From a virus, in IMG/VR virus record IMGVR_UViG_3300049445_000141, positions 1-40,589 of that record: DNA of 40,589 nucleotides; one strand, 5' to 3'. A program made the position numbers and the translations under genes. The notes under the pieces were generated by a model that had not been told where the DNA came from, searched no databases, and worked only from the letters and a program-made list of their open reading frames with translations. Shown piece by piece: positions 1 through 40,589 of the stretch. Positions within the stretch are counted from its first letter, which is position 1; the number at the start of each line of letters is the position of its first letter.

Positions 1-65
1 TCAATCATTTTGTATTCGCATGGACCTTTCTAGTTCCATCTCTTTCTCTCATACATACTTCTCTC

Positions 66-93
66 TTGACGCTCGCCGTCTTAGGTATATACT
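66..93 (+). promoter_or_regulatory. Sigma70-like promoter, start codon directly downstream
   Basis: TTGACG (66-71) is followed after 16 bases by TATACT (88-93). The expected transcription start falls about seven bases after the -10 box, at roughly 100-102, which is the ATG of the zinc-ribbon gene at 102. No Shine-Dalgarno sequence precedes that ATG, so the transcript would be leaderless or nearly so. Promoter assignment is by consensus match only. Confidence 0.6.
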
Positions 94-101
94 CATGCCC
101 C

Positions 102-245
102 ATGAAGCTACCGACACTCAAATGTCGCCGGTGCGGACACGCCTGGCACCCACGTACTGACCAACTCCCGAAGGTTTGCGCCAACCGCACTTGTAAATCC
201 CCCTACTGGAATCGTCCACGCAAGACCACTAGAACGGCGGCGTAG
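102..245 (+). CDS. Small zinc-ribbon protein (47 aa)
   Basis: This short gene encodes a 47-residue basic protein. Cys8 and Cys11 form a C-x2-C knuckle (KCRRCGHAW) and Cys26 and Cys31 form the second half, followed by SPYWNRPRK. This is the layout of the small zinc-ribbon proteins common in phages and mobile elements, which usually bind nucleic acid or regulate transcription. The start is fixed by the promoter ending at 93. The stop is three bases before the next ATG, so both genes are probably co-transcribed. The zinc fold is well supported; the role is not known. Confidence 0.75.
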   Translation: MKLPTLKCRRCGHAWHPRTDQLPKVCANRTCKSPYWNRPRKTTRTAA

Positions 246-247
246 TT

Positions 248-799
248 ATGGCGTGGGTCAGAGTAGGTGATGAGGTTCCTCGTCACCCGAAATTCCTTCG
301 AGCGGGACCGATGGCCTCATGGTTATGGGTCTGTGGCCTCGTCTACGCGAACACATATCTCACGGACGGATTCGTGCCGTCAGATGGTCTCAGCGCGGTC
401 TGGCCGTGGTCGAGAGCTGGTCGCTACGCGGCACGGTTAGTACAAGTTGGCCTCTGGGATAAGGTCAAGGACGGTTATACCATCCACGACTACAAGGATT
501 TCAATCCATCAGCGCAAACTATCAAAATTAAACGAGAAATCGATAGAAAGCGCAAGTCGTCGCATGGAATCCACGCGGAATCCAACGGGAATGGCAACGG
601 AATCCACGCGGAATCCGAACGGATTCCACACGACGCCTCGCGCGAGCGCGCGATCCCCTCCCCTCCCCTCCCCTCCCCCACTAAGAAAGAACTAGCTAAT
701 CAGGAGCAACCGAGACGGTTGGTAGACCCTGAGATTCTGAAAAAAGCCATCAAGACAACACAACCCAGAAGGATGAATCGCGATGTGCGCTTTAGGTAA
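248..799 (+). CDS. Putative phage replication initiator / replisome organizer-like protein
   Basis: The protein has 183 residues. Its N-terminal ~95 residues (MAWVRVGDEVPRHPKF, then GLVYANTYLTDGFVP and VGLWDKVKDGYTIHDY) match the winged-helix-like domain found in many phage proteins annotated as replication initiators or helix-turn-helix replisome organizers. The C-terminal part is a charged, low-complexity linker with two copies of GIHAES and a Ser-Pro-Leu run. Such linkers are typical of this gene class. The DNA for the linker carries iteron-like repeats and a C-rich tract, as when an origin lies inside its own initiator gene. The N-terminal family match is by recognition; origin binding is inferred. 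Confidence 0.6.
   Translation: MAWVRVGDEVPRHPKFLRAGPMASWLWVCGLVYANTYLTDGFVPSDGLSAVWPWSRAGRYAARLVQVGLWDKVKDGYTIHDYKDFNPSAQTIKIKREIDRKRKSSHGIHAESNGNGNGIHAESERIPHDASRERAIPSPPLPSPTKKELANQEQPRRLVDPEILKKAIKTTQPRRMNRDVRFR
566..627. repeat. Iteron-like GGAATCC repeats inside the initiator gene
   Basis: The 18-mer GGAATCCACGCGGAATCC occurs at 566-583 and again, identical, at 599-616, spaced by exactly 33 bases. An inverted copy GGATTCC follows at 621-627 and forms a 7-bp palindrome with the GGAATCC at 610-616 around a 4-base loop. That makes five GGAATCC-type sites in 62 bases. Direct repeats inside an initiator gene recall lambda-type origins in O. The repeats also encode a duplicated peptide, so a purely coding origin is possible. 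Confidence 0.6.
655..679 (-). repeat. CCCCT tandem repeats; G-quadruplex-capable tract on the minus strand
   Basis: Four perfect CCCCT units run from 655 to 674 and are followed by CCCCC. On the minus strand this reads as five runs of four or five G separated by single A residues, which satisfies the usual intramolecular G-quadruplex pattern. It lies 28 bases downstream of the iteron-like repeats, inside the putative initiator gene. Pentamer tandem repeats are also prone to slippage, which would shift the frame of the initiator's C-terminus. Confidence 0.75.
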
Positions 800-1025
800 G
801 CAAATCAACGGACAATGGGAACTCGATCCGAACGAACCTCCATTCACACAAAGTGAACTTGAGGAAGCACTACGGATGCGGAAACTGTCACTCTCCACAC
901 CAACACGGCACGACAACTGCCCACACCGCACGCCATGTCCTGCTGGAAATGTCTTACTTTGCATCGAGAACATCGCGTGGTTTCTTCGTTACTCAAAAGA
1001 AATCAACGAGATAGACCAATTATGA
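783..1025 (+). CDS. Small Cys-rich phage protein of unknown function (80 aa)
   Basis: This 80-residue protein overlaps the end of the previous gene by 17 bases and the start of the next by an ATGA. The middle holds a Cys/His cluster (NCPHRTPCPAGNVLLC), a likely metal site, followed by a helical end. Similar small proteins often lie next to phage replication initiators. The tight overlaps on both sides support it as real. Function unknown. Confidence 0.6.
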   Translation: MCALGKQINGQWELDPNEPPFTQSELEEALRMRKLSLSTPTRHDNCPHRTPCPAGNVLLCIENIAWFLRYSKEINEIDQL

Positions 1026-1267
1026 GAACCTGGGTTCGTCGAGACGTCCCGTGCTACTGTGGGAACTGTGGGGAGACGGTCAACGCAGGCGAACCACTCC
1101 TCGAAATAACGAGCGAGAAGATTCGCCGGCCGCTCCATCGCTGCGCGACCTGTGAAGGCCCAGCGCCTCCTGATTTACCAGAGCGCGTGATCACGCACAA
1201 CACCACGAAGCGCATGACGGCGATCGGGAAGGCGAAACCCGAGTGGATGCCCTATAAGGAAACTTGA
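1022..1267 (+). CDS. Zinc-ribbon protein (81 aa)
   Basis: The ATG at 1022 overlaps the previous stop (ATGA), which favours it over a longer upstream start at 935. The product shows CYCGNCGETVNAGEPLLEI followed by HRCATCEGP, two Cys pairs of a treble-clef or zinc-ribbon type. The C-terminus is basic and ends in WMPYKET. It is the third small metal-binding protein in the first 1.3 kb. The zinc site is clear; the function is unknown. Confidence 0.65.
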   Translation: MRTWVRRDVPCYCGNCGETVNAGEPLLEITSEKIRRPLHRCATCEGPAPPDLPERVITHNTTKRMTAIGKAKPEWMPYKET

Positions 1268-1317
1268 CTTTCCGCAAGGACTTACCGTAACCTCGTCCGC
1301 ACACCCAAGGAGTCCGT

Positions 1318-1584
1318 ATGCCAGCCGTGAGCCGGAACCAGCAAATCGCTGCGGCCATCGCAGAGCACGAGCCATCGAAGCTCAATCCCGCCAATCGTGG
1401 CATGCTCTCGATGAACAAGTCCCAACTCCACGACTTCGCGGTCGGGCCTGGTCTCAAAAAGACCGAACGCGCCATGCACCCCCAGCACGCCATTGCGACC
1501 TCGCTCCTCAAGCACATGGCGAAGAAAGTCACCGCGAAGCCGAACGACATCGCGGAAGGCACGAACGACGTCGGCAAGTATTAG
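1318..1584 (+). CDS. Conserved phage hypothetical protein near packaging genes (88 aa)
   Basis: The gene is preceded by AAGGAG seven bases before its ATG. The protein starts MPAVSRNQQIAAAIAEHEP and contains a helical SMNKSQLHDFAVG segment. Small proteins with an MPAVS start and an S-x-S/K-x-Q-L-x-D/E-F-A helix are common upstream of phage terminases, sometimes virion-associated. It is not a convincing small terminase. It precedes the nonulosonic acid cassette on the same strand. Confidence 0.6.
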   Translation: MPAVSRNQQIAAAIAEHEPSKLNPANRGMLSMNKSQLHDFAVGPGLKKTERAMHPQHAIATSLLKHMAKKVTAKPNDIAEGTNDVGKY

Positions 1585-1586
1585 CC

Positions 1587-1853
1587 ATGCCTGATCCGGC
1601 CGGTCGTAATCTCGCGCAGTCCGAACCGTTCATGCAGATTCCGCAAGCGGTCGGACAGTTCGGCCAACAGGTCAGCAACCTCGTGCCACAACTCCCCGGC
1701 ATGATTCAGAGCGCGGGTCTTTCAGCTGTCAATGGCATCGACGCCGCGAAGGCGAAAGCGATGGCACTCGCTGCACAAGCCCGACCGATGGTGTCGAACG
1801 CGCAACAGAGCATCGCGCAAGCCTTACAGCGGCTCATGGCGAGTGGGAAGTGA
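1587..1853 (+). CDS. Hypothetical Ala/Gln-rich helical protein (88 aa)
   Basis: Two bases separate this gene from the previous stop. The 88-residue product is low in charge and rich in Ala, Gln and Met, with amphipathic helices (QAVGQFGQQVSNLVPQLPG, then AKAKAMALAAQAR). There are no cysteines and no clear membrane segment. Its TGA overlaps the ATG of neuB by one base, so it would be translationally linked to the cassette. I do not recognise a family; a minor virion role is possible. Confidence 0.55.
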   Translation: MPDPAGRNLAQSEPFMQIPQAVGQFGQQVSNLVPQLPGMIQSAGLSAVNGIDAAKAKAMALAAQARPMVSNAQQSIAQALQRLMASGK

Positions 1854-2584
1854 TGCGCCGCGTCGACTTGATCGCAGAGGTCGCGTCGAATCATGGCGGG
1901 GATTTATCGCTCGCGAAAGAGTTCATCTACCGCTACACCGAAGCCGGCGCCGACTGGATCAAATTCCAGATGACGCGCGTGGCGCATCTGCGGCCATCCG
2001 ATCCGCAATTCTCCTGGTTTGAACGCGCCGAACTCTCCGATGATGCGCTCGCGCAGCTCGCGGAGTTGTGTGGACACTGCGGCGTGAAATTCCTCTGCAC
2101 GGTCTACAACGCAGCGAACGTGCCGATGCTCCGGTCCATCTCACCCCATGTGAAAGTGGGCGCGGGTGAAGGCGCTGAAAAGACACTAGCAGAAGCCATC
2201 TTCGCCGCGAACTTTACGACCGTCATCGTCTCCAATCCCGTGCGCGCGCTGTGGATCAAGCCGATGAACAAAGGCTACAAGAAACCGCGTCTACTTCCGC
2301 TCACGACCGTCACGCGCTACCCGACGCCAACGGGCGCTGTGCATCTGGAGCCAGGCACCTTCGGCTGGTCCGATCACTGCGCGGGTATTGCTGGCGCGGC
2401 AGCGGCGATTGCGCTCGGCGCACGCATGATCGAAAAGCATGTGCAGCTCCCCTTCCAGGCTCGTCGCCATGCGCCGTGGGAAGCCACCGTCGAAGAGTTC
2501 CGCGCGCTCCGCGCCTTTGCTGATGAAGACCCTGGTCGCTTCGTCGGCCGCTGGCAGCACGTCTCGCAGGAAGTGCTCGCGTGA
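1853..2584 (+). CDS. neuB: NeuB-like nonulosonic (sialic) acid synthase, barrel domain only
   Basis: NeuB enzymes condense PEP with N-acetylmannosamine, or a related hexose, to give Neu5Ac or a similar nonulosonic acid. The signatures are visible: EVASNHGGDLSLAK near residue 10, GADWIKFQ near 33, RYPTP near 155, and GWSDHCAGI plus ALGARMIEKH near 171-196, which carry the two histidines expected to bind the metal. At about 243 residues the protein is roughly 100 shorter than typical NeuB. It stops after the TIM barrel and lacks the C-terminal SAF (antifreeze-like) domain that normally supplies a substrate-contacting arginine. GTG at 1850 is an alternative start. Its end overlaps neuC by GTGA. 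The family call is strong; the substrate is uncertain. Confidence 0.85.
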   Translation: MRRVDLIAEVASNHGGDLSLAKEFIYRYTEAGADWIKFQMTRVAHLRPSDPQFSWFERAELSDDALAQLAELCGHCGVKFLCTVYNAANVPMLRSISPHVKVGAGEGAEKTLAEAIFAANFTTVIVSNPVRALWIKPMNKGYKKPRLLPLTTVTRYPTPTGAVHLEPGTFGWSDHCAGIAGAAAAIALGARMIEKHVQLPFQARRHAPWEATVEEFRALRAFADEDPGRFVGRWQHVSQEVLA

Positions 2585-3714
2585 CCGTCTGCGTCGTGAT
2601 TACGGCACGGCCCTCCTACGCACGCGTCAAGAGCGTCATTCAAGCCCTGCACTCGGGCAACATCGACGTGAACATCGTCTGCGCGGGTAGCACGCTACTG
2701 GAGCGGTACGGCCGCGTGATCAATCTCGTTCGCAAAGACTTTCGCGCCAATGTGACCGAGATGTGGACGACCTATGAAGGCGCCACGCGCGAAACCTCCG
2801 CGAAAGAAACCGGCGCGCTCATTGCGGAATGCGCGGCGCACTTTGCGCGGACCCAGCCAGCGGCGGTGGTGGTCGTGGCCGATCGCCATGAAGTCTTAGC
2901 GCCAGCCATCGCGGCCAGTTACCAGAACATCCCGCTGATTCATCTGCAAGGCGGCGAACACACCGGCTCGATTGACGACAAGGTGCGCCATGCGATCACG
3001 CAACTCGCCGATGCGCATTGTGTCGCGACGGAGCACGCGGCTGAGTACGTGAAGCAGATTCGTCCCGACGCGCCCGTGTGGCTCACGGGATGCCCATCCA
3101 TCGACATTGCCGCGCAAATCGACAGCGAGGTGCCGGTCACACTGGATGAACTTGGGGGACACGGCGATCCGATCGACCTCGACCGACCCTTCCTCGTGGT
3201 GATGCAGCATCCCGATACGCGCATCGCGACGAATGGCTTGGATATGCTCGTCACCCTCACGGCCTGTGAGGAGACGAAATATCCCACCATCTGCTTCTGG
3301 CCTGGCGAAGACGCGGACGCCGATGTCGTGTCCAAGCAGATGCGGAGCTTCATGCCCAGCGTGCCGTTTCGCACGGTGCGGAATCTCAAGCCGGAACGCT
3401 TTCTGAAACTGCTCACGCAGGCCGCGTGTCTTGTCGGCAATTCCAGTGTGGGCATCCGTGAGTGCGCGTACCTCGGCGTGCCCGTCGTGAATATCGGCCT
3501 CCGGCAAGAGCACCGCGAGCGCGCGAGCAATGTGATGGATATTCCGACCTTCGACGTACGCGCGATTTGCTACGCGATTCAGCAACAGGCGACACGGACG
3601 CATCCACGCTCGGCGCTCTATGGTCTTCCGGGTGCCGGCGCGAAAGTCGCACACGCCATCATTCAGACGGTCCTCGTGAATAAACTGGTACCGTACACGT
3701 CTGGCGTCGCATGA
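2581..3714 (+). CDS. neuC: NeuC/WecB-family UDP-N-acetylglucosamine 2-epimerase
   Basis: This 377-residue protein has the usual length and motifs of UDP-GlcNAc 2-epimerases. It starts TVCVVITARPSYARVKSVI, has VADRHEVLAPAI near residue 98, the family hallmark GGEHTGSIDDKVRHAIT at 124-140, and a C-terminal NSSVGIRECAYLGVPVVNIG followed by RQEHRERASNV. The hydrolysing NeuC branch releases ManNAc for NeuB, and the gene order supports that over the WecB branch. The start is GTG, overlapping the neuB stop, with AGGAAG a few bases upstream. Codon use is dominated by GCG and CGC, like neuB. Confidence 0.85.
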   Translation: MTVCVVITARPSYARVKSVIQALHSGNIDVNIVCAGSTLLERYGRVINLVRKDFRANVTEMWTTYEGATRETSAKETGALIAECAAHFARTQPAAVVVVADRHEVLAPAIAASYQNIPLIHLQGGEHTGSIDDKVRHAITQLADAHCVATEHAAEYVKQIRPDAPVWLTGCPSIDIAAQIDSEVPVTLDELGGHGDPIDLDRPFLVVMQHPDTRIATNGLDMLVTLTACEETKYPTICFWPGEDADADVVSKQMRSFMPSVPFRTVRNLKPERFLKLLTQAACLVGNSSVGIRECAYLGVPVVNIGLRQEHRERASNVMDIPTFDVRAICYAIQQQATRTHPRSALYGLPGAGAKVAHAIIQTVLVNKLVPYTSGVA

Positions 3715-4406
3715 GTGACGTCCTCGCAATTATCCCAGCGCGTGTAGGATCGAAGGGCATTCCGAATAAGAATTTCAGAATGCTCTCTGGCGAAAGCCCT
3801 GTGAAGCGAGCCGCGCAGTGTGTACTAGCAGCTGGTATCACGAGAGCCTTTATCACCACGGACCATCCGACGTTCCTAGGTATTGTGAGGGACACGCTCA
3901 ATACACCATCTCTGCAACGTCCGGAAGCACTCGCGAAAGATGACACGCCGATGATCGACGTAGTGCGTGATGTCCTAGCGCGCATTCCCGGTCCTGATGA
4001 TCAGATCATCCTGCTCGTGCAACCGACACAGCCCTTGCGAGAACCGAAGCATCTCAAGGACGCCATTCGGCTGATGGAGAATCCACATACGATGTCTGTC
4101 GTCAGCGTCGTGGATACAGAATCTCCAGAGCGCATGATGTATATCGACTCCACCGGACACCTCACGTCGTGGGATGATCACGGAGTACGCGAACGACGTC
4201 AATCAGCAGCACCAGGATGTCGGCGCGATGGAACGGTCTACGGATTCAGACGCAGAAATGCAGGACTGACAAGAGAACCGTGGTACCTCTATCCATGCGT
4301 TCCACTCATAGTTCCGAAAAGCGAAACCTGCGAACTCGATACGCCTGACGATTGGGCCATCGCAGAAATCCGCCTCGCGGCTAAAGAGGCGTTGCTTCGT
4401 GCATGA
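3711..4406 (+). CDS. neuA: NeuA-like CMP-nonulosonic acid cytidylyltransferase
   Basis: NeuA uses CTP to activate sialic-type acids as CMP sugars. The signature IPARVGSKGIPNKNF is at residues 8-22. FITTDHP near 46, QIILLVQPTQPLREP near 98, and a terminal ELDTPDDWAIAEI all fit the family. At 231 residues it has normal length. It starts within the neuC stop (ATGA), and its own end overlaps the terminase start, so the cassette is welded to the packaging operon. It uses noticeably more AGA, CTA and GTA codons than neuB and neuC, which suggests a different origin. Substrate identity (Neu5Ac, legionaminate or other) is not readable from sequence. Confidence 0.87.
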   Translation: MSDVLAIIPARVGSKGIPNKNFRMLSGESPVKRAAQCVLAAGITRAFITTDHPTFLGIVRDTLNTPSLQRPEALAKDDTPMIDVVRDVLARIPGPDDQIILLVQPTQPLREPKHLKDAIRLMENPHTMSVVSVVDTESPERMMYIDSTGHLTSWDDHGVRERRQSAAPGCRRDGTVYGFRRRNAGLTREPWYLYPCVPLIVPKSETCELDTPDDWAIAEIRLAAKEALLRA

Positions 4407-6069
4407 TGCTCCGCGACGGTCTCGCCGTGCTCCTGCTCCTGCTGTGGATCTACGCGCGCACTCGCCTCAAGTAAAGTTCACTCCTCCCAAGGGCACGCAC
4501 GTCTGGCCTGCTGTCGGCAACTGGACCGAACTCCACTGGCGCCGTTGGCTCTCTGGACACAAGTGGACGCACGCGCAGATCACGCGGTATCTCAAACATG
4601 ACCGCTACGCGTATGGTGTCGGCTTCAATCCTGATGGCACGCTGGCGACTGTGGCGAGTGCTCACGAAGCCAAGTGGTTGTATCAGCCGACGCCGAAGGG
4701 CGTCACGCTGCATGCCACGCAAACGCCGAATATCCTCTGGGGCGGGTCAGCAGGAGGATCGAAATCGTTTGGTCTCCGCTGGGAAGCCCTCCGCTGCTCG
4801 CTCATGTACGAGGACTTCCGCACACTGATCGTCCGACGCGAACTCGAAGAACTGCGCCGCACCCATCTCGACAAGTTAGAACGCGAGGTGCAGAACATCA
4901 ACCTCGCGGCCGGTCGGAAGATCATGTCGCTCGGCAAACAGCCGCCAGCCCTGATCTGCGAACTGACCGGCTCCAAAATCATCTTCGGGCACGTCAACTC
5001 AATGGGCGACGAGGAACGGTACCTCTCGGAAGAATACGACCTCTTCGGTGGAGACGAAGCGACACGCCTGCTCAAGAATCAGATCGTGGGCATCGCGGGA
5101 CGGCTCCGCAACGATGAGAAGCGTCTGCATCGCATCTCGCGCATGATTCTCACGACGAACCCTGGTGGACCGTCGCACAAGTTCTGCGTGTCGCACTTCA
5201 TCGAGAAGGACGTCCAGCCAGCCGAGAACCCGCGCTACGATCCGAACGACTACACGTTCATCAAAGCGAGTTTGTACGACAATCCGTACCTGATGGATGC
5301 CGATGGTACCTACACCAACTACGAAAAGCGGCTCTACGCCTACGACGTTGACCGTCGCCGCCAACTCCTCGATGGTGATTGGAGTGCAATTGTCGGGCAG
5401 TTCTTCGGGGAGTTCTCTGAACAAGGTCACGTTAAACTCATTCCAGACCTTCCCGAAGGCTGCAAGCTCGATCGCTGGGTGCGGTGGGGCGACAAAGCGT
5501 ACTGTGCCTTCGCGCTGATCTTCCCGAACGGGCGCGTCTACATCATTGATGAAATGCTCTTTGAACCGAAGCGCGTGGCGACGTCCGTGGCGAACGACAT
5601 CAAGCGGCAGTCGGCGTATCTCCGCGATGAGTTGAAGGCGAAGCTCGGACGGACGATCGGCCACATCGAAATGGAAAAGGGCGCGGGCCTGACCGGCGAA
5701 TCTTATGCGGCGACATTCGCGCGCGCGGGCTTGTCGGTCTGGTGCGACGATACCGATCCGATCCAAGGATGGGGACGTGTGCGACACTGGTTGCAGATGG
5801 CGCCAGACGGCTCCCCATGGTTGCTGATTCATCCCAGATGTCAGTTTGCGATTCGCACACTAGCGTCGTTGGTCGAAGACAAGGACAACCCCGAAGACAT
5901 CGACGCCGGTCAAGAGGATCAAGCGGCCCACGCTGTCAGACTTGGGCTGATGGCGCGCCCCAGCCCTCGGACCTTGAAACCGGCGTCGGTGACGATTCCG
6001 AAAGACTCTCCGCGTGCGCTGATGAATGAGTGGTTGACGCCGCGCCGTGAATCAGGAATGGTGATGTAG
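4399..6069 (+). CDS. terL: Terminase large subunit (packaging ATPase-nuclease)
   Basis: TerL pumps DNA into the prohead and cuts the concatemer. The ATPase domain shows a Walker A variant WGGSAGGSKSFG at 114-125, a Walker B-like DLFGGDEA at 214-221, and the coupling motif ILTTNPGGPSHKF at 250-262. The C-terminal RNase H-like nuclease follows from about 360 (RWVRWGDKAYCAF, then NGRVYIIDEML, and later EDQAAHAVRLGLM). The length of 556 is normal. The start is uncertain: GTG 4399 has AGAGG about nine bases upstream and overlaps neuA by eight bases, and GTG 4444 is an in-frame alternative. No separate small terminase is evident upstream. Confidence 0.92.
   Translation: MHDAPRRSRRAPAPAVDLRAHSPQVKFTPPKGTHVWPAVGNWTELHWRRWLSGHKWTHAQITRYLKHDRYAYGVGFNPDGTLATVASAHEAKWLYQPTPKGVTLHATQTPNILWGGSAGGSKSFGLRWEALRCSLMYEDFRTLIVRRELEELRRTHLDKLEREVQNINLAAGRKIMSLGKQPPALICELTGSKIIFGHVNSMGDEERYLSEEYDLFGGDEATRLLKNQIVGIAGRLRNDEKRLHRISRMILTTNPGGPSHKFCVSHFIEKDVQPAENPRYDPNDYTFIKASLYDNPYLMDADGTYTNYEKRLYAYDVDRRRQLLDGDWSAIVGQFFGEFSEQGHVKLIPDLPEGCKLDRWVRWGDKAYCAFALIFPNGRVYIIDEMLFEPKRVATSVANDIKRQSAYLRDELKAKLGRTIGHIEMEKGAGLTGESYAATFARAGLSVWCDDTDPIQGWGRVRHWLQMAPDGSPWLLIHPRCQFAIRTLASLVEDKDNPEDIDAGQEDQAAHAVRLGLMARPSPRTLKPASVTIPKDSPRALMNEWLTPRRESGMVM
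4403..4474 (+). CDS. Possible 23-aa single-span membrane peptide overlapping the terminase start
   Basis: An ATG overlapping the neuA stop (ATGA) opens a 23-residue frame, MMLRDGLAVLLLLLWIYARTRLK, ending with TAA at 4472. It reads as one hydrophobic helix with positive charges on both ends. It is embedded out of frame within the first 75 bases of the terminase gene. The overlap geometry is the same as in the rest of the operon, but an open frame this short can arise by chance. Confidence 0.25.
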   Translation: MMLRDGLAVLLLLLWIYARTRLK

Positions 6070-8295
6070 ATGTACCCACCGATGACCGGACAAGGCGAGT
6101 CGCCCACCGCCTCTGACGCACTCCACAACGTCGATGGCGAGCTCCACAACGAAAGCGGCACGGGTGCGCTCCTGCCCTCTGGTGGGTCCGGCGAGAACCT
6201 GGTGCAGATTCCCATGTCAGCGGAAGACGTGGGCCAGTGGCAGACGCGTATTCAGCAAGCGACCGACCGCCGCAAGGAAACCGAACTCTCGTGGGACGTC
6301 CTGCTCCGCTCGTATCTCCCGAAAGTCAAAGACGGGCCGGTGCTGCTGAAAGTGATGCTGCACTTTCGGAACGTGCATTCAAAAATCGGGCAGTTGTTCT
6401 ATCGCTCCCCTGAGATGATCTTGACTCCGCGTGGGCCAGCGAGTGATGCGCTGCCGACGCCTCCACAGGCGGGCGCACCGTCGCTCTCATCGCCGCCGTC
6501 TCTCGCCAGCGGCCCGATGCCTCCAGCCGGTGCGCCTGCCGCTCCTCCCGCGATTGCCGAACAGACAGTCTCGCTGAAGCAGGCGGTCTTGAACTGGTAT
6601 CTCGGGCGGGACGGTATCAATGGCGTGCGATTAGTCGATGAACTGCTGTTCGATGTCCTCGCGTGGGCGGGGATCGGCATCGCCAAGGTCTGCTACCGCG
6701 TGATCACGAAGCCCGTGCCAGGACAAGTCGATCCGACGACGCAGCAACCCGTGCGTGTACCGATCTACGAATGGTGGGAAGCGCGACGGCTCACGCCCAA
6801 GAAATTTCTCTTTGACGCGAACCTGCACTCCACGCGCTATGACGAAGACGCGGCCTGGGAAGGGATGGACTTTTTCATCTCTCCGCAACAGGCGATGGAA
6901 CTGTTCAATCTGAACGAAGATGACGTCGGCAATGGCGGGACGGAAGACGACCGCCTCTTCAAGTACGACAGCGATAGCAATACGCGCTCGAAAACTGGCG
7001 GCTTGATCCACGGCGTCGAACTCACCTACAAGGCGAGCCTCTTCGATGCGAGCGAGAAGCACCCGCTGAAGATGCGGCAGTTGACGTTCATCGACGGCAT
7101 CAAGGACCGGCCGGTCGTTCACCGCGATGATCCCGATCAATCCTTCGACCAGCAGGGACGGATCACGGACGACTCGCGCCTCGGCTTCCCGTATCACGTC
7201 CTGACCATTCGTGACTTAGCAGATTCTCCCTATCCGCCCGCCGACTCAGCCTTCACCGACGCGAGCCAGAAGGAACTCTCCACCTTCCGGCGCCAGAAGA
7301 TCCAGCTCCGCGATGCGGCGATCGGCAAACTGCTCGTGGACGAAGGCGCCTTTGGAGAAACAGAACTCGATCAGATCAAGAACGGCGAGCCAGGCACGAC
7401 GATTCTGGTACAGGAAGGGCGCTTAGCTGGCGGGTCCAAGCGCATCCTCGATACGACCGCCCAAGTCCAAGGGACGGCCGATGACTATCGTACCGAATCA
7501 ACCATTAAGCACGAAGTTGACGAAACCCTCGGCATCGGCGGGAATCAAGCCGGGACTCCAGAATCCACCGTACGCTCCGCTACCGAAACCGCAACGGTTG
7601 CTGCCGCCGTCTCGGCTCGCAATGGCAAAGAGCAAGGTCGGGTCGTGGATTGGTACATTGGTCTCGCTCGCAAACTTGATGCGCTCCTGATGCGCTATGC
7701 GACCAACGATGACTACATCGCGATCACGGGCGATGATGGCGCGCGCACGCTGGCGATGTGGAACGCCCGCAAGATCAGCGGCCGGTACCTCTACGACATC
7801 AAGCCGGATTCGCAGTTGTTCGTGGACGCGGCTCGCGACCGCCAGCAGCAGTTGACGCTCTACAACCTGACGGGCAAAGATCCACTCGTGAACCGGCAGG
7901 AATTGCTCAAGCCCGTGCTGCGGTCCTTTGGGCATGATCCGGCGAAGACCATCAATCCCCCGCCGCCGCCACCGCCGCCGCCTCCCCCGGAGAAGCCGAG
8001 TATCAGCTTCGCCTTCAAGGGCGACGACTTCCTGAATCCCGAACTGAAGCCGATTCTCTTCAGTCTGTTGTCCATGTCCGTGAGTAGCAATCCGATGCCG
8101 ATGCCGCAGCCAGGACAACCGGAGCATGGAGGGCCGATGACGCCCGCCGAACCCGTCAATCAGCACTCCGCAGGACACTCGGGTGGGATTCCGAACGCGC
8201 CTGGCGCCTCCGCACGACTGGAACGCATTCATCCCGCCGCCGCCGAAAGTGGACCGCCTGGACCGACCGCGCCTGGTGTCGGGAGAATCCAGTGA
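6070..8295 (+). CDS. Portal protein
   Basis: The gene starts directly after the terminase stop and is 741 codons long, typical of podovirus-type portals. The portal forms the dodecameric channel used for packaging and ejection. Recognisable stretches are RRKETELSWDVLLRSYLPKV near residue 68, LHFRNVHSKIGQLFYRSPEM near 98, and the large central alpha/beta body. Two low-complexity insertions stand out: a Pro/Ala/Ser-rich loop at about 121-164 and a run of eleven prolines near residue 631, followed by FAFKGDDFLNPEL. Position between terL and scaffold/capsid supports the call. Confidence 0.88.
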   Translation: MYPPMTGQGESPTASDALHNVDGELHNESGTGALLPSGGSGENLVQIPMSAEDVGQWQTRIQQATDRRKETELSWDVLLRSYLPKVKDGPVLLKVMLHFRNVHSKIGQLFYRSPEMILTPRGPASDALPTPPQAGAPSLSSPPSLASGPMPPAGAPAAPPAIAEQTVSLKQAVLNWYLGRDGINGVRLVDELLFDVLAWAGIGIAKVCYRVITKPVPGQVDPTTQQPVRVPIYEWWEARRLTPKKFLFDANLHSTRYDEDAAWEGMDFFISPQQAMELFNLNEDDVGNGGTEDDRLFKYDSDSNTRSKTGGLIHGVELTYKASLFDASEKHPLKMRQLTFIDGIKDRPVVHRDDPDQSFDQQGRITDDSRLGFPYHVLTIRDLADSPYPPADSAFTDASQKELSTFRRQKIQLRDAAIGKLLVDEGAFGETELDQIKNGEPGTTILVQEGRLAGGSKRILDTTAQVQGTADDYRTESTIKHEVDETLGIGGNQAGTPESTVRSATETATVAAAVSARNGKEQGRVVDWYIGLARKLDALLMRYATNDDYIAITGDDGARTLAMWNARKISGRYLYDIKPDSQLFVDAARDRQQQLTLYNLTGKDPLVNRQELLKPVLRSFGHDPAKTINPPPPPPPPPPPEKPSISFAFKGDDFLNPELKPILFSLLSMSVSSNPMPMPQPGQPEHGGPMTPAEPVNQHSAGHSGGIPNAPGASARLERIHPAAAESGPPGPTAPGVGRIQ

Positions 8296-8795
8296 GGGTC
8301 CGCGTGGCCGTCATCGAACGGCGCATTTGCGACTGTGGCTGGTCCGGGGACCAGTTCGTCAGGGCGGGAGACCTGGTGAGTTGCCCAGAGTGCGGACTGT
8401 TGTCGCGCTCAACGAAGGCAGGCCAGCCACAGTCGCATTTCGTTCATGGCGACGAGATTCCTGGCGGCATGACCTTGGAAAACTACGGCCAGCAGCCGAT
8501 CACGGTCTACTCCCACACCGAACGGAAGCAGGCCATGCTCAAGGCGGGCCTCGAATTGAAGGAAAAGTTCAGCCCCATGCCAGGCACGGACATCGATCCG
8601 GCCGGGATTCCGAACCCCAAGGGGTACATGGACCCCTATACGCTCGAAAACGCACGGATTCTGCTCTCTCGTCCCTCTCAGCCGAGACATGAGGAGCCGG
8701 ATCATGTCGGAAACATCAAATTGGACCTTGGCGACACGTTTAATGACGTCCTCGGACCCGCCGAAGCCAGAAAGATGCGAAACACCCTTGGCTAA
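8292..8795 (+). CDS. Zinc-ribbon phage protein downstream of portal (167 aa)
   Basis: The GTG start overlaps the portal stop. An N-terminal zinc ribbon (CDCGWSGDQF, then VSCPECG) is followed by GGMTLENYGQQPITVYSHTE and a helix KQAMLKAGLELKEKF with MPGTDIDP. Proteins of this plan recur just after portals in phages with similar head modules and are thought to be regulatory or assembly related, without proof. The TAA at its end overlaps a TTG that probably begins the next gene. Confidence 0.7.
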   Translation: MRVRVAVIERRICDCGWSGDQFVRAGDLVSCPECGLLSRSTKAGQPQSHFVHGDEIPGGMTLENYGQQPITVYSHTERKQAMLKAGLELKEKFSPMPGTDIDPAGIPNPKGYMDPYTLENARILLSRPSQPRHEEPDHVGNIKLDLGDTFNDVLGPAEARKMRNTLG

Positions 8796-9045
8796 TACCC
8801 CGCTCCTGCACCTTCCCGGTGGGCAGATCGTCCCGACTCGACAGGACATCATCCCGGTGACGTCCTCCGAGATGATGCAGATCGCCAATTTCCACGATAT
8901 TGCCAACCGGCACGGCTTCCGGGTGGTCTGTAATCAGTGCGAGGATGCCCTACACGGAGAGAACGATGGCAACGGACGAATCTGGGCCGTTCAGTGTCGA
9001 TGTCGCGTCTGGCAGGCCGATATGGGCGTCCCCGGACGTTCCTGA
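8788..9045 (+). CDS. Cys-rich small phage protein (85 aa)
   Basis: TTG at 8788 gives MANTPLLHLPGGQIVPTRQD, a natural start overlapping the previous stop; ATGs at 8689 and 8704 would add residues that look out of character. The C-terminal half has VVCNQCEDALHGEND followed by VQCRCRV, two Cys pairs that probably bind zinc. Its end overlaps the next gene by 80 bases in another frame; both frames carry credible Cys motifs. Confidence 0.55.
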   Translation: MANTPLLHLPGGQIVPTRQDIIPVTSSEMMQIANFHDIANRHGFRVVCNQCEDALHGENDGNGRIWAVQCRCRVWQADMGVPGRS

Positions 9046-9163
9046 GCCGAGTCCTTGTCGATGTGGCTCTGTAGACTTTCTACAACGACCGTCGGGGGAT
9101 GTCATTTGTTCCACGTGTGGCCGTCCGGCACTTTTTGTTGCGCCAAAAGTGGAACGGCCGTAA
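8966..9163 (+). CDS. Zinc-ribbon protein (65 aa)
   Basis: The ATG at 8966 is preceded by GGAGAG at a five-base spacing, which decides the start. The C-terminal half shows CRCGSVDFLQRPSGDVICSTC, a complete four-Cys ribbon. The first third overlaps the preceding gene. It is one of a dozen small zinc proteins in this genome. The role is unknown. Confidence 0.6.
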   Translation: MATDESGPFSVDVASGRPIWASPDVPEPSPCRCGSVDFLQRPSGDVICSTCGRPALFVAPKVERP

Positions 9164-9222
9164 GATACGCGCTACCGTCGAGGCTGACCGTGCGATACAG
9201 GTCAGAGTGAGCTGGTACCCTC

Positions 9223-10242
9223 TTGGAATCTGGTACGACCGATAACGCCTCTGCCCCTTCGACATCGCCCGCGGCCCCGTCGGCGCCAGTAGCGGCCCCG
9301 TCGCCGTCAAGCGCGCCAACTGCCGCTGCGGCCTTAGCGAAAGCAGATGCGGCGGCTTCGTCAGCCGCGACCCCCTCACAGCCGGTGTCGGCAAGCGCCG
9401 ATTCGACTGCGCCCGCGATAGGGGCGCCGGTTGTGGCGGAACCGCGAGGTCCCATTCCTTTCGATCGCCACGAACAAGCCCTCAAAAACGCACGGGAACA
9501 AGCGGCTGCGGAAGCCCTCAAGCAATACGCCTGGGCCAAGGGTTACACCCCCGAAGAATTTCAAACCGCCATTGGATTGGCGATGCGCCTCAAGGGCGAT
9601 TCTCGCGGGTTCTATGACCAACTCGGGCGCGAACTTGGCGTCTCTCAGCAGCAGCCACCCGCTCAACCTACCCCGCCTCGGACGATGGAGTCCATCTTCC
9701 CAGCGGCCGACCTTGTGTCGGAAGACGGCAAAAAAGCGTTCTCGGAAGCCGCCGTCGTGCAGGCATTCCAAAACTTCGCGGAGTTTATGACCGCGCAGAT
9801 GGATGAGCGGTATCGTCCCGTGTTGCAAACCGTCGAACAGGTCCAGTCGGAACGGCAGCAAGCCGCCGCGAATGCCCACTATGGGGGGATTGCGAGCGAG
9901 GCGCTGGCCGACGCACGGAAACTCCCCAGTTGGGATACGCTCCAACCGGAGATTGCGTCGGAGTTAGCCCGTATCGCGCAGGAGACCCCACGTCTCCTCG
10001 AGGCGCGCGGCGCGGTCGGCACGATGATGCTGGTCTACAACCGACTGTACGCGGAGAAGGTCTTGCCGTCGCTCCAAGCCCCACAACCAGGAATGGTCAA
10101 CCTCGCTGATCTGCAACGCAAAGCGAATGCGGAGCATGGGTCAGCCTCGGCCGCGACAGGTTCTAGTGCCGTGCGAACACCTCCGAAAAATGTCTCGGAG
10201 TTGGCGAAGCACATGGAACAGCTCGCGTCTCAACTCGGCTGA
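9223..10242 (+). CDS. Probable capsid scaffold protein
   Basis: This 339-residue protein lies just before the major capsid gene, the usual position of the scaffold. The N-terminus is a long Ala/Pro/Ser-rich disordered stretch up to about residue 70. It is followed by charged helices (FDRHEQALKNAREQAAAEAL, then QMDERYRPVLQTVEQVQSE) and a helical C-terminus ending SELAKHMEQLASQLG, typical of scaffold capsid-binding tails. The only possible start near the 5' end is TTG at 9223, because TGA lies in frame at 9208. The 59-base gap upstream carries no clear promoter. Confidence 0.7.
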   Translation: MESGTTDNASAPSTSPAAPSAPVAAPSPSSAPTAAAALAKADAAASSAATPSQPVSASADSTAPAIGAPVVAEPRGPIPFDRHEQALKNAREQAAAEALKQYAWAKGYTPEEFQTAIGLAMRLKGDSRGFYDQLGRELGVSQQQPPAQPTPPRTMESIFPAADLVSEDGKKAFSEAAVVQAFQNFAEFMTAQMDERYRPVLQTVEQVQSERQQAAANAHYGGIASEALADARKLPSWDTLQPEIASELARIAQETPRLLEARGAVGTMMLVYNRLYAEKVLPSLQAPQPGMVNLADLQRKANAEHGSASAATGSSAVRTPPKNVSELAKHMEQLASQLG

Positions 10243-10265
10243 TCCAACCCGCGTAGGAGACCTCC

Positions 10266-11243
10266 ATGTCCATTCCCGGCCCCAACAAGGGTCAGGTGGT
10301 GGCGAGCGCGTGGGAGGATTACGTCAAGCAAGATCCAGCCGACAACATTTTCAATTACTTCTGGTTGCTGGAAAACTTGCGCGTCGGTGACACCTTCAAA
10401 AAGGGCGCTGGCGATCCGATCACGGGCACCATCGAATACCAGACCAACACGACCACCAAGTCGATGTCGGAACTGGAAACCCTCGACGTCTCGCGTATCG
10501 ACGTGTTCGATCGCTACGAGTACGCGTGGAAGCTGGTCGGCGGCTTGATCGTCATGTCCGACTTCGAGCGCGGACAGACGGCCGGCGCCGCAGGGAAGTT
10601 TGATCTGGAAGCGGGCAAGATGGAGAACCTCAAGAACTCCATGATGTCCCAGATCAATACCGACCTCTTCTCGGACGGCACCGGCACGAGCAGCAAGCAG
10701 GCGGGCGGGTTGCAGTACATCGTGTCCTCGACGCCGACGACCGGCACCGTGGGTGCGATCAACCGCGTCAACTTCTCGTTCTGGCGCAATCAGCAGTCCT
10801 CGGGCGCGAAGTCCTCGACCATCTACGACAACCTCAAGGCGACCATGCGAACGGTGTACAACAACTGTTCGTCCGGCGTCTCGATGCAGACGCCGGATTT
10901 CGGCGTGACCGATCAGACGACGTTTGAAGGGTACGAGTCCCTGAGCGTCACCGTGGAGCGGCTGAACCGTACGTCCACCTCGGACAAGTTGCTCAGCGGC
11001 TACCAGGGTGATCACATCATGTTCAAGGACATCCCGATTGCGTACGATCGGGCCGCACCGTCGGCGCTCATGTACATCCTCAACCGGCGCAATCTCTTCA
11101 TCCGATGGATGTACTGGATGAAGGCGTCACCGGCCGTCAACCCCGCGAACCAGTTTGCCGACGTCGTGAAGATCCTCACGGTCTACAATCTGGTCTCGGA
11201 TAACCCGCGCCGCCTTGGCGTGATCACCTCAACGCAGAGCTAA
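10266..11243 (+). CDS. Major capsid protein
   Basis: The 325-residue product follows the scaffold and has an excellent ribosome-binding site (TAGGAG before CCTCCATG). The sequence resembles HK97-fold capsid proteins of this phage type: long E-loop region (TGTIEYQTNTTTKSMSELET), helical spine (EAGKMENLKNSMMSQINTDLF), and a terminal region rich in beta structure (DIPIAYDRAAPSALMYILNR). It would form the icosahedral shell. Position and size, rather than any single motif, carry the call. Confidence 0.82.
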   Translation: MSIPGPNKGQVVASAWEDYVKQDPADNIFNYFWLLENLRVGDTFKKGAGDPITGTIEYQTNTTTKSMSELETLDVSRIDVFDRYEYAWKLVGGLIVMSDFERGQTAGAAGKFDLEAGKMENLKNSMMSQINTDLFSDGTGTSSKQAGGLQYIVSSTPTTGTVGAINRVNFSFWRNQQSSGAKSSTIYDNLKATMRTVYNNCSSGVSMQTPDFGVTDQTTFEGYESLSVTVERLNRTSTSDKLLSGYQGDHIMFKDIPIAYDRAAPSALMYILNRRNLFIRWMYWMKASPAVNPANQFADVVKILTVYNLVSDNPRRLGVITSTQS

Positions 11244-11259
11244 GGGAAGGAGGCACTCA

Positions 11260-11823
11260 ATGGCTGTCATTTCAGGACGCGGAGGCGCCGCCATTCCTGG
11301 CGAAACCTCGGAACTGTTCTCGTCGGTGTTTCTCCCGCTCGGCACGCGGGCGACGGACGTCAATGGCAACGAATACATCTTCGTTGACTTCGGCGCCGCG
11401 CCTTCGGCCACTGGCTTCGTGTACGGATCGTGGGTGCAGTTCGACCATAACTTCTTGGCGACCATCCTCACGACCACGGCACGCGGCTGGGTCGGCATCG
11501 TCACGTCCGGTTCGGCCGGACAGACGGTCTCGGCCACCTTGCGCTACGGATGGGTTCAGATTTACGGAATCCACACGGGCGCGCTCGGCACGTCTGGTGT
11601 CACCACGGCCGATGGCTTGATCGCGGTCGTGACGACGGACGTGGGCTACGTGGACAAATCGACGTCCACGGAAACCAGCAACTTCGCGTTGTTCAATGCC
11701 CTCGCGAGGACGGCTCCGAATACGTGCGCGAGTACGGCCACTGGCACCTCGGCCTTGGTCGCGCCGTTCACGGCCCAGCTCAATTACCCGTTCATGGCGG
11801 GCTGGTTCGGCTCCACATCGTAG
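11260..11823 (+). CDS. Capsid-associated (decoration-like) protein
   Basis: It starts 16 bases after the capsid stop with AAGGAGG in between. The 187-residue product is rich in Gly, Thr, Ser and beta-strand patterns and has few charged residues (GRGGAAIPGETSELFSSVF, YIFVDFGAAPSATGF). Small beta-rich proteins directly after the capsid gene usually decorate or stabilise the head. No sequence motif proves this. Confidence 0.5.
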   Translation: MAVISGRGGAAIPGETSELFSSVFLPLGTRATDVNGNEYIFVDFGAAPSATGFVYGSWVQFDHNFLATILTTTARGWVGIVTSGSAGQTVSATLRYGWVQIYGIHTGALGTSGVTTADGLIAVVTTDVGYVDKSTSTETSNFALFNALARTAPNTCASTATGTSALVAPFTAQLNYPFMAGWFGSTS

Positions 11824-11842
11824 GTCGTTAAGGGAGGTTGGC

Positions 11843-12730
11843 GTGAGTCGAACGGACGGACAGGATCGTTCCAATAGCATCACCCCGTTGGGACATCTGC
11901 GTCCAGGTCAGCCGATCACGCCAGCCATCCTTGCCGCGCATGGCGACCGGATCTACGAACCTCCGCCGATCCTGCCGCATCGGCAGCTCGGCATCGGTCT
12001 GCAACGTAAGATTGCGATTCTCGGCTCCGCGCCCACGCTGGATCAGACCCCGTGGTTTGATCCCTCATGGGAAATCTGGTCGCACGCGACCATTCATACC
12101 CTCTGCCGACGTGTGGACCGCTATTTCGACCTCCATCCGTGGTCATGGATTGAGTCGAAGGGCAGTCCCGGCTATCTCAGTTGGATGAAGCGCGAAAAGG
12201 CGCCGATCTTTCTCGCAGAACTGCGACAGGAAGTGCCGTCATCGGTGCGCTATCCGCTGGATCGGATTCTCTCCGAGTTTCCACGCTACTTCACGTCCCA
12301 CACGGCGTACATGGTCGCCTTGGCGCTGACGGAAGGCGTGTCGCATCTCGGATTCTTCGGGATTCACTATCAACTCGGCTCAGAATACGAAGAACAGCGC
12401 GCGGGCGCGGAGTTTTGGGCGGGCATCGCAGCAGGACGTGGCGTACAACTGGTCATTCCTCCGACGTCGCCGTTCTGCCACGAACCAAAGGAACTCTACG
12501 CCTACGAATCGCACGCGGCAGGCGAGCCGGCGACGAAGCGTAAGGCGCGCAAGCAGTTTGACCGCGTGGATGCCAAAATCGACGGCCTCCATCTCAGAAT
12601 CGGTCTGACACCGGAAGAGTCTGAGCGTACCGCGCATCCGGGTGTCGAAATGGCGAAAGACCTCGTGAACATGCGCCGCATGATCGAAGGCAAGCCCGCG
12701 ATGCTGCCCAACGGTCAACCGGCCTGGTAA
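11843..12730 (+). CDS. Phage protein with GT42 (sialyltransferase)-like motif order
   Basis: GTG at 11843 has AGGGAGG six bases upstream, giving 295 residues. An N-terminal nucleotide-sugar-type strand-loop KIAILGSAPTLDQ lies near 56, DRYFDLHPW near 92, then YFTSHTAYMVALALTEGV near 149 and LGFFGIHYQLGSEYEEQRAG near 169, ending in VQLVIPPTSP. Related proteins occur in many phages without a proven role. The order GxGPS, TSxxYMxAxALxxG, SGIDFY is that of GT42 sialyltransferases (Cst-II type) and related DUF115-like folds. Here the usual Asp of GID is His. With neuBCA upstream, a transferase using the CMP sugar is a testable inference, not a demonstrated function. Confidence 0.5.
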   Translation: MSRTDGQDRSNSITPLGHLRPGQPITPAILAAHGDRIYEPPPILPHRQLGIGLQRKIAILGSAPTLDQTPWFDPSWEIWSHATIHTLCRRVDRYFDLHPWSWIESKGSPGYLSWMKREKAPIFLAELRQEVPSSVRYPLDRILSEFPRYFTSHTAYMVALALTEGVSHLGFFGIHYQLGSEYEEQRAGAEFWAGIAAGRGVQLVIPPTSPFCHEPKELYAYESHAAGEPATKRKARKQFDRVDAKIDGLHLRIGLTPEESERTAHPGVEMAKDLVNMRRMIEGKPAMLPNGQPAW

Positions 12731-12732
12731 GG

Positions 12733-13371
12733 ATGGATATGGATCAGAAAGCACCGCCGAAAACACCGGACCCGTGGGACGTGCTCGCGGGGATTCAGCA
12801 AGCGTTAGCGACGATTGCCAGCCGTCCCGCACAAGCGACCGATCCCGCCCTGATCGACACGCTCTCGAAGGCGATGGATCGCCTGGCCGTCGTGCAGGAG
12901 CAGGGTGCCGAACGCATTGCGACGGAGACGAAGCGCGCGGCCCGTCCCTCTAATGAAATCGCGCCGATGCGCTCGGTCTACACGCCTCGCGGGCGCGATT
13001 ACCAGGTCATGTTGCGCTGCAAGATGATGATCCCGTGGGAAGTGGATGAGAAGACCTCCACGCGTGAGGAAATCGAACTCCTCAACCTCGTGCAGCAGGG
13101 CGAATACCGCGTGCGGCGATCGGATGGCACGGCCTACGTCGAGAAGGTCACGACGACGACGGACTTGAACGGCAAGCCGTCGCTGGTCAACATCACGAAC
13201 GAGACGGCGTTCAATAACGACAACTACAAGTCGGCGCCTGGTATCGTGGACCGTCTGCGCCAGATTCTCAAACAGCACAGCAAAGAGATTCAAGGGAAAG
13301 CTGCCGCCGTGCTCTCAATGGACGAAGAGGATGCCCTGATTGCGGCCGGCGAGCTCGCCGTGACCGTCTAG
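12733..13371 (+). CDS. Conserved phage protein of unknown function (212 aa)
   Basis: It starts two bases after the preceding stop. The N-terminal half is helical and Ala-rich (MDRLAVVQEQGAERIATETK). The C-terminal half is a compact domain (MLRCKMMIPWEVDEKTSTRE, VQQGEYRVRRSDGTAYVEKV). It lies within the head gene block and is probably structural or assembly-related. No enzyme motif is visible. Confidence 0.6.
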   Translation: MDMDQKAPPKTPDPWDVLAGIQQALATIASRPAQATDPALIDTLSKAMDRLAVVQEQGAERIATETKRAARPSNEIAPMRSVYTPRGRDYQVMLRCKMMIPWEVDEKTSTREEIELLNLVQQGEYRVRRSDGTAYVEKVTTTTDLNGKPSLVNITNETAFNNDNYKSAPGIVDRLRQILKQHSKEIQGKAAAVLSMDEEDALIAAGELAVTV

Positions 13372-13379
13372 GAGAACCG

Positions 13380-13667
13380 ATGGCAACAACCTGTACATTC
13401 AAATGCTTTCGCCGGAAGGCGGGCAGGGGACACGGATTGCTCCTCACGGAAATCAGTGGCACCATCAGTTTGGCTGATGTGACCGTGGCCGTCGCGCCGC
13501 AAGTCTCTGGAGGCGCCGCGACCATGACCACCGCGACCGTGACGGCCGACGTGCAGAACATGATTTACGTGGACAGCACGGCAGCGACGACGGCCGGCAT
13601 TGACCCAGGGTCCTACACGAAAATCTCAGCGGCGACCTATCGCAAACATCGCGCGCTGGATGTATGA
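13380..13667 (+). CDS. Hypothetical small protein (95 aa)
   Basis: Starts with TAGGAGAACCGATGG, a good ribosome-binding site. The product is Thr/Ala/Val-rich and likely beta-structured, with a basic N-terminus (KCFRRKAGRGHG). Its stop overlaps the start of the YkgJ-like gene by ATGA. Probably a minor virion component by context. Confidence 0.5.
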   Translation: MATTCTFKCFRRKAGRGHGLLLTEISGTISLADVTVAVAPQVSGGAATMTTATVTADVQNMIYVDSTAATTAGIDPGSYTKISAATYRKHRALDV

Positions 13668-14116
13668 CGAGTCTCCCTGTCGTGCAGGATCGGCCGATCG
13701 CGGCACGCTGGCGCTGTCAGCAGTCGGGTGACTGTTGTACGCAGCCAGCCGACGTCGTGATGACCACGATGGAAGCCGCCGAACTCCTGCGCGCGAAGGA
13801 CCCTGACGTGGTCCTGAACTTCACGAAGATGGACGAGTCGTTCGTCTCGCTGAAGGCGGGTCCCTGTCCACTCTATGACGCGCGGTATCAGACGTGTACG
13901 GTCTATGAGGTGCGGCCCTACAACTGCCGCCGCTTCGGCTGTATGCGACCCGATCCGAAGACAGAGCCGTGGGAATCCACGTCTACAGGCGAGTGCGCGA
14001 ATCGCGAGGACCGCATCACCATCTCTCGGAGCGTCAGACGCACTGCGCGAGACATGCAGGAGACCGCGAAAGTGTGGGCACGCGCACACGGATGGAGGCC
14101 AGATGGCGTCTCGTGA
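13664..14116 (+). CDS. YkgJ-family Cys-cluster (zinc/iron-chelating) protein
   Basis: The 150-residue product has the family signature: RCQQSGDCCTQPADVVMT near residue 17, GPCPLYDARYQTCTVYEVRP near 66 and YNCRRFGCM just after. YkgJ-type proteins bind metal through these cysteines; many are coupled to radical or oxidative chemistry, but the family has no single known reaction. It starts with ATGA inside the previous stop and its end overlaps the next gene by 14 bases. A possible 2OG-Fe(II) oxygenase is encoded 2.6 kb downstream on the same strand. Confidence 0.75.
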   Translation: MTSLPVVQDRPIAARWRCQQSGDCCTQPADVVMTTMEAAELLRAKDPDVVLNFTKMDESFVSLKAGPCPLYDARYQTCTVYEVRPYNCRRFGCMRPDPKTEPWESTSTGECANREDRITISRSVRRTARDMQETAKVWARAHGWRPDGVS

Positions 14117-14270
14117 CATGAATACGCGCTGTCAGATTTTCATTCAGGCGGAAATTCCGTCCACGCGATCGGATATCACGACGCTCATTCGGTTGGACTT
14201 CGCGCTTCGCGCTGGAGTCGATGAAACGAAGAAATACATTGCGCTGCTCGCGGCGGCGTTCTCCTCGTGA
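14103..14270 (+). CDS. Small helical hypothetical protein (55 aa)
   Basis: ATG at 14103 is preceded by GGAGG at proper spacing, inside the end of the YkgJ-like gene. The product, MASRDMNTRCQIFIQAEI and on to LIRLDFALRAGVDETKKYI, is a short helical protein with no cysteine cluster or membrane span. Reported because of the strong ribosome-binding site and gap-free placement. Confidence 0.5.
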   Translation: MASRDMNTRCQIFIQAEIPSTRSDITTLIRLDFALRAGVDETKKYIALLAAAFSS

Positions 14271-14280
14271 GGTCTAGTTC

Positions 14281-14640
14281 ATGCCTGTGAGGCCCATCAT
14301 CATCCTAAGGCAGCAATCAATAGCCCCTCCGGTCTACACCTATCTGCTCCGAGCCGATGTCCCGGTGGCACGGCAGTCGCTCTATGCTGCACTGGGATAT
14401 AAGAGTGCCTTCCAACCGATTGCACCTGACACCGATCCTGATGCCTCGGCCCTGATTAGCGGAGCGGTGGTGGAGCAGACGTCCACCCTCACGGGTGGAT
14501 CAGGACAGACCCTCCCACAGATTCAGGCGGAACTCGTGAGCAGGCAGGCGACCTATCAGAGCCAGATCACCAACCTGACCACCTTCAATCGCTACGGCAC
14601 CTTTTTTGATGGGGTGACGTGGAATCCGCAGGGCGTCTAA
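14281..14640 (+). CDS. Hypothetical virion-region protein (119 aa)
   Basis: The protein begins MPVRPIIILRQQSIAPPVYT and ends TTFNRYGTFFDGVTWNPQG. The pattern is compatible with a small tail or baseplate component; no catalytic motif is visible. Its stop is immediately followed by the next ATG. Codon use matches the surrounding late genes. Confidence 0.55.
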   Translation: MPVRPIIILRQQSIAPPVYTYLLRADVPVARQSLYAALGYKSAFQPIAPDTDPDASALISGAVVEQTSTLTGGSGQTLPQIQAELVSRQATYQSQITNLTTFNRYGTFFDGVTWNPQGV

Positions 14641-15150
14641 ATGGCGACTACCTTTAAGCCGGTCTACGCGTCTGGTGCAGCGGCGACGATCACGTTGGCT
14701 TCGTTGGCGTCCTCCTCCGATTGGACGGCGGGACGCCAGTCGAATGAAATCGACAACACCAGCAACCTCTATGACGATCTGCTGGTGTCTGGGAAGATCA
14801 CGACCGGCACGTCGCCCTCAGTCAGCACGCAGATCAATGTCTATGTGGCGGCGTGGGACGCGCAAGCGAATGCCTATCCCGATGTGATCACCGGCGCGGG
14901 CGATGCGGCGAAAACCTTCACGTCGGTGAACGTGCAGACCGGGGCGGTGAAGATCCTCAAGGCGATGCTGATCGATTCGACGAGTAACCGCACGTATTAC
15001 TTCAGCAACGAATCCGTGGCCGCGCTGTTCGGCGGCATCCTCCCGCAGAAGATTGTGATCTTCGTGTCGCAGAACACGGCGGCGAACCTGAACGCCACAG
15101 GTGGGAATCACGCCATCGACATCCAGGGCGTGCAGTGGCAGGGCGTCTAG
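14641..15150 (+). CDS. Probable structural protein (169 aa)
   Basis: This 169-residue beta-rich protein (WTAGRQSNEIDNTSNLYDDL, TQINVYVAAWDAQANAYPDV, GILPQKIVIFVSQNTAANL) has the features of small phage surface or tail proteins seen beside LamG-like genes. It starts with no gap after the previous stop. No enzymatic motif. Confidence 0.6.
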   Translation: MATTFKPVYASGAAATITLASLASSSDWTAGRQSNEIDNTSNLYDDLLVSGKITTGTSPSVSTQINVYVAAWDAQANAYPDVITGAGDAAKTFTSVNVQTGAVKILKAMLIDSTSNRTYYFSNESVAALFGGILPQKIVIFVSQNTAANLNATGGNHAIDIQGVQWQGV

Positions 15151-15151
15151 C

Positions 15152-16009
15152 ATGTTCCTGAGACTGCCGAGCCGATTCGGCACGCGCCCGCCAACGATCT
15201 ATGGGGTCAATAAAGACTCATCATTGGCGCAAGGGCTCCTCTCGTGGGTGGAACCGAACGCCAATGGGCTGATCAATGACTACGGAGAATTGACCGCCGA
15301 TACTGGCTATGGGTCAGGGGGCACGCCCACGATTCTGCCCAATCCGTTCGTGGGTGGATCGAGCTTCTACGCCACCGGAGGATCGGCAGTGGTCCTTTCT
15401 GGCGGCGGCACGGGCGATGTCACGAAGGTGAGCACCTGGACCCAGCGCCTCGTGGTCACGCCGATGAACTATCCAGGGACGTTTACGACGCTCTTGGATG
15501 ATCCCGCCCGCACCAATAGCGCCTTCCTGAACAGCAGTGGGGTGATGACGTTTGCGGGGTTTCAGTTGACGACGGTGAATATCGCCACGGCCCTCAATCC
15601 GCTGACGGCCGGGACGCGCTGGGATATTGTGCTGCGTGGGCAGAGCAATGGCGGAGCCGTGAGCACCTCCTATGATGGCTGGCTCAATGGCGTGCTGATG
15701 GGCACGGGTGCGCCGGGTGGCGGGTCCACGTGGGACTTCTCGGGCAGTATTACGACCGCCTTCGGATCGAATCCGTCCGGTGGCGGCTCGGTGCCGGATT
15801 GCTTCTATGAATGTATTCAGCAGTGGACGCGCAAGCTGACCGACGAGGAAGTCTTCCGGCTGTATAACCCACCGACGCGCTGGGATCTGTATTGGACGCC
15901 CAGCAATCGGACGTTCTTCCATGTGCCCACTGGCGTGACGAATACTGACCCGCCGATCTTCTTTCAGCCACCCGTTCGGAGCGTACCAGTTCCGATGATC
16001 ATGTACTGA
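15152..16009 (+). CDS. LamG/concanavalin A-like domain virion protein
   Basis: ATG 15152 follows the previous stop by one base; 285 residues. The body resembles a LamG-type jelly-roll: GLLSWVEPNANGLINDYGEL near residue 29, a cap strand SYDGWLNGVLMGTGAP near 170, and the common terminal element WTRKLTDEEVFRLYNPPTRW near 230. Such domains bind carbohydrate or act as spacers on virion surfaces. A role in host glycan binding fits with the fibre and glycan genes here but is inferred. Confidence 0.65.
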   Translation: MFLRLPSRFGTRPPTIYGVNKDSSLAQGLLSWVEPNANGLINDYGELTADTGYGSGGTPTILPNPFVGGSSFYATGGSAVVLSGGGTGDVTKVSTWTQRLVVTPMNYPGTFTTLLDDPARTNSAFLNSSGVMTFAGFQLTTVNIATALNPLTAGTRWDIVLRGQSNGGAVSTSYDGWLNGVLMGTGAPGGGSTWDFSGSITTAFGSNPSGGGSVPDCFYECIQQWTRKLTDEEVFRLYNPPTRWDLYWTPSNRTFFHVPTGVTNTDPPIFFQPPVRSVPVPMIMY

Positions 16010-16010
16010 C

Positions 16011-16274
16011 ATGAGCATCATCACCCTACTAAGACATAGTGACCATCTGACGATCGATGAGCCATGCACAGTCATGGGCTTGACAGTGCTCGTGTCGGTC
16101 CAGTGTAGATGTGGCGCCGAAACGCTGATCGGCCTACTTAACGCGCAAGCCGCCGTGTGCGAGCTGTGCGGCAAGGTCTTCACCTTGGATGCAGTGTCGT
16201 GGAAGAAGGGATCAGAACGTCCCAGTATCTCACTCAGCTCGTCGCCGTCACGAGCAGAGGCGTTGTCATCCTGA
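16011..16274 (+). CDS. Zinc-ribbon protein (87 aa)
   Basis: The central part reads VQCRCGAETLIGLLNAQAAV followed by CELCGKVFTLDAV, a four-Cys ribbon. The tail is Ser-rich and probably disordered. It sits between two virion-type genes. The zinc site is clear; the function is unknown. Confidence 0.6.
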   Translation: MSIITLLRHSDHLTIDEPCTVMGLTVLVSVQCRCGAETLIGLLNAQAAVCELCGKVFTLDAVSWKKGSERPSISLSSSPSRAEALSS

Positions 16275-16296
16275 CGGGAGAGCGAGAACCTGAATC

Positions 16297-16752
16297 ATGC
16301 CGAGTTTCCAGATTTTCACCAACGCGACGAACACGGCCAGCACAACCGTCCCGATGTTCAACTTGATGGGCACGGCGACGAGCCAGATCGGCATCTTCGA
16401 GATCAATGCCGGGTCCGACGCCTCGGCCGACAACTCCGTAAAGTATTCCATCGCTCGTACGTCAGCCCGTCAGACGCAGACGGCGACCGTGACGCCGACG
16501 GCCCTCGACCAGAACGTCACCCAGGCCGCGCTGACGACCTGTGACACGACCTGGAACGTGGCGCCGACCATCACGGCCTCGTCGGCCGTGCTTCAGTGGG
16601 GCATGCACCAACGCGCCACGTACCGCTGGGTCGCGTACGACTACACGAAGTTCCTGCGGTCGCAGGCGGGCACCGGCAAGGGACTGTGCATGTTGTCGGT
16701 CGTCGCGTCGACGCCCTTCAACGGCGTGTTCTCATGCAGTTTTGATGAATGA
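16297..16752 (+). CDS. Probable minor structural protein (151 aa)
   Basis: The product starts MPSFQIFTNATNTASTTVPM, is Thr/Ala/Ser-rich with beta-strand periodicity, and ends NGVFSCSFDE. Proteins of this style are frequent in phage tail-fibre regions. It ends in an 8-base overlap with the oxygenase-like gene, implying coupled translation. Confidence 0.6.
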   Translation: MPSFQIFTNATNTASTTVPMFNLMGTATSQIGIFEINAGSDASADNSVKYSIARTSARQTQTATVTPTALDQNVTQAALTTCDTTWNVAPTITASSAVLQWGMHQRATYRWVAYDYTKFLRSQAGTGKGLCMLSVVASTPFNGVFSCSFDE

Positions 16753-17143
16753 GACGCTCCGCGTGCTGGGGCAGTATCAACCGTCCGAGTGGAATCGCGA
16801 TGTGATCGAGCAGGAGGTCAGGCGACTCGGCTGTCTTCCCGCATGCTGCCGCCAGCAACGGATGGAGATACGCGGGCCGTCTCCTCATGCGCCAGCGACC
16901 ACACATCTCTGGCATCGCGATTCTGATACGGATGTTCCTGACGCACCAGGACGTCTGACGCATCTCGTCATGTGGGCCAGTGAAGACCCAACGGAATTTG
17001 TGAACGAGACCGGCATGATTCAGTCGTTCGAGCCGTACGACCTCGTGTGGATGGATAACGTCGCATGGTGGCATCGTTCACCGCCAGCGGCGAATCATCT
17101 AACGCGCTGGTTTATCGGGATACGGTGTAACGGATGCACCTGA
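16745..17143 (+). CDS. Putative 2OG-Fe(II) dioxygenase-like protein
   Basis: ATG at 16745 overlaps the previous stop; 132 residues. The layout matches the double-stranded beta-helix Fe(II)/2-oxoglutarate oxygenases: His57-x-Asp59 in HLWHRDSD, a strand LTHLVMWASEDPTEF, FEPYDLVWMDN, the distal His110 in WWHRSPP, and Arg121 in LTRWFIGIR as the 2OG-binding candidate. Such enzymes hydroxylate proteins, nucleic acids or small molecules. It is short for the family. Codons include more AGA and CGA than the neighbours, a hint of transfer. The fold is moderately sure; the substrate is unknown. Confidence 0.6.
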   Translation: MNETLRVLGQYQPSEWNRDVIEQEVRRLGCLPACCRQQRMEIRGPSPHAPATTHLWHRDSDTDVPDAPGRLTHLVMWASEDPTEFVNETGMIQSFEPYDLVWMDNVAWWHRSPPAANHLTRWFIGIRCNGCT

Positions 17144-17772
17144 AGTGTAAGGTCTGCGAGCAGGTTCAGACGGTCAGCACGGCTGATGAAGCCGACGAGG
17201 ATGCGCGCTCGCAGCTCATTCGGCGCATGTTCCGTGCAGAGCATGTGGCATCCTGCGGTGACGGCGCGGTCTCGCTCATTCTCCGGTCGCTCGAAGCCAC
17301 GTATGTAGACCCTGAACTGTGGAACCGCTACTTAGACACGCGGATTGTCCCCGGCGATGTGACCGTCCAAGCGGACGGCTTCTTCAGTCGTAGGATTCTC
17401 CGAGATGGTGTGGCGCATCAGGTGCGCGTCTGCGAGGACTGCTGGAAGATCATTCCTCGCTACGTGGACTACCCAGCCGGACTCGTCTCACCGGAAAGCG
17501 ACGGGGCCAATGGCACCGTACCGAAATGGCGACCAGGCACCGTTGAAACAGAAAACCCCGATCGGTCTGCCGCCGCGTACCATCTCTTTAAGGCTGTCTG
17601 TGTGCCGTGCTACATCGCAGCGTTTCACCGCGTCTATCCAGAGGCGACCTTAGCGCCGATGAGCGAGATGGTCATTGGAGACGGTACGCCCATTGAGCCA
17701 GAGCCTCCAGTTGAGGCTGAGACACTTGGCCGCGTCTCGCTCTCCATGCCACGCGTGCCAGAGTTGGCGTAA
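17134..17772 (+). CDS. Cys-rich hypothetical protein (212 aa)
   Basis: It starts inside the end of the oxygenase-like gene. A first knuckle KCKVCEQ near residue 4, C41 in HVASCGDG, then RVCEDCWKIIPRY near 98 and VCVPCYIAAFHRVYP near 153 suggest two metal sites. The C-terminus is Pro/Glu-rich. I do not recognise a family. The stop and the next start share TAATG. Confidence 0.55.
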   Translation: MHLKCKVCEQVQTVSTADEADEDARSQLIRRMFRAEHVASCGDGAVSLILRSLEATYVDPELWNRYLDTRIVPGDVTVQADGFFSRRILRDGVAHQVRVCEDCWKIIPRYVDYPAGLVSPESDGANGTVPKWRPGTVETENPDRSAAAYHLFKAVCVPCYIAAFHRVYPEATLAPMSEMVIGDGTPIEPEPPVEAETLGRVSLSMPRVPELA

Positions 17773-18047
17773 TGGACATCTATATTCCCCAAGGCATCGT
17801 TGATGACTACGCGGACGCGAAGTGGGAGACAAAACCTCACGGCATCATCTTTGTGGATGGCAAGGAAGTCGCCCACACGCTGAAATGTCCGCATTGTGGA
17901 GGCCAGTTCGTCTCACGCGCTGGATCGGGACATCACCGGACCTACTGCTTCCGTCATCAGGCCGTGACATGCGGATCGGCCTCCTGTTCGCACGATTGCG
18001 TAGACATCTACACGATTGAAGGCACCCTCTCTGTGAGGGAGTACTAG
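17772..18047 (+). CDS. Zinc-ribbon-like protein (91 aa)
   Basis: The core LKCPHCGGQFVSRAGSGHHR is followed by YCFRHQ and two further Cys in TCGSASCSHDCVD, giving seven cysteines in 91 residues. It begins in a TAATG overlap and ends in an overlap with the GTG of the repeat protein. Likely metal-binding, function unknown. Confidence 0.6.
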   Translation: MDIYIPQGIVDDYADAKWETKPHGIIFVDGKEVAHTLKCPHCGGQFVSRAGSGHHRTYCFRHQAVTCGSASCSHDCVDIYTIEGTLSVREY

Positions 18048-19150
18048 TGGCCCAGCACGCGCGGCCGGTTGGGCCAGTGATCAACGCGCAAGCCACGATC
18101 ACCTCCAGCATGTTTGCGGGATCGGCGCCGCCGCGTAATCGTCAACTGCTCGGGCCGAAGATACCGCTCCCGGTCGTCCAGCAGACACCCGTCGCGAACA
18201 CGTTTACGTCGAGCATGTCAGCTGGCTACCATCCAGATAGCCCAGTCCTGTTCTCGACACGGAACAAGCTCGGGCAAACGCTGCTTCAGCCCACGCCGGT
18301 CGCGGCGGCGTTCACCTCCAGCATGTCCGATGGGAACAAGCCCGCACGCAATCGGGCCTTCCCGCCACAGAACGAAGGCTGGTTCGCGCAGGATGGCACG
18401 ACCGCCGCCGTCGCGCCGTTTACGTCCAGCATGGTCGATGGCTGGCATCCCGATCGGAACCGCGCCTTTCCGCCGAAGAATCTCGGGTGGTCGGTCGTCC
18501 AACCGACGCCGGTCGCCAATCCCTTCGGTCCTGAGATGGCTGATGGGTGGTATCCCGATCGCAATCGGCAGTTCCCACCGAAGAACCTCGGCTTGTCGGT
18601 CTCACAGACGACGTTCGACCAGCGACCGTTCAGCGTGGACATGGCGCAAGGCTGGACACCGGCTCGGTATCGCCAGTTCCCACCGAAGAACCTTGGCTGG
18701 TCGGTCGTGCAGAGTACGCCTGTGGCGGCGCCCTTCGGGCCAGAGATGGCGCAGGGTTGGCTCCCAGCACGTTATCGCGCGTTCCCACCGAAGAACGAAG
18801 GACTCAGCGTCTCGCAGACGACATTCGTGGCCGGCGTCAGCGTCGAGATGATGCAGGGATGGTTGCCCGCTCGGTACCGCCAATTCGCACCGAAGAACCA
18901 AGGACTCAGCATCGTGCAGGCCGTGCCAGTCGCCGCGCCCTTCAGCCCTGAGATGGTGCAAGGCTCGTTGCCGATCCGGTACCGCCAGTCTCCACCACAC
19001 AATCAAGGGTGGTACACGGCCCAACTGGCCGATATCATTCGCCGCGTGCTCTATCGCTACAAAGCGCGCGTGCGTCCAGACGATCGCACGGCGATCGTGG
19101 AGAACGACCATCCACCGATGCGCCGCATGATGATTCGGAAGACGCCGTGA
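18047..19150 (+). CDS. Tandem-repeat virion protein, nine ~35-residue repeats
   Basis: The 367-residue product begins at a GTG overlapping the previous stop. From about residue 18 to 326 it consists of nine tandem units of 35-36 residues. The consensus reads as M-x-x-G-W-x-P-x-R-x-R, then FPPKN, then G-x-S-x-x-Q-x-T, then PVAAPF. Units 4 to 8 are most alike; 1, 2 and 9 are degenerate. The C-terminal 41 residues (LADIIRRVLYRYKARVRPDD and a basic end) are unique. Repeats rich in Pro, Arg and aromatics suggest an extended fibre or a multivalent binding surface. I know of no family name. Confidence 0.75.
   Translation: MAQHARPVGPVINAQATITSSMFAGSAPPRNRQLLGPKIPLPVVQQTPVANTFTSSMSAGYHPDSPVLFSTRNKLGQTLLQPTPVAAAFTSSMSDGNKPARNRAFPPQNEGWFAQDGTTAAVAPFTSSMVDGWHPDRNRAFPPKNLGWSVVQPTPVANPFGPEMADGWYPDRNRQFPPKNLGLSVSQTTFDQRPFSVDMAQGWTPARYRQFPPKNLGWSVVQSTPVAAPFGPEMAQGWLPARYRAFPPKNEGLSVSQTTFVAGVSVEMMQGWLPARYRQFAPKNQGLSIVQAVPVAAPFSPEMVQGSLPIRYRQSPPHNQGWYTAQLADIIRRVLYRYKARVRPDDRTAIVENDHPPMRRMMIRKTP
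18098..19024 (+). repeat. Nine in-frame ~105-bp tandem repeats
   Basis: The DNA behind the repeat protein recurs about every 105-108 bases. The best conserved stretch is TTCCCACCGAAGAA, which encodes the FPPKN core, seen at several units, with variants TTTCCGCCGAAGAA and TTCGCACCGAAGAA. Unit divergence is graded, with the centre most alike, as expected from unequal recombination followed by drift at the edges. Confidence 0.7.
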
Positions 19151-20943
19151 AGCAAGTCATTCTGAGTCGCACCTACAACCTCGGGTTGGCCGATGGCAGT
19201 ACCAAATGGGCCACGCTCAGAGGCGGCGGCGTGGGCATTGCGTGGGCGCAAACGAGCGCGACCTTTATTGAACAACGGACGCATCCGTGGTCCGTCGCGG
19301 GCAGTTTCAAGAACTTCTACTGCCGCATGTTCGCGCCGCCTCAGAATGCGGCCTCGATTTCATGGACCGACACCACGTACACGCTCTACAAAAACGGCGT
19401 CGCGACGGCGCTCGCCGTCACGGTGCCGGCCGCTGGTCCGGTCTCTGGGAATGACTTCGCCTCAGCCTCCTCGAATATCTCTGACAGCGTGTCCGTCAGT
19501 CCAGGGGATTCGCTCACCGTCGCGCGCACGCCAGGAGAGACCATTTCAGGCATTCTGAACGGCGCCAGCGCGAATATGATGTGGTCGATCACCTTTGAGA
19601 GCACAAATACCGGCGAAAGCGGGTACGGGTCGGGCGGCATCGGCCTCCTGAATAACGCGAACCAGTACTGCTGCGCGCCCTTCAATGGTGACGGCACGGC
19701 CTTCGTCGCGTCGAGTGATGCGATTACCGATACGACCTCCCACAGCATTGTGCCAGTGGCAGGGTCACTCTTTCGGCTCGACGTGCGACTTGATCCAGCC
19801 CCAGGCGCGGGCCAATCGCAGACGTTCGTGTGTGCCGTGAACGGCGTGCAGCAGGATGGCACAGGCGGCACGCCGAATACGACCTTGGTGGTGAGTGGCA
19901 CGTCCACAACTGGCGCGAGCACGTTTGACCTCCCGCTGATCCCGCTCGACCGTCTCTCGGTCTATAAACTGGTGCCGGTCTCGTCGCCGGTCCAATCGAC
20001 CATCTCGGTCTCGGTGGGCTTTCGGGCCAGCGTGGATGGACAGTCCTGTCTCTGCTTTGACAGTCACGGAGCCTCACCGTCAGCTCTTGGCCTGACGGAT
20101 ATTGTCGCCAGCGAGAATACGGGATTTTCGCAATCGACCGCGAACTCACCAGAGCCGTCGATTCCCCCAAATCCCCGCTGGCCGGCCGATGAATCGCTCA
20201 TCTGGTTACCAGGAGGCATTGACCCGTTCAATCTGAGTGGCTACTGCATCAATATCGGGTCCTCTCCAGGCGCGTCGAAACATTTGGTCTACACCACGCG
20301 CAAGTCCGGCGTGCAAGTCGCGCCCACGCTCGATATGACCGGTGCGTCTGGCACCAGTTCCGTCTTGCAGCAAGATAATGCGGGTAACGTGGACTTCGCA
20401 GCCGTGTCTGACTATTTGGACATGGACTGCGTGGCATCCAATACGCCCAACTCGTCAGCGGTGGGGTGGGCATGGTTGATGACGACTGGCACAGCCGGGA
20501 CGCCGCACCTGACCGTGCTCAAAAGCCATGTCGATCCGTTCTATCAGGGCCAGAATGGCGCGATCTTCACCATCGACGTGAGTAACACCGGAGATGCTCC
20601 GACGGTCGGCACGCAAACCATCACCGATACGCTGCCGGCCGACTTTACCCTCGTCTCGATGAGCGGCACGGGTTGGAGTTGCATCGCCAACGTATGCAGC
20701 CGATCCGATGTCCTTGCAGCCGGCGACTCGTATCCGCCGATTACGGTCGTGGTGAATGTGTCGCCCACGGCGACGACGCCTCAGACGAATCTGGCGAATG
20801 ACACGCCAGACATCGTGATTGTGAACGCGCCGCGCCTCGGCTACCGCTATATTATGAAAGTCGCTCCAGAGAAGAGAGGCGCGAGTCCTCGGCCCGATCT
20901 ACCGCCGTATCGCATTATGCGGATTCCAGGGAGTGACCAGTGA
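19147..20943 (+). CDS. Large beta-rich surface protein with a C-terminal DUF11-type domain
   Basis: GTG at 19147 overlaps the previous stop, giving 598 residues. Most of the protein is Thr/Ser/Gly-rich beta structure (SWTDTTYTLYKNGVATALAV, LDRLSVYKLVPVSSPVQS). At about residues 455-545 lies a DUF11-like repeat domain: HLTVLKSHVDPFYQGQNG, FTIDVSNTGDAPTVG, TITDTLPADFTLVSMSGTGW and DSYPPITVVVNVSP. DUF11 is common in bacterial surface proteins and is rarer in virions. The gene is probably a tail-associated adhesin. Confidence 0.65.
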   Translation: MKQVILSRTYNLGLADGSTKWATLRGGGVGIAWAQTSATFIEQRTHPWSVAGSFKNFYCRMFAPPQNAASISWTDTTYTLYKNGVATALAVTVPAAGPVSGNDFASASSNISDSVSVSPGDSLTVARTPGETISGILNGASANMMWSITFESTNTGESGYGSGGIGLLNNANQYCCAPFNGDGTAFVASSDAITDTTSHSIVPVAGSLFRLDVRLDPAPGAGQSQTFVCAVNGVQQDGTGGTPNTTLVVSGTSTTGASTFDLPLIPLDRLSVYKLVPVSSPVQSTISVSVGFRASVDGQSCLCFDSHGASPSALGLTDIVASENTGFSQSTANSPEPSIPPNPRWPADESLIWLPGGIDPFNLSGYCINIGSSPGASKHLVYTTRKSGVQVAPTLDMTGASGTSSVLQQDNAGNVDFAAVSDYLDMDCVASNTPNSSAVGWAWLMTTGTAGTPHLTVLKSHVDPFYQGQNGAIFTIDVSNTGDAPTVGTQTITDTLPADFTLVSMSGTGWSCIANVCSRSDVLAAGDSYPPITVVVNVSPTATTPQTNLANDTPDIVIVNAPRLGYRYIMKVAPEKRGASPRPDLPPYRIMRIPGSDQ

Positions 20944-21236
20944 CGACGCAAGCGAATCCGATCGCGGTCTTCAGCAAGGACCCCGGAGCCGAACTCGATT
21001 ACACGATGGACTGGCAACAGTGGATGCCGCCACAAGACCGCATCGTGAACGTGACCTGGACGATCAGCCCAGCCGGCACGCTGCTGAATGCGGCGAACAG
21101 CTTTTCCACGACCGACACCACGATCTGGTTGAGTGCCGGGACGGACGGCCTGACCTACGATGTCACCTGTGAAATCACGACGAATGAAGGGCGCATTGAC
21201 GATCGCACCTTTCGCGTGGAAGTGGTGAACCGATGA
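20940..21236 (+). CDS. Ig-like small virion protein (98 aa)
   Basis: GTG start overlaps the previous stop. The sequence VFSKDPGAELDYTMDWQQWM, then VTWTISPAGTLL, then TTIWLSAGTDGLTYDVTCEI and a final DDRTFRVEVVNR is the plan of a small Ig-like beta-sandwich protein found in many phages near head-tail genes. Its exact place in the virion is not established. Confidence 0.65.
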   Translation: MTTQANPIAVFSKDPGAELDYTMDWQQWMPPQDRIVNVTWTISPAGTLLNAANSFSTTDTTIWLSAGTDGLTYDVTCEITTNEGRIDDRTFRVEVVNR

Positions 21237-22213
21237 GACTCGTTGACCTCGAATCCACCGTCTACGAACGTCTGAACTATGCCACGAACCCCGATCCCTT
21301 GGTGGTAAACCGCATTCGGCGGGCCATCAACGAGACGCACCGGAGCATCCTCGGGATGCGTGGATTCGACCGGCTCAGGCGCGCGAATCTAGAGTTCAAC
21401 TCGATCGCGAACGTGCCGTACTGTTCGCTGCCTGAAGCGGCGGTGAAAATTCACGGCATCGCTGACCGCACGCGCAAACTCCTCCTGAGAGAAGTCAGTA
21501 TTCAGGATGTCCGCTACTCGGACCCTGGTCTCACGGCCATCACGGCGTATCCCTACGAATACTTCGTGGATAGCTACGCAGCGCCGGTCAGTCAAGATCC
21601 GCCATCGGCCTCTGGGGTCTGGGTGGCGTCAGACTCGACCAGCGACGGCTCTGGCACATGGGCCTATGTGGAAGGCGTCACCTCTGACGGCGCGTATCGA
21701 CGCGGCAAGGTCGCGCTGAATGGGTTGACCGCGACACAGGTGGACAGCAACATTTCGACGTGGATCAAGATTACCAAGTTCTACGTCACGGCAGCGCCTA
21801 TTGGGACAGTGAGTCTCTATGGAGACCTCCTCGAAACGATTCCGCTCGCGATTATCGCTCCACAGAACCTCACGGCGCGGTACACGCGCATCGGACTACA
21901 TCCGACACCAACCGGCGTCGTCACCTACAACGCCGACGTGGAGCTGCATGTTCACGACATGAGCATCGCCAGCGATGAGCCCTTGATTCCAGAGGACTTT
22001 CATTGGCTCGTGGAGTCAGGGGCGCTCATTCGGGAATACACGAAACGCGAGAAGGTTGCGCTCGTCCAGTTAGAGCAGGCGCGGTTCGCGAAGGGCATCG
22101 CGGACATGCGCTCCTTCGTGCGGCAGACGAGCGGCTCCACGGCCAACTCGCGCCGGCCGACACGGTTCACCACGTTGCAGCAGACGGGTGTCTACTACCC
22201 GCCAGGGTCCTAA
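21233..22213 (+). CDS. Head-tail adaptor-like protein
   Basis: ATG overlaps the previous stop. The N-terminal helices (LVDLESTVYERLNYATN, VVNRIRRAINETHRSILGM) and the terminal helix region (DFHWLVESGALIREYTKREK) match phage adaptor proteins that bind the portal ring from below. A beta insertion (about residues 120-170) interrupts the body. At 326 residues it is longer than minimal adaptors. Placement just before the nozzle-like gene supports the call. Confidence 0.65.
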   Translation: MRLVDLESTVYERLNYATNPDPLVVNRIRRAINETHRSILGMRGFDRLRRANLEFNSIANVPYCSLPEAAVKIHGIADRTRKLLLREVSIQDVRYSDPGLTAITAYPYEYFVDSYAAPVSQDPPSASGVWVASDSTSDGSGTWAYVEGVTSDGAYRRGKVALNGLTATQVDSNISTWIKITKFYVTAAPIGTVSLYGDLLETIPLAIIAPQNLTARYTRIGLHPTPTGVVTYNADVELHVHDMSIASDEPLIPEDFHWLVESGALIREYTKREKVALVQLEQARFAKGIADMRSFVRQTSGSTANSRRPTRFTTLQQTGVYYPPGS

Positions 22214-24258
22214 TGGCCGCTGCGACCGGACAAGCCGTCCCGATCATTCTCGACCTCACGGGAGGCCGCAACGGAGGAGACTCGCCCCTCGCGGTTCCAC
22301 AGAACCAGTGTGTCGAAGCGGTGAATGTGGATTGGGAAGTCGGCCAAGTGGCGAACCGGCGTCATGGCGCGACGTCCTTGGCGCTCACTGGCGGCACGGC
22401 GCCCACGGCTCCGATTCAATACGTCTGCCGCTATCAGCCTGGTGCCGATGAAACCTTAGCCGAGTTCTGGCTGGTGGACAGCGCCGGCACGCCAGTCGTC
22501 AAGCGACTCGCGGCCGGGACGAGCTGGGCTGACGTCACGATGACGGACAACATTGCGGCAGAAGCCCAGAATATCCAGACCGCCACGCTCAACGGAAAGT
22601 TGTTCATCGCCTACAAGTCGGCCGTGGATCGACTGCACTGCTACGATCCGAACCTCTCATCCCCCACGATTCGGCGCGTCGGGATTGCGCCTGGAGCGGT
22701 GGCGCCCACGGTGGCGAACTCGGCTGGTGGCGGGACGTATCCGGCCGTACTCCGCTACTACCGCGTACGCTTCGCGCTGATTGAGACGATCAACGGCATC
22801 ACCGTTAGGGCCAGTTATTCAGAGCCGACGCCCAGCGTGTCGTTTACCCCTGACGCGGCCCATGCCGCCGCGACGATTACGCGCCCCACCGTGCCGACCG
22901 GCGAGACGGTCACACACTGGATTGTCGAAGGCTCAACGGATAATGTCCTCTTCTACGAGTTGAACGCCACGCTGACGGCGGTCTCTGGCACCGTCATCGC
23001 CACGACAACGTACGACGATTCCGCCAACCCCTCAACGTACTCATCTAAGCCGCTCTCTGACCTCTTGGGCACCTATACGCTCTGGACGTCCGTCCGCTAC
23101 CTCCGCAGCGACGGAAACCGCCTGATCGGGGGAGGCGCCTACGCGACGACCGGGAATACCTCCCGTGTCTGGTGGTCGCCCGTGCTCGGCTCAGGAACGG
23201 CCGACGATGAGCGTGTGCCGGTCACAGCGACGACGAGCACGACGACCGGCATCAGGAACTACGACGACGTAGGCGAACGCAATGGCGGCGGCATTACGGG
23301 CATTGGCGGGCCGGTCTCAGGAAGCCGCATCTACATTTACAAGTACCGCGAAATCCACCAGGCGACTCCGACAGGCGATCCGACTGTCCCCTACCTGTTT
23401 CGGAAACTGACGGGTGGGGGACCGAATGGCGCTGGCGGGATTGGCTGCATTGATGCCTCGATGATTATCGAGTCGTTCGATGACGCTGGCAACGCGGCGG
23501 TCTACTTCTGGGCGGAAACCGGGGCGTATCGGCTCGGACAGAACGGGCTAGAACGGTGCTATTGGGACATCCGAGACATCGCCAACACCGTGAATTTGTC
23601 CGCGACAGTGAAGGTCGGGCATGGTATCTTCTATCCCAAACTCATGCAGGTCTGGTGGTGGCTCTCGGTCAACACCGACAATGAGCCAACCATCCGCGTC
23701 AAGTTCGACGTGAGAAAGGGCCGCACGGTGGCAGCGGGGGAAGTCCGCTACGGCTGGTCACAGGATAACGGCCTCTCCTGCCAGTGCCGCACGTCGGCCC
23801 TCTTCGCCAATACCGTCGCTGCCGCCATGTCGCGTGACCTGAAGCCCTACGTCGGACGGTCAGGAGTCACGGCGAAGATCCTGAAGTGCGATGCCTCCAC
23901 GACGACCTTCACTGATGACAGCACGGCCTATCAGGGGTACGTGACGACGCGGCCCCTGATGGCGGCGAATCGTGGAGGACGCCTCTTTGGGATGGACTCT
24001 CCGATCATCGTGGCGACGGCCCATCAAGGGATTGAATTGAGTGTCGCGTCGGTGACGAACTTCAATTACGCCACGCGCAAAGCCACGATCGACCTGACGC
24101 CGGACGGCACCGAAACGCGCGTGGTGCGGAAGGTGGAAGGGTTAGAAGATGCCGACTTCGACACGGTACAGATCACCGTGGGCGATCCCTTCGCGCAAGA
24201 CGCCGACTGGACGATTGACCAGATGACGATCCCGCTCGCGGATCACGGACAAAAATAA
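22213..24258 (+). CDS. Tail nozzle/hub-like protein
   Basis: ATG at 22213 shares TAATG with the previous stop; 681 residues. The beginning (LDLTGGRNGGDSPLAVPQNQ, then VDWEVGQVANRRHGATSL) and later LNGKLFIAYKSAVDRLHCYD recall podovirus nozzle or stabilisation proteins with beta-propeller-like repeats, which close the short tail. Ig-like strands lie around residues 190-275. No enzymatic motif is visible. Confidence 0.65.
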   Translation: MAAATGQAVPIILDLTGGRNGGDSPLAVPQNQCVEAVNVDWEVGQVANRRHGATSLALTGGTAPTAPIQYVCRYQPGADETLAEFWLVDSAGTPVVKRLAAGTSWADVTMTDNIAAEAQNIQTATLNGKLFIAYKSAVDRLHCYDPNLSSPTIRRVGIAPGAVAPTVANSAGGGTYPAVLRYYRVRFALIETINGITVRASYSEPTPSVSFTPDAAHAAATITRPTVPTGETVTHWIVEGSTDNVLFYELNATLTAVSGTVIATTTYDDSANPSTYSSKPLSDLLGTYTLWTSVRYLRSDGNRLIGGGAYATTGNTSRVWWSPVLGSGTADDERVPVTATTSTTTGIRNYDDVGERNGGGITGIGGPVSGSRIYIYKYREIHQATPTGDPTVPYLFRKLTGGGPNGAGGIGCIDASMIIESFDDAGNAAVYFWAETGAYRLGQNGLERCYWDIRDIANTVNLSATVKVGHGIFYPKLMQVWWWLSVNTDNEPTIRVKFDVRKGRTVAAGEVRYGWSQDNGLSCQCRTSALFANTVAAAMSRDLKPYVGRSGVTAKILKCDASTTTFTDDSTAYQGYVTTRPLMAANRGGRLFGMDSPIIVATAHQGIELSVASVTNFNYATRKATIDLTPDGTETRVVRKVEGLEDADFDTVQITVGDPFAQDADWTIDQMTIPLADHGQK

Positions 24259-25452
24259 ATGGCTACACGCAGTAACGATCCGTACGATCCGACGCAGTAC
24301 ACGGACCCGAATCAAGATCCGTATCTCGACCTGACGAATCCGACGCCAGGGAACCGTGGCAGCGGCGCACCGACCAGTAGTCCCTACGACAACACGCAGG
24401 CGTTCCCGACGCCGACGGCTCCATCAAGTGGCATCAAGCCTGGAGGATTCGGGACCAACGGACCCATCCAGAACCAGAACGAACCGGGGCCTGTCACGTC
24501 TGAGCCTGGACCTGGCACGACTACCAGTCCGACGACCACCACGACGACCTCTCCGACAACTGGTACAGGTGGCTTCAACGCGACTAGCCCGTTCTCAGGT
24601 CTCAGCCTTGAAGATACGTGGGCCAAGCTCACCGGATCAGGCGCGGCCACGCCCAGCATCTATGACCACGCGGCGTTGAACCAGATGGTCAGTCAGTTGA
24701 AGACCTTGGGATACAACGCGGTGCCAGGCGCGATCGATGAGTACGGTCGGCAGGACAGTATCCGCATCAACGGTCAGTTGTACCGTGTGATTGACTCTAG
24801 CGGGAAGTGGGCCTTTGTCCCGTCAGACGACAACTATAGCGCGTGGGGAGGTTCTGGCGGTGGCGGCACGCAGCCGGCCGGCCAAGGGGCTGGCACAGGT
24901 GGCGCGGATATTCAAGGACTGCTGTCCCAACTCCTCGCTGGACAGGACACCGGACGGCAGGGCGATTTCTTCAATCAACTCCAAGGACTGATCGGTCAAT
25001 ACGGCCAGCCTGTGACGGCACAAGATCCGGTCATCAAGAATCAGGTGGATGCGTTTGGCGCGGCCCAGCAGCGAGGTGCAGAACAAGGGCAAGCCGCGCT
25101 CGCGGAAGCCAACGCCTACAAGGGCATCCCCACAGGAACGCAGGACGCCGGCACGGCCGCAGGGTACGAATCGGCCGCGTTGAATACCGGCCAGTTCCAA
25201 GCGAGTGAAATCCGCAACGAATTGACGCAGCGTCGGAGTTATCTCCAACAGACGCTCTCGCTCTATGGCGGTCAGTTGTCGAGCGAGCAGGCCAGGATGC
25301 TCCAAGCGCAGATTGCGGCGATCAACGCGCAGTTGTCGAATCAGCAGATGACGAACCAGAACAACCAGTTCTATGACCAACTGGGTCTGTCGGCAGCGCA
25401 GCAGGAAGCGCTCCTGAACGCGCAGTTGATTGCGGCGATGAGCGGCGGCTAA
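24259..25452 (+). CDS. Probable internal virion/ejection protein with low-complexity N-terminus
   Basis: Residues 1-110 are Pro/Thr/Gly-rich and disordered, including a TTTSPTTTTTTSPTTGTGG run. After a short folded part (SLEDTWAKLTGSG, IYDHAALNQMVSQLKTLGYN) there is a Gly-rich hinge near 200. The C-terminal half is Gln/Ala-rich helix (QLLAGQDTGRQGDFFNQLQG, RRSYLQQTLSLYGGQLSSEQ). This is typical of proteins ejected with the DNA in podoviruses. Confidence 0.55.
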   Translation: MATRSNDPYDPTQYTDPNQDPYLDLTNPTPGNRGSGAPTSSPYDNTQAFPTPTAPSSGIKPGGFGTNGPIQNQNEPGPVTSEPGPGTTTSPTTTTTTSPTTGTGGFNATSPFSGLSLEDTWAKLTGSGAATPSIYDHAALNQMVSQLKTLGYNAVPGAIDEYGRQDSIRINGQLYRVIDSSGKWAFVPSDDNYSAWGGSGGGGTQPAGQGAGTGGADIQGLLSQLLAGQDTGRQGDFFNQLQGLIGQYGQPVTAQDPVIKNQVDAFGAAQQRGAEQGQAALAEANAYKGIPTGTQDAGTAAGYESAALNTGQFQASEIRNELTQRRSYLQQTLSLYGGQLSSEQARMLQAQIAAINAQLSNQQMTNQNNQFYDQLGLSAAQQEALLNAQLIAAMSGG

Positions 25453-25455
25453 ACC

Positions 25456-26391
25456 ATGCCAGGGATGGAAGTCAGAATCTCGAATCAGCACACCGACCGG
25501 ATTCAAGATCCGGCCGTGAAGGCTGCATTGGATGATCTGATTACCTGTCTCCAGTTGATCTTCAATGCGCGACCCGAAGGGTACGTCGCGTCAGGGCGCT
25601 CGCCTGGGTTCTCGCCTGTCCTCCCTGATGATCCGACGAAGTTCCTTGACGGCAGTGGGCAATACTCCTCTCCGAGTAGCGTCATCAAGACACAGCTCGT
25701 CCCAGGAGAACCAGGCGAAGACGGCGAAGATGGTATCCCAGGCAGCGGCGGCAGTATCCCTGGACCTACGGGCGCCACTGGCGCGGCCGGATCAATGGGC
25801 GCGATGGGGATTCCCGGCGACGACGGCGAAGACGGCATGGTCATTCCCGGTCCACCTGGCGTGGCTGGCAGCATCGGCGGCGGGGCGCTCACGCAGATTC
25901 AGCAGATCGTGACCTCCTCGACCACCTCGGTCGATTTCACGTCGATTCCAGGGACCTATAATTCGCTGCTCGTCACCTACACAGCCCAAGCGACACCGGC
26001 CAGCACGGGTGCGGAGAACTTTCGCTGCAAGGTGAACAACGACGGCACGAGCGGGAACTACACGACGAACGTGGTCTCAGGGTCGAACAACGGATCGGCC
26101 TACCTGAGTGGCACCGCCGCGAGCACAGACGGGGGCTGGATCGGGATCGTGCCGGATTCCAACAATACGAGCATCGACGCGAGTGGCTATCTCCTGATCG
26201 TCGGCTACAAGGACACGACGTACCACAAGATGATCATGGCCTTCAACTGCGCGGAACAAGGATCGGGACCGTTCGTCGTGATGAGCAACTTCCGATGGAA
26301 GGACACGTCAGCCATCACCCGCCTGACCTTGCGCGCCGAGGGGACGAGTCTGGTGGATAACGGCGTCTTCACGCTCTACGGCATTACGTAA
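25456..26391 (+). CDS. Collagen-like tail fibre protein
   Basis: The 311-residue protein has an N-terminal attachment helix (IQDPAVKAALDDLITCLQLI), then about 55 residues of Gly-x-y triplets from near residue 83 (GEPGEDGEDGIPG, GPTGATGAAGSMGAMGIPG, GDDGEDG), and a beta-rich C-terminal head (TQIQQIVTSSTTSVDFTSIP, YLLIVGYKDTTYHKMIMAFN). Collagen-like rods between anchor and head are common in phage fibres and imply a trimer. The C-terminal head is the probable receptor-binding part. Confidence 0.75.
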   Translation: MPGMEVRISNQHTDRIQDPAVKAALDDLITCLQLIFNARPEGYVASGRSPGFSPVLPDDPTKFLDGSGQYSSPSSVIKTQLVPGEPGEDGEDGIPGSGGSIPGPTGATGAAGSMGAMGIPGDDGEDGMVIPGPPGVAGSIGGGALTQIQQIVTSSTTSVDFTSIPGTYNSLLVTYTAQATPASTGAENFRCKVNNDGTSGNYTTNVVSGSNNGSAYLSGTAASTDGGWIGIVPDSNNTSIDASGYLLIVGYKDTTYHKMIMAFNCAEQGSGPFVVMSNFRWKDTSAITRLTLRAEGTSLVDNGVFTLYGIT

Positions 26392-26403
26392 AGGACCGAC
26401 ACT

Positions 26404-26745
26404 ATGGCAGGGACGATTAAACGCATCGCAGGGCCAGCCTATCTGGCGTCAAGCGCCACAGACATTTACACGCCGGCCGCGTCCACCATCTACACGGTCA
26501 TCAAGCAGATCCACATCGCCAACGTGACAAGTGGAGCGGTGACGTTCACGCTCTACATCGGCGCGACGGGTGGATCATCTGGTGGCACGGAAATCGAGAA
26601 GGGCTTCTCGGTGGCGGCGAATAGCGATTACGACCGCTACTTCTCGCCAGGCATCAAGATGCTCTCGACGGACTTTCTCTCGGGCTTGGCCTCGGCCGGA
26701 TCGTCCCTGACGATCACGGTGATGGGTGAACAGGTGGTGGTGTAA
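26404..26745 (+). CDS. Small beta-rich virion protein (113 aa)
   Basis: The product (IKRIAGPAYLASSATDIYTP, TVIKQIHIANVTSGAVTFTL, ENDs in SLTITVMGEQVVV) is a compact beta-sandwich-like protein frequently found beside phage fibre genes. It follows the fibre by 12 bases and shares TAATG with the next gene. It may be a fibre-associated or tail-tip component. Confidence 0.6.
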   Translation: MAGTIKRIAGPAYLASSATDIYTPAASTIYTVIKQIHIANVTSGAVTFTLYIGATGGSSGGTEIEKGFSVAANSDYDRYFSPGIKMLSTDFLSGLASAGSSLTITVMGEQVVV

Positions 26746-27815
26746 TGAACTTCGCACAGGGAGGACAGGCGCACACGGACGCGGCGGCACGTGTACAAGC
26801 CTTCATCGACAGCGATCCACAGATCCAAGCGTGGAAAGCGAATCCCTCATCGGCCATTCCGGGCGCCAACTTCTTCGTCGGGCCGCAAGCGCAACAGATG
26901 GTCGAAGCGAGGCTGAAGGCGGCGGGCATCGAGGTGCCAGACGGCTTCGTGCTGGGGGGTGACACCAACGTCACGAAGGACGCCGGATTCGACTGGAAGC
27001 CCATTCTCGGCATGGGTGCCTTAGTCTCTGGAGGATTGCTCGGTCCAGCCTTATTGGGCGGCGGCGCGGGCGCGTCTGCGGCCGGCGCTGGTGGGGCTGG
27101 TGCGGCTGGCGGGGCGGGAGAATTTGCGGCCCTTGGCGGCACGATGGGCCTTCCGGCTGGCTTGAGCACAGGGGCGGTCTCAGGTGTCGGGGCTGGGGCA
27201 GGAGCCGCAGGGACGGCTGGATCAATTCTCGGCGGCGCGAGCAAGGTCGGTAGCATTCTCGGGAAAGCGGAGAACATCGGGAAGACGCTCTCGCCCATCC
27301 TTGGTGGGGCCGCAGCAGGCGCACAGCAGGGTCAGCAAGCGAATGATCTCCTCCAACTGCGCGGCGCTCAACTCGGCCTTGAGGCTCCACAGCAACGGCT
27401 GAATACCTCCGTGCGTGCCTCGATCGCCGCGAACGCGAAACCGATTCAGATCACGAGTGGCCCATCACCGTTTGCCCATGCGCCGGCGGGCAGCACGATG
27501 ATCCACTACACCAATTCGCTTGGGCCGCAGGACATCTCACCGAACACGCGGGCGCTCGCACAGAACATCATCGCCCAGCAGTTACAGGAACAAATGTCAC
27601 CCAATCATGGCTTGCCCACGGTCGGGCAAGGCAGCACGGCTGGGAACATCTTAGGCGGGGCGGCACTCGGATCAGGCATCCTCGGCGGTCTCAGCACGCT
27701 GCGAGGACAGGGCGCATCACAACCGCCGATCAACATCGATCCGGGTCAGTTCATAGACCCAGGCATTCTCAATGATCCCTCGCGTGACTTCATTGATCCA
27801 GGGATTCTGTCATGA
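26745..27815 (+). CDS. Gly/Ala-rich internal virion protein
   Basis: At 356 residues, it has a folded N-terminus (AARVQAFIDSDPQIQAWKAN) and a long hydrophobic Gly/Ala segment at about 88-190 (GMGALVSGGLLGPALLGGGA and following) able to insert into membranes. A helical region (QQANDLLQLRGAQLGLEAPQ) follows. The C-terminus repeats the motif F-I-D-P-G-I-L at the end. Podovirus ejection proteins that form a conduit through the cell envelope have this character. No muramidase motif was seen. Confidence 0.55.
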   Translation: MNFAQGGQAHTDAAARVQAFIDSDPQIQAWKANPSSAIPGANFFVGPQAQQMVEARLKAAGIEVPDGFVLGGDTNVTKDAGFDWKPILGMGALVSGGLLGPALLGGGAGASAAGAGGAGAAGGAGEFAALGGTMGLPAGLSTGAVSGVGAGAGAAGTAGSILGGASKVGSILGKAENIGKTLSPILGGAAAGAQQGQQANDLLQLRGAQLGLEAPQQRLNTSVRASIAANAKPIQITSGPSPFAHAPAGSTMIHYTNSLGPQDISPNTRALAQNIIAQQLQEQMSPNHGLPTVGQGSTAGNILGGAALGSGILGGLSTLRGQGASQPPINIDPGQFIDPGILNDPSRDFIDPGILS

Positions 27816-29044
27816 GCGGATTTGATCTCCTTGGCGCAGGAGCAGGAGGAGCAGGAGGACTCGAAGTCCTACTCGCACGCCTCCGTGCTGAAGAGGATCA
27901 GAAGCAGGCCGCGAAGCGTACGGGCATCGCGCAACAGGAAGCGGACCAGCGTTTGCAAATCGCGCAAATGAATAACGATCGGATGCGTGAGCAGAATCAG
28001 CTCATGGGTCTGAATCGACTCGATGCGCTCAAAGCGAATGAGGGGATCAAGAACGAAGACCAAGCCCGCAAGAACTATGACCTCCTCGGGCCTGGCCGTG
28101 ACGTGTCGGCAGGTACGCGTAATCAGATGGTCGGCGCTGGCATTTCGCCAGAGCAGTTCACGACACCTCCAGAGACAGCGACGGTCCCCTCCTCGATCGC
28201 GCTCTCAGGCGTAGAGGAACAGGCGCCGATCGCAGGCACCGTGCCGAATGCGCCAGCGCCCTCGATGATTCCGTTCAAGGCGGTTGGCACACCAGAACAA
28301 ATCCTCGCGCAGAACAAAGCGAATCAAGGACCGACCGTCAAGGAGCCGACGCCGAAGTCTCTCCAGTCGAAGGCATTCCTGCTGAATAACAAGATTGTGA
28401 TGGGAGCGTTCGATCCCGAAAGCGGAGGATATTCATTCGCCGGAAAGGATGTCACAGGACAGGCCGAAGGTATCCGCGAAGGAACGGGGCAGCAACCGGA
28501 GCATACGACGCAACTCGTTCCTGAAGTCGATCCGGGAACGGGACGTCAGACCGGCAATTACTTCGCTTACGATCCGAAGGCACGCAAGTTCCTGCCGGTG
28601 TCAGGTACGGCGCCAACCGGGACGAAGGCGCCGCCTGGTGCTGCACAGGACGCACAAAAAACGTCGGATCGAACGGCGGCTGTCACCACGCTCGGACGAC
28701 TTGATGGAGACATTGACGCCGCCGATAAGATCGGCGCGTTGGGTCCCATCGGTGGTCGGTTGGCCGACTTAGACCAGCATATCGGAGATCCCAATCCAGC
28801 CGTGTCCACGCTCGCCACGCGCATGTTGCTGGCGAAGATGAAAGTCGATGCCGCCATTGGCGGCCTCAGAGCGGCGGCAAGTCCACAAATCTTGGCACGA
28901 TGGGACAATCTGCTCGCCGCGAAGCTGACAAAGGAAAATCTTCACGCGGTCGTGCAAGTCATGCGCGAGATGATGGGCGATGCGGGCACCTCAAAGAGCG
29001 GCAGCGGGGGCGGTCTGAGGATTCTGAGCGTCACGAAAGACTGA
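27812..29044 (+). CDS. Internal virion/ejection-type protein (410 aa)
   Basis: Starts in an ATGA overlap. The N-terminus is Gly/Ala-rich followed by a coiled coil (AEEDQKQAAKRTGIAQQEAD, LQIAQMNNDRMREQNQLMGL). The middle is Pro-rich and the C-terminal ~110 residues are helical (VTTLGRLDGDIDAADKIGAL, TRMLLAKMKVDAAIGGLRAA). It fits the second of three consecutive ejection-type proteins. Family not identified. Confidence 0.55.
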   Translation: MSGFDLLGAGAGGAGGLEVLLARLRAEEDQKQAAKRTGIAQQEADQRLQIAQMNNDRMREQNQLMGLNRLDALKANEGIKNEDQARKNYDLLGPGRDVSAGTRNQMVGAGISPEQFTTPPETATVPSSIALSGVEEQAPIAGTVPNAPAPSMIPFKAVGTPEQILAQNKANQGPTVKEPTPKSLQSKAFLLNNKIVMGAFDPESGGYSFAGKDVTGQAEGIREGTGQQPEHTTQLVPEVDPGTGRQTGNYFAYDPKARKFLPVSGTAPTGTKAPPGAAQDAQKTSDRTAAVTTLGRLDGDIDAADKIGALGPIGGRLADLDQHIGDPNPAVSTLATRMLLAKMKVDAAIGGLRAAASPQILARWDNLLAAKLTKENLHAVVQVMREMMGDAGTSKSGSGGGLRILSVTKD

Positions 29045-29045
29045 G

Positions 29046-30029
29046 ATGCCAGATACCTACACGGTCAAGCTGTCAGACGGGCGCACCGTCAAGCTGCAAT
29101 CTGACCATGAACCGTCAGAATCCGAGATTCTGTCTGCCCTCGGTTCAAGTGACGCGCCGAAGCCCTATCAAGGACGCGACGTCCGTGGCGACAGTCTGAG
29201 AGCCTTGCAGGCGACGAGCGGAGGGGAAGACCAAGCCGACGCGCCGAATCACCCGATCCTTGATGCGCTCAGCCACGCAGCCTATCCGCAATCGGCTGGA
29301 GACATGCTCTCGCTCCTGATCCCATCAGGCGTGGCAGAAACGGCTGGCACGGCCGCTCGGATGCTGAAGTCAGGCTTCCGTGGGGCTGGCGAACAAACAG
29401 GCGTGGCTGGGCGTCTGCGTGGCTTTATGGGCGGAATGGTGGATGACGCGACCGGCGTCAATGCCGCTAAGCAGTCTGTCCTGCGAATGCAGACCACGCC
29501 GAATACGAGCGGGTACACGCCGGGTCCTGTCCCAGAGGCGCCAGGCGAAGCCCTACCAGGACTGACGGGAGACACCGGCTCGACAACCTCTCGGTCGATG
29601 AGTGAGCCGCCCATGAATCCCGGTCAACGCGAGGTGTATCGAGTGGCCGCGCAGCGGGCGAGAGAAGCCGACCAAGCGAGCCTCGTGACGCCAAAGGGCG
29701 CCGACATTCTGGGACGTGTGAAACCGCCGCCAGTCGCGCCTGAGATGCCTCCAGAACTGTCGCAGATGCAGTCAACGTGGCAGCAAGCCGCCGCGCAACG
29801 GTCACAGCAGATGAAGGCGGCAGAGCCATTCCTGCAAGCCGTGGAACTCGGCGCACCGAAAGGCTCGTACAGCGCGAACTTCGTAAAAAGCCTACGCGAT
29901 CAGATCGCACAAGGGCGGAATCTGTCGCAGTCGCAGATGCAGACACTTCAGAACTTGAGCACGCAGCTCCCGGCAGATACGCAGCAGACGATTCTTCGGT
30001 TGCTCACGGAACAGATGGGCCAGAAATAG
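29046..30029 (+). CDS. Internal virion/ejection-type protein (327 aa)
   Basis: The N-terminal element (YTVKLSDGRTVKLQSDHEPS followed by ESEILSALG) is a small domain found at the start of many phage ejection and large virion proteins. An Ala/Gly-rich segment (about 80-135) and a C-terminal helical bundle (QLSRGRNLSQ-type motif: DQIAQGRNLSQSQMQTLQNL) follow. It is the last gene of the virion block before a 58-base gap. Confidence 0.55.
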   Translation: MPDTYTVKLSDGRTVKLQSDHEPSESEILSALGSSDAPKPYQGRDVRGDSLRALQATSGGEDQADAPNHPILDALSHAAYPQSAGDMLSLLIPSGVAETAGTAARMLKSGFRGAGEQTGVAGRLRGFMGGMVDDATGVNAAKQSVLRMQTTPNTSGYTPGPVPEAPGEALPGLTGDTGSTTSRSMSEPPMNPGQREVYRVAAQRAREADQASLVTPKGADILGRVKPPPVAPEMPPELSQMQSTWQQAAAQRSQQMKAAEPFLQAVELGAPKGSYSANFVKSLRDQIAQGRNLSQSQMQTLQNLSTQLPADTQQTILRLLTEQMGQK

Positions 30030-30051
30030 GCGTCAGTATTGCAGAGGCGTA

Positions 30052-30081
30052 CCCCCTCAGAAAATAGTGTGCAAAAGGGGG
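30052..30081 (+). promoter_or_regulatory. Possible hairpin masking the ribosome-binding site of the membrane-protein gene
   Basis: CCCCCT at 30052-30057 can pair with AGGGGG at 30076-30081, a 6-bp stem with an 18-base loop. The right arm is the Shine-Dalgarno of the gene starting at 30088. Folding would hide the ribosome-binding site of what may be a lysis gene. The stem is short, so this is a weak structural call. Confidence 0.35.
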
Positions 30082-30087
30082 CGAGTA

Positions 30088-30384
30088 ATGACGGCAGTTC
30101 CTTTACCCTTAATGAATCCTATGGCAGAGGTCACGGCGGCAGAGTTCTATCGGGCCTTAGATGAGCTAGGGCGCCGGTTGTCGGACCATATGGACTACAA
30201 GTACCAGATGGTCGCGAATGCCTTGGAAGAACACAAAGCCGAAGACCGAAAGATTGCCGATGCCGTCCTGCGGTTGACGACGCAGCGGGATGCCGATGAG
30301 AAGCAGACCATGAAGACCTCCGCGTGGGTCGCGCTTGTGGTCTCCTCGGGCCTTGGCGCGGCCTTTAAATGGATCTTGAAGTGA
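30088..30384 (+). CDS. XhlA/holin-like small protein with coiled coil and C-terminal membrane span
   Basis: ATG 30088 has GGGGG six bases upstream and is preferred over GTG 30067. The 98-residue product has a charged helical N-terminal part (FYRALDELGRRLSDHMDYKY, NALEEHKAEDRKIADAVLRL) and one membrane segment near the end (TSAWVALVVSSGLGAAFKWI). This is the layout of XhlA-type haemolysin/holin accessory proteins. It opens the lysis-like region. Confidence 0.55.
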   Translation: MTAVPLPLMNPMAEVTAAEFYRALDELGRRLSDHMDYKYQMVANALEEHKAEDRKIADAVLRLTTQRDADEKQTMKTSAWVALVVSSGLGAAFKWILK

Positions 30385-30388
30385 ACAT

Positions 30389-30733
30389 ATGGGACAACTG
30401 ATTGCGTTTTGCTCGGCGCCATTCGGCCGTATTGGTAGCGATGATTTCCGGCAGATCGGGATACTGACCACCCAGCCGAATGGCTATTCCACGGTGACGT
30501 GGGGACCAACGGCCGGCAACGGGACCGTGCCTCAGAATCCAGGGACGATTCTGGGGCTGAGTCCTGATGGCAGTTATTCGGCAGGACCAGCCAATGCGAT
30601 CGGGAACGGGCAACAGTTCAAGCTGGTGGACGGCTGTCTCGTCATCCGGCCGAATATCAGCATCAACGACGGCTCGGTGTTGATCCCTGGGGCGCCCACG
30701 ATCGCCTACGTCATCGCGGCACGGGCACTGTGA
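30389..30733 (+). CDS. Hypothetical Gly-rich protein (114 aa)
   Basis: The product has few charges and alternating Gly/Ser/Thr (GQLIAFCSAPFGRIGSDDFR, TILGLSPDGSYSAGPANAIG), suggestive of a beta-rich virion or accessory protein. It ends in a GTGA overlap with the glycoside hydrolase-like gene, so the two are translationally linked. Function not recognised. Confidence 0.5.
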   Translation: MGQLIAFCSAPFGRIGSDDFRQIGILTTQPNGYSTVTWGPTAGNGTVPQNPGTILGLSPDGSYSAGPANAIGNGQQFKLVDGCLVIRPNISINDGSVLIPGAPTIAYVIAARAL

Positions 30734-31881
30734 GTAGTCTGCTCCTGCTCTCGTCGTCAAGCGGCGGCGGTGGGGCTGGGGAGACAGGCCACATCCACAT
30801 CGACGGATTGGTCTTTCGCGATGAGGCTGGCGCCATCTGGCCGTGGCGCGGCTTCACCGCGTTTACGCTGTACCTCATCTGGTTGGATCAGGGCGCGGCT
30901 GGCGTGGATGCCGTGGTGTCTGGCTGGCTCTCTGCGTGTGGGCCAGTGAAGCCGAACGTGCTCAGGGTCCTTGGGATGGTCGATTCCTTCGCCCACCTCT
31001 GGCCGCAGGAGCATCCCGACTACTACGACCAACTGCAACCCTTCGCGCGGCATCTGTGGTCACGCTTCGCGATCCGTATCGAGTTCGTCATCTTCGCGGA
31101 CAGCGGCATCATCATGTCGGATCTACGGGAGCAGGACGCACACGCCTTCCAAGTCACCCGCGCACTCGAAGCCGAACCGAACGTGTTCTTCGAGATTGCC
31201 AACGAACCGTCTCAGCATGAGAACTTCCCAGGCGGTGACGAGCGCGCGTACGACATGTACCTCTGGCTGAGCCTGCCGTCATTGATGATTGCGACTGGCG
31301 CTGGTGATGGCACCAACCACGGCGACTATACGACGCCCCACACGCCTCGGGACGACCAGTGGCCCAGGAAGGCGAAAGACCTTCTCGACGTCAGGGACAT
31401 CTCGCATGTGCCATCTGTCGGAGACGAACCGATGGGCGCCGCTGAAGTCTTCATCGACGGGAAGCGCGATACGAATCCACGCAACTTCGCGGACTACGCG
31501 GCGACGGCGCAGTTAGAGGGAGCAGGGTCCACGTTCCATTCCGACGCCGGCATCAATGGCACGCCGATGGGTCCGGTGACGGCCTCGTGCGCGCAGGCAT
31601 TCTTCGCGGCGGCAGCCTGGGTGCCTCCACAGTGCCAGATTGAACCGTTCATGCGCGGGCAGATCAACACGCCGTGTACGTGGACGCATGCGCCTGGTGA
31701 TGTGCCGGGGCCATGCCAGCATGATGACGCGATCGAGATACGGAGCTACGGCAAGATCATCGAACCGCAGTGCTGGGTGACACAGGTGCAGACGCAGCGA
31801 GCGGCGCCGACGCCCTGCCCTGGATGGGTCGTAGACGCGCCTGGGCCGTCGCAGGGCCTCACGGTTTTTCGTCGGGCCTAG
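30730..31881 (+). CDS. Clan-A (GH5/cellulase-like) glycoside hydrolase-like protein
   Basis: GTG start overlaps the previous stop; 383 residues. After a short Ser/Gly-rich leader, the chain follows a TIM-barrel hydrolase plan: GLVFRDEAGAIWPWRGFTAF near 26, PNVLRVLGMVD near 75, IRIEFVIFAD near 115, and FFEIANEPSQ near 153 with Glu159 as the clan-A acid/base. Glu233 in SVGDEPMGAAE is the candidate nucleophile. Phages use such enzymes as virion depolymerases or surface-glycan hydrolases. There is no signal peptide. It could also be catalytically altered and serve for binding only. Confidence 0.65.
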   Translation: MSSLLLLSSSSGGGGAGETGHIHIDGLVFRDEAGAIWPWRGFTAFTLYLIWLDQGAAGVDAVVSGWLSACGPVKPNVLRVLGMVDSFAHLWPQEHPDYYDQLQPFARHLWSRFAIRIEFVIFADSGIIMSDLREQDAHAFQVTRALEAEPNVFFEIANEPSQHENFPGGDERAYDMYLWLSLPSLMIATGAGDGTNHGDYTTPHTPRDDQWPRKAKDLLDVRDISHVPSVGDEPMGAAEVFIDGKRDTNPRNFADYAATAQLEGAGSTFHSDAGINGTPMGPVTASCAQAFFAAAAWVPPQCQIEPFMRGQINTPCTWTHAPGDVPGPCQHDDAIEIRSYGKIIEPQCWVTQVQTQRAAPTPCPGWVVDAPGPSQGLTVFRRA

Positions 31882-32072
31882 TGGCAGTCCCTCTGGGGAA
31901 GATTGATTTGCGGCCCTGCTGGGGGCATGGCCGACGCAGCGGGGATGTGTATTGGCTGCGGCCCACGGCGGATCGGCGGCGCGGGGGACGGACGACGCCA
32001 CGGCTGGCGCGACGGATTACGGACGCGAAGCGGAAACTGAAGGAGCCAGAATGCCTGTCATTACCTTGCTGA
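31881..32072 (+). CDS. Possible Arg-rich small protein (63 aa)
   Basis: A GTG sharing TAGTG with the hydrolase stop opens a 63-residue frame rich in Arg (RRSGDVYWLRPTADRRRGG). It overlaps the next, better supported gene by 22 bases. It fills what would otherwise be a 169-base gap in a compact operon. The composition could also be that of a non-coding GC-rich stretch, so confidence is low. Confidence 0.35.
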   Translation: MAVPLGKIDLRPCWGHGRRSGDVYWLRPTADRRRGGRTTPRLARRITDAKRKLKEPECLSLPC

Positions 32073-32257
32073 TCTATATCGTGCTCGTGGCCTTGCTCGG
32101 GTTTCTCGCCGTGTGGGTGCTCGGGAAGTTGGCGCCTGGGCATCCGGCCATGATTGACAACGTGATTTGGGTGATCGTCGTGCTGGTGATCGTGCTCGAG
32201 GTGCTGCAAGCCTTCGGGTTGCTGGGAGCCGGGCCTGTCGTGCCGCGCCTGCGCTAG
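32051..32257 (+). CDS. Two-span small membrane protein (Thivi_2564-like)
   Basis: AAGGAG lies eight bases before the ATG. The 68-residue product has two hydrophobic helices (TLLIYIVLVALLGFLAVWVL and VIWVIVVLVIVLEVLQAFGL). Small phage proteins of this plan are annotated as Thivi_2564-family membrane proteins and are often near lysis genes. Holin activity is possible. Its TAG shares bases with the next GTG. Confidence 0.65.
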   Translation: MPVITLLIYIVLVALLGFLAVWVLGKLAPGHPAMIDNVIWVIVVLVIVLEVLQAFGLLGAGPVVPRLR

Positions 32258-32508
32258 TGGCGCTCAGTCAGAGCTCACAAACCACGGCGGGGTGGGTCGT
32301 CTTCATTGCTGGGATCGGCATGATGGCGGCGATGATGGCGGTGGACATCGCCCAACTGATGAACTGGAATGAGGCCATGACGCCCGCCTTCGTGGGCACC
32401 TGTATCGGTCACTTTGGCGCCGTCATTACGGCGTTCGTCGGCGGCAAGCTGATCCCGGAAGGGCGCGATCCGGGGACGCATACGAGACAAGAGGACCCGA
32501 AACCATGA
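32257..32508 (+). CDS. Putative holin, two membrane spans (83 aa)
   Basis: GTG at 32257 begins an 83-residue protein with spans WVVFIAGIGMMAAMMAVDIA and AFVGTCIGHFGAVITAFVGG and a hydrophilic tail (GRDPGTHTRQEDPKP). Size and topology fit class II holins. The neighbours are another membrane protein and a lipoprotein candidate. No sequence signature defines holins, so this is by context. Confidence 0.5.
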   Translation: MALSQSSQTTAGWVVFIAGIGMMAAMMAVDIAQLMNWNEAMTPAFVGTCIGHFGAVITAFVGGKLIPEGRDPGTHTRQEDPKP

Positions 32509-32705
32509 AGAAGCACAATCCGGCCGACCTGACCGGCCGCAATCTGCGGGCGCTGAAGAAGCGCGAAGTCATTGCGAAGGACATGCTGATCAATCGGGCG
32601 GGGTCACTCGACCACCGGCTGACGAATCTCAGCGATCTGGTGGATTCGGTGATCCGTCGGCTAACGGCGCTTGAGGTGATTGTGACCGGCAAGGGGGCCA
32701 AATGA
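32505..32705 (+). CDS. Small basic helical protein (66 aa)
   Basis: Begins in ATGA overlap and ends in another. The basic N-terminus (KKHNPADLTGRNLRALKKRE) is followed by a leucine-patterned helix (LDHRLTNLSDLVDSVIRRLT). It lacks a membrane span. Within the lysis-like block it may be a cytosolic partner or an unrelated small gene. Confidence 0.5.
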   Translation: MKKHNPADLTGRNLRALKKREVIAKDMLINRAGSLDHRLTNLSDLVDSVIRRLTALEVIVTGKGAK

Positions 32706-33058
32706 AAACCGTGACGCTGACCGCTTTCCTGCTCTGTGCCTCTATCGTTGGCCTCTCGGTCGGATGCGGCCATACCCCGCCCATCCTGACGCCTGGGGCG
32801 GCCACAGCGCTCACGAATGGCCTGTCGGCCCTGTCTACCATCCTGCGAGCCCAAAACGCGTCTCCGGGCATCCTCGCCGCGATTAGCGATGCCCAGGTGG
32901 CGATTGCCCAAGACGTGACGGGGCACTCATGGGGGCAGATTACGCGGACCTTGCTGGAGGAACTCTACAGCCAACTGCCTGCGGACGTGCTCAATCGGCC
33001 GGTAGTTTGGGCGAGCTTAGCGGCGATTGAGGTGGTCTTAGCAACGATCGGAGTTTAG
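32702..33058 (+). CDS. Putative lipoprotein (o-spanin candidate, 118 aa)
   Basis: The N-terminus has a basic residue, a hydrophobic stretch and a cysteine: MKTVTLTAFLLCASIVGLSV then GCGHTPP. The sequence LSVGC resembles a lipobox but has Ser at -3, which is unusual. The rest is helical. An outer-membrane spanin would fit the position after holin-like genes and would imply a Gram-negative host, but no inner-membrane spanin was identified. The last 68 bases overlap the convergent gene ending at 32991. Confidence 0.5.
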   Translation: MKTVTLTAFLLCASIVGLSVGCGHTPPILTPGAATALTNGLSALSTILRAQNASPGILAAISDAQVAIAQDVTGHSWGQITRTLLEELYSQLPADVLNRPVVWASLAAIEVVLATIGV

Positions 33059-33161
33059 CTTCGAGGATCTGGTAGTCGCGCATGGTGGCATAGAGCGCGT
33101 CATTAAAGAGGCGGGCTTCGGCTCGCAGAGTCTCAAGTTCGGCGCGTTCGTCGTCAGTCAT
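32991..33161 (-). CDS. Small charged helical protein (56 aa)
   Basis: The start at 33161 overlaps the stop of the upstream coiled-coil gene by eight bases. The product reads MTDDERAELETLRAEARLFN then DALYATMRDYQILEAKLRSL, a helix rich in Glu, Arg and Leu. Its 3' end overlaps the convergent lipoprotein-like gene by 68 bases. It is the last gene of the leftward block. Confidence 0.45.
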   Translation of the reverse strand: MTDDERAELETLRAEARLFNDALYATMRDYQILEAKLRSLLRPPQSPLSSPKLPAD

Positions 33162-33690
33162 GGGTGCGTTGCACGTATTGTGCATCCTCGTCTGCCCGGT
33201 CGCGCTCGTCTAACTGCTTCGTCAGCATCTCCAGGCTGCGTCTGAGTAAGGCGTTCTCCTGCTGGAGACGGGAGACGGCTTCTGGCAGTTGGTCAAAATT
33301 GAGGGTGTCATCTCCAAGCGCAGACCGCACAGCCGATAACCAGACAGCCGCTTCATCGGCTCTGTGCTGGAGACGGGAGACGTCGGCCGATAACTCTGAG
33401 ATGTTGCGCTCGTAACTTCGCAGCGAGTCCTGCGTAGCCGCGTTAGCGTTCTTCTCAAATTCACGCTCGGCGTGGAGACGGGAGACTTCGGCGCGTAACC
33501 GCTTAATCCTTGGCGCACAGACACATCCAGACTCACCGGCAGGTTTAGATCGGTCGCCGCTGCAAATCAGAAGATGAGCATATTCGCCATTCGGCAGTTG
33601 TGTGCCTTGGATATAGGCATCCAACCATTGCTCACGTTCTCGCTGGAGGCATGTGGGGGTGTCGTCAGGGGGGCGGGACGCGGCGGTCAT
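33154..33690 (-). CDS. Coiled-coil protein with 35-residue periodicity (178 aa)
   Basis: The start at 33690 overlaps the stop of the PP-loop gene (ATGA). The N-terminus carries cysteines (LLICSGDRS, GCVCAPRIK). From about residue 63 on it is a coiled coil in which V-S-R-L recurs exactly every 35 residues: EVSRLHAEREFEKN, DVSRLQHRADEAAV, AVSRLQQENALLRR. The underlying DNA motif GTCTCCCGTCTCCAG-like repeats at 105-base steps (plus-strand 33262, 33367, 33472). Thirty-five residues is five heptads. Probably a phage early or structural scaffold protein; unknown function. Confidence 0.65.
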   Translation of the reverse strand: MTAASRPPDDTPTCLQREREQWLDAYIQGTQLPNGEYAHLLICSGDRSKPAGESGCVCAPRIKRLRAEVSRLHAEREFEKNANAATQDSLRSYERNISELSADVSRLQHRADEAAVWLSAVRSALGDDTLNFDQLPEAVSRLQQENALLRRSLEMLTKQLDERDRADEDAQYVQRTHD

Positions 33691-34427
33691 AAGCGGCACA
33701 CTCGGCATTTTTGCAGTTCAGGATGATCAAACAAGGCCATCTGGTCGGATTCCCCTCTCGGGATGTAGCCGTCGTTGAACTTCTCGGCTAATTGGATGAG
33801 TGACGCGGGTTGTGTGTCCCGTGACGGGGACCGGAAGGTGTGGCCGGTCTGCTGTTCCCAGAAGATGGCGCGTTGATACGACGCTGGCTGATCGCGCCAG
33901 AGCCGTCGCCATTCGCCAAGCGTCTGGTCATAGCACCATTCGCAATCGGTGCGGGCCGGAATCGTGACGCCGCGATGGTGCAAGTAGTCCAGCACGTCCG
34001 CTTCGCCCCAGCCCCACCGACGGAGCGGGAAGTCAGACTGCACGTCGTCGCTGTAGATCCCTTCGCGCATCTCCTCGTCCGCCCGAAGCCCCACATACAG
34101 GACGGCTGGCGAGACGGACTTGATATAGGCAATGGTCGGTTCGATCTTGAGCTTGCGCGTACACCAGCGCATCCGATGGGACGGCAGCGCGTGCTGGTCC
34201 TCGATGAGACCCTCCAGCGTGCCAGCCGTGAGCCGCTGCAAGGGTTGACCGAGCAGGACTTCGAGGTGTGCCCAATGCGCCATCATGCTCGCCGGTTCGT
34301 TCCCGGTCGGCGTGCAGATGTAGACATACGGCTGCGGTTCCAGTTCGGCTAAGCGGAGGGCCATCGCCGTGGAGTCTTTGCCGCCACTTAAGCCGACCAC
34401 GTGCGTTGGGGGGCGGGACTCAGACAT
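33687..34427 (-). CDS. PP-loop ATPase, PAPS-reductase-like family
   Basis: The 246-residue protein has the PP-loop SGGKDST at 14-20 and the family core YVYICTPTGNEPASMMAHWA, HRMRWCTRKLKIEP near 84, and LYVGLRADEEMREG. A C-x2-C (DCEWCYDQTLGEW, 162-165) and a terminal CRVC pair (242-245) could hold zinc or an iron-sulphur cluster. Family members activate substrates by adenylation; some reduce PAPS, others act in RNA or DNA modification. Phage versions are common but rarely characterised. Reductive sulphur metabolism or nucleic acid thiolation are both possible. Confidence 0.75.
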   Translation of the reverse strand: MSESRPPTHVVGLSGGKDSTAMALRLAELEPQPYVYICTPTGNEPASMMAHWAHLEVLLGQPLQRLTAGTLEGLIEDQHALPSHRMRWCTRKLKIEPTIAYIKSVSPAVLYVGLRADEEMREGIYSDDVQSDFPLRRWGWGEADVLDYLHHRGVTIPARTDCEWCYDQTLGEWRRLWRDQPASYQRAIFWEQQTGHTFRSPSRDTQPASLIQLAEKFNDGYIPRGESDQMALFDHPELQKCRVCRL

Positions 34428-34430
34428 CAG

Positions 34431-34637
34431 CTACCTCCGCTTCCGTTTCTTGATCCAGATCGCATACAGCCCGCACGAGGGACATTGAACCTGCTTGTGT
34501 GTGAACATCTTCCGGTCGGCCCAATCGTGCCACTGCACGTAGCCGGTCGGGCATTTGGTGTGCTTCGCCACGTTGGGACACACCTTCGCGCCGGTCATCA
34601 CGTCCATGTCTTGCGCGAATTGCCGTCTAGTGCTCAT
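34431..34637 (-). CDS. Zinc-binding small protein (68 aa)
   Basis: GAGAGGACC precedes the start. The product has CPNVAKHTKCPTGYVQWHDW and VQCPSCGLYAIWIKKRKRR, four cysteines plus histidines, and a very basic tail. It lies directly upstream of the PP-loop gene in the leftward transcript. It may bind nucleic acid. Confidence 0.6.
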   Translation of the reverse strand: MSTRRQFAQDMDVMTGAKVCPNVAKHTKCPTGYVQWHDWADRKMFTHKQVQCPSCGLYAIWIKKRKRR

Positions 34638-34664
34638 GGGTCGGTCCTCTCAGTGCCCGCCGCC

Positions 34665-34859
34665 CTACTTACGCTTCTTCGAAATGAATGACTTTGGACC
34701 TCGGACGGCACCTTCATCGACGCGCTTGTAAATCGCGCACCGTTGCCCCGGCTCCATTGACACCACACCATCAGTGTAGACGCACAGATAATCGTCCTCA
34801 CCATCGGCGTTCGGCTCATACGCTACGTGAACAATCGCTGGAAACTTCTTCTGGCTCAT
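34665..34859 (-). CDS. Hypothetical protein (64 aa)
   Basis: Preceded by GAGGAGG in the end of the upstream gene. The product (FPAIVHVAYEPNADGEDDYL, CVYTDGVVSMEPGQRCAIYK) looks like a small beta-barrel with a basic C-terminus. Its start overlaps the stop of the gene at 34856. No family recognised. Confidence 0.55.
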   Translation of the reverse strand: MSQKKFPAIVHVAYEPNADGEDDYLCVYTDGVVSMEPGQRCAIYKRVDEGAVRGPKSFISKKRK

Positions 34860-35050
34860 CGCGCCTCCTCGGGGCCGTCAGGGGCCACTTGATTGACCGC
34901 TTCAATAGACTGCTGACGATGGGCAGCACAAAGCGCGTTGTTCAACTTGACGCACTTCTTGGCTACACAGCGCCACCAGCCGGACGCCATGCCGTTGGTC
35001 TTATGACCGTAACAGCGATAACAGAAATGCTCGTGCGCCTTCTTGCTCAT
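34856..35050 (-). CDS. Cys-rich small protein (64 aa)
   Basis: HEHFCYRCYGHKTNGMASGW, then RCVAKKC and LCAAHRQQS give five Cys and several His for metal binding. It ends in ...APDGPEEAR, and the same DGP-containing ending occurs in the next two upstream genes. The ending contains the GAGGAGG ribosome-binding site of the following gene. Confidence 0.55.
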   Translation of the reverse strand: MSKKAHEHFCYRCYGHKTNGMASGWWRCVAKKCVKLNNALCAAHRQQSIEAVNQVAPDGPEEAR

Positions 35051-35280
35051 CCCTGCTCCTGCGAGGGGCCGTCAGTAAACCGTCGTAGATACGCTGGAAT
35101 ACGACGGCTCCATGCGGTAAATGGATTCTCTCCGGTCGGGCCGGTGGGACGCACCCACGGACTACGCGGGGTCACCTGTGCGATGCCCGTCTCCTGCATT
35201 TGACGCAGAGCGCCACACTGGTAGCACCACTCATGCGAGCCGCCAGCAATCAGCCACGAATTACGATGCCGACACGTCAT
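35047..35280 (-). CDS. Cys/His-containing small protein (77 aa)
   Basis: The start at 35280 lies just after the previous stop at 35285, which favours it over a longer frame. MTCRHRNSWLIAGGSHEWCY followed by QCGALRQ is a small zinc-type site. The C-terminus reads RRFTDGPSQEQG and contains the ribosome-binding site of the next gene. Function unknown. Confidence 0.5.
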   Translation of the reverse strand: MTCRHRNSWLIAGGSHEWCYQCGALRQMQETGIAQVTPRSPWVRPTGPTGENPFTAWSRRIPAYLRRFTDGPSQEQG

Positions 35281-35284
35281 CTCG

Positions 35285-35548
35285 CTACTCCTTGGGGGAG
35301 GGGCCGTCCGCCGCCGCCAGCGCCGCCTTGGCAACTAGAGCCGCTTCCTGACAGCACCCACAACAACTACTATTCGCAATCGACCGCAATGCCGTCTCCA
35401 GCGCGGGCAGCGCCACGAAGGCGCGGGCGTCCGCTTCCTCACGAAACTCAGCGACGACGTTGCCGTCAGGATCGGTGAGGTTCCACCACGAATAGCGGCC
35501 TCTCAGCCTGAGCTGTTCCACGGTGAGCGGGGCGGGGGTCCTCGGCAT
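35285..35548 (-). CDS. Hypothetical protein with Cys cluster (87 aa)
   Basis: The start at 35548 overlaps the upstream stop. The N-terminal half (LRLRGRYSWWNLTDPDGNVV, AEFREEADARAFVALPALET) resembles a small alpha/beta domain seen in phage proteins. Near the end is SSCCGCCQEAALVAKAALAA, with four cysteines in five positions. It ends ADGPSPKE. Confidence 0.5.
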   Translation of the reverse strand: MPRTPAPLTVEQLRLRGRYSWWNLTDPDGNVVAEFREEADARAFVALPALETALRSIANSSCCGCCQEAALVAKAALAAADGPSPKE

Positions 35549-35778
35549 CAGTCCTCCGCTTTCACATACCGCTGTTGCATCCCACCACCCCACGGGAGCT
35601 TGCGACGGTTCTTCAACCGACACCAGGCCGCATAGACGCGATCGGCCTCCTCGCAGCCTTGCACGATCACCCGTTGCACCTTCGTTGGCGGTACGCCGGA
35701 CCCTCGGATCATGGCCCGCTGCCAGTCATCATTGTCGGAGCAGTTCAACGTCAGCAGCACCGGGAACATGGGTCTCAT
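35548..35778 (-). CDS. Hypothetical protein (76 aa)
   Basis: The product (FPVLLTLNCSDNDDWQRAMI, VQRVIVQGCEEADRVYAAWC) is a compact alpha/beta small protein with three Cys. It begins in an overlap with the end of the HNH gene and ends in an overlap with the next start. No family recognised. Confidence 0.5.
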   Translation of the reverse strand: MRPMFPVLLTLNCSDNDDWQRAMIRGSGVPPTKVQRVIVQGCEEADRVYAAWCRLKNRRKLPWGGGMQQRYVKAED

Positions 35779-36128
35779 AGTTTGAACGCGAGATAGCGTC
35801 TCTCGCCCTTGACAATCAGCTCCCCATCAGCCGTTCGTGGCTCAATCGTGATCTTCCCGGCATGTAACAGTTGGTGATGCGCTGGACAGAGCGGGACGCG
35901 GTTCGTCGGTTCGTACTTGAGACGAATAGAGCGCGAACGATAGACGATATGGTGCTGATGCGTTCCAGCTTCCTTGCAGCCAGGCACGCCACAGAAGATG
36001 CCGTAGAGCCGTCGCACTTCCGCCCGACAGTGCCGCTCGCGCTCCTCGGCGGTCAGTCGCTTGTCGCGTTGGGCGACGACGCGTGGCGCAGGCTTGCCGT
36101 ACTTCAGCATCGACGTGTCAATGCCCAT
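35775..36128 (-). CDS. HNH-type endonuclease-like protein (117 aa)
   Basis: The core reads YGIFCGVPGCKEAGTHQHHI followed by VYRSRSIRLKYEPTNRVPLC and PAHHQLLHAGKI. Two Cys pairs, the HH-x doublet, the Asn in PTNR and the terminal HH-x3-H fit the HNH fold (nicking or cutting DNA with a divalent metal). It may be a packaging-associated or homing nuclease; it lies far from terL. Overlaps neighbours on both sides. Confidence 0.75.
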   Translation of the reverse strand: MGIDTSMLKYGKPAPRVVAQRDKRLTAEERERHCRAEVRRLYGIFCGVPGCKEAGTHQHHIVYRSRSIRLKYEPTNRVPLCPAHHQLLHAGKITIEPRTADGELIVKGERRYLAFKL

Positions 36129-36267
36129 TCGCTGCTCGATCCTTCGCCACTCGTGCGAGACCGCCCTTCCGTGAAATGGCTCGACGTTGCTCAGCCGTCA
36201 GACGCTCACTGCGCGCCTTCCCGCCGAGCTTCCCTGCTTCACTGAGACTCATCGGCTTTCGCTTCAT
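36118..36267 (-). CDS. KGG-type small basic protein (49 aa)
   Basis: MKRKPMSLSEAGKLGGKARS followed by LTAEQRRAISRKGGLARVAK is a common small phage/plasmid protein motif (G-K-x-G-G-x-A-R, LT-x-E-x-R-x-x-I-x-R). A paralogue is encoded at 40177. It is very basic and probably binds nucleic acid. GTG at 36300 is an alternative start, but ATG 36267 gives the cleaner family N-terminus. Confidence 0.6.
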   Translation of the reverse strand: MKRKPMSLSEAGKLGGKARSERLTAEQRRAISRKGGLARVAKDRAANGH

Positions 36268-36293
36268 TGAAGACAGCCTAGCATGTTGGCAGG

Positions 36294-36323
36294 TTGACAC
36301 GCAAGCGGATTATCGCGTAGACT
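36294..36323 (+). promoter_or_regulatory. Sigma70-like promoter for the 36331 operon, leaderless geometry
   Basis: TTGACA at 36294-36299, an 18-base spacer, and TAGACT at 36318-36323. The expected start of transcription coincides with the ATG at 36331, which has no Shine-Dalgarno. It lies in the divergent gap between 36267 and 36331. Confidence 0.6.
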
Positions 36324-36330
36324 CTCGGAT

Positions 36331-36534
36331 ATGGCGAATGTGTTTCCACTCTTACGGACGTGTGACGAGATTGAAGACCTCATCGGGACCATCGAAGGCG
36401 AGATCCAACGGGCCACGCATGTAGACGAAGCGTTACGGTTGCGGCATCATCTCGGGCAGCTCTCGAAGTCGATCATGGCGGCAGAGGATAAGGCGGGACG
36501 GAAAGCGGATCGCTTAGTCAAGGAGAGCAAATGA
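36331..36534 (+). CDS. Small helical early protein (67 aa)
   Basis: First gene of a short rightward operon. The product (PLLRTCDEIEDLIGTIEGEI, LRLRHHLGQLSKSIMAAEDK) is two charged helices without cysteine clusters. The start follows the promoter by eight bases. It ends in an ATGA overlap. Function unknown. Confidence 0.6.
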   Translation: MANVFPLLRTCDEIEDLIGTIEGEIQRATHVDEALRLRHHLGQLSKSIMAAEDKAGRKADRLVKESK

Positions 36535-36737
36535 GTCTCAATCATGTGTATGAACCGTCGCATTCCGCCTCGGAGATTGTCCGCGTCATTCGTGCCGTGG
36601 AAGGACCGGCCGCGATCGAATGCCTCCGAGACGTGCTCGACCTGGCCTACATCAAGGGCAAGCTCGATGGCGTCACGGATGGCATTAACGCGGTCGCCAC
36701 GGGAATCAATGCCGTTGTCGAAAGTGTCGCCAAGTGA
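36531..36737 (+). CDS. Small helical protein (68 aa)
   Basis: Starts at ATGA. The product (HSASEIVRVIRAVEGPAAIE, CLRDVLDLAYIKGKLDGVTD) ends in a hydrophobic/amphipathic helix GINAVATGINAVVESVAK. Coupled to the next gene by GTGA. Function not recognised. Confidence 0.55.
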   Translation: MSLNHVYEPSHSASEIVRVIRAVEGPAAIECLRDVLDLAYIKGKLDGVTDGINAVATGINAVVESVAK

Positions 36738-36910
36738 GAGCCTTCTGGCGTCGTCGCTCGTCGGTCTCGCTTGACTGGCTCCGCAACCATGATCGCACCG
36801 CGCACCGAGAAGGCTGGACGGAGGCGCCGCGCATCAACTGGAAGCGCGTAGACTTTAGCGGGACACCACGCAAGCCGCTGCTCAAGGTTGTGGGAGGAAG
36901 GTTCTTATGA
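36734..36910 (+). CDS. Small basic protein (58 aa)
   Basis: GTG in a GTGA overlap opens a 58-residue frame. The product contains SLDWLRNHDRTAHREGWTEA followed by PRINWKRVDF, a W-L-x-x-H-x-R-x-x-x-R-E-G helix and a basic segment typical of small phage early proteins. It ends in an ATGA overlap with GGAGGAAGG just before it. Function unknown. Confidence 0.55.
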   Translation: MRAFWRRRSSVSLDWLRNHDRTAHREGWTEAPRINWKRVDFSGTPRKPLLKVVGGRFL

Positions 36911-37077
36911 GTTCACGGATACTTGAGAAGACAGAGACACGCGAGAAGGCACGACGAGTGCGCCAGATCGTCAGCGGCCGGATCTTGATTGGACACGTCC
37001 CACGTCGTGCGCCTGTTCAGCCCTTGGTGCTTACGCATATTCACTTCGTCAGGTGGGCGAACCGTGCCATCGTCTGA
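36907..37077 (+). CDS. Small basic protein (56 aa)
   Basis: Excellent ribosome-binding site (GGGAGGAAGG) inside the previous gene's end and an ATGA overlap. The product reads SSRILEKTETREKARRVRQI then VSGRILIGHVPRRAPVQPL, a basic helix and a strand. It overlaps the next gene by 14 bases. Function unknown. Confidence 0.5.
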   Translation: MSSRILEKTETREKARRVRQIVSGRILIGHVPRRAPVQPLVLTHIHFVRWANRAIV

Positions 37078-37360
37078 AGTCGCGCACGAACAGGAACGGC
37101 GCAAGAGCCACGCGGAACAAGTCGCGGCGTGGTTCAAGGCGCATCCGCTGATGTGGATCGGCACGGCCGACCTTGAGAAGTTAGGCGGGCGCAATGCCTG
37201 GCGTACGCGTGTGTCAGAATGCCGGACGAAGCTGCACATGAACATCGAGAACAAGCAGTCGCGCTCGACTGGCGCCGTGATCAGCCTCTACCGCTATGTT
37301 CCGTGGGAACCGTTAGGTCGGGATGCCTCAGAGCGTATCCAGCAGAAGAGTCTCTTTTGA
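37064..37360 (+). CDS. Winged-helix-like phage protein (98 aa)
   Basis: GTG at 37064 has AGGTGG seven bases upstream. The core HAEQVAAWFKAHPLMWIGTA followed by DLEKLGGRNAWRTRVSECRT and a strand VISLYRYVP matches the helix-turn-helix/winged-helix domain common in phage early regions, where it is tied to replication or regulation. Its TGA overlaps the TTG of the nuclease-like gene. Confidence 0.55.
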   Translation: MPSSEVAHEQERRKSHAEQVAAWFKAHPLMWIGTADLEKLGGRNAWRTRVSECRTKLHMNIENKQSRSTGAVISLYRYVPWEPLGRDASERIQQKSLF

Positions 37361-37740
37361 TTCGGCTCTCAGTTGAGCAAGCGAGACGCGCCGGCATCGG
37401 GACCGGAGGACGCCCGCACAAATACCACGCCCAACCGACGACGATTGACGGGATACGATTCGATTCCAAGAAGGAAGCCACGCGGTACGGCTGGTTACTG
37501 TACCGTCAGAAGATCGGAGAGATTACCGATCTTCGCTGGCAAGTGCGATACCCGATCACCGTCACGAACATTGAGACGGGCGAGATCACCGACTGCGGCG
37601 CGTACGTGGCGGACTTTGTGTATCGAGACGCGGCTGGCACGGTGATTGTCGAAGATGTGAAGGGATACCGTACGCCCCTCTACCGGCTCAAGTGCAAACT
37701 GGTCGAGGGGCTGTACGGCATCACGATCACGGAACGCTAG
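37357..37740 (+). CDS. DUF1064 (PDDEXK-type nuclease-like) protein
   Basis: The TTG start overlaps the previous TGA (TTGA). The family pattern is plain: HKYHAQPTTIDGIRFDSKKE then ATRYGWLLYRQKIGEI, YVADFVYRDAAGTVIVEDVK and YRLKCKLVEGLYGITI. DUF1064 belongs to the PDDEXK nuclease superfamily; Glu in SKKEA, Asp in YVADF and E-D-V-K supply the active site. A Holliday-junction or DNA-processing role in phage replication is likely. The stop TAG and the convergent gene's stop share CTAG. Confidence 0.8.
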   Translation: MIRLSVEQARRAGIGTGGRPHKYHAQPTTIDGIRFDSKKEATRYGWLLYRQKIGEITDLRWQVRYPITVTNIETGEITDCGAYVADFVYRDAAGTVIVEDVKGYRTPLYRLKCKLVEGLYGITITER

Positions 37741-37934
37741 AGCGAGCGAGCCGCCACGAGCAGCACGCCAGTCGCCAGCGCAACCAAGGCCCAGAGGACG
37801 AGTAAGCGATCCTCCCTCGCTTGCATGGCCTTGAGTCTGTAGCGACGTTGGAATTCGAAGGCGTCAAATGGTACGCCTGGCGCTTTCCAATTCTCGGATC
37901 GGCGCTCGTCAGGGCTGAGATATAAGATCGGCAT
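37737..37934 (-). CDS. Single-span membrane protein (65 aa)
   Basis: The start at 37934 has GGAGAGG close upstream. The N-terminal part is hydrophilic (LYLSPDERRSENWKAPGVPF, EFQRRYRLKAMQAREDR) and the C-terminus is one membrane span (LLVLWALVALATGVLLVAAR), a tail-anchor layout. It converges on the DUF1064 gene and both stop codons lie in the palindrome CTAG at 37737-37740. Confidence 0.55.
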   Translation of the reverse strand: MPILYLSPDERRSENWKAPGVPFDAFEFQRRYRLKAMQAREDRLLVLWALVALATGVLLVAARSL

Positions 37935-38151
37935 CGGTCCTCTCCTTCTCAAATGCTCGGCATTTACTGCGCAGCTCTGCGGCCAGTTCGACGGCTTGTG
38001 CTGGCGAGATAAAGATCGTGATGTTGGACCCGTCGTCGGCTGAGACTTGAATCCACGTTGTGCCTGTCGGTAACTGATCCACGCTGAGCGTGGCATCGTC
38101 GGCCGCATGAATGTGCATCTGTACGCCGGTTCGTGTCGTGGTCGTGATCAT
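37909..38151 (-). CDS. Hypothetical protein (80 aa)
   Basis: Starts four bases after the previous stop. The product (TTTTRTGVQMHIHAADDATL, WIQVSADDGSNITIFISPAQ, AVELAAELRSKCRAFEKERT) reads as a small beta-sheet followed by a helix. Overlaps the next gene by 26 bases. No family recognised. Confidence 0.5.
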   Translation of the reverse strand: MITTTTRTGVQMHIHAADDATLSVDQLPTGTTWIQVSADDGSNITIFISPAQAVELAAELRSKCRAFEKERTDADLISQP

Positions 38152-38155
38152 TAGG

Positions 38156-38434
38156 CTACCGCCTCCGTTCTGTCGGTTGACTCGGTGCGCGATGACTCGC
38201 GCATGTGATCGTGACGCACTGCCATTCAAAGGCATCGGCGCCGAGACTAACGCGAGACCACGCCATATCGTTACGGCAGATCGGACACCGAGGCGAGACG
38301 CGCGGAATGTCGGCCTCGATTAGTTCCTTGGCGATCTTGTAGAGCCGATCCGCCTGATAGTCCCATCGGTCGCCATTCGTGCTCAGTTGGTCCGCGATGT
38401 CCTTTAGCGCGTCTGCGATCTGGCCTGTGGTCAT
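38156..38434 (-). CDS. Helical protein with a zinc-type Cys pair (92 aa)
   Basis: The N-terminal half is helical (GQIADALKDIADQLSTNGDR, ADRLYKIAKELIEADIPRV). PRCPICRNDM and WQCVTITCASH supply four Cys for a metal site. The start directly follows the upstream TAA. Function unknown. Confidence 0.55.
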   Translation of the reverse strand: MTTGQIADALKDIADQLSTNGDRWDYQADRLYKIAKELIEADIPRVSPRCPICRNDMAWSRVSLGADAFEWQCVTITCASHRAPSQPTERRR

Positions 38435-38686
38435 TTACCACCGCCCGCCTTGCGCCTTCGGGAGTACGCCCGTCTTCGCCAGGTGCGCGATATCCTGAGA
38501 GATTTCCTCGCTTGTGCCCCAGCGTGCCCGCTCGCCTCCGTTGACGTGATGTAAGCAGAATTCGGTACGCTTGACGCGGGCCACCTGTCCGAACGGCACG
38601 TCGAGACGTGAGCCGATGTCCATGTGGTCAAGCTGAAAGTGTTCGCGCCAGTATTCGGACGTGCGATCTACTAATTCATTCGCCAT
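38435..38686 (-). CDS. Hypothetical protein (83 aa)
   Basis: GGAGG lies five to ten bases before the start, just below the conserved hairpin at 38702-38735. The product (TSEYWREHFQLDHMDIGSRL, TEFCLHHVNGGERARWGTSE) shows no motif I can name. Good ribosome-binding site and repeated leader support it as real. Confidence 0.5.
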   Translation of the reverse strand: MANELVDRTSEYWREHFQLDHMDIGSRLDVPFGQVARVKRTEFCLHHVNGGERARWGTSEEISQDIAHLAKTGVLPKAQGGRW

Positions 38687-38701
38687 GTTCGTATCCTCCG
38701 C

Positions 38702-38735
38702 TCTGCCATCTACCTAGAATTAGGTAAATGGCAGA
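38702..38735 (-). promoter_or_regulatory. Leader hairpin, copy B, upstream of the 38686 start
   Basis: TCTGCCAT (38702-38709) pairs with ATGGCAGA (38728-38735), and TACCTA with TAGGTA inside it, separated by one C-A mismatch, leaving the loop GAAT. On the minus strand the hairpin is followed by GAGCGGAGG, the ribosome-binding site of the gene starting at 38686. The same layout with a swapped base pair occurs at 39039-39087. Confidence 0.65.
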
Positions 38736-38749
38736 CGCAAGACAGGAAC

Positions 38750-39022
38750 CTATGCGACTTCGGACAGTTTGGCGTGTTTGACTGCACAGACGAACACGTA
38801 GCCGCGTTCGCTGCCGCCGCCGAACCATTCGCCGTAGCAGTCATCGTCCCAGCCCAGCTTGTGAATTAGCGCCTTCGCGGCCGCGTAGTGGTTCTGTTCG
38901 ATGCCCAGGGCATCCTCTGAGCCGACGTAGATCCGGCGCGGTTTGGATTCCATTGTTTCCGCGACGATGCGGCTACCCTTGAAGTTCGTCTGCCCGATGA
39001 AGCGTGTCTGAATTGCGATCAT
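38750..39022 (-). CDS. Hypothetical protein (90 aa)
   Basis: The product (IAIQTRFIGQTNFKGSRIVA, YAAAKALIHKLGWDDDCYGE, GGGSERGYVFVCAVKHAKL) resembles small alpha/beta proteins seen in phage early regions. GAGCGGAGGG lies before the start, below the second copy of the hairpin leader. Function not known. Confidence 0.6.
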   Translation of the reverse strand: MIAIQTRFIGQTNFKGSRIVAETMESKPRRIYVGSEDALGIEQNHYAAAKALIHKLGWDDDCYGEWFGGGSERGYVFVCAVKHAKLSEVA

Positions 39023-39038
39023 GATTCATACCCTCCGC

Positions 39039-39087
39039 TCAGCCATCCACTAGAACTAGATCCAATCGTTTACGAGTCGATGGCTGA
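39039..39087 (-). promoter_or_regulatory. Leader hairpin, copy A, upstream of the 39022 start
   Basis: TCAGCCATC (39039-39047) pairs perfectly with GATGGCTGA (39079-39087), enclosing CTAG-AA-CTAG and a small TCGTTTACGA inverted repeat. Flanks match copy B: TTCsTGTCyTGCGTC on the 5' side and GAGCGGAGG plus ATG on the 3' side (minus strand). The stem keeps pairing while the A-T pair is flipped relative to copy B. Confidence 0.65.
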
Positions 39088-39101
39088 CGCAGGACACGAA
39101 A

Positions 39102-39305
39102 CTATTTCAGCCTAAGACGTGTCAGCAGTTTAGATTTACTGAACCCGTCAATAGCGATCCATGACCCGTTCGTCTCAGTGATCTCGGAGCAGTTGCCAGC
39201 CGTATCAGTGACGACGATTAGAAACGATGCGCCGTTATCTCTAAGCGAGGTATGGTTGTTCAGTATGTCAGCAATATACGTCGCGAGCGCGTTAGCTTCG
39301 TGCAT
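39102..39305 (-). CDS. Hypothetical protein (67 aa)
   Basis: AGGGGA precedes the start. The product (ANALATYIADILNNHTSLRD, ASFLIVVTDTAGNCSEITET, WIAIDGFSKSKLLTRLRLK) reads as a helix, a beta hairpin and a basic tail. It is more AT-rich than the late genes. Its stop opens the copy-A leader element. Confidence 0.5.
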   Translation of the reverse strand: MHEANALATYIADILNNHTSLRDNGASFLIVVTDTAGNCSEITETNGSWIAIDGFSKSKLLTRLRLK

Positions 39306-39313
39306 TGTGTCCC

Positions 39314-39643
39314 CTAGTAACTATCTGAATCGCGCCGTGCTTCGTTCCAATCCGCATCATCAAGTGCCGCCTGAAATGCGGATCTGGCGTTTGCAGTGCT
39401 TTTCGCGTTCGCCTTCGTGAGCCATTCGACAGCCCACGCGGGCAGATCGGCGCCTTCGGTCAAGACGATACGATCCGTGTTGATATTGGCGCGATCGTCA
39501 TTCGGCAGATTGCCCCACGATCCGGCCGACATGAACGCCACGACGCGTACGCCGGAATCGTCCGTTGGCGTGATGCGCCAGTTATCCCAGCCGATAGCCT
39601 CACGAGTCCAACCGGTTGCCTTGTGTGTTCTCACGTTCGCCAT
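39314..39643 (-). CDS. Hypothetical protein (109 aa)
   Basis: GAGAGGAT precedes the start. The N-terminal half (RTHKATGWTREAIGWDNWRI, TPTDDSGVRVVAFMSAGSWG) is beta-rich and the C-terminal half helical (AWAVEWLTKANAKSTANARS). No motif is recognised. It is preceded by the 20-base repeat at 39657. Confidence 0.5.
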   Translation of the reverse strand: MANVRTHKATGWTREAIGWDNWRITPTDDSGVRVVAFMSAGSWGNLPNDDRANINTDRIVLTEGADLPAWAVEWLTKANAKSTANARSAFQAALDDADWNEARRDSDSY

Positions 39644-39656
39644 TGGGTGATCCTCT

Positions 39657-39676
39657 CTATCCTGAGTACTCTGTTA
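39657..39676 (-). repeat. 20-base intergenic repeat, copy 1
   Basis: CTATCCTGAGTACTCTGTTA on the plus strand; perfect second copy at 39927-39946. On the minus strand it starts with the TAA stop of the upstream gene and ends 13 bases before the next start. It contains the palindrome GAGTACTC. Confidence 0.8.
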
Positions 39677-39913
39677 GTCGATGTTACGGACGATCCACTT
39701 CTCGCCTTTGACGTTCACGTATGCCGTGCCGGAATTGCTGTAGCACATGACGTACACGCGCCGCCATACCTTCTCGCCATTGATCCGAAGCATTTTGGTC
39801 GACCGTAGCCGCCCGCCGTAGCCACTTGCGGTCTCGGACAGTCCGCGTGTGTGAAACCATAGCGGCGCGTCCTTCGTGACGAAACCCTCAACTAAGTAAT
39901 TCAATTCGGCCAT
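39674..39913 (-). CDS. Hypothetical protein (79 aa)
   Basis: GGAGG lies eight bases before the start. The product (AELNYLVEGFVTKDAPLWFH, KMLRINGEKVWRRVYVMCYS, GTAYVNVKGEKWIVRNID) is beta-rich, perhaps a small barrel. Its stop lies in copy 1 of the 20-base repeat and copy 2 precedes its start. Confidence 0.55.
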   Translation of the reverse strand: MAELNYLVEGFVTKDAPLWFHTRGLSETASGYGGRLRSTKMLRINGEKVWRRVYVMCYSNSGTAYVNVKGEKWIVRNID

Positions 39914-39926
39914 GTGCCTAACCTCC

Positions 39927-39946
39927 CTATCCTGAGTACTCTGTTA
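39927..39946 (-). repeat. 20-base intergenic repeat, copy 2
   Basis: Identical to 39657-39676. It again begins at the TAA of the upstream gene (the 48-aa gene at 39944) and gives the same 30-base distance between stop and next start. Confidence 0.8.
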
Positions 39947-40090
39947 CCGAAAGTTCAAACCAGTGAGACGAAAGCACCGACCGTCGGGCGCTTGCGCGTC
40001 GAGCGTGCCGGCCGAATAGACGCGAATGATGATGCAGTCGAGCCCGCGAACGGTCACATGCTGGCCAACGGTCGGTGTGTTTGTGTCCAT
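39944..40090 (-). CDS. Small promoter-proximal protein (48 aa)
   Basis: The ATG at 40088-40090 opens a 48-residue frame starting MDTNTPTVGQHVTVRGLDCI and ending DGRCFRLTGLNFR, a small beta-barrel-like pattern (V-x-V-R-G, I-I-I-R-V). A near-consensus promoter ends nine bases upstream and the gene ends in the 20-base repeat, both supporting it as the first gene of the leftward operon. No Shine-Dalgarno is present. Function unknown. Confidence 0.6.
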   Translation of the reverse strand: MDTNTPTVGQHVTVRGLDCIIIRVYSAGTLDAQAPDGRCFRLTGLNFR

Positions 40091-40098
40091 AGGCAAGC

Positions 40099-40127
40099 AG
40101 TATAGGCAAGCAGAATAGGCGTGTCAA
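40099..40127 (-). promoter_or_regulatory. Consensus sigma70-like promoter for the leftward operon
   Basis: On the minus strand TTGACA (40127-40122) and TATACT (40104-40099) are separated by exactly 17 bases. Transcription would begin about two bases before the ATG at 40090, giving a leader of about 0-2 bases. The spacer and the region after the -10 box are occupied by tandem repeats, so repression here is likely. Confidence 0.75.
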
Positions 40128-40164
40128 CAGAAAAAGAGCAGGACGCGAAAATAAGTAAGCAGGG

Positions 40165-40170
40165 TATACT
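40165..40170 (+). promoter_or_regulatory. -10 box TATACT ahead of the 40177 gene
   Basis: TATACT lies seven bases before the GTG at 40177, again placing transcription start at the start codon. No good -35 box is found at 16-18 bases upstream, so activity may need an activator. No Shine-Dalgarno precedes the GTG. Confidence 0.4.
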
Positions 40171-40176
40171 AGGCGT

Positions 40177-40371
40177 GTGAGTTGGGACGATATCGGGACG
40201 CAGGCAAGTAAGGGCGGGACAGCCAGGGCGGAAAGCCTCACGGCTGAACGTCGCAAGGCGATAGCTCGTCACGCAGCCCTGCTCCGACACGGCCGGCCCA
40301 GCGCCTTACCAGAGACCGAAGAGAAGAGGCCGAAGGGCAAGCCTACCCGCAAGCGCCAGCGTTCAACCTAG
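40177..40371 (+). CDS. KGG-type small basic protein, paralogue of 36118 gene (64 aa)
   Basis: The 64-residue product has ASKGGTARAESLTAERRKAI followed by ARHAALLRHGRP and a Lys/Arg-rich tail (KRPKGKPTRKRQRST). It shares the K-G-G-x-A-R and LTAE-x-R-x-x-I-x-R core with the protein at 36118-36267. It sits beside the putative operators, so it could be a small regulator, but no helix-turn-helix is evident. Confidence 0.6.
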   Translation: MSWDDIGTQASKGGTARAESLTAERRKAIARHAALLRHGRPSALPETEEKRPKGKPTRKRQRST

Positions 40372-40555
40372 ACCAACCTCGCAAGCCTACCGACCTGACA
40401 ACCTGGCCGTGTTCTGGCCGTGCCATCGAGCACGGCGTGGAGCCATGACAAGCGCCATCTATGTACGCCGTCATTCATCACAAGTAAATGAGAGAAGAGA
40501 GAAGAAAGCAGTAGACGACTGACCGTATTCTGGTGTTCAGGCGGCCGAGTCGTCG
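40372..40555. other. Non-coding right-end region with a stem-loop
   Basis: No convincing gene is seen on either strand. GCCGTGC (40417-40423) pairs with GCACGGC (40430-40436) around CATCGA; there is no T-run after it, so an intrinsic terminator is not supported. A purine-rich stretch (about 40485-40508) follows. This region may hold a terminus or regulatory site. Confidence 0.4.
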
Positions 40556-40584
40556 TTGACAAGGCTTGCGTCCCCTGATAGAAT
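40556..40584 (+). promoter_or_regulatory. Consensus-like promoter reading off the right end
   Basis: TTGACA (40556-40561), a 17-base spacer, then TAGAAT (40579-40584), five bases before the window ends. It would transcribe rightward out of the window. If the molecule is circular or permuted it would feed into the genes starting at base 102. Confidence 0.65.
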
Positions 40585-40589
40585 CTGTT

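Follow-up and report, generated by a model that had tools for sequence, protein, structure and literature searches.

A phage-encoded NeuB-NeuC-NeuA cassette in a packaging operon and a candidate GT42/Maf-like transferase beside the capsid gene suggest decoration of the virion with a sialic-type sugar

We propose that the virus described here encodes a system for the synthesis and transfer of a nonulosonic acid, which is linked to the late genes and most likely decorates the capsid. We estimate the probability of this reading at roughly 60%. The whole stretch of DNA analyzed (hereafter the window) is a virus record of 40,589 bases, and the virus appears to infect bacteria. In the proposed pathway, NeuC would convert host UDP-GlcNAc to ManNAc, and a NeuB lacking the SAF domain would condense PEP with ManNAc, or with a closely related hexose, to give a nine-carbon ulosonic acid. 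NeuA would convert this acid to the CMP-sugar, and a GT42/Maf-like protein would then transfer the sugar to Ser/Thr residues, most likely those of the adjacent protein encoded at 11260..11823, or to another virion protein. The system would be expressed together with the late genes. An acidic sialic-type sugar on the particle might change its charge or mask it.

The genes of the synthesis part lie on the plus strand. The small late gene orfD (1318..1584, +) is followed by orfE (1587..1853, +; 88 aa, no family assigned), neuB (1853..2584, +), neuC (2581..3714, +), neuA (3711..4406, +) and terL (4399..6069, +), the last of which encodes the terminase large subunit (Terminase_3, PHROG 979). The start codon of neuB is more likely ATG at 1853 (243 aa) than GTG at 1850 (244 aa). 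The junctions read TGATG (orfE/neuB), GTGA (neuB/neuC) and ATGA (neuC/neuA), and neuA and terL share an 8-base overlap, GTGCATGA; the gene overlaps at the junctions are thus one to eight bases long. The open reading frames, the Pfam matches and the junctions confirmed the preliminary description, in which overlapping neuB, neuC and neuA genes had been placed between a small gene and terL.

All three proteins scored above the Pfam cut-offs, whereas the NCBIfam equivalog cut-off was passed by NeuC only. NeuC, a hydrolysing UDP-GlcNAc 2-epimerase (Epimerase_2, PF02350, 4e-50), scored 268 bits against the cut-off of 236 bits for TIGR03568, and its alignment with human GNE (4zht) gave an E-value of 1e-45. 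It keeps the segments ADRHE, GGEHTGSIDD, MQHPDT and GNSSVGIRE, which align with the catalytic motifs of GNE in 4zht; we take these motif regions to be those of D112, E134, D143 and H220. NeuA, a CMP-nonulosonate cytidylyltransferase (CTP_transf_3, PF02348, 1e-14), matched the CMP-Neu5Ac synthetases 6ifd (E 2e-17) and 1eyr (E 4e-12). Its best NCBIfam profile was TIGR03584 (PseF), with a score below the cut-off (88 vs 206 bits). The motifs PAR-GSKG-(x)3-KN and QPT-PLR are present in NeuA, and the metal motif D-x-D reads E-x-D (CELDTPDD), as it also does in the relative L004.

NeuB showed the features of a sialic/nonulosonic acid synthase-like barrel (PF03102, 1e-20), while its score for the equivalog TIGR03569 was 92 bits against a cut-off of 400. 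The structural model (pLDDT 76, pTM 0.79) is a complete (beta/alpha)8 barrel with all eight strands, and it matched N. meningitidis NeuB (1xuu) with a VIA Z of 23.8. Residues E9, K37, K101, H175 and H196 (numbered from ATG 1853) are the metal- and PEP-binding residues, which presumably correspond to E25, K53, K129, H215 and H236 of the N. meningitidis enzyme. They are invariant in 37 viral NeuBs and are conserved in the five cassette phages at identities down to 33%. The protein, however, ends after the barrel and has no C-terminal SAF (antifreeze-like) domain, and the same is true of its four relatives. The segment between strands 5 and 6 is shortened. There is no Asp at the position of N. 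meningitidis D247; a nearby acidic residue, E210, which follows W/Y, stays E or D in the five phages. A canonical full-length NeuB was ruled out by the missing SAF domain. The claim of a complete pathway in the preliminary description has to be qualified by the missing SAF domain of NeuB. At the level of the active sites, the motifs of NeuC, most of those of NeuA and the metal and PEP residues of NeuB are kept, whereas the SAF Arg and D247 are absent.

We take the substrate Arg of the SAF domain to be R314 in N. meningitidis NeuB and R322 in the Caulobacter enzyme. This Arg is essential in Caulobacter NeuB, in which the R322A variant is inactive (PMC7591256). The synthase step is therefore the least certain one, and a change of substrate has to be seriously considered. 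NeuB may differ in substrate or mechanism from a canonical Neu5Ac synthase. It could use another aldose or make another keto-sugar acid, so that the sugar on the coat would not be Neu5Ac, an alternative that we regard as less probable than not but well worth considering and that is compatible with a coat sugar. Consistent with it, the SAF domain is missing in all five cassette phages with the core residues retained, and KDO8P and DAHP synthases, which share the fold and have no SAF domain, matched the NeuB model with VIA Z of 18-20. The position of NeuB on a long branch and the PseF profile as the best match of NeuA point in the same direction. On the other hand, NeuC, a member of a ManNAc-producing family, is kept beside NeuB in all five phages, and no match to a PseB-type gene was found in the window. 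It is improbable, in our judgment, that NeuB is a degenerate remnant whose step is supplied by the host. The loss of the SAF domain and of D247, together with the TIGR03569 score far below the cut-off, would fit such a remnant, but the reading frame is intact and under purifying selection, the barrel is complete, and the metal and PEP residues have been kept among quite divergent phages.

The comparison with relatives showed that the synthesis genes are an insertion. Scanning IMG/VR with TerL yielded 29 loci. One of these (L002) is near-identical to the window, and another (L004; TerL 88% identical) carries orfE, neuB, neuC and neuA at the same place, with identities of 75, 63, 74 and 58%, respectively. 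In three further relatives (L007, L008 and L009), whose TerL is 82-83% identical, the site is empty: orfD and terL, which mark the left and right edges of the insertion, are immediate neighbors, and the GTG start of terL is kept. Searches of the full records of these three relatives found no NeuB or NeuC, and orfE is also missing from them. Since relatives with such similar TerL sequences have an empty site, we concluded that orfE-neuB-neuC-neuA is an inserted cassette, of which orfE is the first gene; in this clade, orfE is present only together with the cassette. The NG86 dN/dS values were 0.41 for neuB, 0.14 for neuC, 0.26 for neuA and 0.09 for terL, indicating purifying selection with faster change in the neu genes. 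The window and L004 share ancestry and are therefore not independent. The trio of genes is nevertheless not a chance arrangement, because L004 carries it at the same site and in the same order, and the order neuB, neuC, neuA was also found in three more divergent phages. Pseudogenes or a degenerate insertion were ruled out by the open frames, the purifying selection and the conservation, and a single odd contig by the occurrence of related loci in L002, L004, L092, G024 and G027. Scans of genome contigs with NeuB and with TerL gave no match that would indicate the host, and the only matches in INPHARED were distant ones of the capsid protein (a Bradyrhizobium phage at 30%; Myxococcus Mx8/Mx9 at ~27%). 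Apart from the cassette, the protein encoded at 18047-19150 of the window contains several imperfect repeats of the type EMxxGWxPxRxRxFPPKNxG, as seen by eye, and has no match in the compared relatives.

The preliminary description ended the pathway at the CMP-sugar and missed a candidate fourth enzyme downstream. The major capsid protein gene (10266..11243, +; PHROG 9953, 5e-40) is directly followed by a gene for a probable decoration protein (11260..11823, +) and by the gene for a GT42/Maf-like candidate nonulosonic-acid transferase (11837..12730, +; 297 aa from GTG 11837, in a longer frame that opens at 11696). The latter is located 7.4 kb downstream of the neu genes. Searches of the window's open reading frames against Pfam, PHROG and NCBIfam did not pick up the transferase; it emerged from the gene-content comparison, in which both genes after the capsid gene are present in cassette carriers and not in the empty-site relatives, and from its motifs. 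Its likeness to GT42 sialyltransferases was first spotted by eye. No transferase was found in the records of L007, L008 and L009.

The structural model of the transferase was weak (pLDDT 57, pTM 0.50). With this weak model, the seven best Foldseek matches were all CstII, with E-values from 1.7e-3, and CstI, CstII, a Pasteurella sialyltransferase and the Maf protein 5mu5 matched with VIA Z of 10.0-10.7. The part predicted to resemble the fold of CstI/CstII and the Maf flagellin glycosyltransferases covers residues ~46-221, with an aligned A-(x)-A-L-x-x-G-(x)5-G-I segment and an N-terminal G-x-x-P/x-T/S motif. The identity, however, is only ~11-15%, the protein falls outside every Pfam family, and no counterpart of the catalytic His of CstII was located. 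A profile of 24 sequences of the family gave nine matches with E<10 in the PDB, all of them sialyltransferases and each below the threshold (best E 0.097). It is unlikely, in our view, that the protein is something other than a glycosyltransferase, for instance a pyrophosphokinase-like protein only indirectly linked to the neu genes. Thiamin pyrophosphokinase (3lm8, Z 10.4) and an archaeal HPPK (Z 9.1) also matched the model, and none of the 24 family members matched Pfam above chance. Since a pyrophosphokinase with this superfold scores just as well in VIA, the fold alone is no proof of transferase function. Besides the exclusively sialyltransferase matches in the PDB, the association of the family with NeuB-NeuA, its adjacency to them and its fusion to a GT2 domain in one contig, as described below, argue against the pyrophosphokinase-like alternative. 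We treat the protein as a candidate GT42/Maf-like transferase from an unclassified phage family; the gene association carries most of the weight.

A scan of IMG/VR with the transferase alone retrieved the window phage, the phage of L004 and L092. In L092, neuB, a methyltransferase gene, neuC and neuA follow the portal gene, and two transferase copies follow the capsid and decoration genes. When the profiles of both the transferase and the neu genes were applied to 23 records, 3 had both and 20 had neither, the transferase occurring only in cassette carriers (Fisher p of 0.0006 for the 3/0/0/20 table and of 0.006 when limited to records of at least 12 kb; the records are related and the values are descriptive only). 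When the scan was widened to four transferase sequences as queries, 24 loci were retrieved. NeuB was found in 10 of the 18 transferase contigs, and a cytidylyltransferase (CTP_transf_3) in the same 10, in what is a small sample of related records; NeuB was not found in the other 8, some of which are fragments. NeuC is present in three of the 10 (L092, L100 and L103), and the contigs of L100 and L103 again have the order neuB, neuC, neuA with a SAF-less NeuB. Conversely, 4 of 39 NeuB-anchored loci hold the transferase family, and in L076 and L082 the family gene adjoins NeuB-NeuA. In L053 (13246-14865), a GT42-like domain and a GT2 glycosyltransferase domain form one fusion protein, on a contig that carries NeuB-NeuA. 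The second transferase copy of L103 (10881-11573) consists of two adjacent matches (10881-11270 and 11301-11573) and is perhaps a broken gene. The NeuB frame of L134 (2733-3833, in G024) has ~130 extra N-terminal residues, which stem from either a fusion or a wrongly placed start.

The only named isolate with a member of the transferase family is a Microcystis phage. Its GT42-like gene (PP496355.1, 34781-35584; L136:19908-20711) is annotated as a type 11 methyltransferase and lies directly before the terminase small subunit gene. No recognisable neu genes were found in this isolate. Some phages may therefore draw on CMP-sugars of the host, or other donors may serve the family.

The protein encoded at 11260..11823 contains 24% Ser+Thr; over 122 residues it shares 40% identity with the product of the gene at the same place in L092. 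In this clade its gene occurs only in cassette carriers; an empty-site relative has a different protein of 305 aa with 14% Ser+Thr at this place and no transferase. For this reason we infer that the probable decoration protein is the acceptor. The results support the production of a CMP-nonulosonic acid by the phage. Of the two uses that had been suggested for it, glycosylation of virions is favored over recoating of the host, as the predicted transferase adjoins the capsid gene.

GT42 enzymes mostly act on lipooligosaccharide (cf. the title of 9c08), which would agree with recoating of the host, in which a transferase of the host or of the phage puts the CMP-sugar on the LPS, capsule or flagellum to exclude rival phages or to hide the infected cell. 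The phage-encoded nonulosonate genes epaA/epaB, which act on the host capsule (PMC12053666), would agree with it as well. We consider recoating unlikely, however. The cassette and the transferase lie inside the packaging and capsid genes (the window was annotated up to ~32 kb, and a lysogeny module may lie beyond), and the transferase has been swapped together with the capsid-adjacent gene. Virion glycosylation is better supported because the cassette and the capsid-adjacent transferase occur together and are absent together.

The combination differs from the systems with which we compared it. Bacterial neuBCA clusters, such as that of Moritella viscosa (FPLJ01000048), likewise bring these three enzyme families together, with NeuC over the equivalog cut-off. 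The Moritella cluster, however, lies beside capsule genes and has a full-length NeuB of 347 aa, whereas that of the window lies in a packaging operon, has a SAF-less NeuB and is accompanied by a candidate transferase beside the capsid gene. The Moritella contig with neuA, neuB and neuC (FPLJ01000048.1; L089) was found in the phage collection and looks bacterial. Mycobacteriophages have their own glycosyltransferases, which are thought to glycosylate the capsid protein. To our knowledge, no report on virion glycosylation in mycobacteriophages describes a phage-encoded nonulosonic-acid pathway; such reports concern transferases (cf. the Maravista announcement, PMC11256854). The prophage genes epaA/epaB of Acinetobacter baumannii likewise represent phage-encoded nonulosonic-acid chemistry, but what they modify is a capsular sugar made by the host, with no sugar synthesis and no link to the virion (PMC12053666). 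Literature searches on phage sialic-acid synthesis gave no matching paper; this absence is weak, all terms having been required together.

As a background figure, one full-length phage NeuB used as the query matched only 3 of 50,697 INPHARED records. The search with an alignment of four NeuB sequences gave 39 viral NeuB loci. Ten of these group apart in a SAF-less clade of their own (support 100/100); PseB accompanies nearly all of them, and a DUF218/YdcF-like protein and a cytidylyltransferase most of them. The window family lies on a long branch whose place in the tree is unsure. The idea that all SAF-less phage NeuBs form one clade is unsupported, as the tree separates the window family from the PseB-linked short clade. 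The second recurrent cassette (L067, L072, L074, L077, L079, L083, L085, L086, L087 and L047) consists of a PseB-like dehydratase, a SAF-less PseI/NeuB with the EPSELE-type motif kept and, in most cases, a DUF218/YdcF-like protein together with an SpsF-like cytidylyltransferase. It lies upstream of the terminase and a DUF4055 protein in several phages, and between terL and a Mu-type portal gene in L047. These positions indicate that nonulosonate genes entered packaging modules in unrelated phages. In addition, weakly matched TerL and Mu-type portal genes flank a solitary NeuB-like gene in L080 (5285-9618), and NeuB is followed by a portal match in L084 (510-4709).

The chances seem to us about even that tailed phages possess an undescribed virion sialylation system, composed of SAF-less NeuB, NeuC and NeuA encoded in the packaging operon and of a new GT42-like family encoded beside the capsid gene, which are gained and lost together and would coat the particle with a nonulosonic acid of the phage's own making. 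On this reading, the recurrence of SAF-less synthase cassettes in unrelated phages suggests more than one origin of the system. If this is true, a phage would make and attach its own sialic-type sugar with a minimal synthase devoid of SAF and a transferase from an unclassified family, and a stripped-down member would join a well-studied enzyme class. The scattered sialic acid genes of uncultured phages would then have a purpose, and glycosylation of the phage particle could be tested by expressing just a few proteins.
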